DNA from: a virus
Direction: 5' to 3' (one strand)
Length of the DNA: 35,506 nucleotides
Virus record (IMG/VR): IMGVR_UViG_3300036985_004569
Span: 1 to 35,506 of that record
A model generated the notes under the pieces. That model ran no database searches. It saw only the letters and a list, made by a program, of their open reading frames with translations, and was not told where the DNA came from. How positions within the stretch are numbered: position 1 is the stretch's first letter; every line of letters starts with the position of its first letter. This document shows, one piece after another, positions 1 through 35,506 of this stretch. The position numbers and the translations under genes were made by a program.

Positions 1-1
1 C

Positions 2-1243
2 ACCGATATGACCGTCGGGCAGCAGCTCGGCGGCACGGCTAAGGCCGTTGAGGACGCCGCGACGTCGATACCGGTTGTGGGCGACATCATTAACGCCCGG
101 CGCGGGGAGAGCCTGATTAACGCTAACAAGGCCGCGTTCCGCGAGGTAGGCGGAGATGGCTTGGGCTACGGCAAGGACGCCCTAGAGGAGCTGAAGAAGC
201 GCCGGAACGACGCATACCTGAATGCGCTTGGTGGCCGCTCCTTTGATCTGAACAACCCCGAGTTCACGCAAGAGATGGCGGACGCGCTTGTCGCGCGCAA
301 CACCCTCACCGACGAGTTTAAGCCGCAGTTCGACACCGCAGTCGCTAACAGCCTGAGCGGCACCTCAATCGGCGACACTGGCATCATGATGGGTGAGGGC
401 TATCAGCAGGCCCAGCGGAAACTTACCAGCTACAAGCCCAAGCGGGGCACCGGCTTCGAGCAGGACTTCCGCAACGCTTTGAGTGGTGTTGGCACCACGC
501 TTCGCAATCAAGTGGAGCGCGACGCCCCCGAAGTTATCCCAGACCTTCGCGCAGCGGACACGATGTATCGCGGCGAGAATATACTGAAAGACGCAACGGA
601 TCGCTCGCGTTTCGACGTGCTCGGTTTGGGCGGCGACGTGTTCCGCCCCGGAGATCTCAGCGCCGCCGTACGCACAAGCGGGAAGCGCTATGAGGGTGAA
701 GTTCCGCTGGATGATTTTGCGGCAGCAGCGCAAAACGTGCTGCCGTCCAAACTCCCCGAAAGCGGCACGTTTCGGCGTGCTGCGATCGGTGCGCTGACAA
801 TCGGCGGTCTTGGCGGAGTCCTCGGCGCGGGTTCTTCCGTCGGGGGCGAAAACAAAGCCTCTGACATTGTCCAAGGCGGCGCGGAGGGCGCAGCCTTGCC
901 GCTCGCCACGATACTCGCGCTGTCTGCGGGCGGCTCTCGCAAAGGGCAGCGCGCTCTCAGCAAGTTGCTCTTTAGTCGGCCCGAGGTGGCTAGGCGACTT
1001 GGCACTCTTGCCGAAAAGTATGCACCGAAAGGCAGCCCCGCCCTAACGCCGGTTTTTGTGCAAGGCGCTGAGCCCGACGACACCGAGGGCGTCTTCTACG
1101 ACGCGGAGACGAACACCATCCTGCTGCCGGACGGAACCCGCGTTGACACCAACGGCGATCCTATCGTGGGCATGGCTCTCGGTGGGCGCGTTAAGCTTCC
1201 CCCCGCTAGAAACCGCGCAGAACTAATCAACAGGTATCGCTAG
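2..1243 (+). CDS. Large virion/internal protein, C-terminal part (5'-truncated)
   Basis: The reading frame is open from the window edge. A Met lies at position 8, but the first visible residues (a stretch with SIPVVGDIINARRG and NKAAFREVG) read like the interior of a large protein, so the true start is probably upstream; this is an inference. About 411 residues are visible. A charged helical region comes first, then a Gly/Ala-rich hydrophobic stretch near residues 257-310 (AIGALTIGGLGGVLGAG, then PLATILALSAGG) that could insert in a membrane. The C-terminus carries an ALGGRV motif (residues 390-395), also seen in the next gene. Its stop overlaps the GTG start of the next gene by one base (TAGTG), implying coupling. 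Role inferred from context: an ejected/internal virion protein of the late operon. No catalytic motif recognised. Confidence 0.7.
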   Translation, partial: TDMTVGQQLGGTAKAVEDAATSIPVVGDIINARRGESLINANKAAFREVGGDGLGYGKDALEELKKRRNDAYLNALGGRSFDLNNPEFTQEMADALVARNTLTDEFKPQFDTAVANSLSGTSIGDTGIMMGEGYQQAQRKLTSYKPKRGTGFEQDFRNALSGVGTTLRNQVERDAPEVIPDLRAADTMYRGENILKDATDRSRFDVLGLGGDVFRPGDLSAAVRTSGKRYEGEVPLDDFAAAAQNVLPSKLPESGTFRRAAIGALTIGGLGGVLGAGSSVGGENKASDIVQGGAEGAALPLATILALSAGGSRKGQRALSKLLFSRPEVARRLGTLAEKYAPKGSPALTPVFVQGAEPDDTEGVFYDAETNTILLPDGTRVDTNGDPIVGMALGGRVKLPPARNRAELINRYR

Positions 1244-3417
1244 TGGCCAAGAAGCCGTCGTTTCTTGACCAGCTATACCCCGGCAGGGCTTCCGTCGATA
1301 CGGATCCCTTTGCCGTGCCAGTGGGATCCGTACTGGAGCGCCTCACGGGCCAGAAGACGTTGCCAAAGGGCCGGCGGCGCGACCTGAACGTCCGCATAAG
1401 CCGCGCGCCGACGATCTCAACGCCCCGCCCGAATACGTTGCAGCGGGTCTCCGACGCGCTGCGCACCGTCGGCACCGGGGGCGTGGGGCAGGCCCTCGAC
1501 GCGGGCGAGGCGCTGACGGGTGTCGGGAGCCTGTACGACAGCGCCATTCGGGGCGCGCGCCAAGTGGGCTACGGGGACGCCTACACGGACAACCCGGACC
1601 TCCAAGAAGAGGACGCGCGGAACCTAATCATTAACGGCCTGTTCGGGGCCGCAGGGCCTCTGGGCAAGGGCGCTCTGCGTGTCGCCCGCCGCATCCCCGG
1701 CGTGGACAGCGCCGTGAACCGCGCCGTGAACTACCTTCGCGAAGTGCCCGGCGGCCGGCTGGTGGACCCGGATTACATTGAGGGCGCGTTCTCCGTCCGG
1801 CCGCCTGCTGCGGCCGAGATGGCCGTGCCGCGCCTGACTGGCCCCGCGCCGGCTGTGGCTGAGCTGGCCGTGCCGCGCCTGACTGGCCCCGCGCGGCCTC
1901 TCGCGCTCCCCGCGCCGGGTCCGGGGCTTCCGCCACTTGCGTCCAAACCGCGTGGCGGCCAGTTCTGGACCGATCGCATGTATGCTGGCACGAACATGTC
2001 CCCCGAGTTGGCCGCGCGGCGGACGCGCGAAAACGCGGAGCTTGGCGCGGCACTCGGCAATTGGGAGCCGGAAGACTACGGCGTCGTCAACATGGGCGGG
2101 GCGGTTCCACAAACGGCACAGCTCGGCGACTGGCTGGAGAGGACACTCGCCAAGTACTACAAGACGGACTTCGGCGCGCCCGAGGATCCGCTGCGCTCGC
2201 TCGCCGAGCGGGGCCTGCACTACGACCCTGAGATGACGCCCGAACGGTGGCGCGATACCGTCAACAGTTACTTGCAGGAGGACACCATCGGCGACGTCCT
2301 CCTGCCCCCCGCGAGGAGGGGTGCTATGCCCGGCGCCGGAAACGAGCTGCGCGCCGCGGCCATGCTGTCGATGCCGTGGCTCGCCAAGCAGCCCGTGACG
2401 GACAACATTTACGGCATCGGCCAAGGCGGCCTTGACCTCAGCCACTTCACGGACGAGATGCGTAACGCCATGGATGTCGCGTCCTCCGGCCTGCCCGCGG
2501 ACCTCGCCGTGCGCCCCGAGAGCCTCCAGCGCATGACGTTCCCGCAGGCCGTGGAGCAAGTCGGCAAGATCAACCAGTATCGCGCCAAGGAGATGGAGCG
2601 CGCCGCTCTGGACGCGCAGAACAATCCCGTGACGCACGTCTTCAAAGAATACGCCGACGACAACCCTATGGGCTTGAAGTGGGTTGAGATGGCGCCGCCC
2701 AAGGGCGATGGGCCGACCAACTACGACGTTAAAGACGAGTTGGGCAAGGCCCTCAAATACGAGGGCGACACGATGGGCCACTGCGTGGGTGGCTACTGCC
2801 CGGACGTCATGTCCGGCAAGTCGCGCATCTTCTCGCTGCGCGACGCCAAGGGCGAGCCGCACGTGACGGTGGAGACGTCGCCAGTTGATCCTAACAGCGC
2901 GGCTGTGGCACATTTGCGCGCGCTGGGAGTTTATCCTGACTGGGTGGCGCATTTGCGGGATAACCCGCGCGGCCGCTTGGAAGACACGCATGCGCTAGGT
3001 GCTAAGTTCTTGGAGGCACGTGGGCTTCCCCCTACAGATTACTCCGGGCAAGACATCATCCAGATCAAGGGCAAGGGCAACCGCGCGCCCAAGGACGACT
3101 ACCTGCCATTCGTGCAGGACTTCGTGAAGAGCGGCCAGTGGGGCAACGTGGGCGACCTGCGGAACACGCAACTGGTGAAGCTGCCGGACGGGCGGTACAT
3201 CACGCAGCAGCAGTATGACGATGTCGTCCGCGGCGACATGCTGGACGACAACTACCAGTCGTATGACTTCAGTGCTCGCGGCTTTCCGCGTGACCCCAGC
3301 GGTATGGCCCCCGAGGACTGGCAACAGTTCAGCCGCCACTTCGAGGGCTACGCCATCGGCGGCCGCGTGTCCGCCGATCGTTGCTTCACCCGCCACCCGC
3401 TTTCTGCTAAGGGATAA
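1243..3417 (+). CDS. PcfJ-motif polyvalent-like virion protein
   Basis: Protein of 724 residues with a GTG start overlapping the previous stop by one base. Residues 511-544 hold MGHCVGGY, a DVMSGKSRIFSLRD segment and PHVTVE, spaced as in PcfJ-type domains (Cys-Val-Gly, then an Ser-Leu-Arg-Asp segment, then a Val-Thr-Val-Glu strand). PcfJ-like domains occur in conjugative elements and in phage 'polyvalent' proteins thought to enter the cell with DNA; their biochemical activity is not settled. Around residues 190-220 a Pro/Ala-rich linker carries a 15-residue duplication (AVPRLTGPA twice). VNMGGAV occurs near residue 283 and AIGGRV at 704-709, matching the GGxV motif of neighbouring proteins. 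The position between two other large proteins suggests a late, virion-associated product. Function is inferred, not shown. Confidence 0.75.
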   Translation: MAKKPSFLDQLYPGRASVDTDPFAVPVGSVLERLTGQKTLPKGRRRDLNVRISRAPTISTPRPNTLQRVSDALRTVGTGGVGQALDAGEALTGVGSLYDSAIRGARQVGYGDAYTDNPDLQEEDARNLIINGLFGAAGPLGKGALRVARRIPGVDSAVNRAVNYLREVPGGRLVDPDYIEGAFSVRPPAAAEMAVPRLTGPAPAVAELAVPRLTGPARPLALPAPGPGLPPLASKPRGGQFWTDRMYAGTNMSPELAARRTRENAELGAALGNWEPEDYGVVNMGGAVPQTAQLGDWLERTLAKYYKTDFGAPEDPLRSLAERGLHYDPEMTPERWRDTVNSYLQEDTIGDVLLPPARRGAMPGAGNELRAAAMLSMPWLAKQPVTDNIYGIGQGGLDLSHFTDEMRNAMDVASSGLPADLAVRPESLQRMTFPQAVEQVGKINQYRAKEMERAALDAQNNPVTHVFKEYADDNPMGLKWVEMAPPKGDGPTNYDVKDELGKALKYEGDTMGHCVGGYCPDVMSGKSRIFSLRDAKGEPHVTVETSPVDPNSAAVAHLRALGVYPDWVAHLRDNPRGRLEDTHALGAKFLEARGLPPTDYSGQDIIQIKGKGNRAPKDDYLPFVQDFVKSGQWGNVGDLRNTQLVKLPDGRYITQQQYDDVVRGDMLDDNYQSYDFSARGFPRDPSGMAPEDWQQFSRHFEGYAIGGRVSADRCFTRHPLSAKG
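1820..1893 (+). repeat. Two-copy 45-bp tandem repeat in the PcfJ-motif gene
   Basis: Identical 29-base blocks begin at 1820 and 1865, one 45-base (15-codon) period apart. Each encodes MAVPRLTGPA or LAVPRLTGPA in a Pro/Ala-rich linker. The period is a multiple of three, so copy-number change would keep the frame. Confidence 0.85.
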
Positions 3418-3419
3418 CC

Positions 3420-5444
3420 ATGAGCCTCGCATCAAACATAGGTAAGTGGCTCCTCCGCGAAGTGCCCGAGGCCGCCGAGGGTATGGTCGAGCGCGTGGCC
3501 GCTCAGTTCGCCAAGCGGAAGTCCACTGCCGCCACCCGCGCGGAGGCCAAGGCCGCCCTTGAGGCTGTCATGCAGCGCATGCCCGAGGGCGTGGACTTCG
3601 CGGTAACACCGTCGGCGCCCAGTCTGGCCGTGACGCGCGCGGCGGCCGCGCCGAAAGTGATGCAACGCAAGACGCGTAACATTTCCGCCACCAAGGCGGG
3701 GGGCCAGAAAATCTCCGGCGCGCCCATCGGTGTCAATACGGCAGGCGACGAGGCACTTCGCCGCAAGAGTTACAGCAACACCATGGAGGCCGGGCGCGCG
3801 GGGGCTGGCTGGTACGACGACAGCGGGGCGTCCATCCTCTCGCACACGGGCGATGACGCGGCGGAGGCCCGCCGCGCGGCTGAAGTTTTCTCAATCACAT
3901 CCTCCGGCACGAGTGTCCCCTCGAATAGAGGCTTCGCCGTGAAGGGCATCAACCAAGCCTCCTTCGGGGATCCCGTCGTGACGGGGCGCTTCCCCGCAGC
4001 CATGGGCTCGCAAATTGAGGATCTTTACACGGGCGGGAGCGGCACGGCCGTGACCGGGCTGAAGCGGACGCCCTTCGCGGACCAACTGGCCATCGGCGGG
4101 GGTTTCTACAATCCGGGCGTGACGGGCCAAGGGCACCGTGGCGTTCACGACATATGGGACGGCGAGGCGTGGGGCTATACGGACGCGCAGGGGCGCCCCC
4201 TTCGGGGCACCTTCAGTGACGCCCAGCACAACTGGATGGACCGTCAAATGCAGACGGTCCTCAAGAAGTACGCGAATGATCCAGATATTCGGGGCCTGCC
4301 GGGGCGCGGTCAGGCGGCCACGTGGACGGGCGCCAAAATACAGGCGGGAGACATCGCGCCCGAGGATGCGGCGTACAGTTTCGCGGATGCCATCCCAGTG
4401 GACTACGCGCAGGGCAGTCGGGAGGCGATTTCCGGCTCCAACACGGGCAACATGCAGGGCCTCCTCGACGCGCCCTTCGCGGATCGTAAGGCGTACACGG
4501 ACGAGTTCATGCCCATCTTCATCGACGATGCCGGGCGGGATCGCATAGCGCTCAATAACAACATGCTCACGGGGCCCGCATTCGAGGGGCCGGGCATTTA
4601 CGAGGGGATAAATCCGGGCAGGCAGGTGCAGTACGCCGTTGGCACTGAGCGCGTGGACGTGCCGGGGCTGAAGGGCAAAGACCCGCGCATTGACGACGCA
4701 TCGAAGGGCCTCATGCTCAACAACGAGGCCATCTTCGGACTGCTCGGCGGGCAGAAGGGCATAGCCGGGAACCGCTTCTACGGTGGGCTCCCACGGGCCC
4801 GCTCGGACGCATTCGAGTTGGACTTGGGGGGCCGCCCGATTTCCTACGATGAGGGTGAGAGAACGCTCAGAACCCTCTTGCAAGCGGGCTTCGGCGCGGA
4901 TGACTTCGCCATCGTGCCGTCCCCCCGTGGTGTACGCGCGAAGGATCTTGGCGTCTACGAGGACGATCTGGCGCGCATGCGGACCGAAGACCCGGAGATG
5001 TACGCGAAGGCCATCCGCGACCGCACGGATCGTCTGAACCGTCTCTCCGATGCACTCGGCCGTGAACTCGGGGGGAAGAGTACGCCCGGATACATGGACA
5101 GCATTTACGCGGAGAACGCGTGGGACACGCCCGAGGGCGCGCTGGGCCAGCAGTATCTGCCCCTTATTTTCCCCGAGGGGCGCCCGCAATTCGTTGATCG
5201 CTTCAACGCCATTGCTCCCAGTATGGCCGAGAAATTGCGCGATTTGGACAGGCGCTTCTCAAGGGACCACGGCCTCACCATCTCCAGCAATCTGGACGAC
5301 ATGCGTGCCGCCATCGCGGGTAGTGGTGAGGCCGGCCTTCGCGAGCTTATCCGCAAGCGCGGCATGGCCGCGGGCGGTCTAGTTGAGCGCGATATGGTCA
5401 ACGCTGCGGGGGATCTTGGTCTTCTGGCGGCGAAGTATGCTTGA
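3420..5444 (+). CDS. Large unknown late protein, probable internal virion protein
   Basis: Protein of 674 residues. ATG lies two bases after the previous stop with AAGGGA upstream, so it is the third gene of the same operon. The N-terminus (first ~80 residues) is helical and rich in Ala/Arg/Glu. The middle is soluble and Gly/Asp/Trp-rich with an AGWYDDSGASI stretch near residue 130. The C-terminus has RGMAAGGLV (GGLV at 652-655) followed by about 20 residues, like the GGxV endings of the two upstream proteins. No enzyme motif recognised and no transmembrane segment apparent. Its last 47 bases overlap tail-to-tail with a small minus-strand gene. By position it is the last gene of a late operon and most likely a virion or ejected protein; this is inference from neighbours only. 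Confidence 0.7.
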   Translation: MSLASNIGKWLLREVPEAAEGMVERVAAQFAKRKSTAATRAEAKAALEAVMQRMPEGVDFAVTPSAPSLAVTRAAAAPKVMQRKTRNISATKAGGQKISGAPIGVNTAGDEALRRKSYSNTMEAGRAGAGWYDDSGASILSHTGDDAAEARRAAEVFSITSSGTSVPSNRGFAVKGINQASFGDPVVTGRFPAAMGSQIEDLYTGGSGTAVTGLKRTPFADQLAIGGGFYNPGVTGQGHRGVHDIWDGEAWGYTDAQGRPLRGTFSDAQHNWMDRQMQTVLKKYANDPDIRGLPGRGQAATWTGAKIQAGDIAPEDAAYSFADAIPVDYAQGSREAISGSNTGNMQGLLDAPFADRKAYTDEFMPIFIDDAGRDRIALNNNMLTGPAFEGPGIYEGINPGRQVQYAVGTERVDVPGLKGKDPRIDDASKGLMLNNEAIFGLLGGQKGIAGNRFYGGLPRARSDAFELDLGGRPISYDEGERTLRTLLQAGFGADDFAIVPSPRGVRAKDLGVYEDDLARMRTEDPEMYAKAIRDRTDRLNRLSDALGRELGGKSTPGYMDSIYAENAWDTPEGALGQQYLPLIFPEGRPQFVDRFNAIAPSMAEKLRDLDRRFSRDHGLTISSNLDDMRAAIAGSGEAGLRELIRKRGMAAGGLVERDMVNAAGDLGLLAAKYA

Positions 5445-5565
5445 GGTCGGCCGCAGCCGTTCGCTTGTACTTGCCCTTGTCGTAGTACCCTCGCGGGGAG
5501 GGCCTGCTGTAGTAGGCTCGACCGCTCTTCGATAGGGTTGCCAGCCATTCGTCAAATTTGGACAT
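5398..5565 (-). CDS. Small basic protein, 55 aa, last gene of the early strand
   Basis: ATG at 5565 with AAAGGAT seven bases upstream. The product begins MSKFDEWLATLSKSGRAYY and continues with a Tyr/Arg/Lys-rich segment (RGYYDKGKYKR). Its ribosome site overlaps the stop of the preceding 53-aa gene, so the three small genes from 5958 form one unit. Its 3' end overlaps the convergent plus-strand gene by 47 bases. No family recognised. Confidence 0.55.
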   Translation of the reverse strand: MSKFDEWLATLSKSGRAYYSRPSPRGYYDKGKYKRTAAADLKHTSPPEDQDPPQR

Positions 5566-5569
5566 ATGT

Positions 5570-5731
5570 CTATCCTTTCAGTATTACCAATCGCCCACTG
5601 TCAATCGCCGCCGTGGTCAGCGGATCGCGCCCCCGGAGCAGGGCGTGAATGAGTTTCGCCTCCCTGCCGCCAATGCGCTTGCGGCTGGCCCTGATGGCGG
5701 CATTCACTGCGTCTTCGTTGTACGTGGCCAT
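5570..5731 (-). CDS. Small unknown protein, 53 aa
   Basis: Begins MATYNEDAVNAAIRASRKRI. The start overlaps the stop of the upstream gene as TGATG, with GAGGAG upstream, indicating translational coupling. The sequence is predicted helical and basic (IGGREAKLIHALLRGRDPL), compatible with a small nucleic-acid- or protein-binding peptide. No family recognised. Confidence 0.6.
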   Translation of the reverse strand: MATYNEDAVNAAIRASRKRIGGREAKLIHALLRGRDPLTTAAIDSGRLVILKG

Positions 5732-5958
5732 CAGATCGTCTCCTCTGCGTCAATGTTCTCGAGCGGCACGCGGATGCCGTAGTAGTACGCGTCGTGGCGC
5801 TCAATGCTGTGCTCCGGGAAGACCGATGGGTCCAGCCACCGGAAGCCCCCACCGTGCGCGCTGGCGCTCAGTGTTCGCGCCCCGGCGGGCACGTCGGTCG
5901 CGCCCCCGTGGCCGTAGTTGTGGCGAAATGCGTTCTTCACGCGGTGTCCGTATTGCAT
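5731..5958 (-). CDS. Small unknown protein, 75 aa, first gene after promoter P1
   Basis: ATG at 5958 with AAAGGAA upstream, directly downstream of promoter cassette P1. The product is rich in His, Tyr and Gly (NYGHGGATDVP, ASAHGGGFRWLDPS) and ends ENIDAEETI. It is the first of three coupled small genes. No signal peptide, membrane segment or known motif is visible. Confidence 0.6.
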   Translation of the reverse strand: MQYGHRVKNAFRHNYGHGGATDVPAGARTLSASAHGGGFRWLDPSVFPEHSIERHDAYYYGIRVPLENIDAEETI

Positions 5959-5988
5959 GCTACGTGTTCCTTTCGTTGCTGATGACCC

Positions 5989-6017
5989 CCCTTAAAGCGG
6001 GTGCTTTACTCTGTCAA
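5989..6017 (-). promoter_or_regulatory. Early promoter/operator cassette P1
   Basis: Reading the minus strand: TTGACA (6012-6017), a 17-base spacer holding the perfect inverted repeat TAAAGC-ACCC-GCTTTA (which overlaps the start of the -10), then TAAGGG at 5989-5994 as a poor -10. It is followed by the shared leader ATCAGCAACG and the RBS of the 75-aa gene. It starts 4 bases after the DUF6378 stop. It matches four other copies at 9268, 9585, 15742 and 20542. Confidence 0.75.
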
Positions 6018-6020
6018 CAA

Positions 6021-6350
6021 CTACTTACCGTCTCCCCTCGCCTCGGCCTTGAGGGCCGCGTAGGCGATGCAGTCCTCCGCGCTGTCCGCGTGGTAGGCCG
6101 ATCGCGCGAAGAGGCGCACGTCCTTCAGCACCTGCAGGAGGAGCCAGCCCTCACTCTCCGTGATGGCGCGCCCCGTGATGGCGTTGAAGGCGGCCACTGC
6201 CTTGCCCATGGAGCGCTCGCCCTCCGGGGTGTCGTACGTCTTGCCACGCTCGTGCATGAGCGCGGCGGCGCGGCCGAGCATCTCCGGGGCCTGCGCGGGC
6301 GGCACTTCGCTGTCAAACGTGACGGCCTCCTCCAGTATGTGTTCCATCAT
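6021..6350 (-). CDS. DUF6378 family protein
   Basis: Protein of 109 residues. ATG at 6350 overlaps the helicase stop as ATGA, with AAGGAG upstream; a second ATG follows immediately at 6347. The core GERSMGKAVAAFNAITGR, followed by SEGWLLLQVLKDVR and a Tyr-His-Ala-Asp-Ser segment, matches the DUF6378 pattern found in many phages and prophages, and the length is normal. Function unknown; the family is cytoplasmic and often found near replication or nucleotide-related genes. It is the last gene of the helicase operon and is followed by promoter P1. Confidence 0.8.
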   Translation of the reverse strand: MMEHILEEAVTFDSEVPPAQAPEMLGRAAALMHERGKTYDTPEGERSMGKAVAAFNAITGRAITESEGWLLLQVLKDVRLFARSAYHADSAEDCIAYAALKAEARGDGK

Positions 6351-7720
6351 CTTCGCTCCTTCATTGCCTCCAGCAGGATCTCCTGCACGGTTCTCTTCGA
6401 CTGTAGACGCTCGAAGACCATGTCGTCCACGGTGTTGCGAGCCATGATGTAGTGCACGAAGACGGGCCGATCGTAGCCCGCCTGCTTCTGGCGCATGGGG
6501 CCCACGCGCTCGATGATCTGCATGTGCGTCTCGAGGGACCAGTTGAGCCCGAAGAAGGCGAGGATGTTGCCCCCGTCCGCAAGGTTTAGGCCATGTCCTG
6601 CCGACGCAGGGTGAGCGAGTAGTATCGGGATCCGCCCGGCGTTCCACTGCCTGATCGTATCAGGGTCAGCGTCCAGCGTCCGAGCCGCAGGGAAGTGACG
6701 CCGCAGTCGCTCAAGATCGTGCTTGAAGTTATATGCCACCAGCACGGGCGCGCCGCCGGCCTCCTCGATGACGCTCTCGAGCGCCTCCAACTTCGCGTCA
6801 TGCAGCGCCTCCCACTCCGGCGCGTCGGTGTATATGGCACCGTTCGCCATCTGCAAACACTTGCCAGTGCGCACGGCCGCGTTGGCCGCCTCGACGCCCT
6901 CCAGCCCGATCTGGGCGAACATCTCCTCCTCCATGTCGTCGTACAGGCCGCGCACCTTGGGGGGCAGGTCCACGTATATTCTGTTCGTGATGGGCTCGTC
7001 CACGGGCAGTCCAGTGACGGTCAGGCAGATGTCCTGCAGCAGATCCTGCATCTCACCCTGAGCGTGCGGCTCGGGCTGCAGGCTGAAGCCGTCGTAGCCC
7101 CGCCGGAACCAGCGCTGCTCAAATGCGCTGAAGGTGCGCCCGAGGCGCTCACCCTTGTCGAGGAACCACGTCTGCCCCCACAGGTCTTTCAGGCCGTTCG
7201 CGCTGGGCGTGCCCGTCAGGCCGATGAAGCGTCGCACCTTGGTGTGCGCCACCCTGCCCAGCGCGCCCGCACGCTTGCTGCCCTGCCGGATGCGGAAGCT
7301 CTTCAGGCGCGTCAGCTCGTCCGCCACGAGGGTGGCGAATGGCCACGCCTCGCCCAGCGTCTCGCAGAGCCAGCTCAGGTTGTCGTAGGCCATGGTGTAG
7401 ATGTCCGCCGGGGCGTCCAGCGCCGCCTGCCGCTGCTTGGGCGTGCCGCTGATGACGGACACGCGCAGGTGGCTCAGGTGCGACCACTTGGTCACCTCGT
7501 CTGGCCACGTCGAGCGGGCCACGCGCTTGGGCGCCAGCACCAGCAGGGGGTACACGCCGTCCACCAGATGGAGGGCGTCCAGCGCCGTCAGTGTGGAGAC
7601 GGTCTTCCCGCCGCCCATCGGCATCCACAGCGCCGTGCGGGGGTGCTCGTAGAGCCAGTCCATCGCATCGAGCTGGTAGTCGTGCGGCACGAAGGTGCGC
7701 GTCACCGGCAGTCCTCGCAT
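6347..7720 (-). CDS. SNF2/DEAD-like superfamily 2 helicase
   Basis: ATP-dependent DNA translocase/helicase of superfamily 2, phage SNF2-like type, 457 residues from ATG 7720 (GGGAG six bases upstream). GTG codons at 7732 and 7705 are alternatives; the latter would overlap the upstream stop as GTGA. Motifs in order: Q-like region VPHDYQLDAM, Walker A MGGGKT (35-40), motif II ADELTRLKS (Asp-Glu at 134-135), motif III LTGTP (168-172), motif V SAGHGLNLADGG and motif VI IERVGPMRQK with its arginines. The set is complete, so it should be active. Such helicases travel with the DUF2815/DUF2800/PolA/VRR-NUC module and are presumed to act in replication or recombination. Confidence 0.92.
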   Translation of the reverse strand: MRGLPVTRTFVPHDYQLDAMDWLYEHPRTALWMPMGGGKTVSTLTALDALHLVDGVYPLLVLAPKRVARSTWPDEVTKWSHLSHLRVSVISGTPKQRQAALDAPADIYTMAYDNLSWLCETLGEAWPFATLVADELTRLKSFRIRQGSKRAGALGRVAHTKVRRFIGLTGTPSANGLKDLWGQTWFLDKGERLGRTFSAFEQRWFRRGYDGFSLQPEPHAQGEMQDLLQDICLTVTGLPVDEPITNRIYVDLPPKVRGLYDDMEEEMFAQIGLEGVEAANAAVRTGKCLQMANGAIYTDAPEWEALHDAKLEALESVIEEAGGAPVLVAYNFKHDLERLRRHFPAARTLDADPDTIRQWNAGRIPILLAHPASAGHGLNLADGGNILAFFGLNWSLETHMQIIERVGPMRQKQAGYDRPVFVHYIMARNTVDDMVFERLQSKRTVQEILLEAMKERR

Positions 7721-7881
7721 CGGTGCTCCCACTCGCCCTTCACCAAGCGGGCGACACCCCCGTGGCTCTTATACTCGTCGTAAGCCTCGTGGAACTCGAG
7801 GCCGTCCGCCTCGAAGGTTTCCCCGCACTCGTCGCACTCAAAGTTGGTCGTGCCGATGCGGTAATCCTTGCGGATGCTCAT
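7702..7881 (-). CDS. Small zinc-ribbon protein, 59 aa
   Basis: ATG at 7881; begins MSIRKDYRIGTTNFECDECG. Two cysteine pairs, CDEC (residues 16-19) and CEDC (55-58), frame an acidic Phe/Tyr-rich middle, as in a single treble-clef or zinc-ribbon fold binding one Zn(II). It lies 3 bases after the upstream stop and its 3' end overlaps the helicase start region, so the two are probably translated together. Likely a nucleic-acid or protein adaptor; this is inference from the zinc ligands only. Confidence 0.7.
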   Translation of the reverse strand: MSIRKDYRIGTTNFECDECGETFEADGLEFHEAYDEYKSHGGVARLVKGEWEHRCEDCR

Positions 7882-7884
7882 GTC

Positions 7885-8157
7885 TCAGTGCCTCTTCACG
7901 AAGGAAACGGTTTCGATGTCCACGCGCGGCACGCGCCCGTAGAGGATAGTGGTCTTGGGCGGCGGCGTGCCCTCGCGCCGATGGATGCCGAAGATGTAGC
8001 CCAGCGCCTCGTCCACGGCCTCGGCGGCGGTGTCGCCGATGCCAGTGGTGTGGTAGCTGACAGACCCGGCCTGCGTGACTGCCGCCTTGGCCCAGTAGCT
8101 GGTGCCGCCGTGGCGCCTGCTGACGCTGTACGCGACGTGGATGGTGGGGTTGCTCAT
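7885..8157 (-). CDS. Conserved-looking phage protein, 90 aa
   Basis: ATG at 8157 one base after the upstream stop (TGACATG), with GAGGAG upstream. The product has alternating beta-like segments (TIHVAYSVSRRHGGTSYW), a central helix (TAAEAVDEALGYIFGIH) and a basic C-terminus, like a small double-stranded-RNA-binding or dodecin-like fold, but no family is recognised. Cytoplasmic; no signal or membrane segment. Confidence 0.65.
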   Translation of the reverse strand: MSNPTIHVAYSVSRRHGGTSYWAKAAVTQAGSVSYHTTGIGDTAAEAVDEALGYIFGIHRREGTPPPKTTILYGRVPRVDIETVSFVKRH

Positions 8158-8158
8158 G

Positions 8159-8329
8159 TCACCAGCTCCTCGGTGTGGGGTTCTTCTCCCACGACCAGCG
8201 CTCGATCGCGCCCAGTTCGGCCCACGGCAGTCGCGGAAGGCGCGTGCCGTCCACGCGCGGTAAGTAGTGCGGTTGGCGGACGAGGTCTTCCTCGTATGCT
8301 TGCTGTCCGGGTGTCACGCTGCGGCCCAT
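8159..8329 (-). CDS. Small unknown protein, 56 aa
   Basis: ATG at 8329 overlaps the stop of the DUF6011 gene as TGATG. Begins MGRSVTPGQQAYEEDLVRQP and is rich in Pro, Trp and Arg (RLPRLPWAELGAIERWSW). A longer version of the frame from 8416 would lie inside the upstream gene and is less likely. No family recognised. Confidence 0.6.
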   Translation of the reverse strand: MGRSVTPGQQAYEEDLVRQPHYLPRVDGTRLPRLPWAELGAIERWSWEKNPTPRSW

Positions 8330-9240
8330 CACCAGCCCCACCGCTCTGCGCAGATGGGGCCGATGCCGCGAGCGACGCTCTCCGGGTTGGTCAGCTCGCG
8401 GCCGCAGCAGGAGCACTGGCCGAACTCGTGGCCGTGCGCCGTGGCGGCGGCGGCCGGGTCGGCGGCCACGCGGGCGACCGTCTCGCTGTCCGCTGCGGTG
8501 CAGTCGCGCGACGTGATGAACTTGTCATCCTGCGTGATCTTGCCGAGGTAGGTGTCGTCCTCGGCGCGCACGACGTAGATGCAGCCCGCGTTGCGGCCCG
8601 TGTCCGGGGCCAGCGAGAACTGGATGTTGGCGACGCGCAGCTTGGGGCGCTTCAGGTGGCGGACGGCACTGGCGAAGCCCTCGCGGATCTTGGCCAGCGT
8701 CAGGGTGGCAGCGCCGCCCTCGCGATCGGCCTTCTCGCCGGCCCACTGCGCCCGGCGGGCGGCGGACTTGGCGGCGGCGCTGCGCGCGGCGGCCTCCTGC
8801 CTCTCGGTCAGGCTGCCGTACTTGATCAGCGAGGCCAGCAGTTCCGCGTGGAAGGTGAAGTCGCCCTTCACCGGCTGGCGGAGCCACTCGGCCTCGACGG
8901 GGTTGGCATCCAGCCACGCGGCGGCCTGCTCGGCGGCGCTGGCGGCGGCCTTCGCCTTGCGGGCGTCGGCACCGTCGCGGGCCTTCTCGCGCTGCTCGGA
9001 GCTGGTCTTGTACCGGCGGGTGCCCGCACCCTTGCAGGCGAAGCAGTCGCCGATGACGCGCCCGCTGTAGCCCACGAAGCGGCCAGTGCCACGGCACTTG
9101 TCGCAGGGCTCCTCGTAGGTGATGGCCGAAGTGACTTTGGCCGGGGCCAGTACGCTGCGGGCGAAGGCGTCCGCGTCGCCGAAGATGTCAGAGAAGTCGT
9201 CGTCGAGGGCGTCGTGCGAGCAGTCGATAAGGTTGCACAT
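8329..9240 (-). CDS. Zn-binding protein with DnaJ-like zinc finger and DUF6011 C-terminus
   Basis: Protein of 303 residues, ATG at 9240 with GGAG eight bases upstream, first gene after promoter P2. The N-terminus has a DnaJ-like zinc centre: CDKCRGTG (Cys46, Cys49) and CFACKGAG (Cys66, Cys69). The middle is long, Ala-rich and helical. The C-terminus holds CSCCGRELTNPES and GIGPIC (Cys276, Cys279, Cys297), the DUF6011 zinc-binding signature. Phage proteins with this tail are common; the function is unknown, with DNA/RNA binding or an adaptor role plausible. It heads the operon 9240-6021. Confidence 0.8.
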   Translation of the reverse strand: MCNLIDCSHDALDDDFSDIFGDADAFARSVLAPAKVTSAITYEEPCDKCRGTGRFVGYSGRVIGDCFACKGAGTRRYKTSSEQREKARDGADARKAKAAASAAEQAAAWLDANPVEAEWLRQPVKGDFTFHAELLASLIKYGSLTERQEAAARSAAAKSAARRAQWAGEKADREGGAATLTLAKIREGFASAVRHLKRPKLRVANIQFSLAPDTGRNAGCIYVVRAEDDTYLGKITQDDKFITSRDCTAADSETVARVAADPAAAATAHGHEFGQCSCCGRELTNPESVARGIGPICAERWGW

Positions 9241-9267
9241 GGTGTAGGTCTCCGTTGCTGATGCCCC

Positions 9268-9296
9268 CCTTTAAAGCAGGTGCTTGAGGGTGTCAA
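9268..9296 (-). promoter_or_regulatory. Early promoter/operator cassette P2
   Basis: Minus strand: TTGACA (9291-9296), 17-base spacer containing AAGC-ACCT-GCTT, then TAAAGG (9268-9273), then GGGGGCATCAGCAACGGAGAC as leader (quoted in part) up to the DUF6011 gene. It lies directly downstream of a terminator hairpin at 9308-9329, so the operon starts independently. Confidence 0.8.
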
Positions 9297-9300
9297 TCGG

Positions 9301-9329
9301 AAAAGTTGGGGCGGCCCGAGGACCGCCCC
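9301..9329 (-). terminator. Rho-independent-like terminator after the 71-aa gene
   Basis: On the minus strand GGGGCGG (9323-9329) pairs with CCGCCCC (9308-9314) across a short loop, followed by AACTTTT. It lies between the 71-aa gene stop (9337) and promoter P2. Confidence 0.7.
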
Positions 9330-9336
9330 GTGGGTG

Positions 9337-9552
9337 TTAGGCGGGTGCGCCCCACCCGCCGTTGAGGAAGCAGTGGCTCTCGGCATCGTAAACCGAGGCA
9401 TCTTGAGCGAACGCTCCGGTTGCGATCAGGCGCATTGCCTTGGCGGTGCCGGTGGCGAGCTTACCGCGGCCCCACCACGCTTCGTAGTCGCCTACCGGCC
9501 ACGTGGCGGGGATGATCACAACGTCGGCGTTGTAGTCGTCGTAGGTATTCAT
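9337..9552 (-). CDS. Small unknown protein, 71 aa, single-gene cassette
   Basis: ATG at 9552 with AGGAG upstream, directly after promoter P3 and followed by a terminator, so it is a single-gene transcription unit. Acidic, Trp/Tyr-rich: begins MNTYDDYNADVVIIPATWP, with YEAWWGRGK in the middle and NGGWGAPA at the end. No family recognised. The one-gene promoter-terminator unit is a moron-like arrangement. Confidence 0.65.
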   Translation of the reverse strand: MNTYDDYNADVVIIPATWPVGDYEAWWGRGKLATGTAKAMRLIATGAFAQDASVYDAESHCFLNGGWGAPA

Positions 9553-9584
9553 GTCAGGGTCTCCTTTTTGTTGCTGACCAGTAC

Positions 9585-9613
9585 CTTTTAAAGCACCCGC
9601 TTGATGGTGTCAA
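9585..9613 (-). promoter_or_regulatory. Early promoter/operator cassette P3
   Basis: Minus strand: TTGACA (9608-9613), spacer of 17 with AAGC-GGGT-GCTT, TAAAAG (9585-9590), then a GTCAGCAAC leader. The TGA stop of the VRR-NUC gene lies inside the -35 hexamer (9610-9612). The loop bases are the complement of those in P1 and P5, which keeps the arms. Confidence 0.8.
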
Positions 9614-9891
9614 CCCCTTATTTTTGCAACGATTTCGTCCAGCTCCGCCTCGGAGTGCGCCACGAACACCGGAATGCCGTCGGCGCGCATGCGCTCAATC
9701 TCGCGTGTTTGCAGCTTGCTCAGCCGATCGCCCGCCGCCTTGATCTCGATGAAGGCGAAGCGCGGCCCGTCCCACCACACGAAGCAGTCGGGGCACCCGC
9801 TGCGCCCCTCCCAGCGCACCTTCCGGTACTGGCCGCCACTCTTCTGCACGACGTGCTTCAGGTGGTCCTGTAGTTTACCTGCGGGTGTCAT
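9610..9891 (-). CDS. VRR-NUC domain nuclease
   Basis: Stand-alone PD-(D/E)XK nuclease of the VRR-NUC type, 93 residues, usual for phage members. Visible active-site positions: GCPD (Asp35), FIEIK (Glu49, Lys51) and a conserved Gln61 in LSKLQTREI. VRR-NUC proteins cut structured DNA such as flaps or junctions; in phages they sit beside a PolA-type polymerase and an SF2 helicase. The start at 9891 meets the end of the polymerase gene (TGATGA-type overlap). Expected to need Mg2+ and to act in replication or recombination. Confidence 0.9.
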   Translation of the reverse strand: MTPAGKLQDHLKHVVQKSGGQYRKVRWEGRSGCPDCFVWWDGPRFAFIEIKAAGDRLSKLQTREIERMRADGIPVFVAHSEAELDEIVAKIRG

Positions 9892-11831
9892 CAGTCGAGC
9901 TTAGCGTATCGGTACATCTCGTGCCCGGCGGCGGCCAGAGGCAGGCCCGTGGACCAGCTCTCCCCGCGCGACATGATGGCGGAGAGGCCCGCCACCGTGT
10001 ACGCGGCCTCGTCCGGCGTCTCGCAGATCAGCTCGTCGTGTACGCGCACGCATACGGGGTAGCCCTGCTCCTCGGCGCGCAGCATGCCGCCCATGAAGAT
10101 GTCGCGGGCGATGGCCTGCACGATGTTCTCCACGAGCTTCCCGTAGTACGTGTCCAAGCGCGTCCACTGCCTCGTGTACTGGTTGGTGCCGTCGTACCAG
10201 ATCTGGCCCTCCTCGAGGGTCGCGTTGGGGTAGCTCAGGTAGCGGCCGGAGGGCAGCTTGATGCGCAGCCAGTCGCCCTGCATGTCGAGGTACAGGCCGC
10301 GCACTTCGCTCACCGTGGTGGGCTCGCGCAGCACTGCCTTGGCCGCGCGCTCCACGTCGTACCAGAGGGCCACCGTGGCCGGGTGCTGCGCGCGCCACGC
10401 GTGCACGAGGAGCTGGATGGCGTCGTCGCTCATGGCGTCGAAGACGGCCCCGCCCATCTTCCGGTAGGCGCCCACGCCCCCGCCATACCCGCCCGCCAGC
10501 TCGGGCACCTTGCCCTGCAGGTGGCGCTCAACCTTGGTGATGTCCGCCGGATCCTTGGAGAGGATGTGCCCGGCCGTGATCTTGTACAGGTCGTGCCCCA
10601 CGCCCCGATCGAAGGCGTAGAAGGCGTCGATCTTCCACTGCTCGCCGGCGAGCCACGCCAGCACGCGGCCCTCAATGTTGGACAGGTCGGCCACGACCAG
10701 CTTGCTGCCGGGCTCCGCCACGAGGCAGCCGCGCACGGCAGACGAGCACAGCTCGCTGACGTTCTCGAAGAGCAAGTCCTCGCAGTCCAGCTTCATGGCC
10801 TCCACGCCCTGCTCGATCTGCGCGAGTGGCATGGTCGGGCGCGGCAGGTTCTGCGGCTGGAAGATGCGACCGGCGTCGCGCCCCGTGCGCGATGCGCCGC
10901 AGAACTGGATGGTGCCGCGCAGCCGATCGTCGGCCGACGCAGAGTTCAGGATCACGCTGTACTTGGCGGGGCTCGTCGCCGAGGCCTGCTGGCGGATCTC
11001 CAGCAGCTCGCGCACCTTGGGGCCCAAGGTGCCGCCCAGCAGGGACGTCACGGTGTTCCTCGTCATGTCCTCGGGCGCGAAGTCGTGGTGGACAGCGAGG
11101 TAGTCCATCAGGCGCTGGCGCTGCGTCAGGCTGCCGACTACTCCGCCCGTGAGCTGATGGGTACGAGCGGCCAGAGATCGTGAAGTTCTTTGAAAAGCTC
11201 GAAGAGCTGATTGCGCGAGCTGGCGGTCAACGGCGACACCACGGTCATTAATTCTTTGGTCGCAGAGCCATAAGTTCCGCTCACGTGAATTACAATTCCA
11301 GCGTGGAAGCCGGCGGTATAGCTCTCGCATAGCGTCCACATCGAGGCGGGCGTATTCGATGAAGGCCTGCCAGTCATCTGGGTGCGTCTCCCTTGTTGAC
11401 CGGCGCAACTTGACGTTCTTCGCGCGCGGCTTGCAGAACAACTGTATCAGCTTTTTGCCCGCCTTGTCTTTAGCCTTGTCGGAGGGCACGCCGAGCACGT
11501 CGCAGAGCATGCCCAGCGAGGCCGGCAGGCTGTGCTGCAGGGCGATCACCATGGTGTCCGTAATCTTATCCACAGGTATATTTACGCCGCAATGGCGCAG
11601 CACAGTCCGGTCGAAGTGGCTGTTCTGGATGACGATCTCGTCGGCCGCGTCGATCATGCACTGCAGGCGCTCGCGCCAATCGGGCTGGTCCTGCGTCTCC
11701 CACACCGCGACCGGGTCGTCGTCCACGGCCACGGCCACGAGCATCACCTCCACCGCCTCGGCGTAGGCGTGCGTGCCGTGCGCGATGGGCACGGCAGAGA
11801 AAGTCTCGAGGTCGAGGAAGAGCGTGGTCAT
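9891..11831 (-). CDS. Family A DNA polymerase with 3'-5' exonuclease
   Basis: Phage PolA-type replicative polymerase, 646 residues, no 5'-nuclease domain. Exonuclease motifs: LDLE (Asp7, Glu9), NSHFD (Asn70, Asp74) and YARLD (Tyr160, Asp164), so proofreading should be active. Polymerase motif A is ADLSNIEGR (Asp382, Glu387, Arg389), motif B includes Lys441 and Tyr449-Gly450, and motif C is VRVHDE (His598-Asp599-Glu600). This is the short polymerase that accompanies DUF2815 and DUF2800 proteins in many phages. ATG at 11831 overlaps the HTH gene stop as TAATG. It is a core replication gene, co-transcribed with its neighbours. Confidence 0.96.
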   Translation of the reverse strand: MTTLFLDLETFSAVPIAHGTHAYAEAVEVMLVAVAVDDDPVAVWETQDQPDWRERLQCMIDAADEIVIQNSHFDRTVLRHCGVNIPVDKITDTMVIALQHSLPASLGMLCDVLGVPSDKAKDKAGKKLIQLFCKPRAKNVKLRRSTRETHPDDWQAFIEYARLDVDAMRELYRRLPRWNCNSRERNLWLCDQRINDRGVAVDRQLAQSALRAFQRTSRSLAARTHQLTGGVVGSLTQRQRLMDYLAVHHDFAPEDMTRNTVTSLLGGTLGPKVRELLEIRQQASATSPAKYSVILNSASADDRLRGTIQFCGASRTGRDAGRIFQPQNLPRPTMPLAQIEQGVEAMKLDCEDLLFENVSELCSSAVRGCLVAEPGSKLVVADLSNIEGRVLAWLAGEQWKIDAFYAFDRGVGHDLYKITAGHILSKDPADITKVERHLQGKVPELAGGYGGGVGAYRKMGGAVFDAMSDDAIQLLVHAWRAQHPATVALWYDVERAAKAVLREPTTVSEVRGLYLDMQGDWLRIKLPSGRYLSYPNATLEEGQIWYDGTNQYTRQWTRLDTYYGKLVENIVQAIARDIFMGGMLRAEEQGYPVCVRVHDELICETPDEAAYTVAGLSAIMSRGESWSTGLPLAAAGHEMYRYAKLD

Positions 11832-12124
11832 TAGCGCTTGCCGTGCAGGATCTCGCTCACGCGCCCAATGTTGATGCCGTGCGTCTCGGCGATCTCCTGC
11901 ATCACCATGTTCGGGTTGGCGGCGACCATGTCGCGCACGCTCCGGCGCACGGCCGCAGTCACACGCAGGCTGACGACGGGCGCACGCTCGTAGCTGCGGC
12001 GGCGCGTCTCCTGCGAGAGCGCGTTGATCTTGGCGGCAAGGTAAAGCTGGCGCCGGGCGAGCGTCTTGCTCTCCTCGGTCAACTCAGTGATCAGGTCGCG
12101 GATCTCTGGAATAGTACGTTTCAT
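11831..12124 (-). CDS. Small HTH protein upstream of the polymerase
   Basis: 97 residues from ATG 12124 (MKRTIPEIRD) with GGAGGG upstream. The N-terminal half is helical and charged. The C-terminus has a helix-turn-helix-like stretch: VRDMVAANPNMVMQEIAETHG, with INIGRVSEILHGKR as recognition helix and tail (quoted in part). Similar proteins sit next to polymerase genes in related phages. It may bind DNA as a small regulator or replication accessory. The start lies beside an inverted repeat (GCTGATAAC/GTTATCAGC) that could be its own operator. Confidence 0.75.
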   Translation of the reverse strand: MKRTIPEIRDLITELTEESKTLARRQLYLAAKINALSQETRRRSYERAPVVSLRVTAAVRRSVRDMVAANPNMVMQEIAETHGINIGRVSEILHGKR

Positions 12125-12125
12125 G

Positions 12126-12170
12126 GCTGATAACCCTCCGTTCAGAAGGACCGTGCCGCAAGTTATCAGC
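12126..12170. repeat. 9-bp inverted repeat upstream of the HTH gene
   Basis: GCTGATAAC at 12126-12134 and GTTATCAGC at 12162-12170 are perfect inverted arms separated by 27 bases. They lie immediately upstream of the HTH gene ATG and resemble the ATCAGC leader box of the early promoters. Candidate operator or RNA hairpin. Confidence 0.6.
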
Positions 12171-12215
12171 AACGAAGGGAGACACCCAACGCGCGACACG
12201 GCCCGCCTGAAAGGA

Positions 12216-12252
12216 GGGTGCGGGGGACAGCTTCCATCCGCCCCTCGCACCC
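12216..12252 (-). terminator. GC-rich hairpin after the GapR-like gene
   Basis: GGGTGCG (12216-12222) pairs with CGCACCC (12246-12252) and the stem extends inward through further G-C pairs. It lies 11 bases after the GapR-like stop in the minus direction. There is no clean U-run, only TCCTTTC, so it may attenuate or mark RNA processing rather than terminate fully. Confidence 0.4.
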
Positions 12253-12262
12253 CCGTATAGCC

Positions 12263-12520
12263 CTAGACTAGGTCAAGGCCAAGCGCTCTCTTGTAGAGGT
12301 CGAGGATCGCCTCCATCTCGCGCCGATCGTCCGGCGCCATCTTACGCAAGCGCACGATCTGGCGCATGATCTTGGCGTCGTAGCCGAGCGACTTGGCCTC
12401 GAGGTAGACGTCCTTGACGTCGTCCGCGATGCCCTGCCTCTCCTCCTCGAGCTCCTCGAGGCGCTCGATGAGGAGCCGGAGACGATCGTCCTCGTCCCCG
12501 TTGTGCCCGATGCCCGCCAC
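12263..12520 (-). CDS. GapR/DUF2312 family DNA-binding protein
   Basis: 85 residues, normal for the family. It begins MAGIGHNGDEDDRLRLLIER; the coiled-coil core (IERLEELEEERQGIADDVKD), the VYLEAKSLGYD segment and the C-terminal EAILDLYKRALGLD match DUF2312/GapR. Family knowledge: GapR in Caulobacter is an essential nucleoid-associated protein that encircles overtwisted AT-rich DNA and stimulates topoisomerases ahead of replication forks. Its place between the HTH and DUF2815 genes suggests a role at the phage fork or in transcription-replication control; this is inference. The ATG at 12520 overlaps the end of the DUF2815 gene. Confidence 0.9.
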   Translation of the reverse strand: MAGIGHNGDEDDRLRLLIERLEELEEERQGIADDVKDVYLEAKSLGYDAKIMRQIVRLRKMAPDDRREMEAILDLYKRALGLDLV

Positions 12521-13119
12521 TAGAACAGATCCTCCGCCTCGGCCACGGCCTGCGCCATGCCCGCGAAATCGTCCGCCGTGGCGGGAGCGGATCCGCCGCC
12601 GAAGGCCTCACCGTCGGCCGCGAACATGGCGCCCAGAATTGCGCACGAGATGCGGTTACCGTCCTCGCGCAGGAGCGGGTAGATTTCCACCCTGACGTGC
12701 GCGTAGCAGCCGCTGTAGAGCTTGCGGCGGATGCCTGCCGCGTCGAGGGGCTTCGCGTACTCGTCGAAGCAGCCGGGCTGCTTGTCCTGCGGCGCACTGG
12801 CGCCGAGGCTGTACTTGCCCTCGAAGCCCTTGTGCGGCTCACCCTTCAGGTTGCGGTAGTCCTTCTTCAGGAACGCCACGCGGCCCTTCTCGCTGAGCAT
12901 GCCCAGCACGGTGCCCGCCTTCTCCTTCCACTGCGTGGTGGCCACCTCCTTGATGGCCGCCTCGATCAGGGCCACGTCGGGATCCGTGGGTTCGAGGATG
13001 ACGCGCACGCCGAAGCTGGGCTTGCCGCCGTTGACCGATCGGGCCTCCGCCAGATCGACGAAGCCGAGGCGCTTATTCTTGAGCATCAGTGTGACTGCTC
13101 GCCGGGTTTCAGTAGCCAT
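12520..13119 (-). CDS. DUF2815 ssDNA-binding-like protein
   Basis: 199 residues, standard for DUF2815. Visible features are the beta-rich core (PSFGVRVILEPTDPD, KLYSGCYAHVRVEIYPL) and an acidic, Phe-ending tail (DDFAGMAQ...EAEDLF) like the C-terminal tips of single-stranded DNA-binding proteins. The family is an OB-fold ssDNA-binding partner of the DUF2800 nuclease and PolA polymerase in phages. No other SSB is encoded here, so it probably fills that role. It starts 4 bases after the DUF2800 stop. Confidence 0.9.
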   Translation of the reverse strand: MATETRRAVTLMLKNKRLGFVDLAEARSVNGGKPSFGVRVILEPTDPDVALIEAAIKEVATTQWKEKAGTVLGMLSEKGRVAFLKKDYRNLKGEPHKGFEGKYSLGASAPQDKQPGCFDEYAKPLDAAGIRRKLYSGCYAHVRVEIYPLLREDGNRISCAILGAMFAADGEAFGGGSAPATADDFAGMAQAVAEAEDLF

Positions 13120-13122
13120 TTT

Positions 13123-14337
13123 TCAGATCTCCAGATTGCGGAACTCGTCCGCTAGGTTCGAGACGGCCAGTGCTGGCCGCCTATCTGCCGCGGGTGCGAC
13201 GGATGGTTTGCCCTCCGAGCGCGTCATCAGGTCCACGACCCGCTTGAGGCGCTTTGGGGTGTCCTTGAGCAGCTTCTCGGCCGCCGTCGGACTAATCAGT
13301 TTCTGCACGTACATCTCCGCATCGCGCAGTCGGAATGACTTCTTCATGACCTCCTCGGCGAGGGCCTCGTCGGCCCACGCGCGGTTGCCCCTGCGGCCCT
13401 CCACGAGCTTCCAGCCGTCCAGTGGCTGACCGGCCAGCAGGCGGCGCTCCACCTCCGCGCGGACAGCCTTGCACCAGCCCTCCACGAGGTCAACCTTGCT
13501 CATGGCCACGGACAGGTAGTTCTCGCCAGTGTCGGCCTCGGGCGGCTCCGGCACAAACTCCGCGAAGTCCGAGGCAGTGGCCGGACCCGCAATGCTCGTC
13601 ACTTCACTGCGCAGGGCGGGGCACGTGGCCTTCGCCTTGCAGAAGCGGCACTGCTTCTCGCCGGGGCTCAGGTACATCCAGTCGAGCGTGTCCGTGCGGG
13701 CGTGTGCGTCCTGCGCATCCTGCGAGATGCCGGCGGCGGCCGCAGCCTCCAGACCGAACTCGCGCAGCGCGGAGACGGGGACGCACCACTCGCTGACGTG
13801 GTTCAGGCGCGGCTGGTGGATCACCATGGTCACGGACGTGACGTCGTCAGAGTACAGGCTGACCGCGTCCAGCGCGCCCAGAGCGTAGAGCTGGAGCTGC
13901 TCGTTGTTTTCTGCATCCACGCGGACGCCCATGCCATACTTGAGGTCGATCACGATCAACTCGCTGTCCCGCAGCACGATGGCGTCGGAAGTGCCGAAGC
14001 TCTCCGGCACGTCGATCACGGCGCTGAAGTCCACCCGCTCCTCCACTTGCAGGGATCCGCCCTCGGCGTACTGCCAGACGAGCTTGCAGTAGTCCACGAC
14101 GAAGTCCGCCATGTCCTGCGTGACCTTTATGGCGAAGCCGTCCACCACCTTCGTCTCGCCGACCGGGATGACGAACTCCGGGTCCGTCAGGACGGAGGCG
14201 GCCAGATCGTGCGCGCACGTGCCCTCCGCAGCGTATGCGCTGCTGGTGTCCGGGTAATCCGCCTCAAGGGCCAAGCTGCCGGGGCAGCGCATCCAACGGT
14301 GCGCGCCGCTGGGGCTGAGCCTTGCGTGCGCGCTCAC
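13123..14337 (-). CDS. DUF2800 family PD-(D/E)XK nuclease (Cas4/RecB-like)
   Basis: 404 residues. Active-site elements: a His43 region (GTCAHDLA), GTSDAIV (Asp118), LIVIDLKYG (Asp131, Lys133) and [10 protein letters not shown] (Gln147), the RecB/Cas4-type PD-(D/E)XK set. Cys18 (MRCPGS) with Cys230, Cys233 and Cys239 ([10 protein letters not shown]) could hold a 4Fe-4S cluster as in AddB and Cas4. DUF2800 proteins pair with DUF2815 in phage replication/recombination modules and are presumed exonucleases. The ATG at 14337 overlaps the upstream stop (ATGA). Confidence 0.92.
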
Positions 14338-14771
14338 TTGAGGAGGCCTTCCAGAGCGGCCACCAGCTCGGCGGACTGCGCGGCGGGCACGTCCGTGGCC
14401 TTGGCCACGCCGAAGGTGTCCAGCACGGCCACCATGGCGTCCCGGCCCTTCAGGCGCACGACGGAGAGCACGAGCTCCTTCAGGCCGTCCGCGCTGATCT
14501 CAGAAAGACAAGGCGCAGTCTCCGCAGTCGGAGTACCCGGCGCGCTGTCTAACGTCGCTGAGGGGACATCCGCAGTCGATGCACTCGCGGGTGCGTTTCC
14601 CACGCTGGGCTCAAAGACAATCTCCGTGCCCTTGTTGGTGGGCAGGCCAACGCTCACGCTAACATCGACTGCTGTCGGGGCGGCGGGGACGGCCCGCAGG
14701 CCTTGGCCGATGGCCAGCAGCTTGTCCGACAGCTCAAGTATGCTGTGGCCGGTGACTTCAATCTTAAACAT
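14334..14771 (-). CDS. Unknown protein of the replication module, 145 aa
   Basis: ATG at 14771 ([19 protein letters not shown]) overlaps the upstream stop; its own stop overlaps the DUF2800 start. The N-terminal ~25 residues are a beta strand plus helix, then a Ser/Ala/Thr/Pro-rich linker (about residues 45-90) and a C-terminal helical domain ([16 protein letters not shown]). Similar N-termini occur in genes beside DUF2800/DUF2815. Possibly an accessory subunit; no motif for catalysis. Confidence 0.7.
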
Positions 14772-15036
14772 TACGGGTTCCTTCCAGTCGTTCAATGGTG
14801 GCGCGCAGCCTGTCGTTCTCGGCCTCCAGCGCGTAAATGGTGTCGTCCAGATTGCGAGCGTCGCGCTCGGCGTCGATGGCACGCTCCTGCGCGTCGTTCA
14901 CGCGGCCGTCGTTGTCATGCTCGGCGTCCTCCAGACGCTCGCCCACGGCGATGCACAGCTCGCAGTCGCTCTCGCGGGCCTCCTCGATGAGGCGCGCAGT
15001 CGTTGCGTCGCGCCAGTAGTCACGGTCAATCTTCAT
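14764..15036 (-). CDS. Coiled-coil protein, 90 aa
   Basis: ATG at 15036 with GGAGGAA upstream. Begins MKIDRDYWRDATTARLIEEA and has a CELC pair. From about residue 35 it is a continuous highly charged coiled coil (ERLEDAEHDN, then ALEAENDRLRATIERLEG with Leu/Ile heptads). Probably an oligomerising accessory protein. Overlaps the next gene by 8 bases. Confidence 0.65.
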   Translation of the reverse strand: MKIDRDYWRDATTARLIEEARESDCELCIAVGERLEDAEHDNDGRVNDAQERAIDAERDARNLDDTIYALEAENDRLRATIERLEGTRNV

Positions 15037-15047
15037 CGTCTTCCTCC

Positions 15048-15227
15048 CTAGAAGTTCCACGGCGTCGCGCCGTACTGCGCGGCGAGCTGGCGCGCCTCGC
15101 GCCGGCCGGCCACGTTAAAGCCAATCACCGGCGTGCGGTGGCCGTCCACGATGCGGTTGAGTTGGAGTGTGGGCGAGCGGGTCTTGGACCCGTTCGTGTA
15201 CTCGGCGGCGAGGGTGTTGCAGATCAT
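15048..15227 (-). CDS. Small unknown protein, 59 aa
   Basis: ATG at 15227 (MICNTLAAEYTNGSKTRSPT), preceded by GGAGAC and the shared ATCAGCAACGGAGAC leader box but without a TTGACA box. The C-terminus (VIGFNVAGRREARQLAAQYG) is a strand-helix pair. No family recognised. Lies after a strong hairpin and before the coiled-coil gene. Confidence 0.65.
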   Translation of the reverse strand: MICNTLAAEYTNGSKTRSPTLQLNRIVDGHRTPVIGFNVAGRREARQLAAQYGATPWNF

Positions 15228-15262
15228 GTCGTGTCTCCGTTGCTGATAAGGCGGGTGTGGGT

Positions 15263-15278
15263 GGGGGCCGAAGCCCCC
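15263..15278 (-). terminator. UUCG-loop hairpin after the 143-aa gene
   Basis: On the minus strand GGGGGC-TTCG-GCCCCC is a perfect 6-bp stem with an extra-stable UUCG-type tetraloop. It lies five bases after the stop at 15284. No U-run follows (ACCCACACCC), so it could be an attenuator or RNA-stability element. Confidence 0.55.
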
Positions 15279-15283
15279 GGTAC

Positions 15284-15715
15284 TCATGCAAAATGATAAT
15301 CGTAGATCTGATCGAATGGAACCGCTTCGCCTGCTTCGCGGGCCTCGTGACGCTCACGAGCGGCAAAATAACCGACGGCGTCCAGACCCTGATAAGCAGC
15401 CGAGCCATACGCCGGATCGACCTCAACCCAACGAGCGGCGTCCAGACTACGACCGGCGGCGACAGCGTCTTCGATACGAGCCTGAAGAGCGGCAACTGCG
15501 TCTTCAGCTTCGTTGTTCCAAAGACGCGCCCAATAACGAGCGCCCTCCTCGGCATCGTAACGCTCGGCATGATCCAGAAACGAATGAGCGTGCGCCCAAC
15601 GATGACCGGCTTCGTCTTCTGCCAGAACGTAAAAAGAACGACCGATGATGGCTTCGCCGTCTTCGTTAAGACCGAGCTGAACCAGATCGTCGCGGTGATA
15701 AAATGAAAGTGGCAT
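15284..15715 (-). CDS. Unknown acidic protein, 143 aa
   Basis: ATG at 15715 (MPLSFYHRDDLVQLGLNEDG) with ACGGAGAC upstream, first gene after promoter P4. Rich in Ala, Glu, Asp, Tyr and Trp. The N-terminal ~45 residues look like a beta-hairpin domain, and the C-terminal part is helical (ARLWNNEAEDAVAALQARIE). The codon pattern is less G+C-rich at third positions than in adjacent genes. No family recognised. Confidence 0.65.
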   Translation of the reverse strand: MPLSFYHRDDLVQLGLNEDGEAIIGRSFYVLAEDEAGHRWAHAHSFLDHAERYDAEEGARYWARLWNNEAEDAVAALQARIEDAVAAGRSLDAARWVEVDPAYGSAAYQGLDAVGYFAARERHEAREAGEAVPFDQIYDYHFA

Positions 15716-15741
15716 GTCGTCGTCTCCGTGGCTGATGCACC

Positions 15742-15770
15742 CCCTTAAAGCGGGCGCTTTAGGCTGTCAA
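15742..15770 (-). promoter_or_regulatory. Early promoter/operator cassette P4
   Basis: Minus strand: TTGACA (15765-15770), 17-base spacer with the perfect inverted repeat TAAAGC-GCCC-GCTTTA (running into the -10), TAAGGG (15742-15747), then the GGTGCATCAGCCACGGAGAC leader. It begins 4 bases after the primase stop, so the genes from 15715 onward have their own start. Confidence 0.8.
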
Positions 15771-15774
15771 GCGA

Positions 15775-17805
15775 TCATGTGCAAAAAATTACACGTCCGT
15801 GTTCGATGGCGATCGGGCCGTCCTTGCGTTTTGACAGCGTCTGCACGGCGCGCCGCATGCTGAACAGGCGCTGGTCCCGCTTGCCCGCGTCGGGCGGCGG
15901 CAGAAGGTCCGCGCAGCGCGCCACGAAGACCGCCTCGGAGACGTCGCTCAGGGCCGCGTAGTCCGTCTCGATCACCTCCAGCACGTGACGCTCGTTGGCG
16001 CCGTAGCGCACGACGCCCCGGCTGGGCTTGTCCTGCACCTTGGCCGCGGGCAGGTCCGCCTCGATGGCCACGCAGCTTGTGATCAGATCCCCGTAGGCGT
16101 CAACGCCCAGCTCGACCACCTCCAGCCGGAAGCCGTAGCGCACGCCGTCCTCGCCGTCCTTCATTTTCTCGATGTGGATCTCGCGCTGCCCGTCCTCGTG
16201 CTTCAGCACCTCGATCTGGGCACTCGCCGCCCCCTTGATGCCGGACCAGCCGCGCGAGCCCTTGCTGGGATCCTTGCCGGCGTGGTGCACGACCATGGGG
16301 GTGGCGCCCGCGGCCTCGCGGATCAGGCGCACGTTGGCCAGCGCGCGTCCCATGTCCTCCGCGCCGTTCTCGTTGGCGCCGGGCGTCACCTGCGCGAGCG
16401 TGTCGATCACCACCAGATCGACGTCTCCGAGTGCCCGGATGGACGCCAGCACCTCCGCGATGTCGTCCTCGTGGAGGAAGTTCGGGGCGGCCGTGATGAC
16501 GTGCAGCGGCACTTTGCTCAAATCCACGTCGTTAAACTTGGCGTAAGCGTTGGACCGCTTGCCGAGGCCGCCAGCGCCCTCCGCGGCGATGATGACCACA
16601 ATGCCCTGCCGGGAGCGGTTGCCGCGCCACGGGATGCCCTGAGCCACGGCGAAGGCCATGTCCAGCGCCACGAAGGTCTTGCCGCTGCCGGAGGCGCCGA
16701 AGAGGACGACCAGATCGTCGTCGGGCAGCACGCCCTTGATGAGCCAGTCGCCCGGCGGCTGCAACGCCAGCTCGTGGATCGGCGTGGTGGCGAAGCGGCC
16801 GCGCTCTTCCCGCGCCTCGGCGATGATCACCTCCACCTTGGCCATCACGCTCTCTGCGCTGGCCCGCGTGTGAACGTAGCCGCCCTTCTTGGCCATGTTG
16901 ATGACGCTGGCCATGGTGACCTGCCTCTGGCGCTGCCCGGCGCGCCGATCGAAGCTGTCCCACTGCACGCGCAGCCCCTCGGTGCCGGGGTAGGTGGCGC
17001 CGTCGATCGACCAGTCGTCCCACAGGTCGAAGCCGGTCTCGTCACCCTCACACTCGTGGTGCAGCGCGAGCCCCACCCGGATCCACTCATCACGCCCCAC
17101 GTCCGCGCTGACGTGGCTGAGGATGCGCTGCATGGCGCCCGGCGTCAGGCCCAGACGGGGCTCGAGGCCCGCAAACGGGTCGTCGGAGATGCTGCTTGGT
17201 GCTCGGCTGGCGAAGCGCGTGTCGCACAGGCGCTGGATGATGGCGTTGACGGTCGGGTCGTCCGCCACCGTGTCCTCCTCGCCGAGCATCTCGCAGATGG
17301 GCAGGATGTTGCCCGTGAAGGTGACGAAGCCGCTGTTGCTGAACGTCTCGAAGCCGTAGGTGTCGGGCGTCGTGGACGCCTTGTTGTTGCCGAAGCTGCC
17401 CACGCTGAAGGCGCGCACGCCCACGCCGGATGGGCTGTACTCGGTGTACGTGCGGGCAGCGATCTGGGCGATCTCGTCGGGCACGTTCCCGTCCGCGTCA
17501 ACGCAGTGATCGAAGTCGCAGGCGGTGATGCCGAACTCGGGCATGAGGGCCAGCCCCACGCCGCTCATGCCCCGCTTGGCGGCCGCGTCGCGGGCGGCCG
17601 CGAACTTGACCATCTTGGCCCGATCGTTCGGACTGCCATTCGCGCCGTAGCGCTTCCCGCCGTCCGCGTAGTATGGCACCTTGCGGGGCTTCGGCTCGCC
17701 CTCGTGCTGCTCGTATCGCCAGAGCAGCCAGCCCTGCAGGTCGCGCAGGACGGTGGGCGCGGCGATGCTGCGGTGCTGCGGCGAGATTAAGTGTACGTTG
17801 TCCAC
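15775..17805 (-). CDS. PrimPol-PriCT-AAA (RepA-like) primase/helicase
   Basis: Replication initiator/primase-helicase, 676 residues from GTG 17805 (GAGGGGA six bases upstream). A GTG at 17829 would add eight residues but has no RBS. Domain order: PrimPol-type primase/polymerase (catalytic ACDFDH, Asp97 and Asp99; SPSGVGVRAF strand), PriCT_2-like region about 222-292 (AMQRILSHV, EWIRVGLALHHE), then a RecA/RepA-like ATPase with Walker A GASGSGKT (370-377) and Walker B DLVVIDT (463-469). The C-terminal ~80 residues look winged-helix-like. It should unwind and prime the phage DNA for the PolA polymerase. It follows the YdaS-like gene. Confidence 0.9.
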   Translation of the reverse strand: MDNVHLISPQHRSIAAPTVLRDLQGWLLWRYEQHEGEPKPRKVPYYADGGKRYGANGSPNDRAKMVKFAAARDAAAKRGMSGVGLALMPEFGITACDFDHCVDADGNVPDEIAQIAARTYTEYSPSGVGVRAFSVGSFGNNKASTTPDTYGFETFSNSGFVTFTGNILPICEMLGEEDTVADDPTVNAIIQRLCDTRFASRAPSSISDDPFAGLEPRLGLTPGAMQRILSHVSADVGRDEWIRVGLALHHECEGDETGFDLWDDWSIDGATYPGTEGLRVQWDSFDRRAGQRQRQVTMASVINMAKKGGYVHTRASAESVMAKVEVIIAEAREERGRFATTPIHELALQPPGDWLIKGVLPDDDLVVLFGASGSGKTFVALDMAFAVAQGIPWRGNRSRQGIVVIIAAEGAGGLGKRSNAYAKFNDVDLSKVPLHVITAAPNFLHEDDIAEVLASIRALGDVDLVVIDTLAQVTPGANENGAEDMGRALANVRLIREAAGATPMVVHHAGKDPSKGSRGWSGIKGAASAQIEVLKHEDGQREIHIEKMKDGEDGVRYGFRLEVVELGVDAYGDLITSCVAIEADLPAAKVQDKPSRGVVRYGANERHVLEVIETDYAALSDVSEAVFVARCADLLPPPDAGKRDQRLFSMRRAVQTLSKRKDGPIAIEHGRVIFCT

Positions 17806-17841
17806 AGGTGTCCCCTCTACATTGTCCACGATCGCGAGCGC

Positions 17842-18069
17842 TTATGATGCGTCTGCGAGGGGGATCCCCACTAGGGCAACCAGATCCGGGCGCACAAGGT
17901 GCGCGCGGTCCACGCCGTAGAGGCGCTCGATCTCCATGGCGCGTGCGGGTGGCACCCAGCCCCGCCGCACCCACTGCTGCACCGCCTGCACGGTGATCGG
18001 CGGGTCAAGGCTGAGCGCAAAGTCGCGGCGTGTGCCGGCCCTGCTGATGGCTGTGTCTATCCCGGTCAC
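17842..18069 (-). CDS. YdaS/Cro-like HTH regulator
   Basis: 75 residues, GTG start overlapping the upstream stop (GTGA). The sequence runs ISRAGTRRDFALSLDPPI, TVQAVQQWVRRGWVPPARAM and EIERLYGVDRAHLRPDL-like end (actual AHLVRPDL); the helix-turn-helix with Gln-Ala-Val-Gln-Gln-Trp recognition helix and VPPxRAMEIE following is typical of YdaS/Cro-type proteins. Such proteins bind short operators as dimers. It is the best candidate in this window for binding AAGC-N4-GCTT at the early promoters or the repeats at 21.77-22.08 kb; that link is inference. Confidence 0.85.
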   Translation of the reverse strand: MTGIDTAISRAGTRRDFALSLDPPITVQAVQQWVRRGWVPPARAMEIERLYGVDRAHLVRPDLVALVGIPLADAS

Positions 18070-18209
18070 TGTGTGATCCTTCCGCGGGTGAGGTGGTGCA
18101 GGATGCGCCAGTGCTCCCGGCGCAGGGCGTTCAACAGGTTCTCGCTGCCCATGGCCACCGCGCTGTTGTTGCTGCGCTCGGCGTGCAGGATGTCCCTCGG
18201 GTTATGCAC
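18066..18209 (-). CDS. Small basic protein, 47 aa
   Basis: GTG at 18209 overlaps the stop of the membrane-protein gene by 8 bases, with GGGAG upstream. Begins MHNPRDILHAERSNNSAVAM and ends in a basic helix (LNALRREHWRILHHLTRGR). No family recognised. Part of the tightly packed small-gene run. Confidence 0.5.
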   Translation of the reverse strand: MHNPRDILHAERSNNSAVAMGSENLLNALRREHWRILHHLTRGRITQ

Positions 18210-18363
18210 TCTCGCACTCCCAGACTGTCGTCGCGGTCCGAATGTCGGTCGGCTCGCCGTGATGGAAGCCATCCTCGTCCTGCCACCCCAGCGGGGCAAG
18301 CGCGCACAGCAACCAAGTTGCGATACCGGCTGCACCCATTAGGATCATGGCTATGGTTATCAT
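18202..18363 (-). CDS. Small single-pass membrane protein, 53 aa
   Basis: ATG at 18363 overlapping the upstream stop (ATGA). The N-terminal 27 residues are strongly hydrophobic (MITIAMILMGAAGIATWLLC and onward), a likely transmembrane segment or uncleaved signal. The rest is acidic and soluble. Could be a phage membrane effector, such as a superinfection-exclusion or host-takeover peptide; no family recognised. Confidence 0.6.
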   Translation of the reverse strand: MITIAMILMGAAGIATWLLCALAPLGWQDEDGFHHGEPTDIRTATTVWECESA

Positions 18364-18530
18364 TGCTTTGGCTCCAGTGCTTCTAGCTCTCGGATGGCCC
18401 ACTGGATGCCTTGGATTTCCACGCCCATGTCGTGCAGCCCGTGCGCGTCTTTCGCGTGTAAGAATACGCCGGACATAGCCCAGCACACTAGCTCGCGCGC
18501 CTTGAGGTCGCGTATGCGGTCCTCAATCAT
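18360..18530 (-). CDS. Small unknown helical protein, 56 aa
   Basis: Likely start ATG 18530 (MIEDRIRDLKARELVCWAMS), overlapping the upstream stop by 8 bases. An ATG at 18590 would give 76 residues but lies within the upstream gene with a poor RBS. Predicted largely helical, ending IQWAIRELEALEPKQ. No family recognised. Confidence 0.55.
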   Translation of the reverse strand: MIEDRIRDLKARELVCWAMSGVFLHAKDAHGLHDMGVEIQGIQWAIRELEALEPKQ

Positions 18531-18711
18531 GGAGATGCCGCTCAGCCGCGTCTGCAGCCTCTTGTACGTCGGAGAGTATGCCCCGAGCATACTCCACCCA
18601 ACCGGCTTTGACGCCCCTGTCCTCGTCTTCGTCGATGCATTCGGCGCTGATGTGCAGGAGCTGCTTCGTTGCGTGCAGCAAACGGCGAAGGTAGTCGTCC
18701 GATTTGTTCAT
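18523..18711 (-). CDS. Small unknown helical protein, 62 aa
   Basis: ATG at 18711 overlapping the upstream stop as ATGA, with GAGG upstream. Begins MNKSDDYLRRLLHATKQLLH; mostly helical and acidic in the middle (ECIDEDEDRG), with a second helix ending DAAERHLHD. No family recognised. Confidence 0.6.
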   Translation of the reverse strand: MNKSDDYLRRLLHATKQLLHISAECIDEDEDRGVKAGWVEYARGILSDVQEAADAAERHLHD

Positions 18712-18854
18712 TTCCAGTACCTCTTTGTTTCGGGGAGTAGCGCCTTGCTCTGGCATGACGGGCGCAAGCAGGACCGGATACCGGACGGGCGGATGGCTGC
18801 GTTACAGTGGCCGCACCAGATGGATGCAGCGTCGATGTTAGTCTTTCTACTCAT
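18708..18854 (-). CDS. Tiny zinc-ribbon-like protein, 48 aa
   Basis: ATG at 18854 overlaps the upstream stop as ATGA, and its TGA overlaps the next ATG. The product has CGHC (residues 14-17) and CLRPSC (29-34), two cysteine pairs spaced for one zinc ion, within MSRKTNIDAASIWCGHC and onward. Probably a single zinc-ribbon adaptor. Confidence 0.6.
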   Translation of the reverse strand: MSRKTNIDAASIWCGHCNAAIRPSGIRSCLRPSCQSKALLPETKRYWK

Positions 18855-19048
18855 GCTGCCAACCCCCGCAGCCTACACTCGCGGCGCAGCATCAGCGGCG
18901 TAAATCCCCAAACGCGCTTGGCTTGGCTATAGGTCATCGTAATCTGCTTTATTTCACTGTCGAGGACGGCCAGCTTGGCGGCCAGCCTGTCGCGCTTGGC
19001 GAATAGAACCGCAGCGCGCTTGGCTGCTGTGGTGGCGGGATCAGTCAT
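18851..19048 (-). CDS. Small unknown coiled protein, 65 aa
   Basis: ATG at 19048 with AGGAGA upstream; 8-base overlap with the upstream gene. Begins MTDPATTAAKRAAVLFAKRD, a basic helix (RDRLAAKLAVLDSEIKQI), then an aromatic/basic end (TPLMLRRECRLRGLAA). May bind nucleic acid; no family recognised. Confidence 0.6.
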   Translation of the reverse strand: MTDPATTAAKRAAVLFAKRDRLAAKLAVLDSEIKQITMTYSQAKRVWGFTPLMLRRECRLRGLAA

Positions 19049-19412
19049 GCTGTGTCTCCTGTAATAATTCAACCAGCGCACTTAGGATGCCAGACGCCGC
19101 CTCGGCATGCTCTGCGCGGTTGTTGATGAAATCAAGTATCTTGACGCGCTCGGCTGCCGCGCCATCGCTGTAGTGCAGCACCGCCTTGCTGCCGGCGGCG
19201 CGTGTCTTCACCCTCATCTTGGGTTTGTTCTTCTCCTTCCAGATCGGCGCGTACCTCTTCTTCTGGGCCTTCACGGCCTCTGGGTTCTGGTCCTTGTATC
19301 GCTGCGTTTTAATGCGCGAGCAGACCCGGCAGTATACCCAGCCTCGGTTGTTGACGCCGGTGTTCTCGGGCGTGTACTCGTGGCCGTGTGCGCAGTGTGT
19401 CAGAGCGGTCAT
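19041..19412 (-). CDS. Zn-binding protein resembling the N-terminal part of HNH proteins, 123 aa
   Basis: ATG at 19412 (MTALTHCAHGHEYTPENTGV) overlapping the upstream stop (ATGA). CAHGHEYTPEN followed by GWVYCRVCSRIKTQRY is the zinc-binding motif often found in front of HNH endonuclease domains of phage genes. Here no His-Asn-His core follows, only a basic linker and a C-terminal helix. So it is either a nuclease relic or a stand-alone zinc adaptor. Cytoplasmic. Confidence 0.65.
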   Translation of the reverse strand: MTALTHCAHGHEYTPENTGVNNRGWVYCRVCSRIKTQRYKDQNPEAVKAQKKRYAPIWKEKNKPKMRVKTRAAGSKAVLHYSDGAAAERVKILDFINNRAEHAEAASGILSALVELLQETQHD

Positions 19413-19561
19413 GCGAACACCGCCCACGCAATGAGCGCGCCCAGCAGTGCCACGGCCACGTCCAGCCACGGGCTGCGCAGCGCGAAGGGACTGGCGGCCA
19501 GATCCGCCTCAAGGTCGTCGATGCGCTGGCTGCGGCGTGCGTCCTGCTTGATGTCAGTCAT
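19409..19561 (-). CDS. Small C-terminally anchored membrane protein, 50 aa
   Basis: ATG at 19561 with GAGGAG upstream, overlapping the previous gene by 8 bases. The soluble, charged N-terminus (MTDIKQDARRSQRIDDLEAD) is followed by one C-terminal hydrophobic segment (LDVAVALLGALIAWAVF), a tail-anchor arrangement. No family recognised. Confidence 0.6.
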   Translation of the reverse strand: MTDIKQDARRSQRIDDLEADLAASPFALRSPWLDVAVALLGALIAWAVFA

Positions 19562-19796
19562 TGTCGTCTCCTCTTTCGGCGGCGTCGAGGGCGGCGTTGA
19601 GGGCGGCGCCGAGGGGGGCGTAGGCGGCGTCGTAGGCGGCGGCGTAGGCGGCGGCGTAGGCGGCGGCGTAGGCGGCGTCACGGGCGGCGATGGCGGCGAA
19701 CCGAGCCGCGCGGGTGGCGTCGGCGTAGGCGGCGGCGTAGGCGTCGTCGAGGGCGGCGTCGATGCGCTGCTGGCGGGGTGCGTCGTGCTTGGTCAT
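19554..19796 (-). CDS. Ala/Tyr tandem-repeat protein, 80 aa
   Basis: ATG at 19796 with AGGAGA upstream (MTKHDAPRQQRIDAALDDAY). From residue ~17 to 60 it consists of repeats of Ala-Ala-Tyr-Ala and related units (AAYAAAYAAAY), giving a helix with Tyr every four residues, and it ends acidic (ERGDDND). The DNA carries a 12-bp tandem array. The repeat is expected to form a long amphipathic helix with a tyrosine stripe. Function unknown. Lies among small early genes. Confidence 0.65.
   Translation of the reverse strand: MTKHDAPRQQRIDAALDDAYAAAYADATRAARFAAIAARDAAYAAAYAAAYAAAYDAAYAPLGAALNAALDAAERGDDND
19620..19679. repeat. 12-bp tandem repeat array (about five copies)
   Basis: The unit GTAGGCGGCGGC recurs at 19632, 19644, 19656 and 19668, with a variant at 19620 (one base changed), in the plus-strand reading. 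It encodes the Ala-Ala-Tyr-Ala repeat on the minus strand. The period is a multiple of three, so slippage changes length without frameshift. Confidence 0.85.
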
Positions 19797-19819
19797 TGTC
19801 GTTCTCCTGTTGAAGTGGG

Positions 19820-20071
19820 CTACTCCTGCCCGCGGATGTACACGGCCTCCTCCATGAGGTCGCTGCAGAGGTCGCGCAGGGCGGCCACGCGGTGGTAGTG
19901 CTCGTCCCGGTCGCGATCGCACTGGGCGCTGTCGCCCGGATAGTCGCGACCGTTGGGCGTCGTCTGGCCGAGTGCCTGAATGGCCTCGCGCAAGTGGTCG
20001 ATGGCGCGCAGGCGTGGGCCAGTCAGGTCCGACGGGCTGCTGCCGTTGATGTTCAGGTTGGGGCGGATCAT
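19820..20071 (-). CDS. Unknown protein, 83 aa
   Basis: ATG at 20071 overlapping the upstream stop (ATGA). Begins MIRPNLNINGSSPSDLTGPR, then LRAIDHLREAIQALGQTTPN, a helix, and a C-terminal acidic/His-containing helical part (HYHRVAALRDLCSDLMEEA). Cytoplasmic; no family recognised. Confidence 0.65.
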   Translation of the reverse strand: MIRPNLNINGSSPSDLTGPRLRAIDHLREAIQALGQTTPNGRDYPGDSAQCDRDRDEHYHRVAALRDLCSDLMEEAVYIRGQE

Positions 20072-20340
20072 GCCGCGGCCTCCAGTTCTTTGGAGATGTC
20101 GTAGAGGGCGTTGCCGGGCCCGTAGAGGTGCTCGCAGTCGCGCGGCAACTTGAGGTAGGGCTTGCCACCCTCCACCTTGGCGCGAAGCCGGGCGAGGGTG
20201 CGCCAGTAGAGGCGCTGGCGCTCCCCGTTCCGGCGCGACTTGGCCACGAAGCCAGTCGGGTCGTAGAAGCCGTGCGCGGAGGGCAGCTTGGGCAGCACCC
20301 GGTCCACAATGCGGATGGCGCGAGCGGGGTAATCGTTCAT
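20068..20340 (-). CDS. Unknown basic protein, 90 aa
   Basis: ATG at 20340 with AGGAG upstream, 3 bases after the previous stop. Begins MNDYPARAIRIVDRVLPKLP. The middle is basic (VAKSRRNGERQRLYWRTLAR). The C-terminus is acidic (YDISKELEAAA). No family recognised; an RNA- or DNA-binding role is possible from charge alone. Confidence 0.65.
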   Translation of the reverse strand: MNDYPARAIRIVDRVLPKLPSAHGFYDPTGFVAKSRRNGERQRLYWRTLARLRAKVEGGKPYLKLPRDCEHLYGPGNALYDISKELEAAA

Positions 20341-20343
20341 GGC

Positions 20344-20514
20344 TCAGTACTCCTGCGCGCCGGAGAGGAATGCGGCCACGCGCTCGTCCGTACCTACAGC
20401 GTAAGTCTCGCCGAGGGTGACCCAGAAGCGGCCGCCAACGTAACCATTGGTGTTGCCCCAGATGTTGGCGTGGACGCGGCGCTTGCCGGCGGGTGTGGTT
20501 TCGGTCTTGGTCAT
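20344..20514 (-). CDS. Small unknown protein, 56 aa, first gene after promoter P5
   Basis: ATG at 20514 with ACGGAGAC upstream, directly downstream of cassette P5. Begins MTKTETTPAGKRRVHANIWG; beta-rich (NTNGYVGGRFWVTLGE), ending in a short helix. No family recognised. Opens the operon that runs to the primase. Confidence 0.65.
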   Translation of the reverse strand: MTKTETTPAGKRRVHANIWGNTNGYVGGRFWVTLGETYAVGTDERVAAFLSGAQEY

Positions 20515-20541
20515 GTCGGTGTCTCCGTGGCTGATGCCCCC

Positions 20542-20570
20542 TCCTACAAGCGGGTGCTTTATGCTGTCAA
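20542..20570 (-). promoter_or_regulatory. Early promoter/operator cassette P5
   Basis: Minus strand: TTGACA (20565-20570), spacer of 17 with AAGC-ACCC-GCTT, a diverged -10 GTAGGA (20542-20547), then GGGGGCATCAGCCACGGAGAC leader. The TGA stop of the sigma-region-4-like gene lies inside the -35 (20567-20569), as in P3. Confidence 0.75.
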
Positions 20571-20986
20571 TCGTTTTTCTTCACGTGGTACAGAACGCCC
20601 TCGTCGATGGCGTACCTGTGCGCGTAGGTGGGCTGTCCATAGAAGCCTCGGCCCGTCACGTCCGCCAGTGGCTCCCAGCCCGCCGCGCGGTGGCTGGTGT
20701 CGAGGACCGCCTCGTGCGTGAAGACGAACTCGACGCCCAGCGTGCCCTCACGATCGGCCTCGGATGTGGGCACGGGCGCGTCCGGCGTGCGTGTCAGGGC
20801 GTTGATGATCGCCCTGTCGGCCTTGATGACGATCTGCCGCACTCGCTCCGAGCCGATGCCGTGCGCGCGGCCGACCTCGCGCAGGATGGCGCTGGTGGTG
20901 CGGTAGTCGCGCCACACGGCCCAGTTGCGCTCGTGGTCTGCCCGGTGTGGTTGGCCGGGGTGCGGGCAGTACTTGCAGGTGGTCAT
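20567..20986 (-). CDS. Zn-finger plus sigma-region-4-like HTH protein
   Basis: 139 residues, ATG at 20986 with GGAGAC upstream. N-terminus: CKYCPHPGQPHRADH (Cys4, Cys7, His14, His18), a possible zinc site. Residues ~35-60 hold LREVGRAHGIGSERVRQIVI, close to the sigma-70 region 4.2 consensus (Ile-Gly-x-x-x-Gly-Ile-x-x-Glu-Arg-Val-Arg-Gln-Ile). No sigma regions 2 or 3 are present. The C-terminal ~70 residues are unrecognised. It may bind promoters or RNA polymerase as a phage transcription factor; this is inference from the motif. Its stop lies within promoter P5. Confidence 0.75.
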   Translation of the reverse strand: MTTCKYCPHPGQPHRADHERNWAVWRDYRTTSAILREVGRAHGIGSERVRQIVIKADRAIINALTRTPDAPVPTSEADREGTLGVEFVFTHEAVLDTSHRAAGWEPLADVTGRGFYGQPTYAHRYAIDEGVLYHVKKND

Positions 20987-21001
20987 GTCAGTGTCTCCAG
21001 T

Positions 21002-21436
21002 TCAGAAGTTGTAGTCGTGGAAGGCGCGGCGGCCGGCGTAGGCGTTGCCCCCGCGCTCGAAGGTCTTGGTGCCCGAGCGCTTCCACTGGCGGCGCTCTTG
21101 GCCCTCCTCGTCGAGCCACTTGCGGAGCGAGATCTTGACCTCGTGGCCCTCCGGGTTGGCCGCGTAGCTGTAGCGCTGGTCCGCCTGATTGTCGCAGTGG
21201 GCGAGGAAGCCGCCTGCAGTGAAGCGCAACTCATCGCGGTTCAGCAGCTCGGCAGTGTCGGCGCGCAGCGTGATGGTGGTGGGCGTCTTCCTGACGATGG
21301 TGTAGGCGTCCACGTCGCTCCAGACGGAGACGGAGACGCCCTCGCCGACGTTCAGGGCAGTGATGGCGTCCGCTGCCGCGTTGATCTCGGCAGTGCGCTC
21401 GGCGATCCAAGGGCGGGGTTTCGTGGTGATGGTCAT
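21002..21436 (-). CDS. Conserved phage protein of unknown function, 144 aa
   Basis: ATG at 21436 with CGGAGC upstream. The sequence VSVWSDVDAYTIVRKTPTTI, then TLRADTAELLNRDELRF, TAGGFLAHCDNQADQRY and a C-terminal RRAFHDYNF form a pattern I know from many phage and plasmid hypothetical proteins; function unknown. The core is beta-rich with a basic surface. Second gene of the early strand. Confidence 0.75.
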   Translation of the reverse strand: MTITTKPRPWIAERTAEINAAADAITALNVGEGVSVSVWSDVDAYTIVRKTPTTITLRADTAELLNRDELRFTAGGFLAHCDNQADQRYSYAANPEGHEVKISLRKWLDEEGQERRQWKRSGTKTFERGGNAYAGRRAFHDYNF

Positions 21437-21465
21437 GTCGTTTGCTCCGTGGTTAATAAGAGTGA

Positions 21466-21672
21466 TTACTTTTTGAAGCCCTTGAAGTTCAGCTTCTTGG
21501 CCCGCAGCGCAGCTTGAAACTCAACTTGAGCCAGACGGCGGGCGGCGATCAATTCGACTGGCGAAAGCTCGGCCTTGTTCACGGTGTTGATTGAGTGAGT
21601 GCGAAGTTGCGCGAGGTTCGCGGCGGCTTGCACTTGCAGGGCTTTGTGATCGCGTTTGTCGGGGTTGGTCAT
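21466..21672 (-). CDS. Small early protein, 68 aa, first gene of the early strand
   Basis: ATG at 21672 (MTNPDKRDHKALQVQAAANL) with ACGGAGAC upstream, first after the control region. A longer frame runs upstream to 21870 but would cover the repeats and has no RBS. Predicted helical and basic (ELIAARRLAQVEFQAALRAK), ending LNFKGFKK. No family recognised; being promoter-proximal it is probably expressed earliest. Confidence 0.7.
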   Translation of the reverse strand: MTNPDKRDHKALQVQAAANLAQLRTHSINTVNKAELSPVELIAARRLAQVEFQAALRAKKLNFKGFKK

Positions 21673-21698
21673 GTCGTCGTCTCCGTGGCTGATGACCC

Positions 21699-21727
21699 CG
21701 TGTAGCGTGTGATGTTTTGCCTGTAAA
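21699..21727 (-). promoter_or_regulatory. Variant early promoter P6 (no AAGC operator)
   Basis: Minus strand: TTTACA (21722-21727), a 17-base spacer, TACACG (21699-21704), then GGGGTCATCAGCCACGGAGAC leader, aligned with the same position in P1-P5. The AAGC-N4-GCTT arms are absent, so this first promoter may escape the control acting on the others. Confidence 0.5.
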
Positions 21728-21758
21728 GCCCTACATGTAAAAAAGTGCAAGGCAATTT

Positions 21759-22075
21759 GGGGGGGGGTGTCACACGTGTCACGTGCCGATTTTGGTGTCA
21801 CGTGTGACACTATATGCAAAAAATGCCGGGTTGTTATGTAGTTGAAATTGCACGCTTTTTGGGGTGTCACATGTCACGTTTGACTACGTGTGACATGGTG
21901 TGGCAGCCTGTCTGTCACAGCACACCACGGTCTATATCTCCGATATAGCCGGTGTAGTGTGACGGCGTGACGTGACGTGACACGTTACATTTCCGCCATT
22001 TCCAACCTCGTGCTGTGCACCCCAGCCGAAACGTGACACCCAACACCGCGCTGCACGTTTCGCCACGTGACACCT
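21759..22075. repeat. GTGACAC-type iterated repeats in the divergent control region
   Basis: The 500 bases between the early and late units hold no gene. TGTCAC or its complement GTGACA recurs about 10-12 times: at 21768, 21777, 21796, 21804, 21865, 21872, 21890, 21913, then GTGAC copies near 21967-21982, 22033 and 22067. GTGTCACGTGTGACAC (21795-21810) is an inverted pair. The copies left of 21920 are mainly TGTCAC, those right of it mainly GTGACAC. A G9 run (21759-21767) flanks the array. Candidate origin iterons or operator array. Confidence 0.75.
21932..21948. promoter_or_regulatory. 17-bp palindrome, candidate operator
   Basis: CTATATCTCCGATATAG has perfect 7-bp arms (CTATATC/GATATAG) around TCC. 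It is AT-rich within a GC-rich genome and lies near the switch in orientation of the GTGACAC repeats. Possible regulator binding site or melting element. Confidence 0.6.
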
Positions 22076-22096
22076 CGCGTTGCCATCGCGGCCCCC

Positions 22097-22125
22097 TTGC
22101 CGAAGTTGCCGGCCGGTGTTATCTG
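22097..22125 (+). promoter_or_regulatory. Candidate late promoter for the terminase operon
   Basis: TTGCCG (22097-22102), 17-base spacer, TATCTG (22120-22125); transcription would start near 22132 and give a ~40-base leader to the terminase ATG. It lies 22 bases after the last GTGACACC repeat (22066-22074). Moderate match only. Confidence 0.4.
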
Positions 22126-22172
22126 TGCGTCTCACTGGTAGTCCTGCCAAGTCAGCGGAGCATGCAGACCTG

Positions 22173-22631
22173 ATGCCTTACCCGGCCAAGAAGAACCCCA
22201 AACTACTTGAGGAAGTGCTGCGCCGTATCGCCGGCGGCGAGACGCTGGCGGCGCTTGGCCGCGAGCTGAAGTTTCACCCGCAGAGCTGGGCGGACTGGAT
22301 GCGCGCGCACGAAGGCTTGGCCGTCGCGTACCAGCGCGCGCGCGACGTGGGCGCCGACGCGCTGGCCGAGGAGGCACTCGCGCTGATCGACCAAGAGCCC
22401 GCCCGCGTGGACGGCCGCGTCGATCCCGGTCACGTGCAGTGGCGCCGCGCGCAGGTGGACACCCGCCTGAAGCTGCTGGCCTGCTGGAACCCCAAGAAGT
22501 ACGGCCAGAAGCAGACCGTGGACGTGGGCAACAAGGACGGCGAGGCCTTGAAGGTCGAGCACGACGTGGGTGACGTCGCCGTGGCGCTGATGGCCAGCCT
22601 GCGCAGCGCGAAGCGCATCGGGGCCCAGTGA
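22173..22631 (+). CDS. terS: Terminase small subunit
   Basis: 152 residues from ATG 22173 (MPYPAKKNPKLLEEVLRRIA). N-terminal helix-turn-helix: LRRIAGGETLAALGREL followed by FHPQSWADWMRAHEGLAVA, as in DNA-recognition domains of small terminases. Next is a helical oligomerisation region (QRARDVGADALAEEALALID) with the WNPKKYGQK motif common to this family. It recognises the packaging site and assembles with the large subunit. The start lacks a close SD (GGAG lies ~17 bases upstream). Its TGA overlaps the GTG start of the large subunit. Confidence 0.88.
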   Translation: MPYPAKKNPKLLEEVLRRIAGGETLAALGRELKFHPQSWADWMRAHEGLAVAYQRARDVGADALAEEALALIDQEPARVDGRVDPGHVQWRRAQVDTRLKLLACWNPKKYGQKQTVDVGNKDGEALKVEHDVGDVAVALMASLRSAKRIGAQ

Positions 22632-24097
22632 GCACCGCAACCGACCAGAGCGCCCTCGTGGCGAAGCTCAGGCGTCTGACGCCGGGGCAACTGGCCTACG
22701 TGGACTGGCAGCGCCGCTGGGTGGACACGGCGCGCCCGCCGCAGATCCCGCCGGACACCGAGTGGAGCGAGTGCGGCTACCTCGCCGGGCGCGGCTTCGG
22801 GAAGACGCGCGTGGGCGCCGAGTGGCTGGCGCGCGCCGCCTTCGAGGACGCCAGCGGGTACGACAGTTGCGTCGTCGCGCCGACGTATCAGGACATCAAG
22901 TTCACGTGCTTCGAGGGGGAGAGCGGGATCCTCTCCGTGCTGCCGCCCGACCTGCTTGCAGAGCACAACAAGTCCGACATGCTCATCAAGATCAAGAACG
23001 TCGCCGGCGGCATCAGCACCATACGCGGCTTCACGGCCGAGAAGCCGGAGCGACTGCGCGGCCCGCAGCACACGCGCGGCTGGTTCGACGAGCTGGCCGC
23101 GTGGCAGTACGACGAGGAGACGTGGGACATGGCCATGATGGGCATGCGCCTCGGCTCCAACCCGCAGGTCATGTGGACCACCACGCCGCGCCCCAAGGCG
23201 CTCATCCGCCGCCTCAGCGTGCCGCAGGAGGGGCGCGTCATCGTGCGCGGCAGCACGTTCGACAACAAGGCGAACCTGCCGGACAGTTTCTTCAAGCAGC
23301 TCGAGCAATACGAGGGCACGGTCCTCGGCAGGCAGGAGCTCTACGGCGAGATCATCGACCCGGAGGAGAGCGGCATCATCAAGCGATCGTGGTTCCGCAT
23401 GTGGGCCGCCAAGACGCCGCTGCCCAAGTTCGACTGGATCATCATGTCGCTGGACACCGCCTTCACGGAGAAGACGCTGGACAGCAAGGGCGACCCGGAT
23501 CCGACGGCCTGCGGCGTGTGGGGCATCTTCCACCACGAGAAGCGCGCCAACGTCATGCTGCTCGACTGCTGGGAGGACTATCTCGGCATGCCCGATCTGG
23601 TGCGCCGGGTGAAGCGCGATCGCAACGTGTCCTACGGCGACGATCAGGACACGGCGATCATCAGGCCGATGTTCGGGTCGGCCAAGCCGCGCCTGTCGGG
23701 CCGCAAGCCGGACATCCTGCTGATCGAGGACAAGGGCAGCGGCATCAGCCTGCGCCAGCACCTCGAGCGCGAGGGCATCGAGGCGTACGCATACAATCCG
23801 GGCCGCGCCGACAAGCTCAGCCGGCTGCACATCGTCAGCCCCGTCTTCGCCCAGAAGCGCGTCTGGCTGCCCGAGAGTGAGAAGCACCCCGGCAAGCCGC
23901 GCACGTGGGTCGAGCCGCTGCTGGCGCAACTCTGCTCGTTCACGGGCGGCGGCAGCATCAAGCACGACGACCACGTCGACCAGACGACGCAGGCCATGCG
24001 GCTCGCGATGGACAAGGGGCTCATCAGCCTGATCAAGCCGCCCAAGGTCGAGGACGCCAAGCCGAAGCCCAAATACATCAACCCGTACACGCAGTAG
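22628..24097 (+). CDS. terL: Terminase large subunit (ATPase and nuclease)
   Basis: 489 residues, GTG start overlapping the terS stop (GTGA). ATPase: Walker A GRGFGKT (54-60), Walker B WFDELAAW (Asp154-Glu155), coupling motif TTTP (184-187). Nuclease of RNase H fold: MSLDTAF (Asp276), LLIEDKGSG (Glu367, Asp368) and KHDDHVD (Asp447/448, Asp451). All catalytic acids are present. It pumps DNA into the prohead through the portal and cuts concatemers. An extra loop between the nuclease strands (about 333-358) is long for the family. It continues into the portal gene nine bases later. Confidence 0.97.
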   Translation: MSTATDQSALVAKLRRLTPGQLAYVDWQRRWVDTARPPQIPPDTEWSECGYLAGRGFGKTRVGAEWLARAAFEDASGYDSCVVAPTYQDIKFTCFEGESGILSVLPPDLLAEHNKSDMLIKIKNVAGGISTIRGFTAEKPERLRGPQHTRGWFDELAAWQYDEETWDMAMMGMRLGSNPQVMWTTTPRPKALIRRLSVPQEGRVIVRGSTFDNKANLPDSFFKQLEQYEGTVLGRQELYGEIIDPEESGIIKRSWFRMWAAKTPLPKFDWIIMSLDTAFTEKTLDSKGDPDPTACGVWGIFHHEKRANVMLLDCWEDYLGMPDLVRRVKRDRNVSYGDDQDTAIIRPMFGSAKPRLSGRKPDILLIEDKGSGISLRQHLEREGIEAYAYNPGRADKLSRLHIVSPVFAQKRVWLPESEKHPGKPRTWVEPLLAQLCSFTGGGSIKHDDHVDQTTQAMRLAMDKGLISLIKPPKVEDAKPKPKYINPYTQ

Positions 24098-24106
24098 GAC
24101 CGACGC

Positions 24107-26689
24107 ATGGATGAAGATCTGCCCGAGGGCGAGTACGCAGACATCGACACCGAGGAGAGCGACGTCGTGGACACCGACGACGGCGGCGCCATCGTCACGA
24201 TGGACGACGAGGAGGAGGACACGCCGGGCGAGAGCGACTTCTACGCGAACCTCGCGGAGGACATGCGCGAGGGCGAGATGTCCACCATCTCCTCGCTCTT
24301 CCTCGACCTGATCAGCAAGGACAAGGAGGCGCGCAAGAAGCGCGACCAGCAGTATGAGGAGGGCATCCGCCGCACCGGGCTGGGCGACGACGCGCCCGGC
24401 GGCGCGACGTTTGAGGGCGCCAGCAAGATCGTGCACCCGATGCTCACCGAGGCGTGCGTGGACTTCGCGGCCCGCGCCATGAAGGAGCTGTTCCCGCCCG
24501 AGGGTCCGGCCAAGTCGTTCATCCCCGGCAAGGTCACCGAGGAGAAGCAGGCCAAGGCCAAGCGCAAGACGACGCTCCTCAACTGGCAGCTCACCGTCCA
24601 GTGCCCGGAGGTCCGCGCCGAGCTGGAGCAGGCGATGACGCAGGTGCCGCTCGCCGGCGTGCAGTACATCAAGTTCGGCTGGGACGAGCCGCACAACCGG
24701 CCCACCGTGCTCTACGTGTCGCTCGACGACATGTACCTGCCCTACGCGGCGACGAACTTCTACAGCGCGCAGCGGCGCACGCACGTGCAGTTCATCACGG
24801 CGCTGGACTACCAGCAGCGCGTCAAGAGCGGCATGTACCGCGACGTGGACCTCGCGCTGGCGGGCATGGAGCCCGAGCTGTCGGGCCCGGCCAAGGCCAA
24901 CGACAAGATCGAGGGGCGCGACCAGACGTCGTACAACGAGGACGGCCTGCGCACGGTCTACGAGGTCTACGCCATTGCGGAGATCGAGGAGGGCGAGGAC
25001 GCCTCGCCGTACATCATCAGCATCGACAAGTCGTCGGGCAAGGTGCTCGCGATCTACCGGAACTGGGATGAGGAGGACGACACCCACGAGGAGATGCAGT
25101 GGTTCACCGAGCTGCCGTTTATCCCGTGGCGCGGCGCATACCCGATCGGCCTGACGCACATGATCGGCGGCCTCAGCGCCGCCGCCACTGGCGCACTCCG
25201 GGCGCTGATGGACAGCGCGCACATCCAGAACACGCCGAGCGGCCTCAAGCTCAAGGGCGCCCAGATCGGCGGCCAGAGCGCGTCGCCGATGCCCGGCCAG
25301 ATCAGCGAAGTCGAGGGCGGCCCGCTGGTGGACGACATCCGCAAGCTGTTCATGCCGATGCCCTACAACCCGCCGAGCGCGGTGCTGTTCCAGCTACTCG
25401 GCTTCGTCATCGACGCGGCCAAGGGCGTCGTGCGCACGTCCCTCGAGGACATCTCCGGCGGCAATCCCAACGCGCCGGTCGGCACCACGCTCGCCAACAT
25501 TGAGCAGGGCAGCGTCGTCTACTCGTCGATCCACGCCCGCCTGCACGACGCAATGGCGCGCATGCTGCGCATCCTGTCGCGCCTCAACGGCATGTACCTC
25601 GACGACGAGCAGCTTGAGCAGGACAGCGGCGAGGAGCTGGCGTCGCGCAAGGACTTCGACGGCCCGATGGATGTGGTGCCGGTGTCGGACCCGAACATCT
25701 TCAGCGAGGCCCAGCGCTTCGCGCAGGTGCAGGCGATCGCCCAGCGCGCCGCCGCGCTGCCGCAGCTCTACGACGCGCGCAAGGTTGAGGAGCGCGTCCT
25801 CCAGACGCTCAAGATCCCCAACCCAGAGGAGCTGCTCGCCCCGCCGCTGACGCCGAAGGAGCAGAACGCCATTTCCGAGAACGTCGCGGCGTCGCTCGGC
25901 CAGCCAATCTTGGCCTTCCCCGAGCAGGACCACTTGGCGCACCTGCGCACGCACCTCGACTTCATGATGAGCGGCATCTTCGGTGCCAACCCGCTGATTG
26001 CGCCGACGTTCCTCGCGCAGATCATCAACCACCTGCGCGACCACATGGTCCTGTGGTACGCGACCGCCGCCCACGACGCGGCGAGCAAAGCCATGGGGGA
26101 GGATCTGGGCAACTTCATGAAGACGCTCGGCAAGGACACGGACGAACGCCGGGCAGTGGACCAGATGCTCGCCACGGCCGGCGCCACGGCGCTCAGCGAG
26201 GGCGAGGAGCTGTTCGGCAAGCTGCCGCCGATCATCCAGCAGGCGCAGCAGATGATGCAGCAGTTCGCGCCCCCGCCGATGCAGGATCCAAACGTGGCGC
26301 TCGGCCAGCAGCAACTCCAGTTGCAGAGCCAGCAGGCGCAGCAGAGGGCGGCGGCCGACCAGCAGTCGATGCAGCTCAAGGGCCAGCAGATGCAGCAGAA
26401 GGCGGCGCTCGATCAGCAGTCGCTGCAGCTCAAGGGCCAGCAGATGCAGCAGGACGCGCAGCAGAACGCGCAGCAGGCGCAGGAGAGCGCGGCCGAGTTG
26501 CAGGCCCGCATCGCCATCGCCGCGCAGGCGGAGCAGGGCGACAACGTCCGCAAGAACGCCGAGATACAGGCGCGCGTGGCCATGAACGCGCAGGACAACG
26601 AGACAGCCATGCAACTGGCAGCCGCAGAGATCGCGAGCGGTGAGAATTTCGCGGTCAGCACCGGAACAGGCATCAACCCCAACCCGTAA
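24107..26689 (+). CDS. Portal protein (P22-like, long)
   Basis: 860 residues, ATG with AGGAC upstream. The acidic N-terminus (first ~45 residues) leads into the body: SKIVHPMLTEACVDFAARAM, ELFPPEGPAK, WQLTVQCPEV, FGWDEPHNRPTVLYVSLDDM, ending in a portal-type helical stem. The C-terminal ~150 residues are Gln/Ala-rich helical repeats (QSMQLKGQQMQQ, then QSLQLKGQQMQQ) that would form a long barrel as in P22-like portals. It is the dodecameric gate for DNA and the base of scaffold and tail assembly. The length and gene order (terL, portal, small genes, scaffold, capsid) fit podovirus-like phages. Confidence 0.9.
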   Translation: MDEDLPEGEYADIDTEESDVVDTDDGGAIVTMDDEEEDTPGESDFYANLAEDMREGEMSTISSLFLDLISKDKEARKKRDQQYEEGIRRTGLGDDAPGGATFEGASKIVHPMLTEACVDFAARAMKELFPPEGPAKSFIPGKVTEEKQAKAKRKTTLLNWQLTVQCPEVRAELEQAMTQVPLAGVQYIKFGWDEPHNRPTVLYVSLDDMYLPYAATNFYSAQRRTHVQFITALDYQQRVKSGMYRDVDLALAGMEPELSGPAKANDKIEGRDQTSYNEDGLRTVYEVYAIAEIEEGEDASPYIISIDKSSGKVLAIYRNWDEEDDTHEEMQWFTELPFIPWRGAYPIGLTHMIGGLSAAATGALRALMDSAHIQNTPSGLKLKGAQIGGQSASPMPGQISEVEGGPLVDDIRKLFMPMPYNPPSAVLFQLLGFVIDAAKGVVRTSLEDISGGNPNAPVGTTLANIEQGSVVYSSIHARLHDAMARMLRILSRLNGMYLDDEQLEQDSGEELASRKDFDGPMDVVPVSDPNIFSEAQRFAQVQAIAQRAAALPQLYDARKVEERVLQTLKIPNPEELLAPPLTPKEQNAISENVAASLGQPILAFPEQDHLAHLRTHLDFMMSGIFGANPLIAPTFLAQIINHLRDHMVLWYATAAHDAASKAMGEDLGNFMKTLGKDTDERRAVDQMLATAGATALSEGEELFGKLPPIIQQAQQMMQQFAPPPMQDPNVALGQQQLQLQSQQAQQRAAADQQSMQLKGQQMQQKAALDQQSLQLKGQQMQQDAQQNAQQAQESAAELQARIAIAAQAEQGDNVRKNAEIQARVAMNAQDNETAMQLAAAEIASGENFAVSTGTGINPNP
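26357..26464 (+). repeat. Two-copy 54-bp repeat in the portal barrel
   Basis: Blocks starting at 26357 and 26411 are nearly identical (18 codons each) and encode the DQQ-S-M/L-QLKGQQMQQ unit. In-frame duplication in the predicted C-terminal barrel helix. Confidence 0.75.
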
Positions 26690-26699
26690 GGAAATACAC

Positions 26700-26837
26700 A
26701 TGAAGAAAGACACAAATCCCAGCAAGGGCAAGCCCGCAGGCGGCATGACGGCGGAGAACACCAACATGCACAAGCTGCTCAAGATGGGCCAGAACCCCAA
26801 GTTTGTAGCCTCAAACGGCAAGAAGACGCCCGCGTGA
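26700..26837 (+). CDS. Small Lys/Gly-rich protein, 45 aa
   Basis: ATG at 26700 with TAAGGA upstream (MKKDTNPSKGKPAGGMTAEN); ends FVASNGKKTPA. Contains a PAGGM variant of the GGxV motif. Basic, unstructured-looking. Its stop overlaps the next start (GTGA). Likely a minor structural or assembly peptide. Confidence 0.6.
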   Translation: MKKDTNPSKGKPAGGMTAENTNMHKLLKMGQNPKFVASNGKKTPA

Positions 26838-27028
26838 AAATTGAGGTGGTTATCCAGCGCATCGAGCGGGAGCAGTCGATACTCTCGCGCGAGGCGCTGG
26901 CCAAGCCAGCAGGCCGGGAGCCATTCGACTACGGCCGCGTCGTCGGGATGTACGCGGGCCTAGAGCAGGCGAAGCAGACCATACTGGCAATGTTCGATGA
27001 GAATGACCGCAAGAACTTTGATCTCTAA
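26834..27028 (+). CDS. Small unknown protein, 64 aa
   Basis: GTG at 26834 overlapping the previous stop (GTGA). Begins MKIEVVIQRIEREQSILSRE; helical, with VVGMYAGLEQAKQTILAMFD at the end. Cytoplasmic, no known family. Sits between portal and co-chaperonin genes. Confidence 0.65.
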   Translation: MKIEVVIQRIEREQSILSREALAKPAGREPFDYGRVVGMYAGLEQAKQTILAMFDENDRKNFDL

Positions 27029-27050
27029 CCTGTTGAAATAGGAGCACAAG

Positions 27051-27479
27051 ATGCAGGACTACGCGATGAACAAGGTTGAGTTTGCCTACGACGGCGAGCT
27101 CGACGCATTTCCCGATATCGACCCCGGATTGAAGCCCTTCGGCAGCCGCGTGCTGCTGCAAATTCGCCGGGCGAAGTCCAAGACCAAGGGCGGCATCTTC
27201 CTCCCCGACGACGTGCGTGACACCGAGATGTGGAACACGCAGGTCGCCAAGGTGAGGGCCGTTGGCCCCTTGGCGTTCAAGAACCGCACCACGATGGAAA
27301 CGTGGCCCGAGGGCTCTTGGGTGGACGAGGGCGCATACGTGCGCGCCCCGAAGTACGGAGGTGACCGGTGGTCGGTCGCAGCCGAGAACGGCGAAGAGGT
27401 GATCTTCGTTCTATTCAACGACCTCGACCTGAACGGCGAAATCACGGGCGACCCGCTCGCGATGAAGGCGTTTCTGTAA
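27051..27479 (+). CDS. GroES-like co-chaperonin
   Basis: 142 residues, ATG with AGGAG upstream. After a ~27-residue N-terminal extension, PFGSRVLLQIRRAKSKTKGG with GGIFLP (47-52) matches the Cpn10 fold. GroES has a mobile loop with GGIVL that docks into GroEL; here Gly-Gly-Ile-Phe-Leu takes that place. Then VRAVGPLAF and a C-terminal EEVIFVLFNDLDL strand. Phage co-chaperonins (such as T4 gp31) replace host GroES to fold capsid protein. Location just before the scaffold and capsid genes fits that role. It requires host GroEL, as none is encoded here. Confidence 0.85.
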   Translation: MQDYAMNKVEFAYDGELDAFPDIDPGLKPFGSRVLLQIRRAKSKTKGGIFLPDDVRDTEMWNTQVAKVRAVGPLAFKNRTTMETWPEGSWVDEGAYVRAPKYGGDRWSVAAENGEEVIFVLFNDLDLNGEITGDPLAMKAFL

Positions 27480-27505
27480 GTCGATCAGGCTGAAAGGAGC
27501 CGGTT

Positions 27506-28420
27506 ATGAGTACGATTAAAGAGAATGACGACACCACCGACGAGCTGATCCCCGTTGAGACCCCGCTGGAAGAAACCGACGAGGCCGACGAGGCCGAGGA
27601 CGGTGATGATGATGGCGACGCCCGCCTCGCGCAGAGCGAGGACGACAGCGAGGATGACATCGCGGCGGGCAACGACAAGCGGCGGAAGCGCCGAGACCGC
27701 CAGCGCCGGGCCAAGGACGCCACGAAGCAAGAGCTGGACTACTTCCGCCAGCGCTCCGAGGAGCTGGAGCAGCGCCTCTCGGCCGTGGAGAGCCACGCGG
27801 CCGGCGCCAACGTGCAGACCATCGCGGGGCGCCTGAACAAGGCGCTCCACGACGCGGAAATGGCCAAGCAGATCATCGCGGCTGCGGTTGAGGCCGGCAA
27901 CGGCTCCGACGTCACGCAGGCGATGGAGATCCGCGACAGCGCCATGCGGGAGGCGCAGCAGCTCGCGGCCGCCCACCAGCAGATGACTGCGGCGCAGCAG
28001 CAGGCCAGCCAGCCGCGTGCCGACCCCAGCGTCACCAACTTCGCCAAGCAGTGGCTGGCCGCCAACCCGTGGTATGACCCACAGGCTCGGGACCGCGACA
28101 GCGCCCTGACCAAGGCCATCGACAACGAGCTGGCCGCCGAGGGCCTCAACCCCGGCACCAGAGCCTACTGGGAGGAGCTAACCGATCGCGTCGCCGACGC
28201 GATTGGCACTACCGGGAAACCGGCGCCGAGCGGCAGTCGCCGCAAGGCTCCGCCGACCGGAAATACGCGCGAACATGCGCCGCCAAGCACCCGCCGAGAA
28301 ATATATGTGACACCGGAGCGCAAACAGGCTATGGAGGAGGCTGGAGTGTGGGATGACCCCACGCTCCGCCAACGCTATCTGAAGGCGTATCAGGCGTATG
28401 ACACTGGCTCGGCTCGCTAA
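27506..28420 (+). CDS. Scaffolding protein
   Basis: 304 residues, ATG with AAAGGAG upstream. Very acidic N-terminus (about 50 residues rich in Asp/Glu), then RRKRRDRQRRAKD, a long helix (LDYFRQRSEELEQRLSAVES), a Gln-rich segment (AAHQQMTAAQQQ) and the common C-terminal part NPWYDPQARDRDSALTKAID with a basic end. The composition and place before the capsid genes match a phage scaffold, which guides capsid assembly then leaves. The last 30 residues (REIYVTPERKQAMEEAGVWD) are typical of the family that follows portal genes in such phages. Confidence 0.8.
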   Translation: MSTIKENDDTTDELIPVETPLEETDEADEAEDGDDDGDARLAQSEDDSEDDIAAGNDKRRKRRDRQRRAKDATKQELDYFRQRSEELEQRLSAVESHAAGANVQTIAGRLNKALHDAEMAKQIIAAAVEAGNGSDVTQAMEIRDSAMREAQQLAAAHQQMTAAQQQASQPRADPSVTNFAKQWLAANPWYDPQARDRDSALTKAIDNELAAEGLNPGTRAYWEELTDRVADAIGTTGKPAPSGSRRKAPPTGNTREHAPPSTRREIYVTPERKQAMEEAGVWDDPTLRQRYLKAYQAYDTGSAR

Positions 28421-28438
28421 CACAAGGAGTGAGACACC

Positions 28439-28990
28439 ATGACGAATACAAATGAAGATGTACGGCTTCGGAACGATAACATGGGCGCAGTTGGTCGCAG
28501 GGAAACGCGGCGGACACAGGACCGACAGGTCACTGAGGACCGCAACGTAACCGACGCGGATCGGCTGGAGATGTTTAGGAACGCGCTGTTTAACGACGCA
28601 CTGCCTGACTTGCCGGATATACCCGACTATCATGTGTGCTGGCTAACAACGACAAACCCGCGGGATCCCATCCACCGCCGCATACAGCTCGGATACGAGC
28701 CAATACGCGCAGATGAGATACCGGGTATGGAGTTCGCGTCGATCAAGACGGGCGAGTGGTCCGGCCTGATCGGTGTCAACGAGATGATCGCGTTTAAGCT
28801 GCCCCAGAGCCTGTATCAGGCATTCATGAGGGAGGCTCACCACGACGCCCCGTTGCGCGAGGAGGACAAGCTCGAGGAGACCGCAAACCTTATGCGGGAT
28901 CAGGCAGAGCGGTCTGGCAGCCGGTTTATTGAGGGCGACGGTATGGAGGACATGCGTCACCACGTGGCCCAAGTAGGTATTTTCTCCTAA
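28439..28990 (+). CDS. Conserved phage protein of unknown function, 183 aa
   Basis: ATG with AAGGAG upstream, 18 bases after the scaffold gene. Begins MTNTNEDVRLRNDNMGAVGR; LPDIPDYHVCWLTTTNPRDP and IHRRIQLGYEPIRADEIPG form a motif common in phage capsid operons, followed by a central globular part and a helical C-terminus. Often located between scaffold and major capsid genes, so a head-assembly role is plausible. Its base composition is less G+C-rich than that of the preceding genes. Confidence 0.75.
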   Translation: MTNTNEDVRLRNDNMGAVGRRETRRTQDRQVTEDRNVTDADRLEMFRNALFNDALPDLPDIPDYHVCWLTTTNPRDPIHRRIQLGYEPIRADEIPGMEFASIKTGEWSGLIGVNEMIAFKLPQSLYQAFMREAHHDAPLREEDKLEETANLMRDQAERSGSRFIEGDGMEDMRHHVAQVGIFS

Positions 28991-29028
28991 TTTGGGCTTA
29001 ATATCAACCCAATACAAGGTAAATGGAC

Positions 29029-29589
29029 ATGAGTACTACTTCTCAGCCGTTCGGCCTTCGTCCTTCATACTCGCCGAGCGGCACAACTCGACCCACCGCT
29101 TACTCGATTTTGACGGGCTACGCCGTTACTATACTACAAAACCAGCCGGTAAAAATCGGCACTAACGGAACCATCCAAGCAGCCGCCATTGGCGACCGCT
29201 TCATCGGCACGTTCCAAGGTGTTGAGTTCCTCAACAGCGACGGTAGACAGACTATCAGCAACAAGTGGACTGCGTCCACTGCTGGCACTGAAATCGTCGC
29301 TTACGTCACACTTGACCCCACCATTGTCTATGACGTTCAGGCAAATGGTTCGATTGCAGTGACGAACATCGGCGCGCAGGCGGATTTCACTACTATCGGA
29401 ACCGGATCGACCACCACGGGTCTTTCGGCGATGATGCTTGACACCGCCACGCTGACGGACAGCGGTAATGCGCAAGTGCGCATCATCGGTCTATCCCCAG
29501 CACCTGACAACGCTTTCGGCGACAGTTTCACGATTGTTCAAGTTCAGATTTCTGAGCATCAGAACATCGCTGACCGCGCCGCTTACTAA
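29029..29589 (+). CDS. Head decoration/cement-like protein
   Basis: 186 residues; ATG 29029 has AAGG nine bases upstream (ATG 29023 is too close). Motifs QPFGLRPSYSPSGTTRPTAY, GYAVTILQNQPVKI, RFIGTFQGVEF and AYVTLDPTIVYD recur in phage capsid-associated proteins next to the major capsid gene. Beta-rich, Thr/Gly-rich, no membrane segment. Probably decorates or cements the capsid; inferred from family pattern and position. Confidence 0.75.
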   Translation: MSTTSQPFGLRPSYSPSGTTRPTAYSILTGYAVTILQNQPVKIGTNGTIQAAAIGDRFIGTFQGVEFLNSDGRQTISNKWTASTAGTEIVAYVTLDPTIVYDVQANGSIAVTNIGAQADFTTIGTGSTTTGLSAMMLDTATLTDSGNAQVRIIGLSPAPDNAFGDSFTIVQVQISEHQNIADRAAY

Positions 29590-29603
29590 GGAGGGCTTGA
29601 ACA

Positions 29604-30518
29604 ATGGCTAATCCGATGCGGAGTACTGACTTCCGCTCCATCGTCGAGCCGATCCTGAACGAAGAGTTCAACGGCATCTACGATCAACGCGCCGATGAAT
29701 GGTCGCAGGTCTTCAAGGAGTTCAAGGGCATCCCCCGGAACTACCACGAAGAGCCTGTCCTGTTCGGCTTCGGCGCTGCTCCCGAACTGCCCGACGGCAT
29801 GCCGGTCACGTATCAATCAGGCGGCGTACTGTTCATTCAGCGCTACCTGTACAAGGTCTACGGTCTGGCATTCGCCCTGACCAAGGTTCTTGTCGAAGAT
29901 GGTGACCACATCCGCATCGGCCAGACGTACGCACGTCACCTCGCCCAGTCGTTGATTGAAACCAAGGAAACCCTTGGCGCCAACATCCTCAACCGTGCGT
30001 TCAACAGTGCGTATGTTGGCGGCGACGGCGTGTCGCTGGTGAATACCTCCCACCCGATCGCCACCGGCACCTTCTCCAACCAGCTCTCGACGGCCGCAAA
30101 CCTGTCGCAGACCTCGCTGGAGCAGTTGCTCATCCAAGTCCGCAATGCGGTGGACAACAACGGCAAGCGCATCCGCCTGACGCCGAAGAAGATCGTTTCT
30201 GGTCCTTCGAACGTGTTTCAGGCAGAGGTTCTGCTGAAGTCCGCACTGCGCGCTGGCACTGCAAACAATGACGTCAACCCAGTGAAAAGTATGGGACTTT
30301 TGGACGACGGGCAGGCCAACCTCTCGCGTATCACCTCGACCACCGCATGGTGGCTTGAGACTGACGCGCCCGAGGGTCTGAAGCTCGCGATGCGTCGCGG
30401 CCTTGAGAAGAGCATGGAAGGCGACTTCGAGACTGACAGCATGCGGTACAAGGCCACTGAGCGTTACGCGTTCGGCTGGACGGATCCGCGCGGTGTCTAC
30501 GGCACGGCTGGGATTTAA
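29604..30518 (+). CDS. Major capsid protein
   Basis: 304 residues, ATG with a strong AAGGAGG upstream. Begins MANPMRSTDFRSIVEPILNE; LADxF-like parts include YKVYGLAFALTKVLVED, SLVNTSHPIATGTFSNQLST and RLTPKKIVSGPSNVFQAEVL, which resemble the Mu gpT-type HK97-fold major head proteins. The strong RBS, the following terminator and the position after scaffold and decoration genes support the call. It builds the icosahedral shell and is the most abundant virion protein. Confidence 0.88.
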   Translation: MANPMRSTDFRSIVEPILNEEFNGIYDQRADEWSQVFKEFKGIPRNYHEEPVLFGFGAAPELPDGMPVTYQSGGVLFIQRYLYKVYGLAFALTKVLVEDGDHIRIGQTYARHLAQSLIETKETLGANILNRAFNSAYVGGDGVSLVNTSHPIATGTFSNQLSTAANLSQTSLEQLLIQVRNAVDNNGKRIRLTPKKIVSGPSNVFQAEVLLKSALRAGTANNDVNPVKSMGLLDDGQANLSRITSTTAWWLETDAPEGLKLAMRRGLEKSMEGDFETDSMRYKATERYAFGWTDPRGVYGTAGI

Positions 30519-30524
30519 CTGGAT

Positions 30525-30555
30525 CGGGGGGCTTTGCGGCCCCCCGGTCTTCTCT
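30525..30555 (+). terminator. Rho-independent terminator after the capsid gene
   Basis: CGGGGGGC (30525-30532) pairs with GCCCCCCG (30539-30546) over a 6-base loop, then GTCTTCTCTT. A partial U-run makes it an attenuator or weak terminator that would keep downstream genes below capsid level. Confidence 0.75.
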
Positions 30556-30570
30556 TGAAAGGAGAAACAG

Positions 30571-31014
30571 ATGTCTCAGACTACTTGGACAGGCCCTCTG
30601 GCCTCCGGCGACAAAAACGCCGGTGTGTCAGGCGGACCCAACATCGGCCTTGCGGTTCTGTCGCAGACCGTGTTGATCGACGTAGGTGCCACGCTGGTGC
30701 AGAACGGCAGCGTTAATCTGCCGTACGACAGCCAGATTGTGGACATCCTTGTTGACGTGCTTACGCAGTACGACAGCGCCACCTCGGCGACTTTGTCTGT
30801 CGGCACTTCGACGGGTAACACCGCCTACGCGAGCGGCGTTAATGTCAAGACGGGCGTCCGCGTCCTTCCGACGTTTACCGCTGCCCAGCTCGCGGCGATG
30901 GATGACATCGGCACGAACGGCACTGTGGTCGCCACTGTAACGTCGGTGGGCCAGCCCACCGTTGGTCAGGTGCGCGTCACTTACCGCTACGTGCAGACGA
31001 CCGCACAGGACTGA
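30571..31014 (+). CDS. Small structural-like protein, 147 aa
   Basis: ATG with AAAGGAG upstream, directly after the capsid terminator. Begins MSQTTWTGPLASGDKNAGVS; Thr/Ser/Val-rich beta pattern (SATLSVGTSTGNTAYASGVN, GVRVLPTFTAAQLAAMDDIG). Such composition is usual for minor capsid or tail-connector proteins; no family recognised. Followed by a classical terminator. Confidence 0.65.
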   Translation: MSQTTWTGPLASGDKNAGVSGGPNIGLAVLSQTVLIDVGATLVQNGSVNLPYDSQIVDILVDVLTQYDSATSATLSVGTSTGNTAYASGVNVKTGVRVLPTFTAAQLAAMDDIGTNGTVVATVTSVGQPTVGQVRVTYRYVQTTAQD

Positions 31015-31044
31015 TGACTATTCGCGAAAGCGATGGTATAGAGT

Positions 31045-31077
31045 GGGGGTCGGCGTAACACCCGGCCCCTATTTTTT
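31045..31077 (+). terminator. Strong rho-independent terminator
   Basis: GGGGTCGG (31046-31053) pairs with CCGGCCCC (31062-31069), one G-U pair, followed by TATTTTTT. Lies between the 147-aa and 135-aa genes. Confidence 0.85.
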
Positions 31078-31092
31078 AAGAAGGGACGCTTC

Positions 31093-31500
31093 ATGGCGGA
31101 CGCAGTAGCAACACAGACCCTGTTTGATGGCGAGCGTATGGCCATCATGAAATTTACGGACATCTCCGACGGCACGGGCGAGGCCGCCGTGCTCAAGGTT
31201 GATGTCTCAGCCCTCACCGCAAGTTCCTTCGGCAAAGCCTGCGACGGTGTCACCATCGTCAAGATACACGTATTCACCCACGGCCTCGAGGTAGATATGC
31301 TTTGGGATGCGACGGCGGACGTCCTGATCACAACGATCCCCCAGAACACCATGTACTCAATGGACCTGACGCAGTTTGGCGGTTTTTGGAACAACGCGGG
31401 CGCGGGCAAAACGGGCGACATTATGTTCACGACCCGCGATGCGAGTGCGGGCGACACGTACAGCATCACCCTCGAGATGGTTAAGTCTTACGCAGACTGA
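31093..31500 (+). CDS. Unknown structural-like protein, 135 aa
   Basis: ATG with AAGGGA upstream. Begins MADAVATQTLFDGERMAIMK; beta-rich with TGEAAVLKVDVSALTASSFG, VTIVKIHVFTHGLEVDMLWD and RDASAGDTYSITLEM. The pattern resembles small virion proteins downstream of the capsid gene in marine-type phages. Separated from the gene before by a strong terminator, so it may use another promoter or readthrough. Function unknown. Confidence 0.65.
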   Translation: MADAVATQTLFDGERMAIMKFTDISDGTGEAAVLKVDVSALTASSFGKACDGVTIVKIHVFTHGLEVDMLWDATADVLITTIPQNTMYSMDLTQFGGFWNNAGAGKTGDIMFTTRDASAGDTYSITLEMVKSYAD

Positions 31501-31529
31501 CACGCGTCACACACTACAAGGCGGACGAA

Positions 31530-31901
31530 ATGTATAACACCGGCATACCCCTCGGCGCCCCGCAGATCAGGGAAGATAACTCGCTCGGCGCGCAGAGCCC
31601 TTTCCGGGTTCCCGGCATGGGAAATATGATGCCGGGCAACCCACTCGCTGGCGGTCAGAACCCGCTCGCGGTTCCCGGCATGCAGCCGCCCATGCAGCCG
31701 CCCATGCAGACGCTCCAAGGTGCCCCGCAAGGCATGCAGGCGCCCATGCAGACGCCCGACCTGCTCGCGCTGCTGGCCATGCTTGGCAACCAACCCGCCC
31801 CCGGCATATTGAGCGCCCCGCCTGCTCAGATGCCCATGCGCGACAATCTGTTTCAGCGGTACGGCATCCCTGCGGCTAGTCCCGCTCAACTCTACGGGTA
31901 G
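31530..31901 (+). CDS. Met/Pro/Gln-rich low-complexity protein, 123 aa
   Basis: ATG with AAGGCGG upstream. Begins MYNTGIPLGAPQIREDNSLG. Internal repeats: VPGM twice with NPLAGGQNPLAVPGM between, MQPPMQPPMQ, MQAPMQTPD. Ends with a helix (LLALLAMLGN) and SPAQLYG. Probably an extended linker-like virion protein; no family recognised. Confidence 0.6.
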   Translation: MYNTGIPLGAPQIREDNSLGAQSPFRVPGMGNMMPGNPLAGGQNPLAVPGMQPPMQPPMQTLQGAPQGMQAPMQTPDLLALLAMLGNQPAPGILSAPPAQMPMRDNLFQRYGIPAASPAQLYG

Positions 31902-31912
31902 GATACTGCGTG

Positions 31913-32323
31913 ATGGCAATGAACGATAAAACCAAGAAGGAACTAGCGAAGGATGGCGGCGGTGGTGGCCTCGGCTCTCTTGGCGGGTATAGTATGCCTT
32001 CCGGGGGCGGTGGTAGCGCTGCAAACCAGCGTATATCGTCCTCCAATATGCCCAACAATAGTGGCCCCAGAATAAGTTTAGGTGGTATCTCATCCCCGGT
32101 TGGTACTGTCTACGGAGCTAGCGGTATTCCTGTAGGTGGGGGTAGTGCGTCCTTCGGCGTAAACCCTCTTAAGGGGGGTAGCGTAGGCGCTAATTTAAGA
32201 ATACCTCTTGGAAGGGCCAAGGGCGGCACCGTCAAGAATACGGCCGAGGGCGGCTCAGTTGCCTCCAAGCGCGCCGATGGCCGCGCTACCAAGGGCAAAA
32301 CCAACGGGCGGTGGAGCTGGTGA
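31913..32323 (+). CDS. Gly/Ser-rich protein with two GGxV motifs, 136 aa
   Basis: ATG 31913 with AGGAT upstream. Begins MAMNDKTKKELAKDGGGGGL; Gly/Ser-rich (SGGGGSAANQRI, VGGGSASFGVNPLKGG), then a basic C-terminus with RAKGGTVKNTAEGGSVASKR and KGKTNGRWSW. The pattern [A]-x-GG-x-V is repeated here. Short, flexible, likely virion-associated. The stop lies one base before the next ATG. Confidence 0.6.
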   Translation: MAMNDKTKKELAKDGGGGGLGSLGGYSMPSGGGGSAANQRISSSNMPNNSGPRISLGGISSPVGTVYGASGIPVGGGSASFGVNPLKGGSVGANLRIPLGRAKGGTVKNTAEGGSVASKRADGRATKGKTNGRWSW

Positions 32324-32324
32324 C

Positions 32325-32714
32325 ATGACGTCTGCTTGGACACGCAAGGAAGGCAAAGACCCTACGGGTGGCTTGAACGCCAAGGGCCGCGCCTCGCTGA
32401 GGGCGCAGGGCCAAGACATCAAGCCACCCGTGAGCGCCAAGCAGGCCGCGAATTCACCCAAGGCGGCCGCTCGCCGAAGCTCCTTTTGCGCCCGCATGGG
32501 CGGCATGGAGGGCCCCATGACGGACGACAAGGGGAAGCCCACGCGCAAGGCGCTGGCCTTGCGCAAGTGGGACTGCAAGGCGCAGGGCGGCTTGGTCGAG
32601 GGCTACGCCGCAACTACGCGCGCCAAACGCAAGGCGACTGCCGCCGGCAAGCAGTTCTCCAAGCAGCCCAAAAAGGTTGCAGAAAAGACCGTTAATTTTC
32701 GTGTGAAAGGATAA
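32325..32714 (+). CDS. Small conserved phage protein with KEGKDPxGGLNAKGR motif, 129 aa
   Basis: ATG 32325 one base after the previous stop. WTRKEGKDPTGGLNAKGRAS, then KPPVSAKQAANSPKAAARRS, SFCARMGGMEGP and KGKPTRKALALRKWDC follow a pattern seen in small proteins of marine T4-like and other phages, function unknown. The C-terminal AQGGLVEGYAATTRAKR shows GGxV. Strongly basic; may bind DNA within the head or during ejection. Probably translated together with its neighbours. Confidence 0.75.
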   Translation: MTSAWTRKEGKDPTGGLNAKGRASLRAQGQDIKPPVSAKQAANSPKAAARRSSFCARMGGMEGPMTDDKGKPTRKALALRKWDCKAQGGLVEGYAATTRAKRKATAAGKQFSKQPKKVAEKTVNFRVKG

Positions 32715-32718
32715 CACA

Positions 32719-33153
32719 GTGGACGGCTTCAAGGATACAACGCGCATGCGCGACATGGAGGGCGGCTCTTGTTTTGCCCACGGCGGCGCGGTGAAGGCCC
32801 CAATGAAGAAACGCTACGGCGGCGACGTCACGCGCGGCGCCGTTGATCGCGGCAACCGCATGTCCGCAGAGGAGGCCGGCGAGAGCCGCATTGCCACCGA
32901 GCGAGCTCCGCGCCGGGCCCCACGGCCGGCGCCCAGCCCGCAGCGAGCCGGTGCGGCCGAGCCGACCAGCGCCCTGTCGCGCAAGCTCTCCGTGCTGCCC
33001 TCGGAGCGGGGCGAAATGGGTCGCGGCCCTGCGGGCGCGAGTTACCGCAACAATCCACTGATCCCCGACGTGATCGAAGGGCCCCTGCGCCGCGCGGGTG
33101 TTCTCAACCGCAAGGCTGGTGGCCTCGCCACAATGCCGCGCAACAAGAAGTAA
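32719..33153 (+). CDS. Arg/Pro-rich protein with GGxV motifs, 144 aa
   Basis: GTG at 32719, four bases after the previous stop. Begins MDGFKDTTRMRDMEGGSCFA; HGGAVKAPMKKRYGGDVTRG carries two GGxV copies, then an Arg/Pro/Ala-rich segment (ERAPRRAPRPAPSPQ), and KAGGLATMPRNKK ends the protein. Very basic (DNA-binding or unstructured). Probably a virion protein; no family recognised. Confidence 0.65.
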   Translation: MDGFKDTTRMRDMEGGSCFAHGGAVKAPMKKRYGGDVTRGAVDRGNRMSAEEAGESRIATERAPRRAPRPAPSPQRAGAAEPTSALSRKLSVLPSERGEMGRGPAGASYRNNPLIPDVIEGPLRRAGVLNRKAGGLATMPRNKK

Positions 33154-33165
33154 AGGAACACTGAT

Positions 33166-33570
33166 ATGGCAAACGCACTTTACCCGAAGTGGAAGGAGCA
33201 GCTCCTCCAGTTCACGGCGAACAATAATGTGTCCGCAGGCACCGTCAAGGTGGCCCTGATTGACACCGGCACGTACACGTACAGCTCTGCGCACCAGTTC
33301 TACTCCTCCGCATCGGCTGCGGCGGTGGGAACTCCGCAGACGTTGGGCTCGAAGACGTTTACCAACGGCGTGTTTGACGCGGCCGACGTGACGTTCACGG
33401 CGGTCACAGGCGCGAGTATTGAGGCTCTGATCATCTGGATCGACACCGGAAGCAATGCCACGTCGCCATTGGTTGCGTACATCGACACGTCGGTGACCGG
33501 CCTGCCCGTGACACCCAACGGCGGCGACATATCGATCGTGTGGAACGCATCGGGTATTTTCGCGCTGTAA
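33166..33570 (+). CDS. Small structural protein, 134 aa
   Basis: ATG with AAAGGA upstream. Begins MANALYPKWKEQLLQFTANN; VSAGTVKVALIDTGTYTYSS, SKTFTNGVFDAADVTFTAVT and IEALIIWIDTGSNATSPLVA form a beta-rich protein seen in many phage structural regions near tail-fibre genes. Likely a head- or tail-associated minor structural protein. Confidence 0.7.
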   Translation: MANALYPKWKEQLLQFTANNNVSAGTVKVALIDTGTYTYSSAHQFYSSASAAAVGTPQTLGSKTFTNGVFDAADVTFTAVTGASIEALIIWIDTGSNATSPLVAYIDTSVTGLPVTPNGGDISIVWNASGIFAL

Positions 33571-33594
33571 ATACTACTGCGTGGAGATTAACGC

Positions 33595-35506
33595 ATGGCC
33601 TTGGTTCTCGCTAATCGCGTGCAGGAAACGACCACCACTACCGGCACCGGCACGATAACTCTTGCTGGCGCTGTTAGTGGCTTTCAGTCGTTCGCGGCTA
33701 TCGGTAATGCCAACACGACCTACTACACGATCACCAGCGGCACGGCTTGGGAAGTCGGCATTGGCACCTACACACTTGCAGGCACACTACTGGCGCGTAC
33801 AACGATCCTGTCGTCAAGCATAGGTGGTGGGGCAATCACCCTTGCAGGCACCTCGAATGTCTTTGCCACTTACCCGGCTGAGAAGTCGGTTAATCTGGAC
33901 GCCTCCGGTAACGCGACGGCGCTAGGCACAGTTGCAAGCGCCACTCTAACGAGCGCCACAGGTCTACCACTTACGACGGGTGTAACGGGAACGCTGCCAG
34001 TAGCCAACGGCGGCACCGGGCAAACAACGTACACCAACGGCCAGCTTCTGATCGGCAACACTACAGGCAACACGCTAACCAAGGCTACACTGACTGCAGG
34101 TACTGGCATAGCGATCACTAATGGCACTGGGACAATTTCCATCGCAGCAACAACCAGCGGAACCGTTAGTTCGGCCTCCGTTGTTTCCGCCAACGGTTTT
34201 GCGGGTACGGTAGCCACTGCCACCACCACGCCAGCCATCACTATGTCAACGACGGTCACTGGCGTCCTCAAGGGCAACGGCACCGCTATCTCAGCCGCAA
34301 CTGCAGGCACAGACTACGTTGCGCCCGGCGCGTACACGACCAGCGGCCTCACGATGGCTACCAGCCGCCTGCTGGGACGCACCACAGCCCTCACAGGCGC
34401 AGCACAGGAGATCAGCGTTGCTGGTGGATTGACGCTATCCGCGGGCGTCCTCACAGGCACATCTGGCACAGTCACCTCTGTCACTGGAACAGCGCCAGTC
34501 GTTTCTAGCGGGGGCGCAACCCCAGCCATTAGTATGGCAGCGGCCACGACAGCCGTCAGCGGCTACCTGACCAGCACTGATTGGACCACATTCAACAACA
34601 AAGGTTCTGGCACCGTCACCAGCGTCGGCTTTACCGGCGGCATTGTTTCGGTTGCCACAGCTACAACCACCCCGGCGCTCACTGTCGCGGGAACATCTGG
34701 CGGTATCGTTTATTTCTCAAGCGCCACGACGTGGGCAACCTCGGCTGCTCTCGCTGCCAGCGCAATTGTTCTAGGCGGAGGTGCGGGCGTGGCTCCTGCC
34801 ACTACCACGACCGGCACAGGCGTCGTCACGGCTCTTGGTGTTGCCGTAGGTTCTGCGGGCGCTTTCGTCACCTTCAACGGCGCTCTGGGAACCCCGTCCA
34901 GCGGCACAGTCACCAACCTCACGGGTACAGCCTCCATCAACATCAACGGCACCGTGGGTGCCACCACAGCAGCCGCAGGCTTATTTACCACACTCGGTGC
35001 TTCCGCCGCAGTTACTCTTTCACCGGCAAACGCCAACGTAGTGCTGTCGCCTACTGGCACTGGCGTAGTAACCATCAGCCCCGCTACCGCTGGCACAATC
35101 AACAATATGTCCATTGGCGCGACAACGACAAGCACAGGCGCATTTACCACACTTGCAGCGTCTTCGACCGTCAGCGGCACGGGCTTCAGCACTTACCTTG
35201 CCTCGCCTCCCGCCATCGGCGGTACGGCTGCTGCTGCTGGAACTTTTACAACGCTGACCGCTACTGGCGCAGTGGCCCTAAGCCCAGCTAGCCTTAACGT
35301 AGTGCTATCACCTACTGGCACTGGCGTAGTAACCATCAGCCCCGCTACTGCTGGCACAATCAACCGCATGTCCATCGGCGCTACAACGACAAGCACAGGC
35401 GCGTTTACAACGCTGACAGCAAGTGGCGCAGTTACTCTTTCTCCGGCAAGCGCCAACGTGGTTATGTCGCCTACTGGCACTGGCGTTGTGACCATCAGCC
35501 CCGCTA
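33595..35506 (+). CDS. Tail-fibre-like repetitive structural protein (3'-truncated)
   Basis: ATG 33595 with GGAG upstream; 637 codons remain open to the window end. Begins MALVLANRVQETTTTTGTGT. Composition is Thr/Ala/Gly/Ser/Val-rich. Repeated motifs include GTLPVANGGTGQTTYTNGQL (the tail-fibre VANGGTG signature), SGTVTSV and, near the end, copies of VTLSP-type and SPTGTGVVTISPATAGTI units. Such VANGGTGxxT repeats are characteristic of receptor-binding fibres and tailspikes, with a receptor-binding end still missing here. The DNA is less G+C-rich than the rest of the window and repetitive, consistent with recombination-driven change. Confidence 0.85.
   Translation, partial: MALVLANRVQETTTTTGTGTITLAGAVSGFQSFAAIGNANTTYYTITSGTAWEVGIGTYTLAGTLLARTTILSSSIGGGAITLAGTSNVFATYPAEKSVNLDASGNATALGTVASATLTSATGLPLTTGVTGTLPVANGGTGQTTYTNGQLLIGNTTGNTLTKATLTAGTGIAITNGTGTISIAATTSGTVSSASVVSANGFAGTVATATTTPAITMSTTVTGVLKGNGTAISAATAGTDYVAPGAYTTSGLTMATSRLLGRTTALTGAAQEISVAGGLTLSAGVLTGTSGTVTSVTGTAPVVSSGGATPAISMAAATTAVSGYLTSTDWTTFNNKGSGTVTSVGFTGGIVSVATATTTPALTVAGTSGGIVYFSSATTWATSAALAASAIVLGGGAGVAPATTTTGTGVVTALGVAVGSAGAFVTFNGALGTPSSGTVTNLTGTASININGTVGATTAAAGLFTTLGASAAVTLSPANANVVLSPTGTGVVTISPATAGTINNMSIGATTTSTGAFTTLAASSTVSGTGFSTYLASPPAIGGTAAAAGTFTTLTATGAVALSPASLNVVLSPTGTGVVTISPATAGTINRMSIGATTTSTGAFTTLTASGAVTLSPASANVVMSPTGTGVVTISPA
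35011..35506 (+). repeat. In-frame tandem repeats in the fibre gene
   Basis: Units beginning at 35011, 35272 and 35431 share a block encoding LSPTGTGVVTISPATAGTI, followed by MSIGATTTSTGAFTTL. The second and third are 159 bases (53 codons) apart; the first unit has an extra 102 bases after it. Third copy cut by the window end. Confidence 0.85.

Follow-up and report, generated by a model that had tools for sequence, protein, structure and literature searches.

Replication of this phage probably starts in the 500-bp divergent non-coding gap at positions 21673–22172, which would be an iteron-type origin recognised by the winged helix at the C-terminus of the phage primase-helicase (PrimPol). The gap belongs to a 35.5-kb IMG/VR virus contig, here called the window (the whole stretch of 35,506 nucleotides that was analysed), for which no near DNA match was found among 50,697 phage records. 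The gap is non-coding, because the small early gene that bounds it on the left has its ATG at 21672 (minus strand) and terS, which bounds it on the right, has its ATG at 22173. The original prediction of an origin at which the PrimPol/RepA-like protein acts is well supported by a covariation in the family, described below, with the C-terminal winged helix as the part that would make the contact. Elsewhere in the window, between 5500 and 9300, long open reading frames are present on both strands; the plus-strand translations are rich in His, Arg and Pro and look antisense, so the real genes of that region are probably on the minus strand.

Eleven of the 19 exact GTGACA/TGTCAC sites of the window lie in the gap, clustered between 21768 and 22072 (305 bp of non-coding DNA), in agreement with the about ten to twelve copies that had been noticed. 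When the 19 sites were placed at random in 20,000 trials, no more than five fell within 310 bp in any of them. In 2,000 gaps simulated with a Markov model the GTGACA count did not exceed five either, and over all hexamers the maximum was 4.5 on average and 12 at the highest. The cluster of what had been described as GTGACAC repeats is real, but the common unit is better written as TGTGACAC, with ACGTGTGACACG as its consensus and a frequent form. The left iteron group (21767–21877) is on the minus strand, with GTGTCACA at 21767 and 21864, GTGTCACG at 21776 and 21795 and TGTCAC at 21872. A single plus-strand iteron inside this group (21803–21810) completes the sequence GTGTCACGTGTGACAC (21795–21810), a perfect palindrome built from two iteron units, at the place where an inverted pair had been noticed. 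Two more iterons, TGTGACAT at 21889 (plus strand) and CTGTCACA at 21912 (minus strand), occupy 21889–21919, just left of a central hairpin, while the right iteron group (21976–22073, plus strand) contains CGTGACAC at 21976, 22032 and 22066. With respect to the hairpin, there are six TGTCAC and two GTGACA on the left and no TGTCAC and three GTGACA on the right, so that the polarity that had been read, mostly TGTCAC on the left and GTGACAC on the right, holds. The run of nine guanines pointed out beside the array is located at 21759–21767.

The central hairpin (21932–21948, CTATATC-TCC-GATATAG) had been taken for a perfect AT-rich palindrome; an inverted repeat is present there, but it consists of a 7-bp stem with a 3-nt loop. 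Its DNA fold has a z-score of −2.9. Of 54 arrays, 54% have a stem of at least 7 bp, a share that drops to 19% in control windows, and the hairpin of one relative with an array of the GTGACA group (L083) shows one compensatory pair change. A covariation count over 16 hairpins gave 98% pairing and 43 double changes, which is not independent evidence, because these hairpins were selected for their complementarity. The hairpin is absent from the terminator-like sites, and a reading as an intrinsic terminator is disfavoured by the presence of hairpins with the same loop in both orientations among the arrays. As an RNA element it was also discarded, as Rfam contains no match at gathering score for 21400–22500. 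The A-rich element ACATGTAAAAAAGTGCAA (21733–21750) is a candidate unwinding element, with a second copy, ATATGCAAAAAAT, at 21812–21824, and A-rich elements of a similar kind are present in other arrays. The GC skew, of which a minimum had been anticipated at the gap, reaches its cumulative minimum near 18–19 kb, about 3 kb away; it follows the gene strand in this contig, is not decisive as evidence on an origin and lends none to the gap.

PrimPol, the putative initiator, is encoded at 15775–17829 (minus strand), 4 kb from the array, so that in the window the origin would not lie next to the initiator gene. The protein contains an archaeo-eukaryotic-type (AEP) primase domain, a PriCT-2 domain, an AAA_25 motor and a C-terminal winged helix, and thereby unites primase, helicase and, by prediction, winged helix in one chain. 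The amino-terminal AEP domain matches PDB entries 7ola, which we take to be SaPI5 PriRep1, and 6a9w. The AAA_25 motor matches RSF1010 RepA (1g8y/1nlf) and has the RecA fold of the RSF1010 RepA-type helicase family; it is not an SF3 helicase domain as in the SaPI Rep, P4 alpha and pRN1 families. The C-terminal domain (residues 600–684, about 85 residues, encoded at 15778–16032, minus strand) is predicted to be a winged helix (wHTH) with a pLDDT of 91, formed by a helix (domain residues 12–24), a strand, a second helix (33–42), the recognition helix (55–68, residues 654–667 of the protein) and a two-stranded wing. No Pfam family matched this domain and a PDB sequence search with it gave no significant match; in structure comparisons it resembles winged helices in general, ORC subunits among them, with Z up to 8.2. 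The motif KRD-X1-R-X2-X3 lies where the recognition helix begins; its X1 is Q653 in the window (codon 15871–15873), the residue just ahead of the helix, and its X2 and X3 are L655 and F656.

Searches with TerS and TerL led to 140 loci, to which PrimPol searches added 80 more. Where the sequence of a relative extends far enough, the gap before terS in many cases contains an array of a word of six to eight bases in both orientations, and the word differs from phage to phage: TGTGACAC, TGCAACAC, TGCAGCAT, TGCACCAT, TACAGCG or TGAGAGG, as well as TGCAAC(AC), TGCAGC(AT), TGCACC(AT), GTGACA, CTCTCA, TACAGC and others. Of the conservation in relatives on which the original prediction was to stand or fall, the position of the array is kept, but the repeat sequence switches. 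The closest arrays (L083, L047 and L085) retain the palindrome and the adjacent A-rich element (with a TA..TGCAAAA..TGC flank), and a core of about 80 bp around the hairpin is in register with the window; the array of L061 gave no alignment with this group. The isolated relatives are the Caulobacter phages RW, KcrB, RLK and GB2A (PrimPol 50%, TerL 59%). In RW, the sole isolate looked at, there is no clear array in the divergent gap. In the same phage, a pentapeptide-repeat gene (L377:6700-7350) contains some 20 copies of ACCTCA within 400 bp, which were set aside as a coding repeat.

Judged from the sequences compared, the word follows the C-terminal winged helix of PrimPol, and not TerS or the YdaS/Cro-like protein. 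Residue X1 pairs with one base of the word, isoleucine with G (TGCAGC), threonine with A (TGCAAC) and leucine with C (TGCACC), and is glutamine in the window. Phages with a second winged-helix open reading frame in the scanned locus were excluded; of the 23 non-redundant ones that remain and have a clear array, 22 obey this rule, a fit reached by none of 100,000 shuffles, in a comparison uncorrected for relatedness. Among 678 PrimPol columns, X1 ranks first, with a normalised mutual information of 0.80, and the next column reaches 0.53. In an unbiased scan of 57 families of open reading frames (7,416 columns), one family alone scores higher than X1, a small and unbalanced one (15 genomes, labelled twelve G, two A and one C). 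A tree of the remainder of PrimPol has six changes of the iteron base and five of X1; each of the five X1 changes coincides with a base change, and the sixth base change accompanies a change from Q to H at position 656. The same change at X3 is found in the exception to the rule, L219, in which X1 is threonine and the array is TGCAGC. A sister pair with PrimPol proteins that are 88% identical, L123 and L039, has threonine with TGCAAC in the former and isoleucine with TGCAGC in the latter, while in L043 a TACAGC array, with the second base changed from G to A, is paired with a change from R to H at X2. The covariation, by which word and winged helix can be seen as a natural lock and key, points to the C-terminal winged helix instead of the amino-terminal primase domain, which had been suggested for binding assays. 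The match between winged-helix specificity and iterons is a property of the family; the window's own pair, Q653 with TGTGACAC, is known from a single genome. Glutamine at X1 is also found in the PrimPol of L329, which comes from the same metagenome sample as a contig with a GTGACA array (L047); a reading of the two as one phage was dropped, as they have no 40-mers in common.

The residue code is, as far as the alignments go, restricted to the main clade. It does not hold with one residue for all relatives: in the more divergent L319 (RDI) and L324 (RDL) both arrays are TGCAAC, and L219 and L225 need position 656 as well. In L177, L244 and the L010-L012 group, the array is TGCACC or a mixture of TGCACC and TGCAAC, while PrimPol, where known, predicts otherwise. 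A stand-alone winged-helix open reading frame of the type RDTRRQR adjoins the array in all of these, and it, rather than PrimPol, is the protein that the arrays of L177 and L244 fit; two proteins may therefore share or contest the site. A similar stand-alone protein is present in L092, yet its TGCAAC array fits its PrimPol. Small open reading frames beside the array on the TerS strand were observed in L066, L054, L010-L012, L034, L037, L079, L092, L114, L177, L195 and L244; they end in a winged helix akin to the C-terminal one of PrimPol, in some cases with the same specificity residue. These are candidate regulators of the origin or competitors for it.

The relatives that come from bacterial genome contigs encode either a RepA-like helicase on its own or a primase-helicase, and their C-termini are very different. 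Eighteen loci of these distant elements have some repeat cluster; in 12 of them, against 0.8 expected, the start of the best one falls between −50 and +28 bp relative to the stop codon of the helicase gene. The words are different again (TGCTTC, TCCCAT, TTGGGG, TGTGCG, GGACAG, TGCATC and others), and the loci inspected have a similar plan, in which a hairpin separates iterons of one polarity from those of the other and the left end is often A-rich. This linkage ties the arrays to the helicase C-terminus independently of the residue code. A related arrangement is seen in G006 (L051/L147, L051:9300-9900), whose PrimPol is of the Q type and 79% identical: on the TerS strand, a second, different gene for a RepA-like helicase ends exactly at the CCGGACAT array by terS, and the whole helicase-array unit has apparently been replaced. 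In a Synergistaceae MAG contig (L275:1900-4074 and 9576-11750), a TGCAGC array comes after each of two helicase open reading frames whose C-termini are identical; this may be a duplication of one element or an artefact of assembly. Strong clusters of other words, away from the helicase stop codons that were checked, are present in L316:4601-5000 (CGGCTA, 20 copies) and L324:6851-7250 (AGGTCG, 14 copies).

If the gap were instead a divergent operator, with replication starting elsewhere, the iterons would be bound by the YdaS/Cro-like protein or by a stand-alone wHTH regulator acting as an early/late switch. The array does lie between divergent units, a sigma-70-like early promoter (minus strand, 21837–21809) abuts the palindrome, and the small winged-helix protein encoded between array and terS in some relatives can fit the array better than PrimPol. 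We nevertheless consider an operator unlikely. The −10 box of the promoter is not conserved in aligned relatives, the window has no stand-alone wHTH, the arrays of the distant elements are downstream of helicase genes, and the tracked residue is in a primase-helicase, a protein without a known regulator role. The YdaS/Cro-like protein, which adjoins PrimPol (17842–18069, minus strand) and had been put forward for a divergent operator, does not covary with the word: its best column reaches 0.39 against 0.80 for X1. Its helix is nearly identical in L123 (TGCAAC) and L039 (TGCAGC), and it was rejected as the array binder.

A packaging site (pac or cos) recognised by the terminase small subunit is much less probable still. 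The array adjoins terS, the first late gene to its right (22173–22631, plus strand, Sf6 type), and a near-invariant block of about 35 nt (22133–22168, CACTGGTAGTCCTGCCA...AGCGGAGCATGCAGA) is located between the two. TerS does not track the motif, however: proteins 81–88% identical to that of the window are paired with entirely different words (L002 and L003). L003, with a TerS 81% identical, has the array TGCAACAC, and L002, with a TerL 97% identical, yet has the array CCTCTCAT. In L010-L020, one TerS type occurs with two array types. The word, differing despite similar terminase subunits and within one TerS type, belongs to something in the early module and not to packaging. A packaging role would suit the invariant block rather than the array. 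This block is preceded by TTGCCG-16-TTATCT (region 22097–22168), is common to relatives with wholly different arrays and is probably the late promoter with its leader, or else a signal for packaging. That the array has no function, as a repeat that expanded neutrally or as sequence of low complexity, is scarcely credible, for although the word varies among phages and the G9 run and A-tracts are close by, the sites are in both orientations with irregular spacing, are in register in L083, L047, L085 and the window, and covary with one protein position.

For the preferred reading, an iteron origin served by PrimPol, we propose a mechanism modelled on SaPI Rep and pRN1. PrimPol monomers would bind the iterons, in both orientations, via the winged helix, and hexamers would assemble around the central hairpin, which may act as a primer start or a cruciform. 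The hexameric motor would be loaded and the duplex opened at the A-rich DNA, after which the fused primase would lay the first primer. Binding of PrimPol to the iterons may also autoregulate the early promoters, a possible side effect on the flanking transcription units.

Origins whose iterons are recognised by the C-terminal domain of a helicase are already known. The alpha protein of satellite phage P4 has a TOPRIM-type primase and an SF3 helicase in one chain with a C-terminal winged helix, whose targets at ori and crr are short repeats of either orientation; it resembles the window's PrimPol as a single primase-helicase with a C-terminal winged helix, while the iteron sequences are unrelated. 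At oriV of RSF1010, RepA, RepB' and RepC are separate proteins, RepC and not the helicase binds the iterons, and primase start hairpins are located near them. A hexameric RepA helicase fold and hairpins near iterons are the points of likeness to RSF1010, the fold alone being what the window's protein shares with it; among the proteins scanned, none was named as a RepC. The C-terminal domain of SaPI Rep, from the Staphylococcus pathogenicity islands, recognises iterons directly downstream of its gene (PMC7581432, citing Ubeda 2007). The AEP primase domain and the iteron-recognising C-terminal domain are alike in the two systems, whereas the window's array is 4 kb off, at a divergent junction, and its motor is of the RecA-fold AAA_25/RSF1010-RepA type. 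The wHTH-bearing replication protein of pRN1, compared with P4 in PMC4234260, needs a stem-loop downstream of its gene, poorly conserved in sequence but kept in structure (PMC4234260). Its ORF904 is likewise a PrimPol with a helicase and a C-terminal winged helix, but with an SF3 helicase, no iteron array and a 100-nt stem-loop against the 7-bp hairpin of the window. Our literature search for a described origin of the RepA-like helicase type returned analogues alone. New here are the RecA-fold motor, the location of the array at a divergent junction and the repeated switching of specificity, and in some relatives also the second winged-helix protein.

In PLE and ICP1, origin and initiator modules are exchanged under attack: in the PLE RepA/ICP1 Odn system the origin iterons and the initiator DNA-binding domain have been swapped between close relatives, and a second protein, a nuclease, can share the origin specificity (PMC8263062). 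PLE RepA is of another initiator family than PrimPol; the likeness is in the exchange of iterons and initiator, and possibly in a second protein that shares the origin specificity, although no nuclease part was noticed in the stand-alone winged-helix open reading frames of these phages. Rather tentatively, we suggest a natural code in which the winged helix picks the iteron base through one or two residues at its start, with array and protein switching together repeatedly, probably under pressure from rivals that target or steal origins, and in which the stand-alone wHTH proteins would be competitors for the origin, in copy-number control or in interference with co-infecting relatives.

With the gap and PrimPol, a large group of uncultivated phages gains a located candidate origin and a named putative initiator, together with a prediction of specificity, down to a single residue of the PrimPol domain, that is open to tests in vitro. 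Repeated switches of origin-initiator pairs among close relatives are rare natural material, with which one can ask how a DNA-binding domain and its many sites change together. Possible drivers are incompatibility on superinfection or, as known for PLE/ICP1, parasites that target origins. The linkage between helicase stop codon and array may also serve as a quick origin finder for integrated elements with RepA-like helicases.
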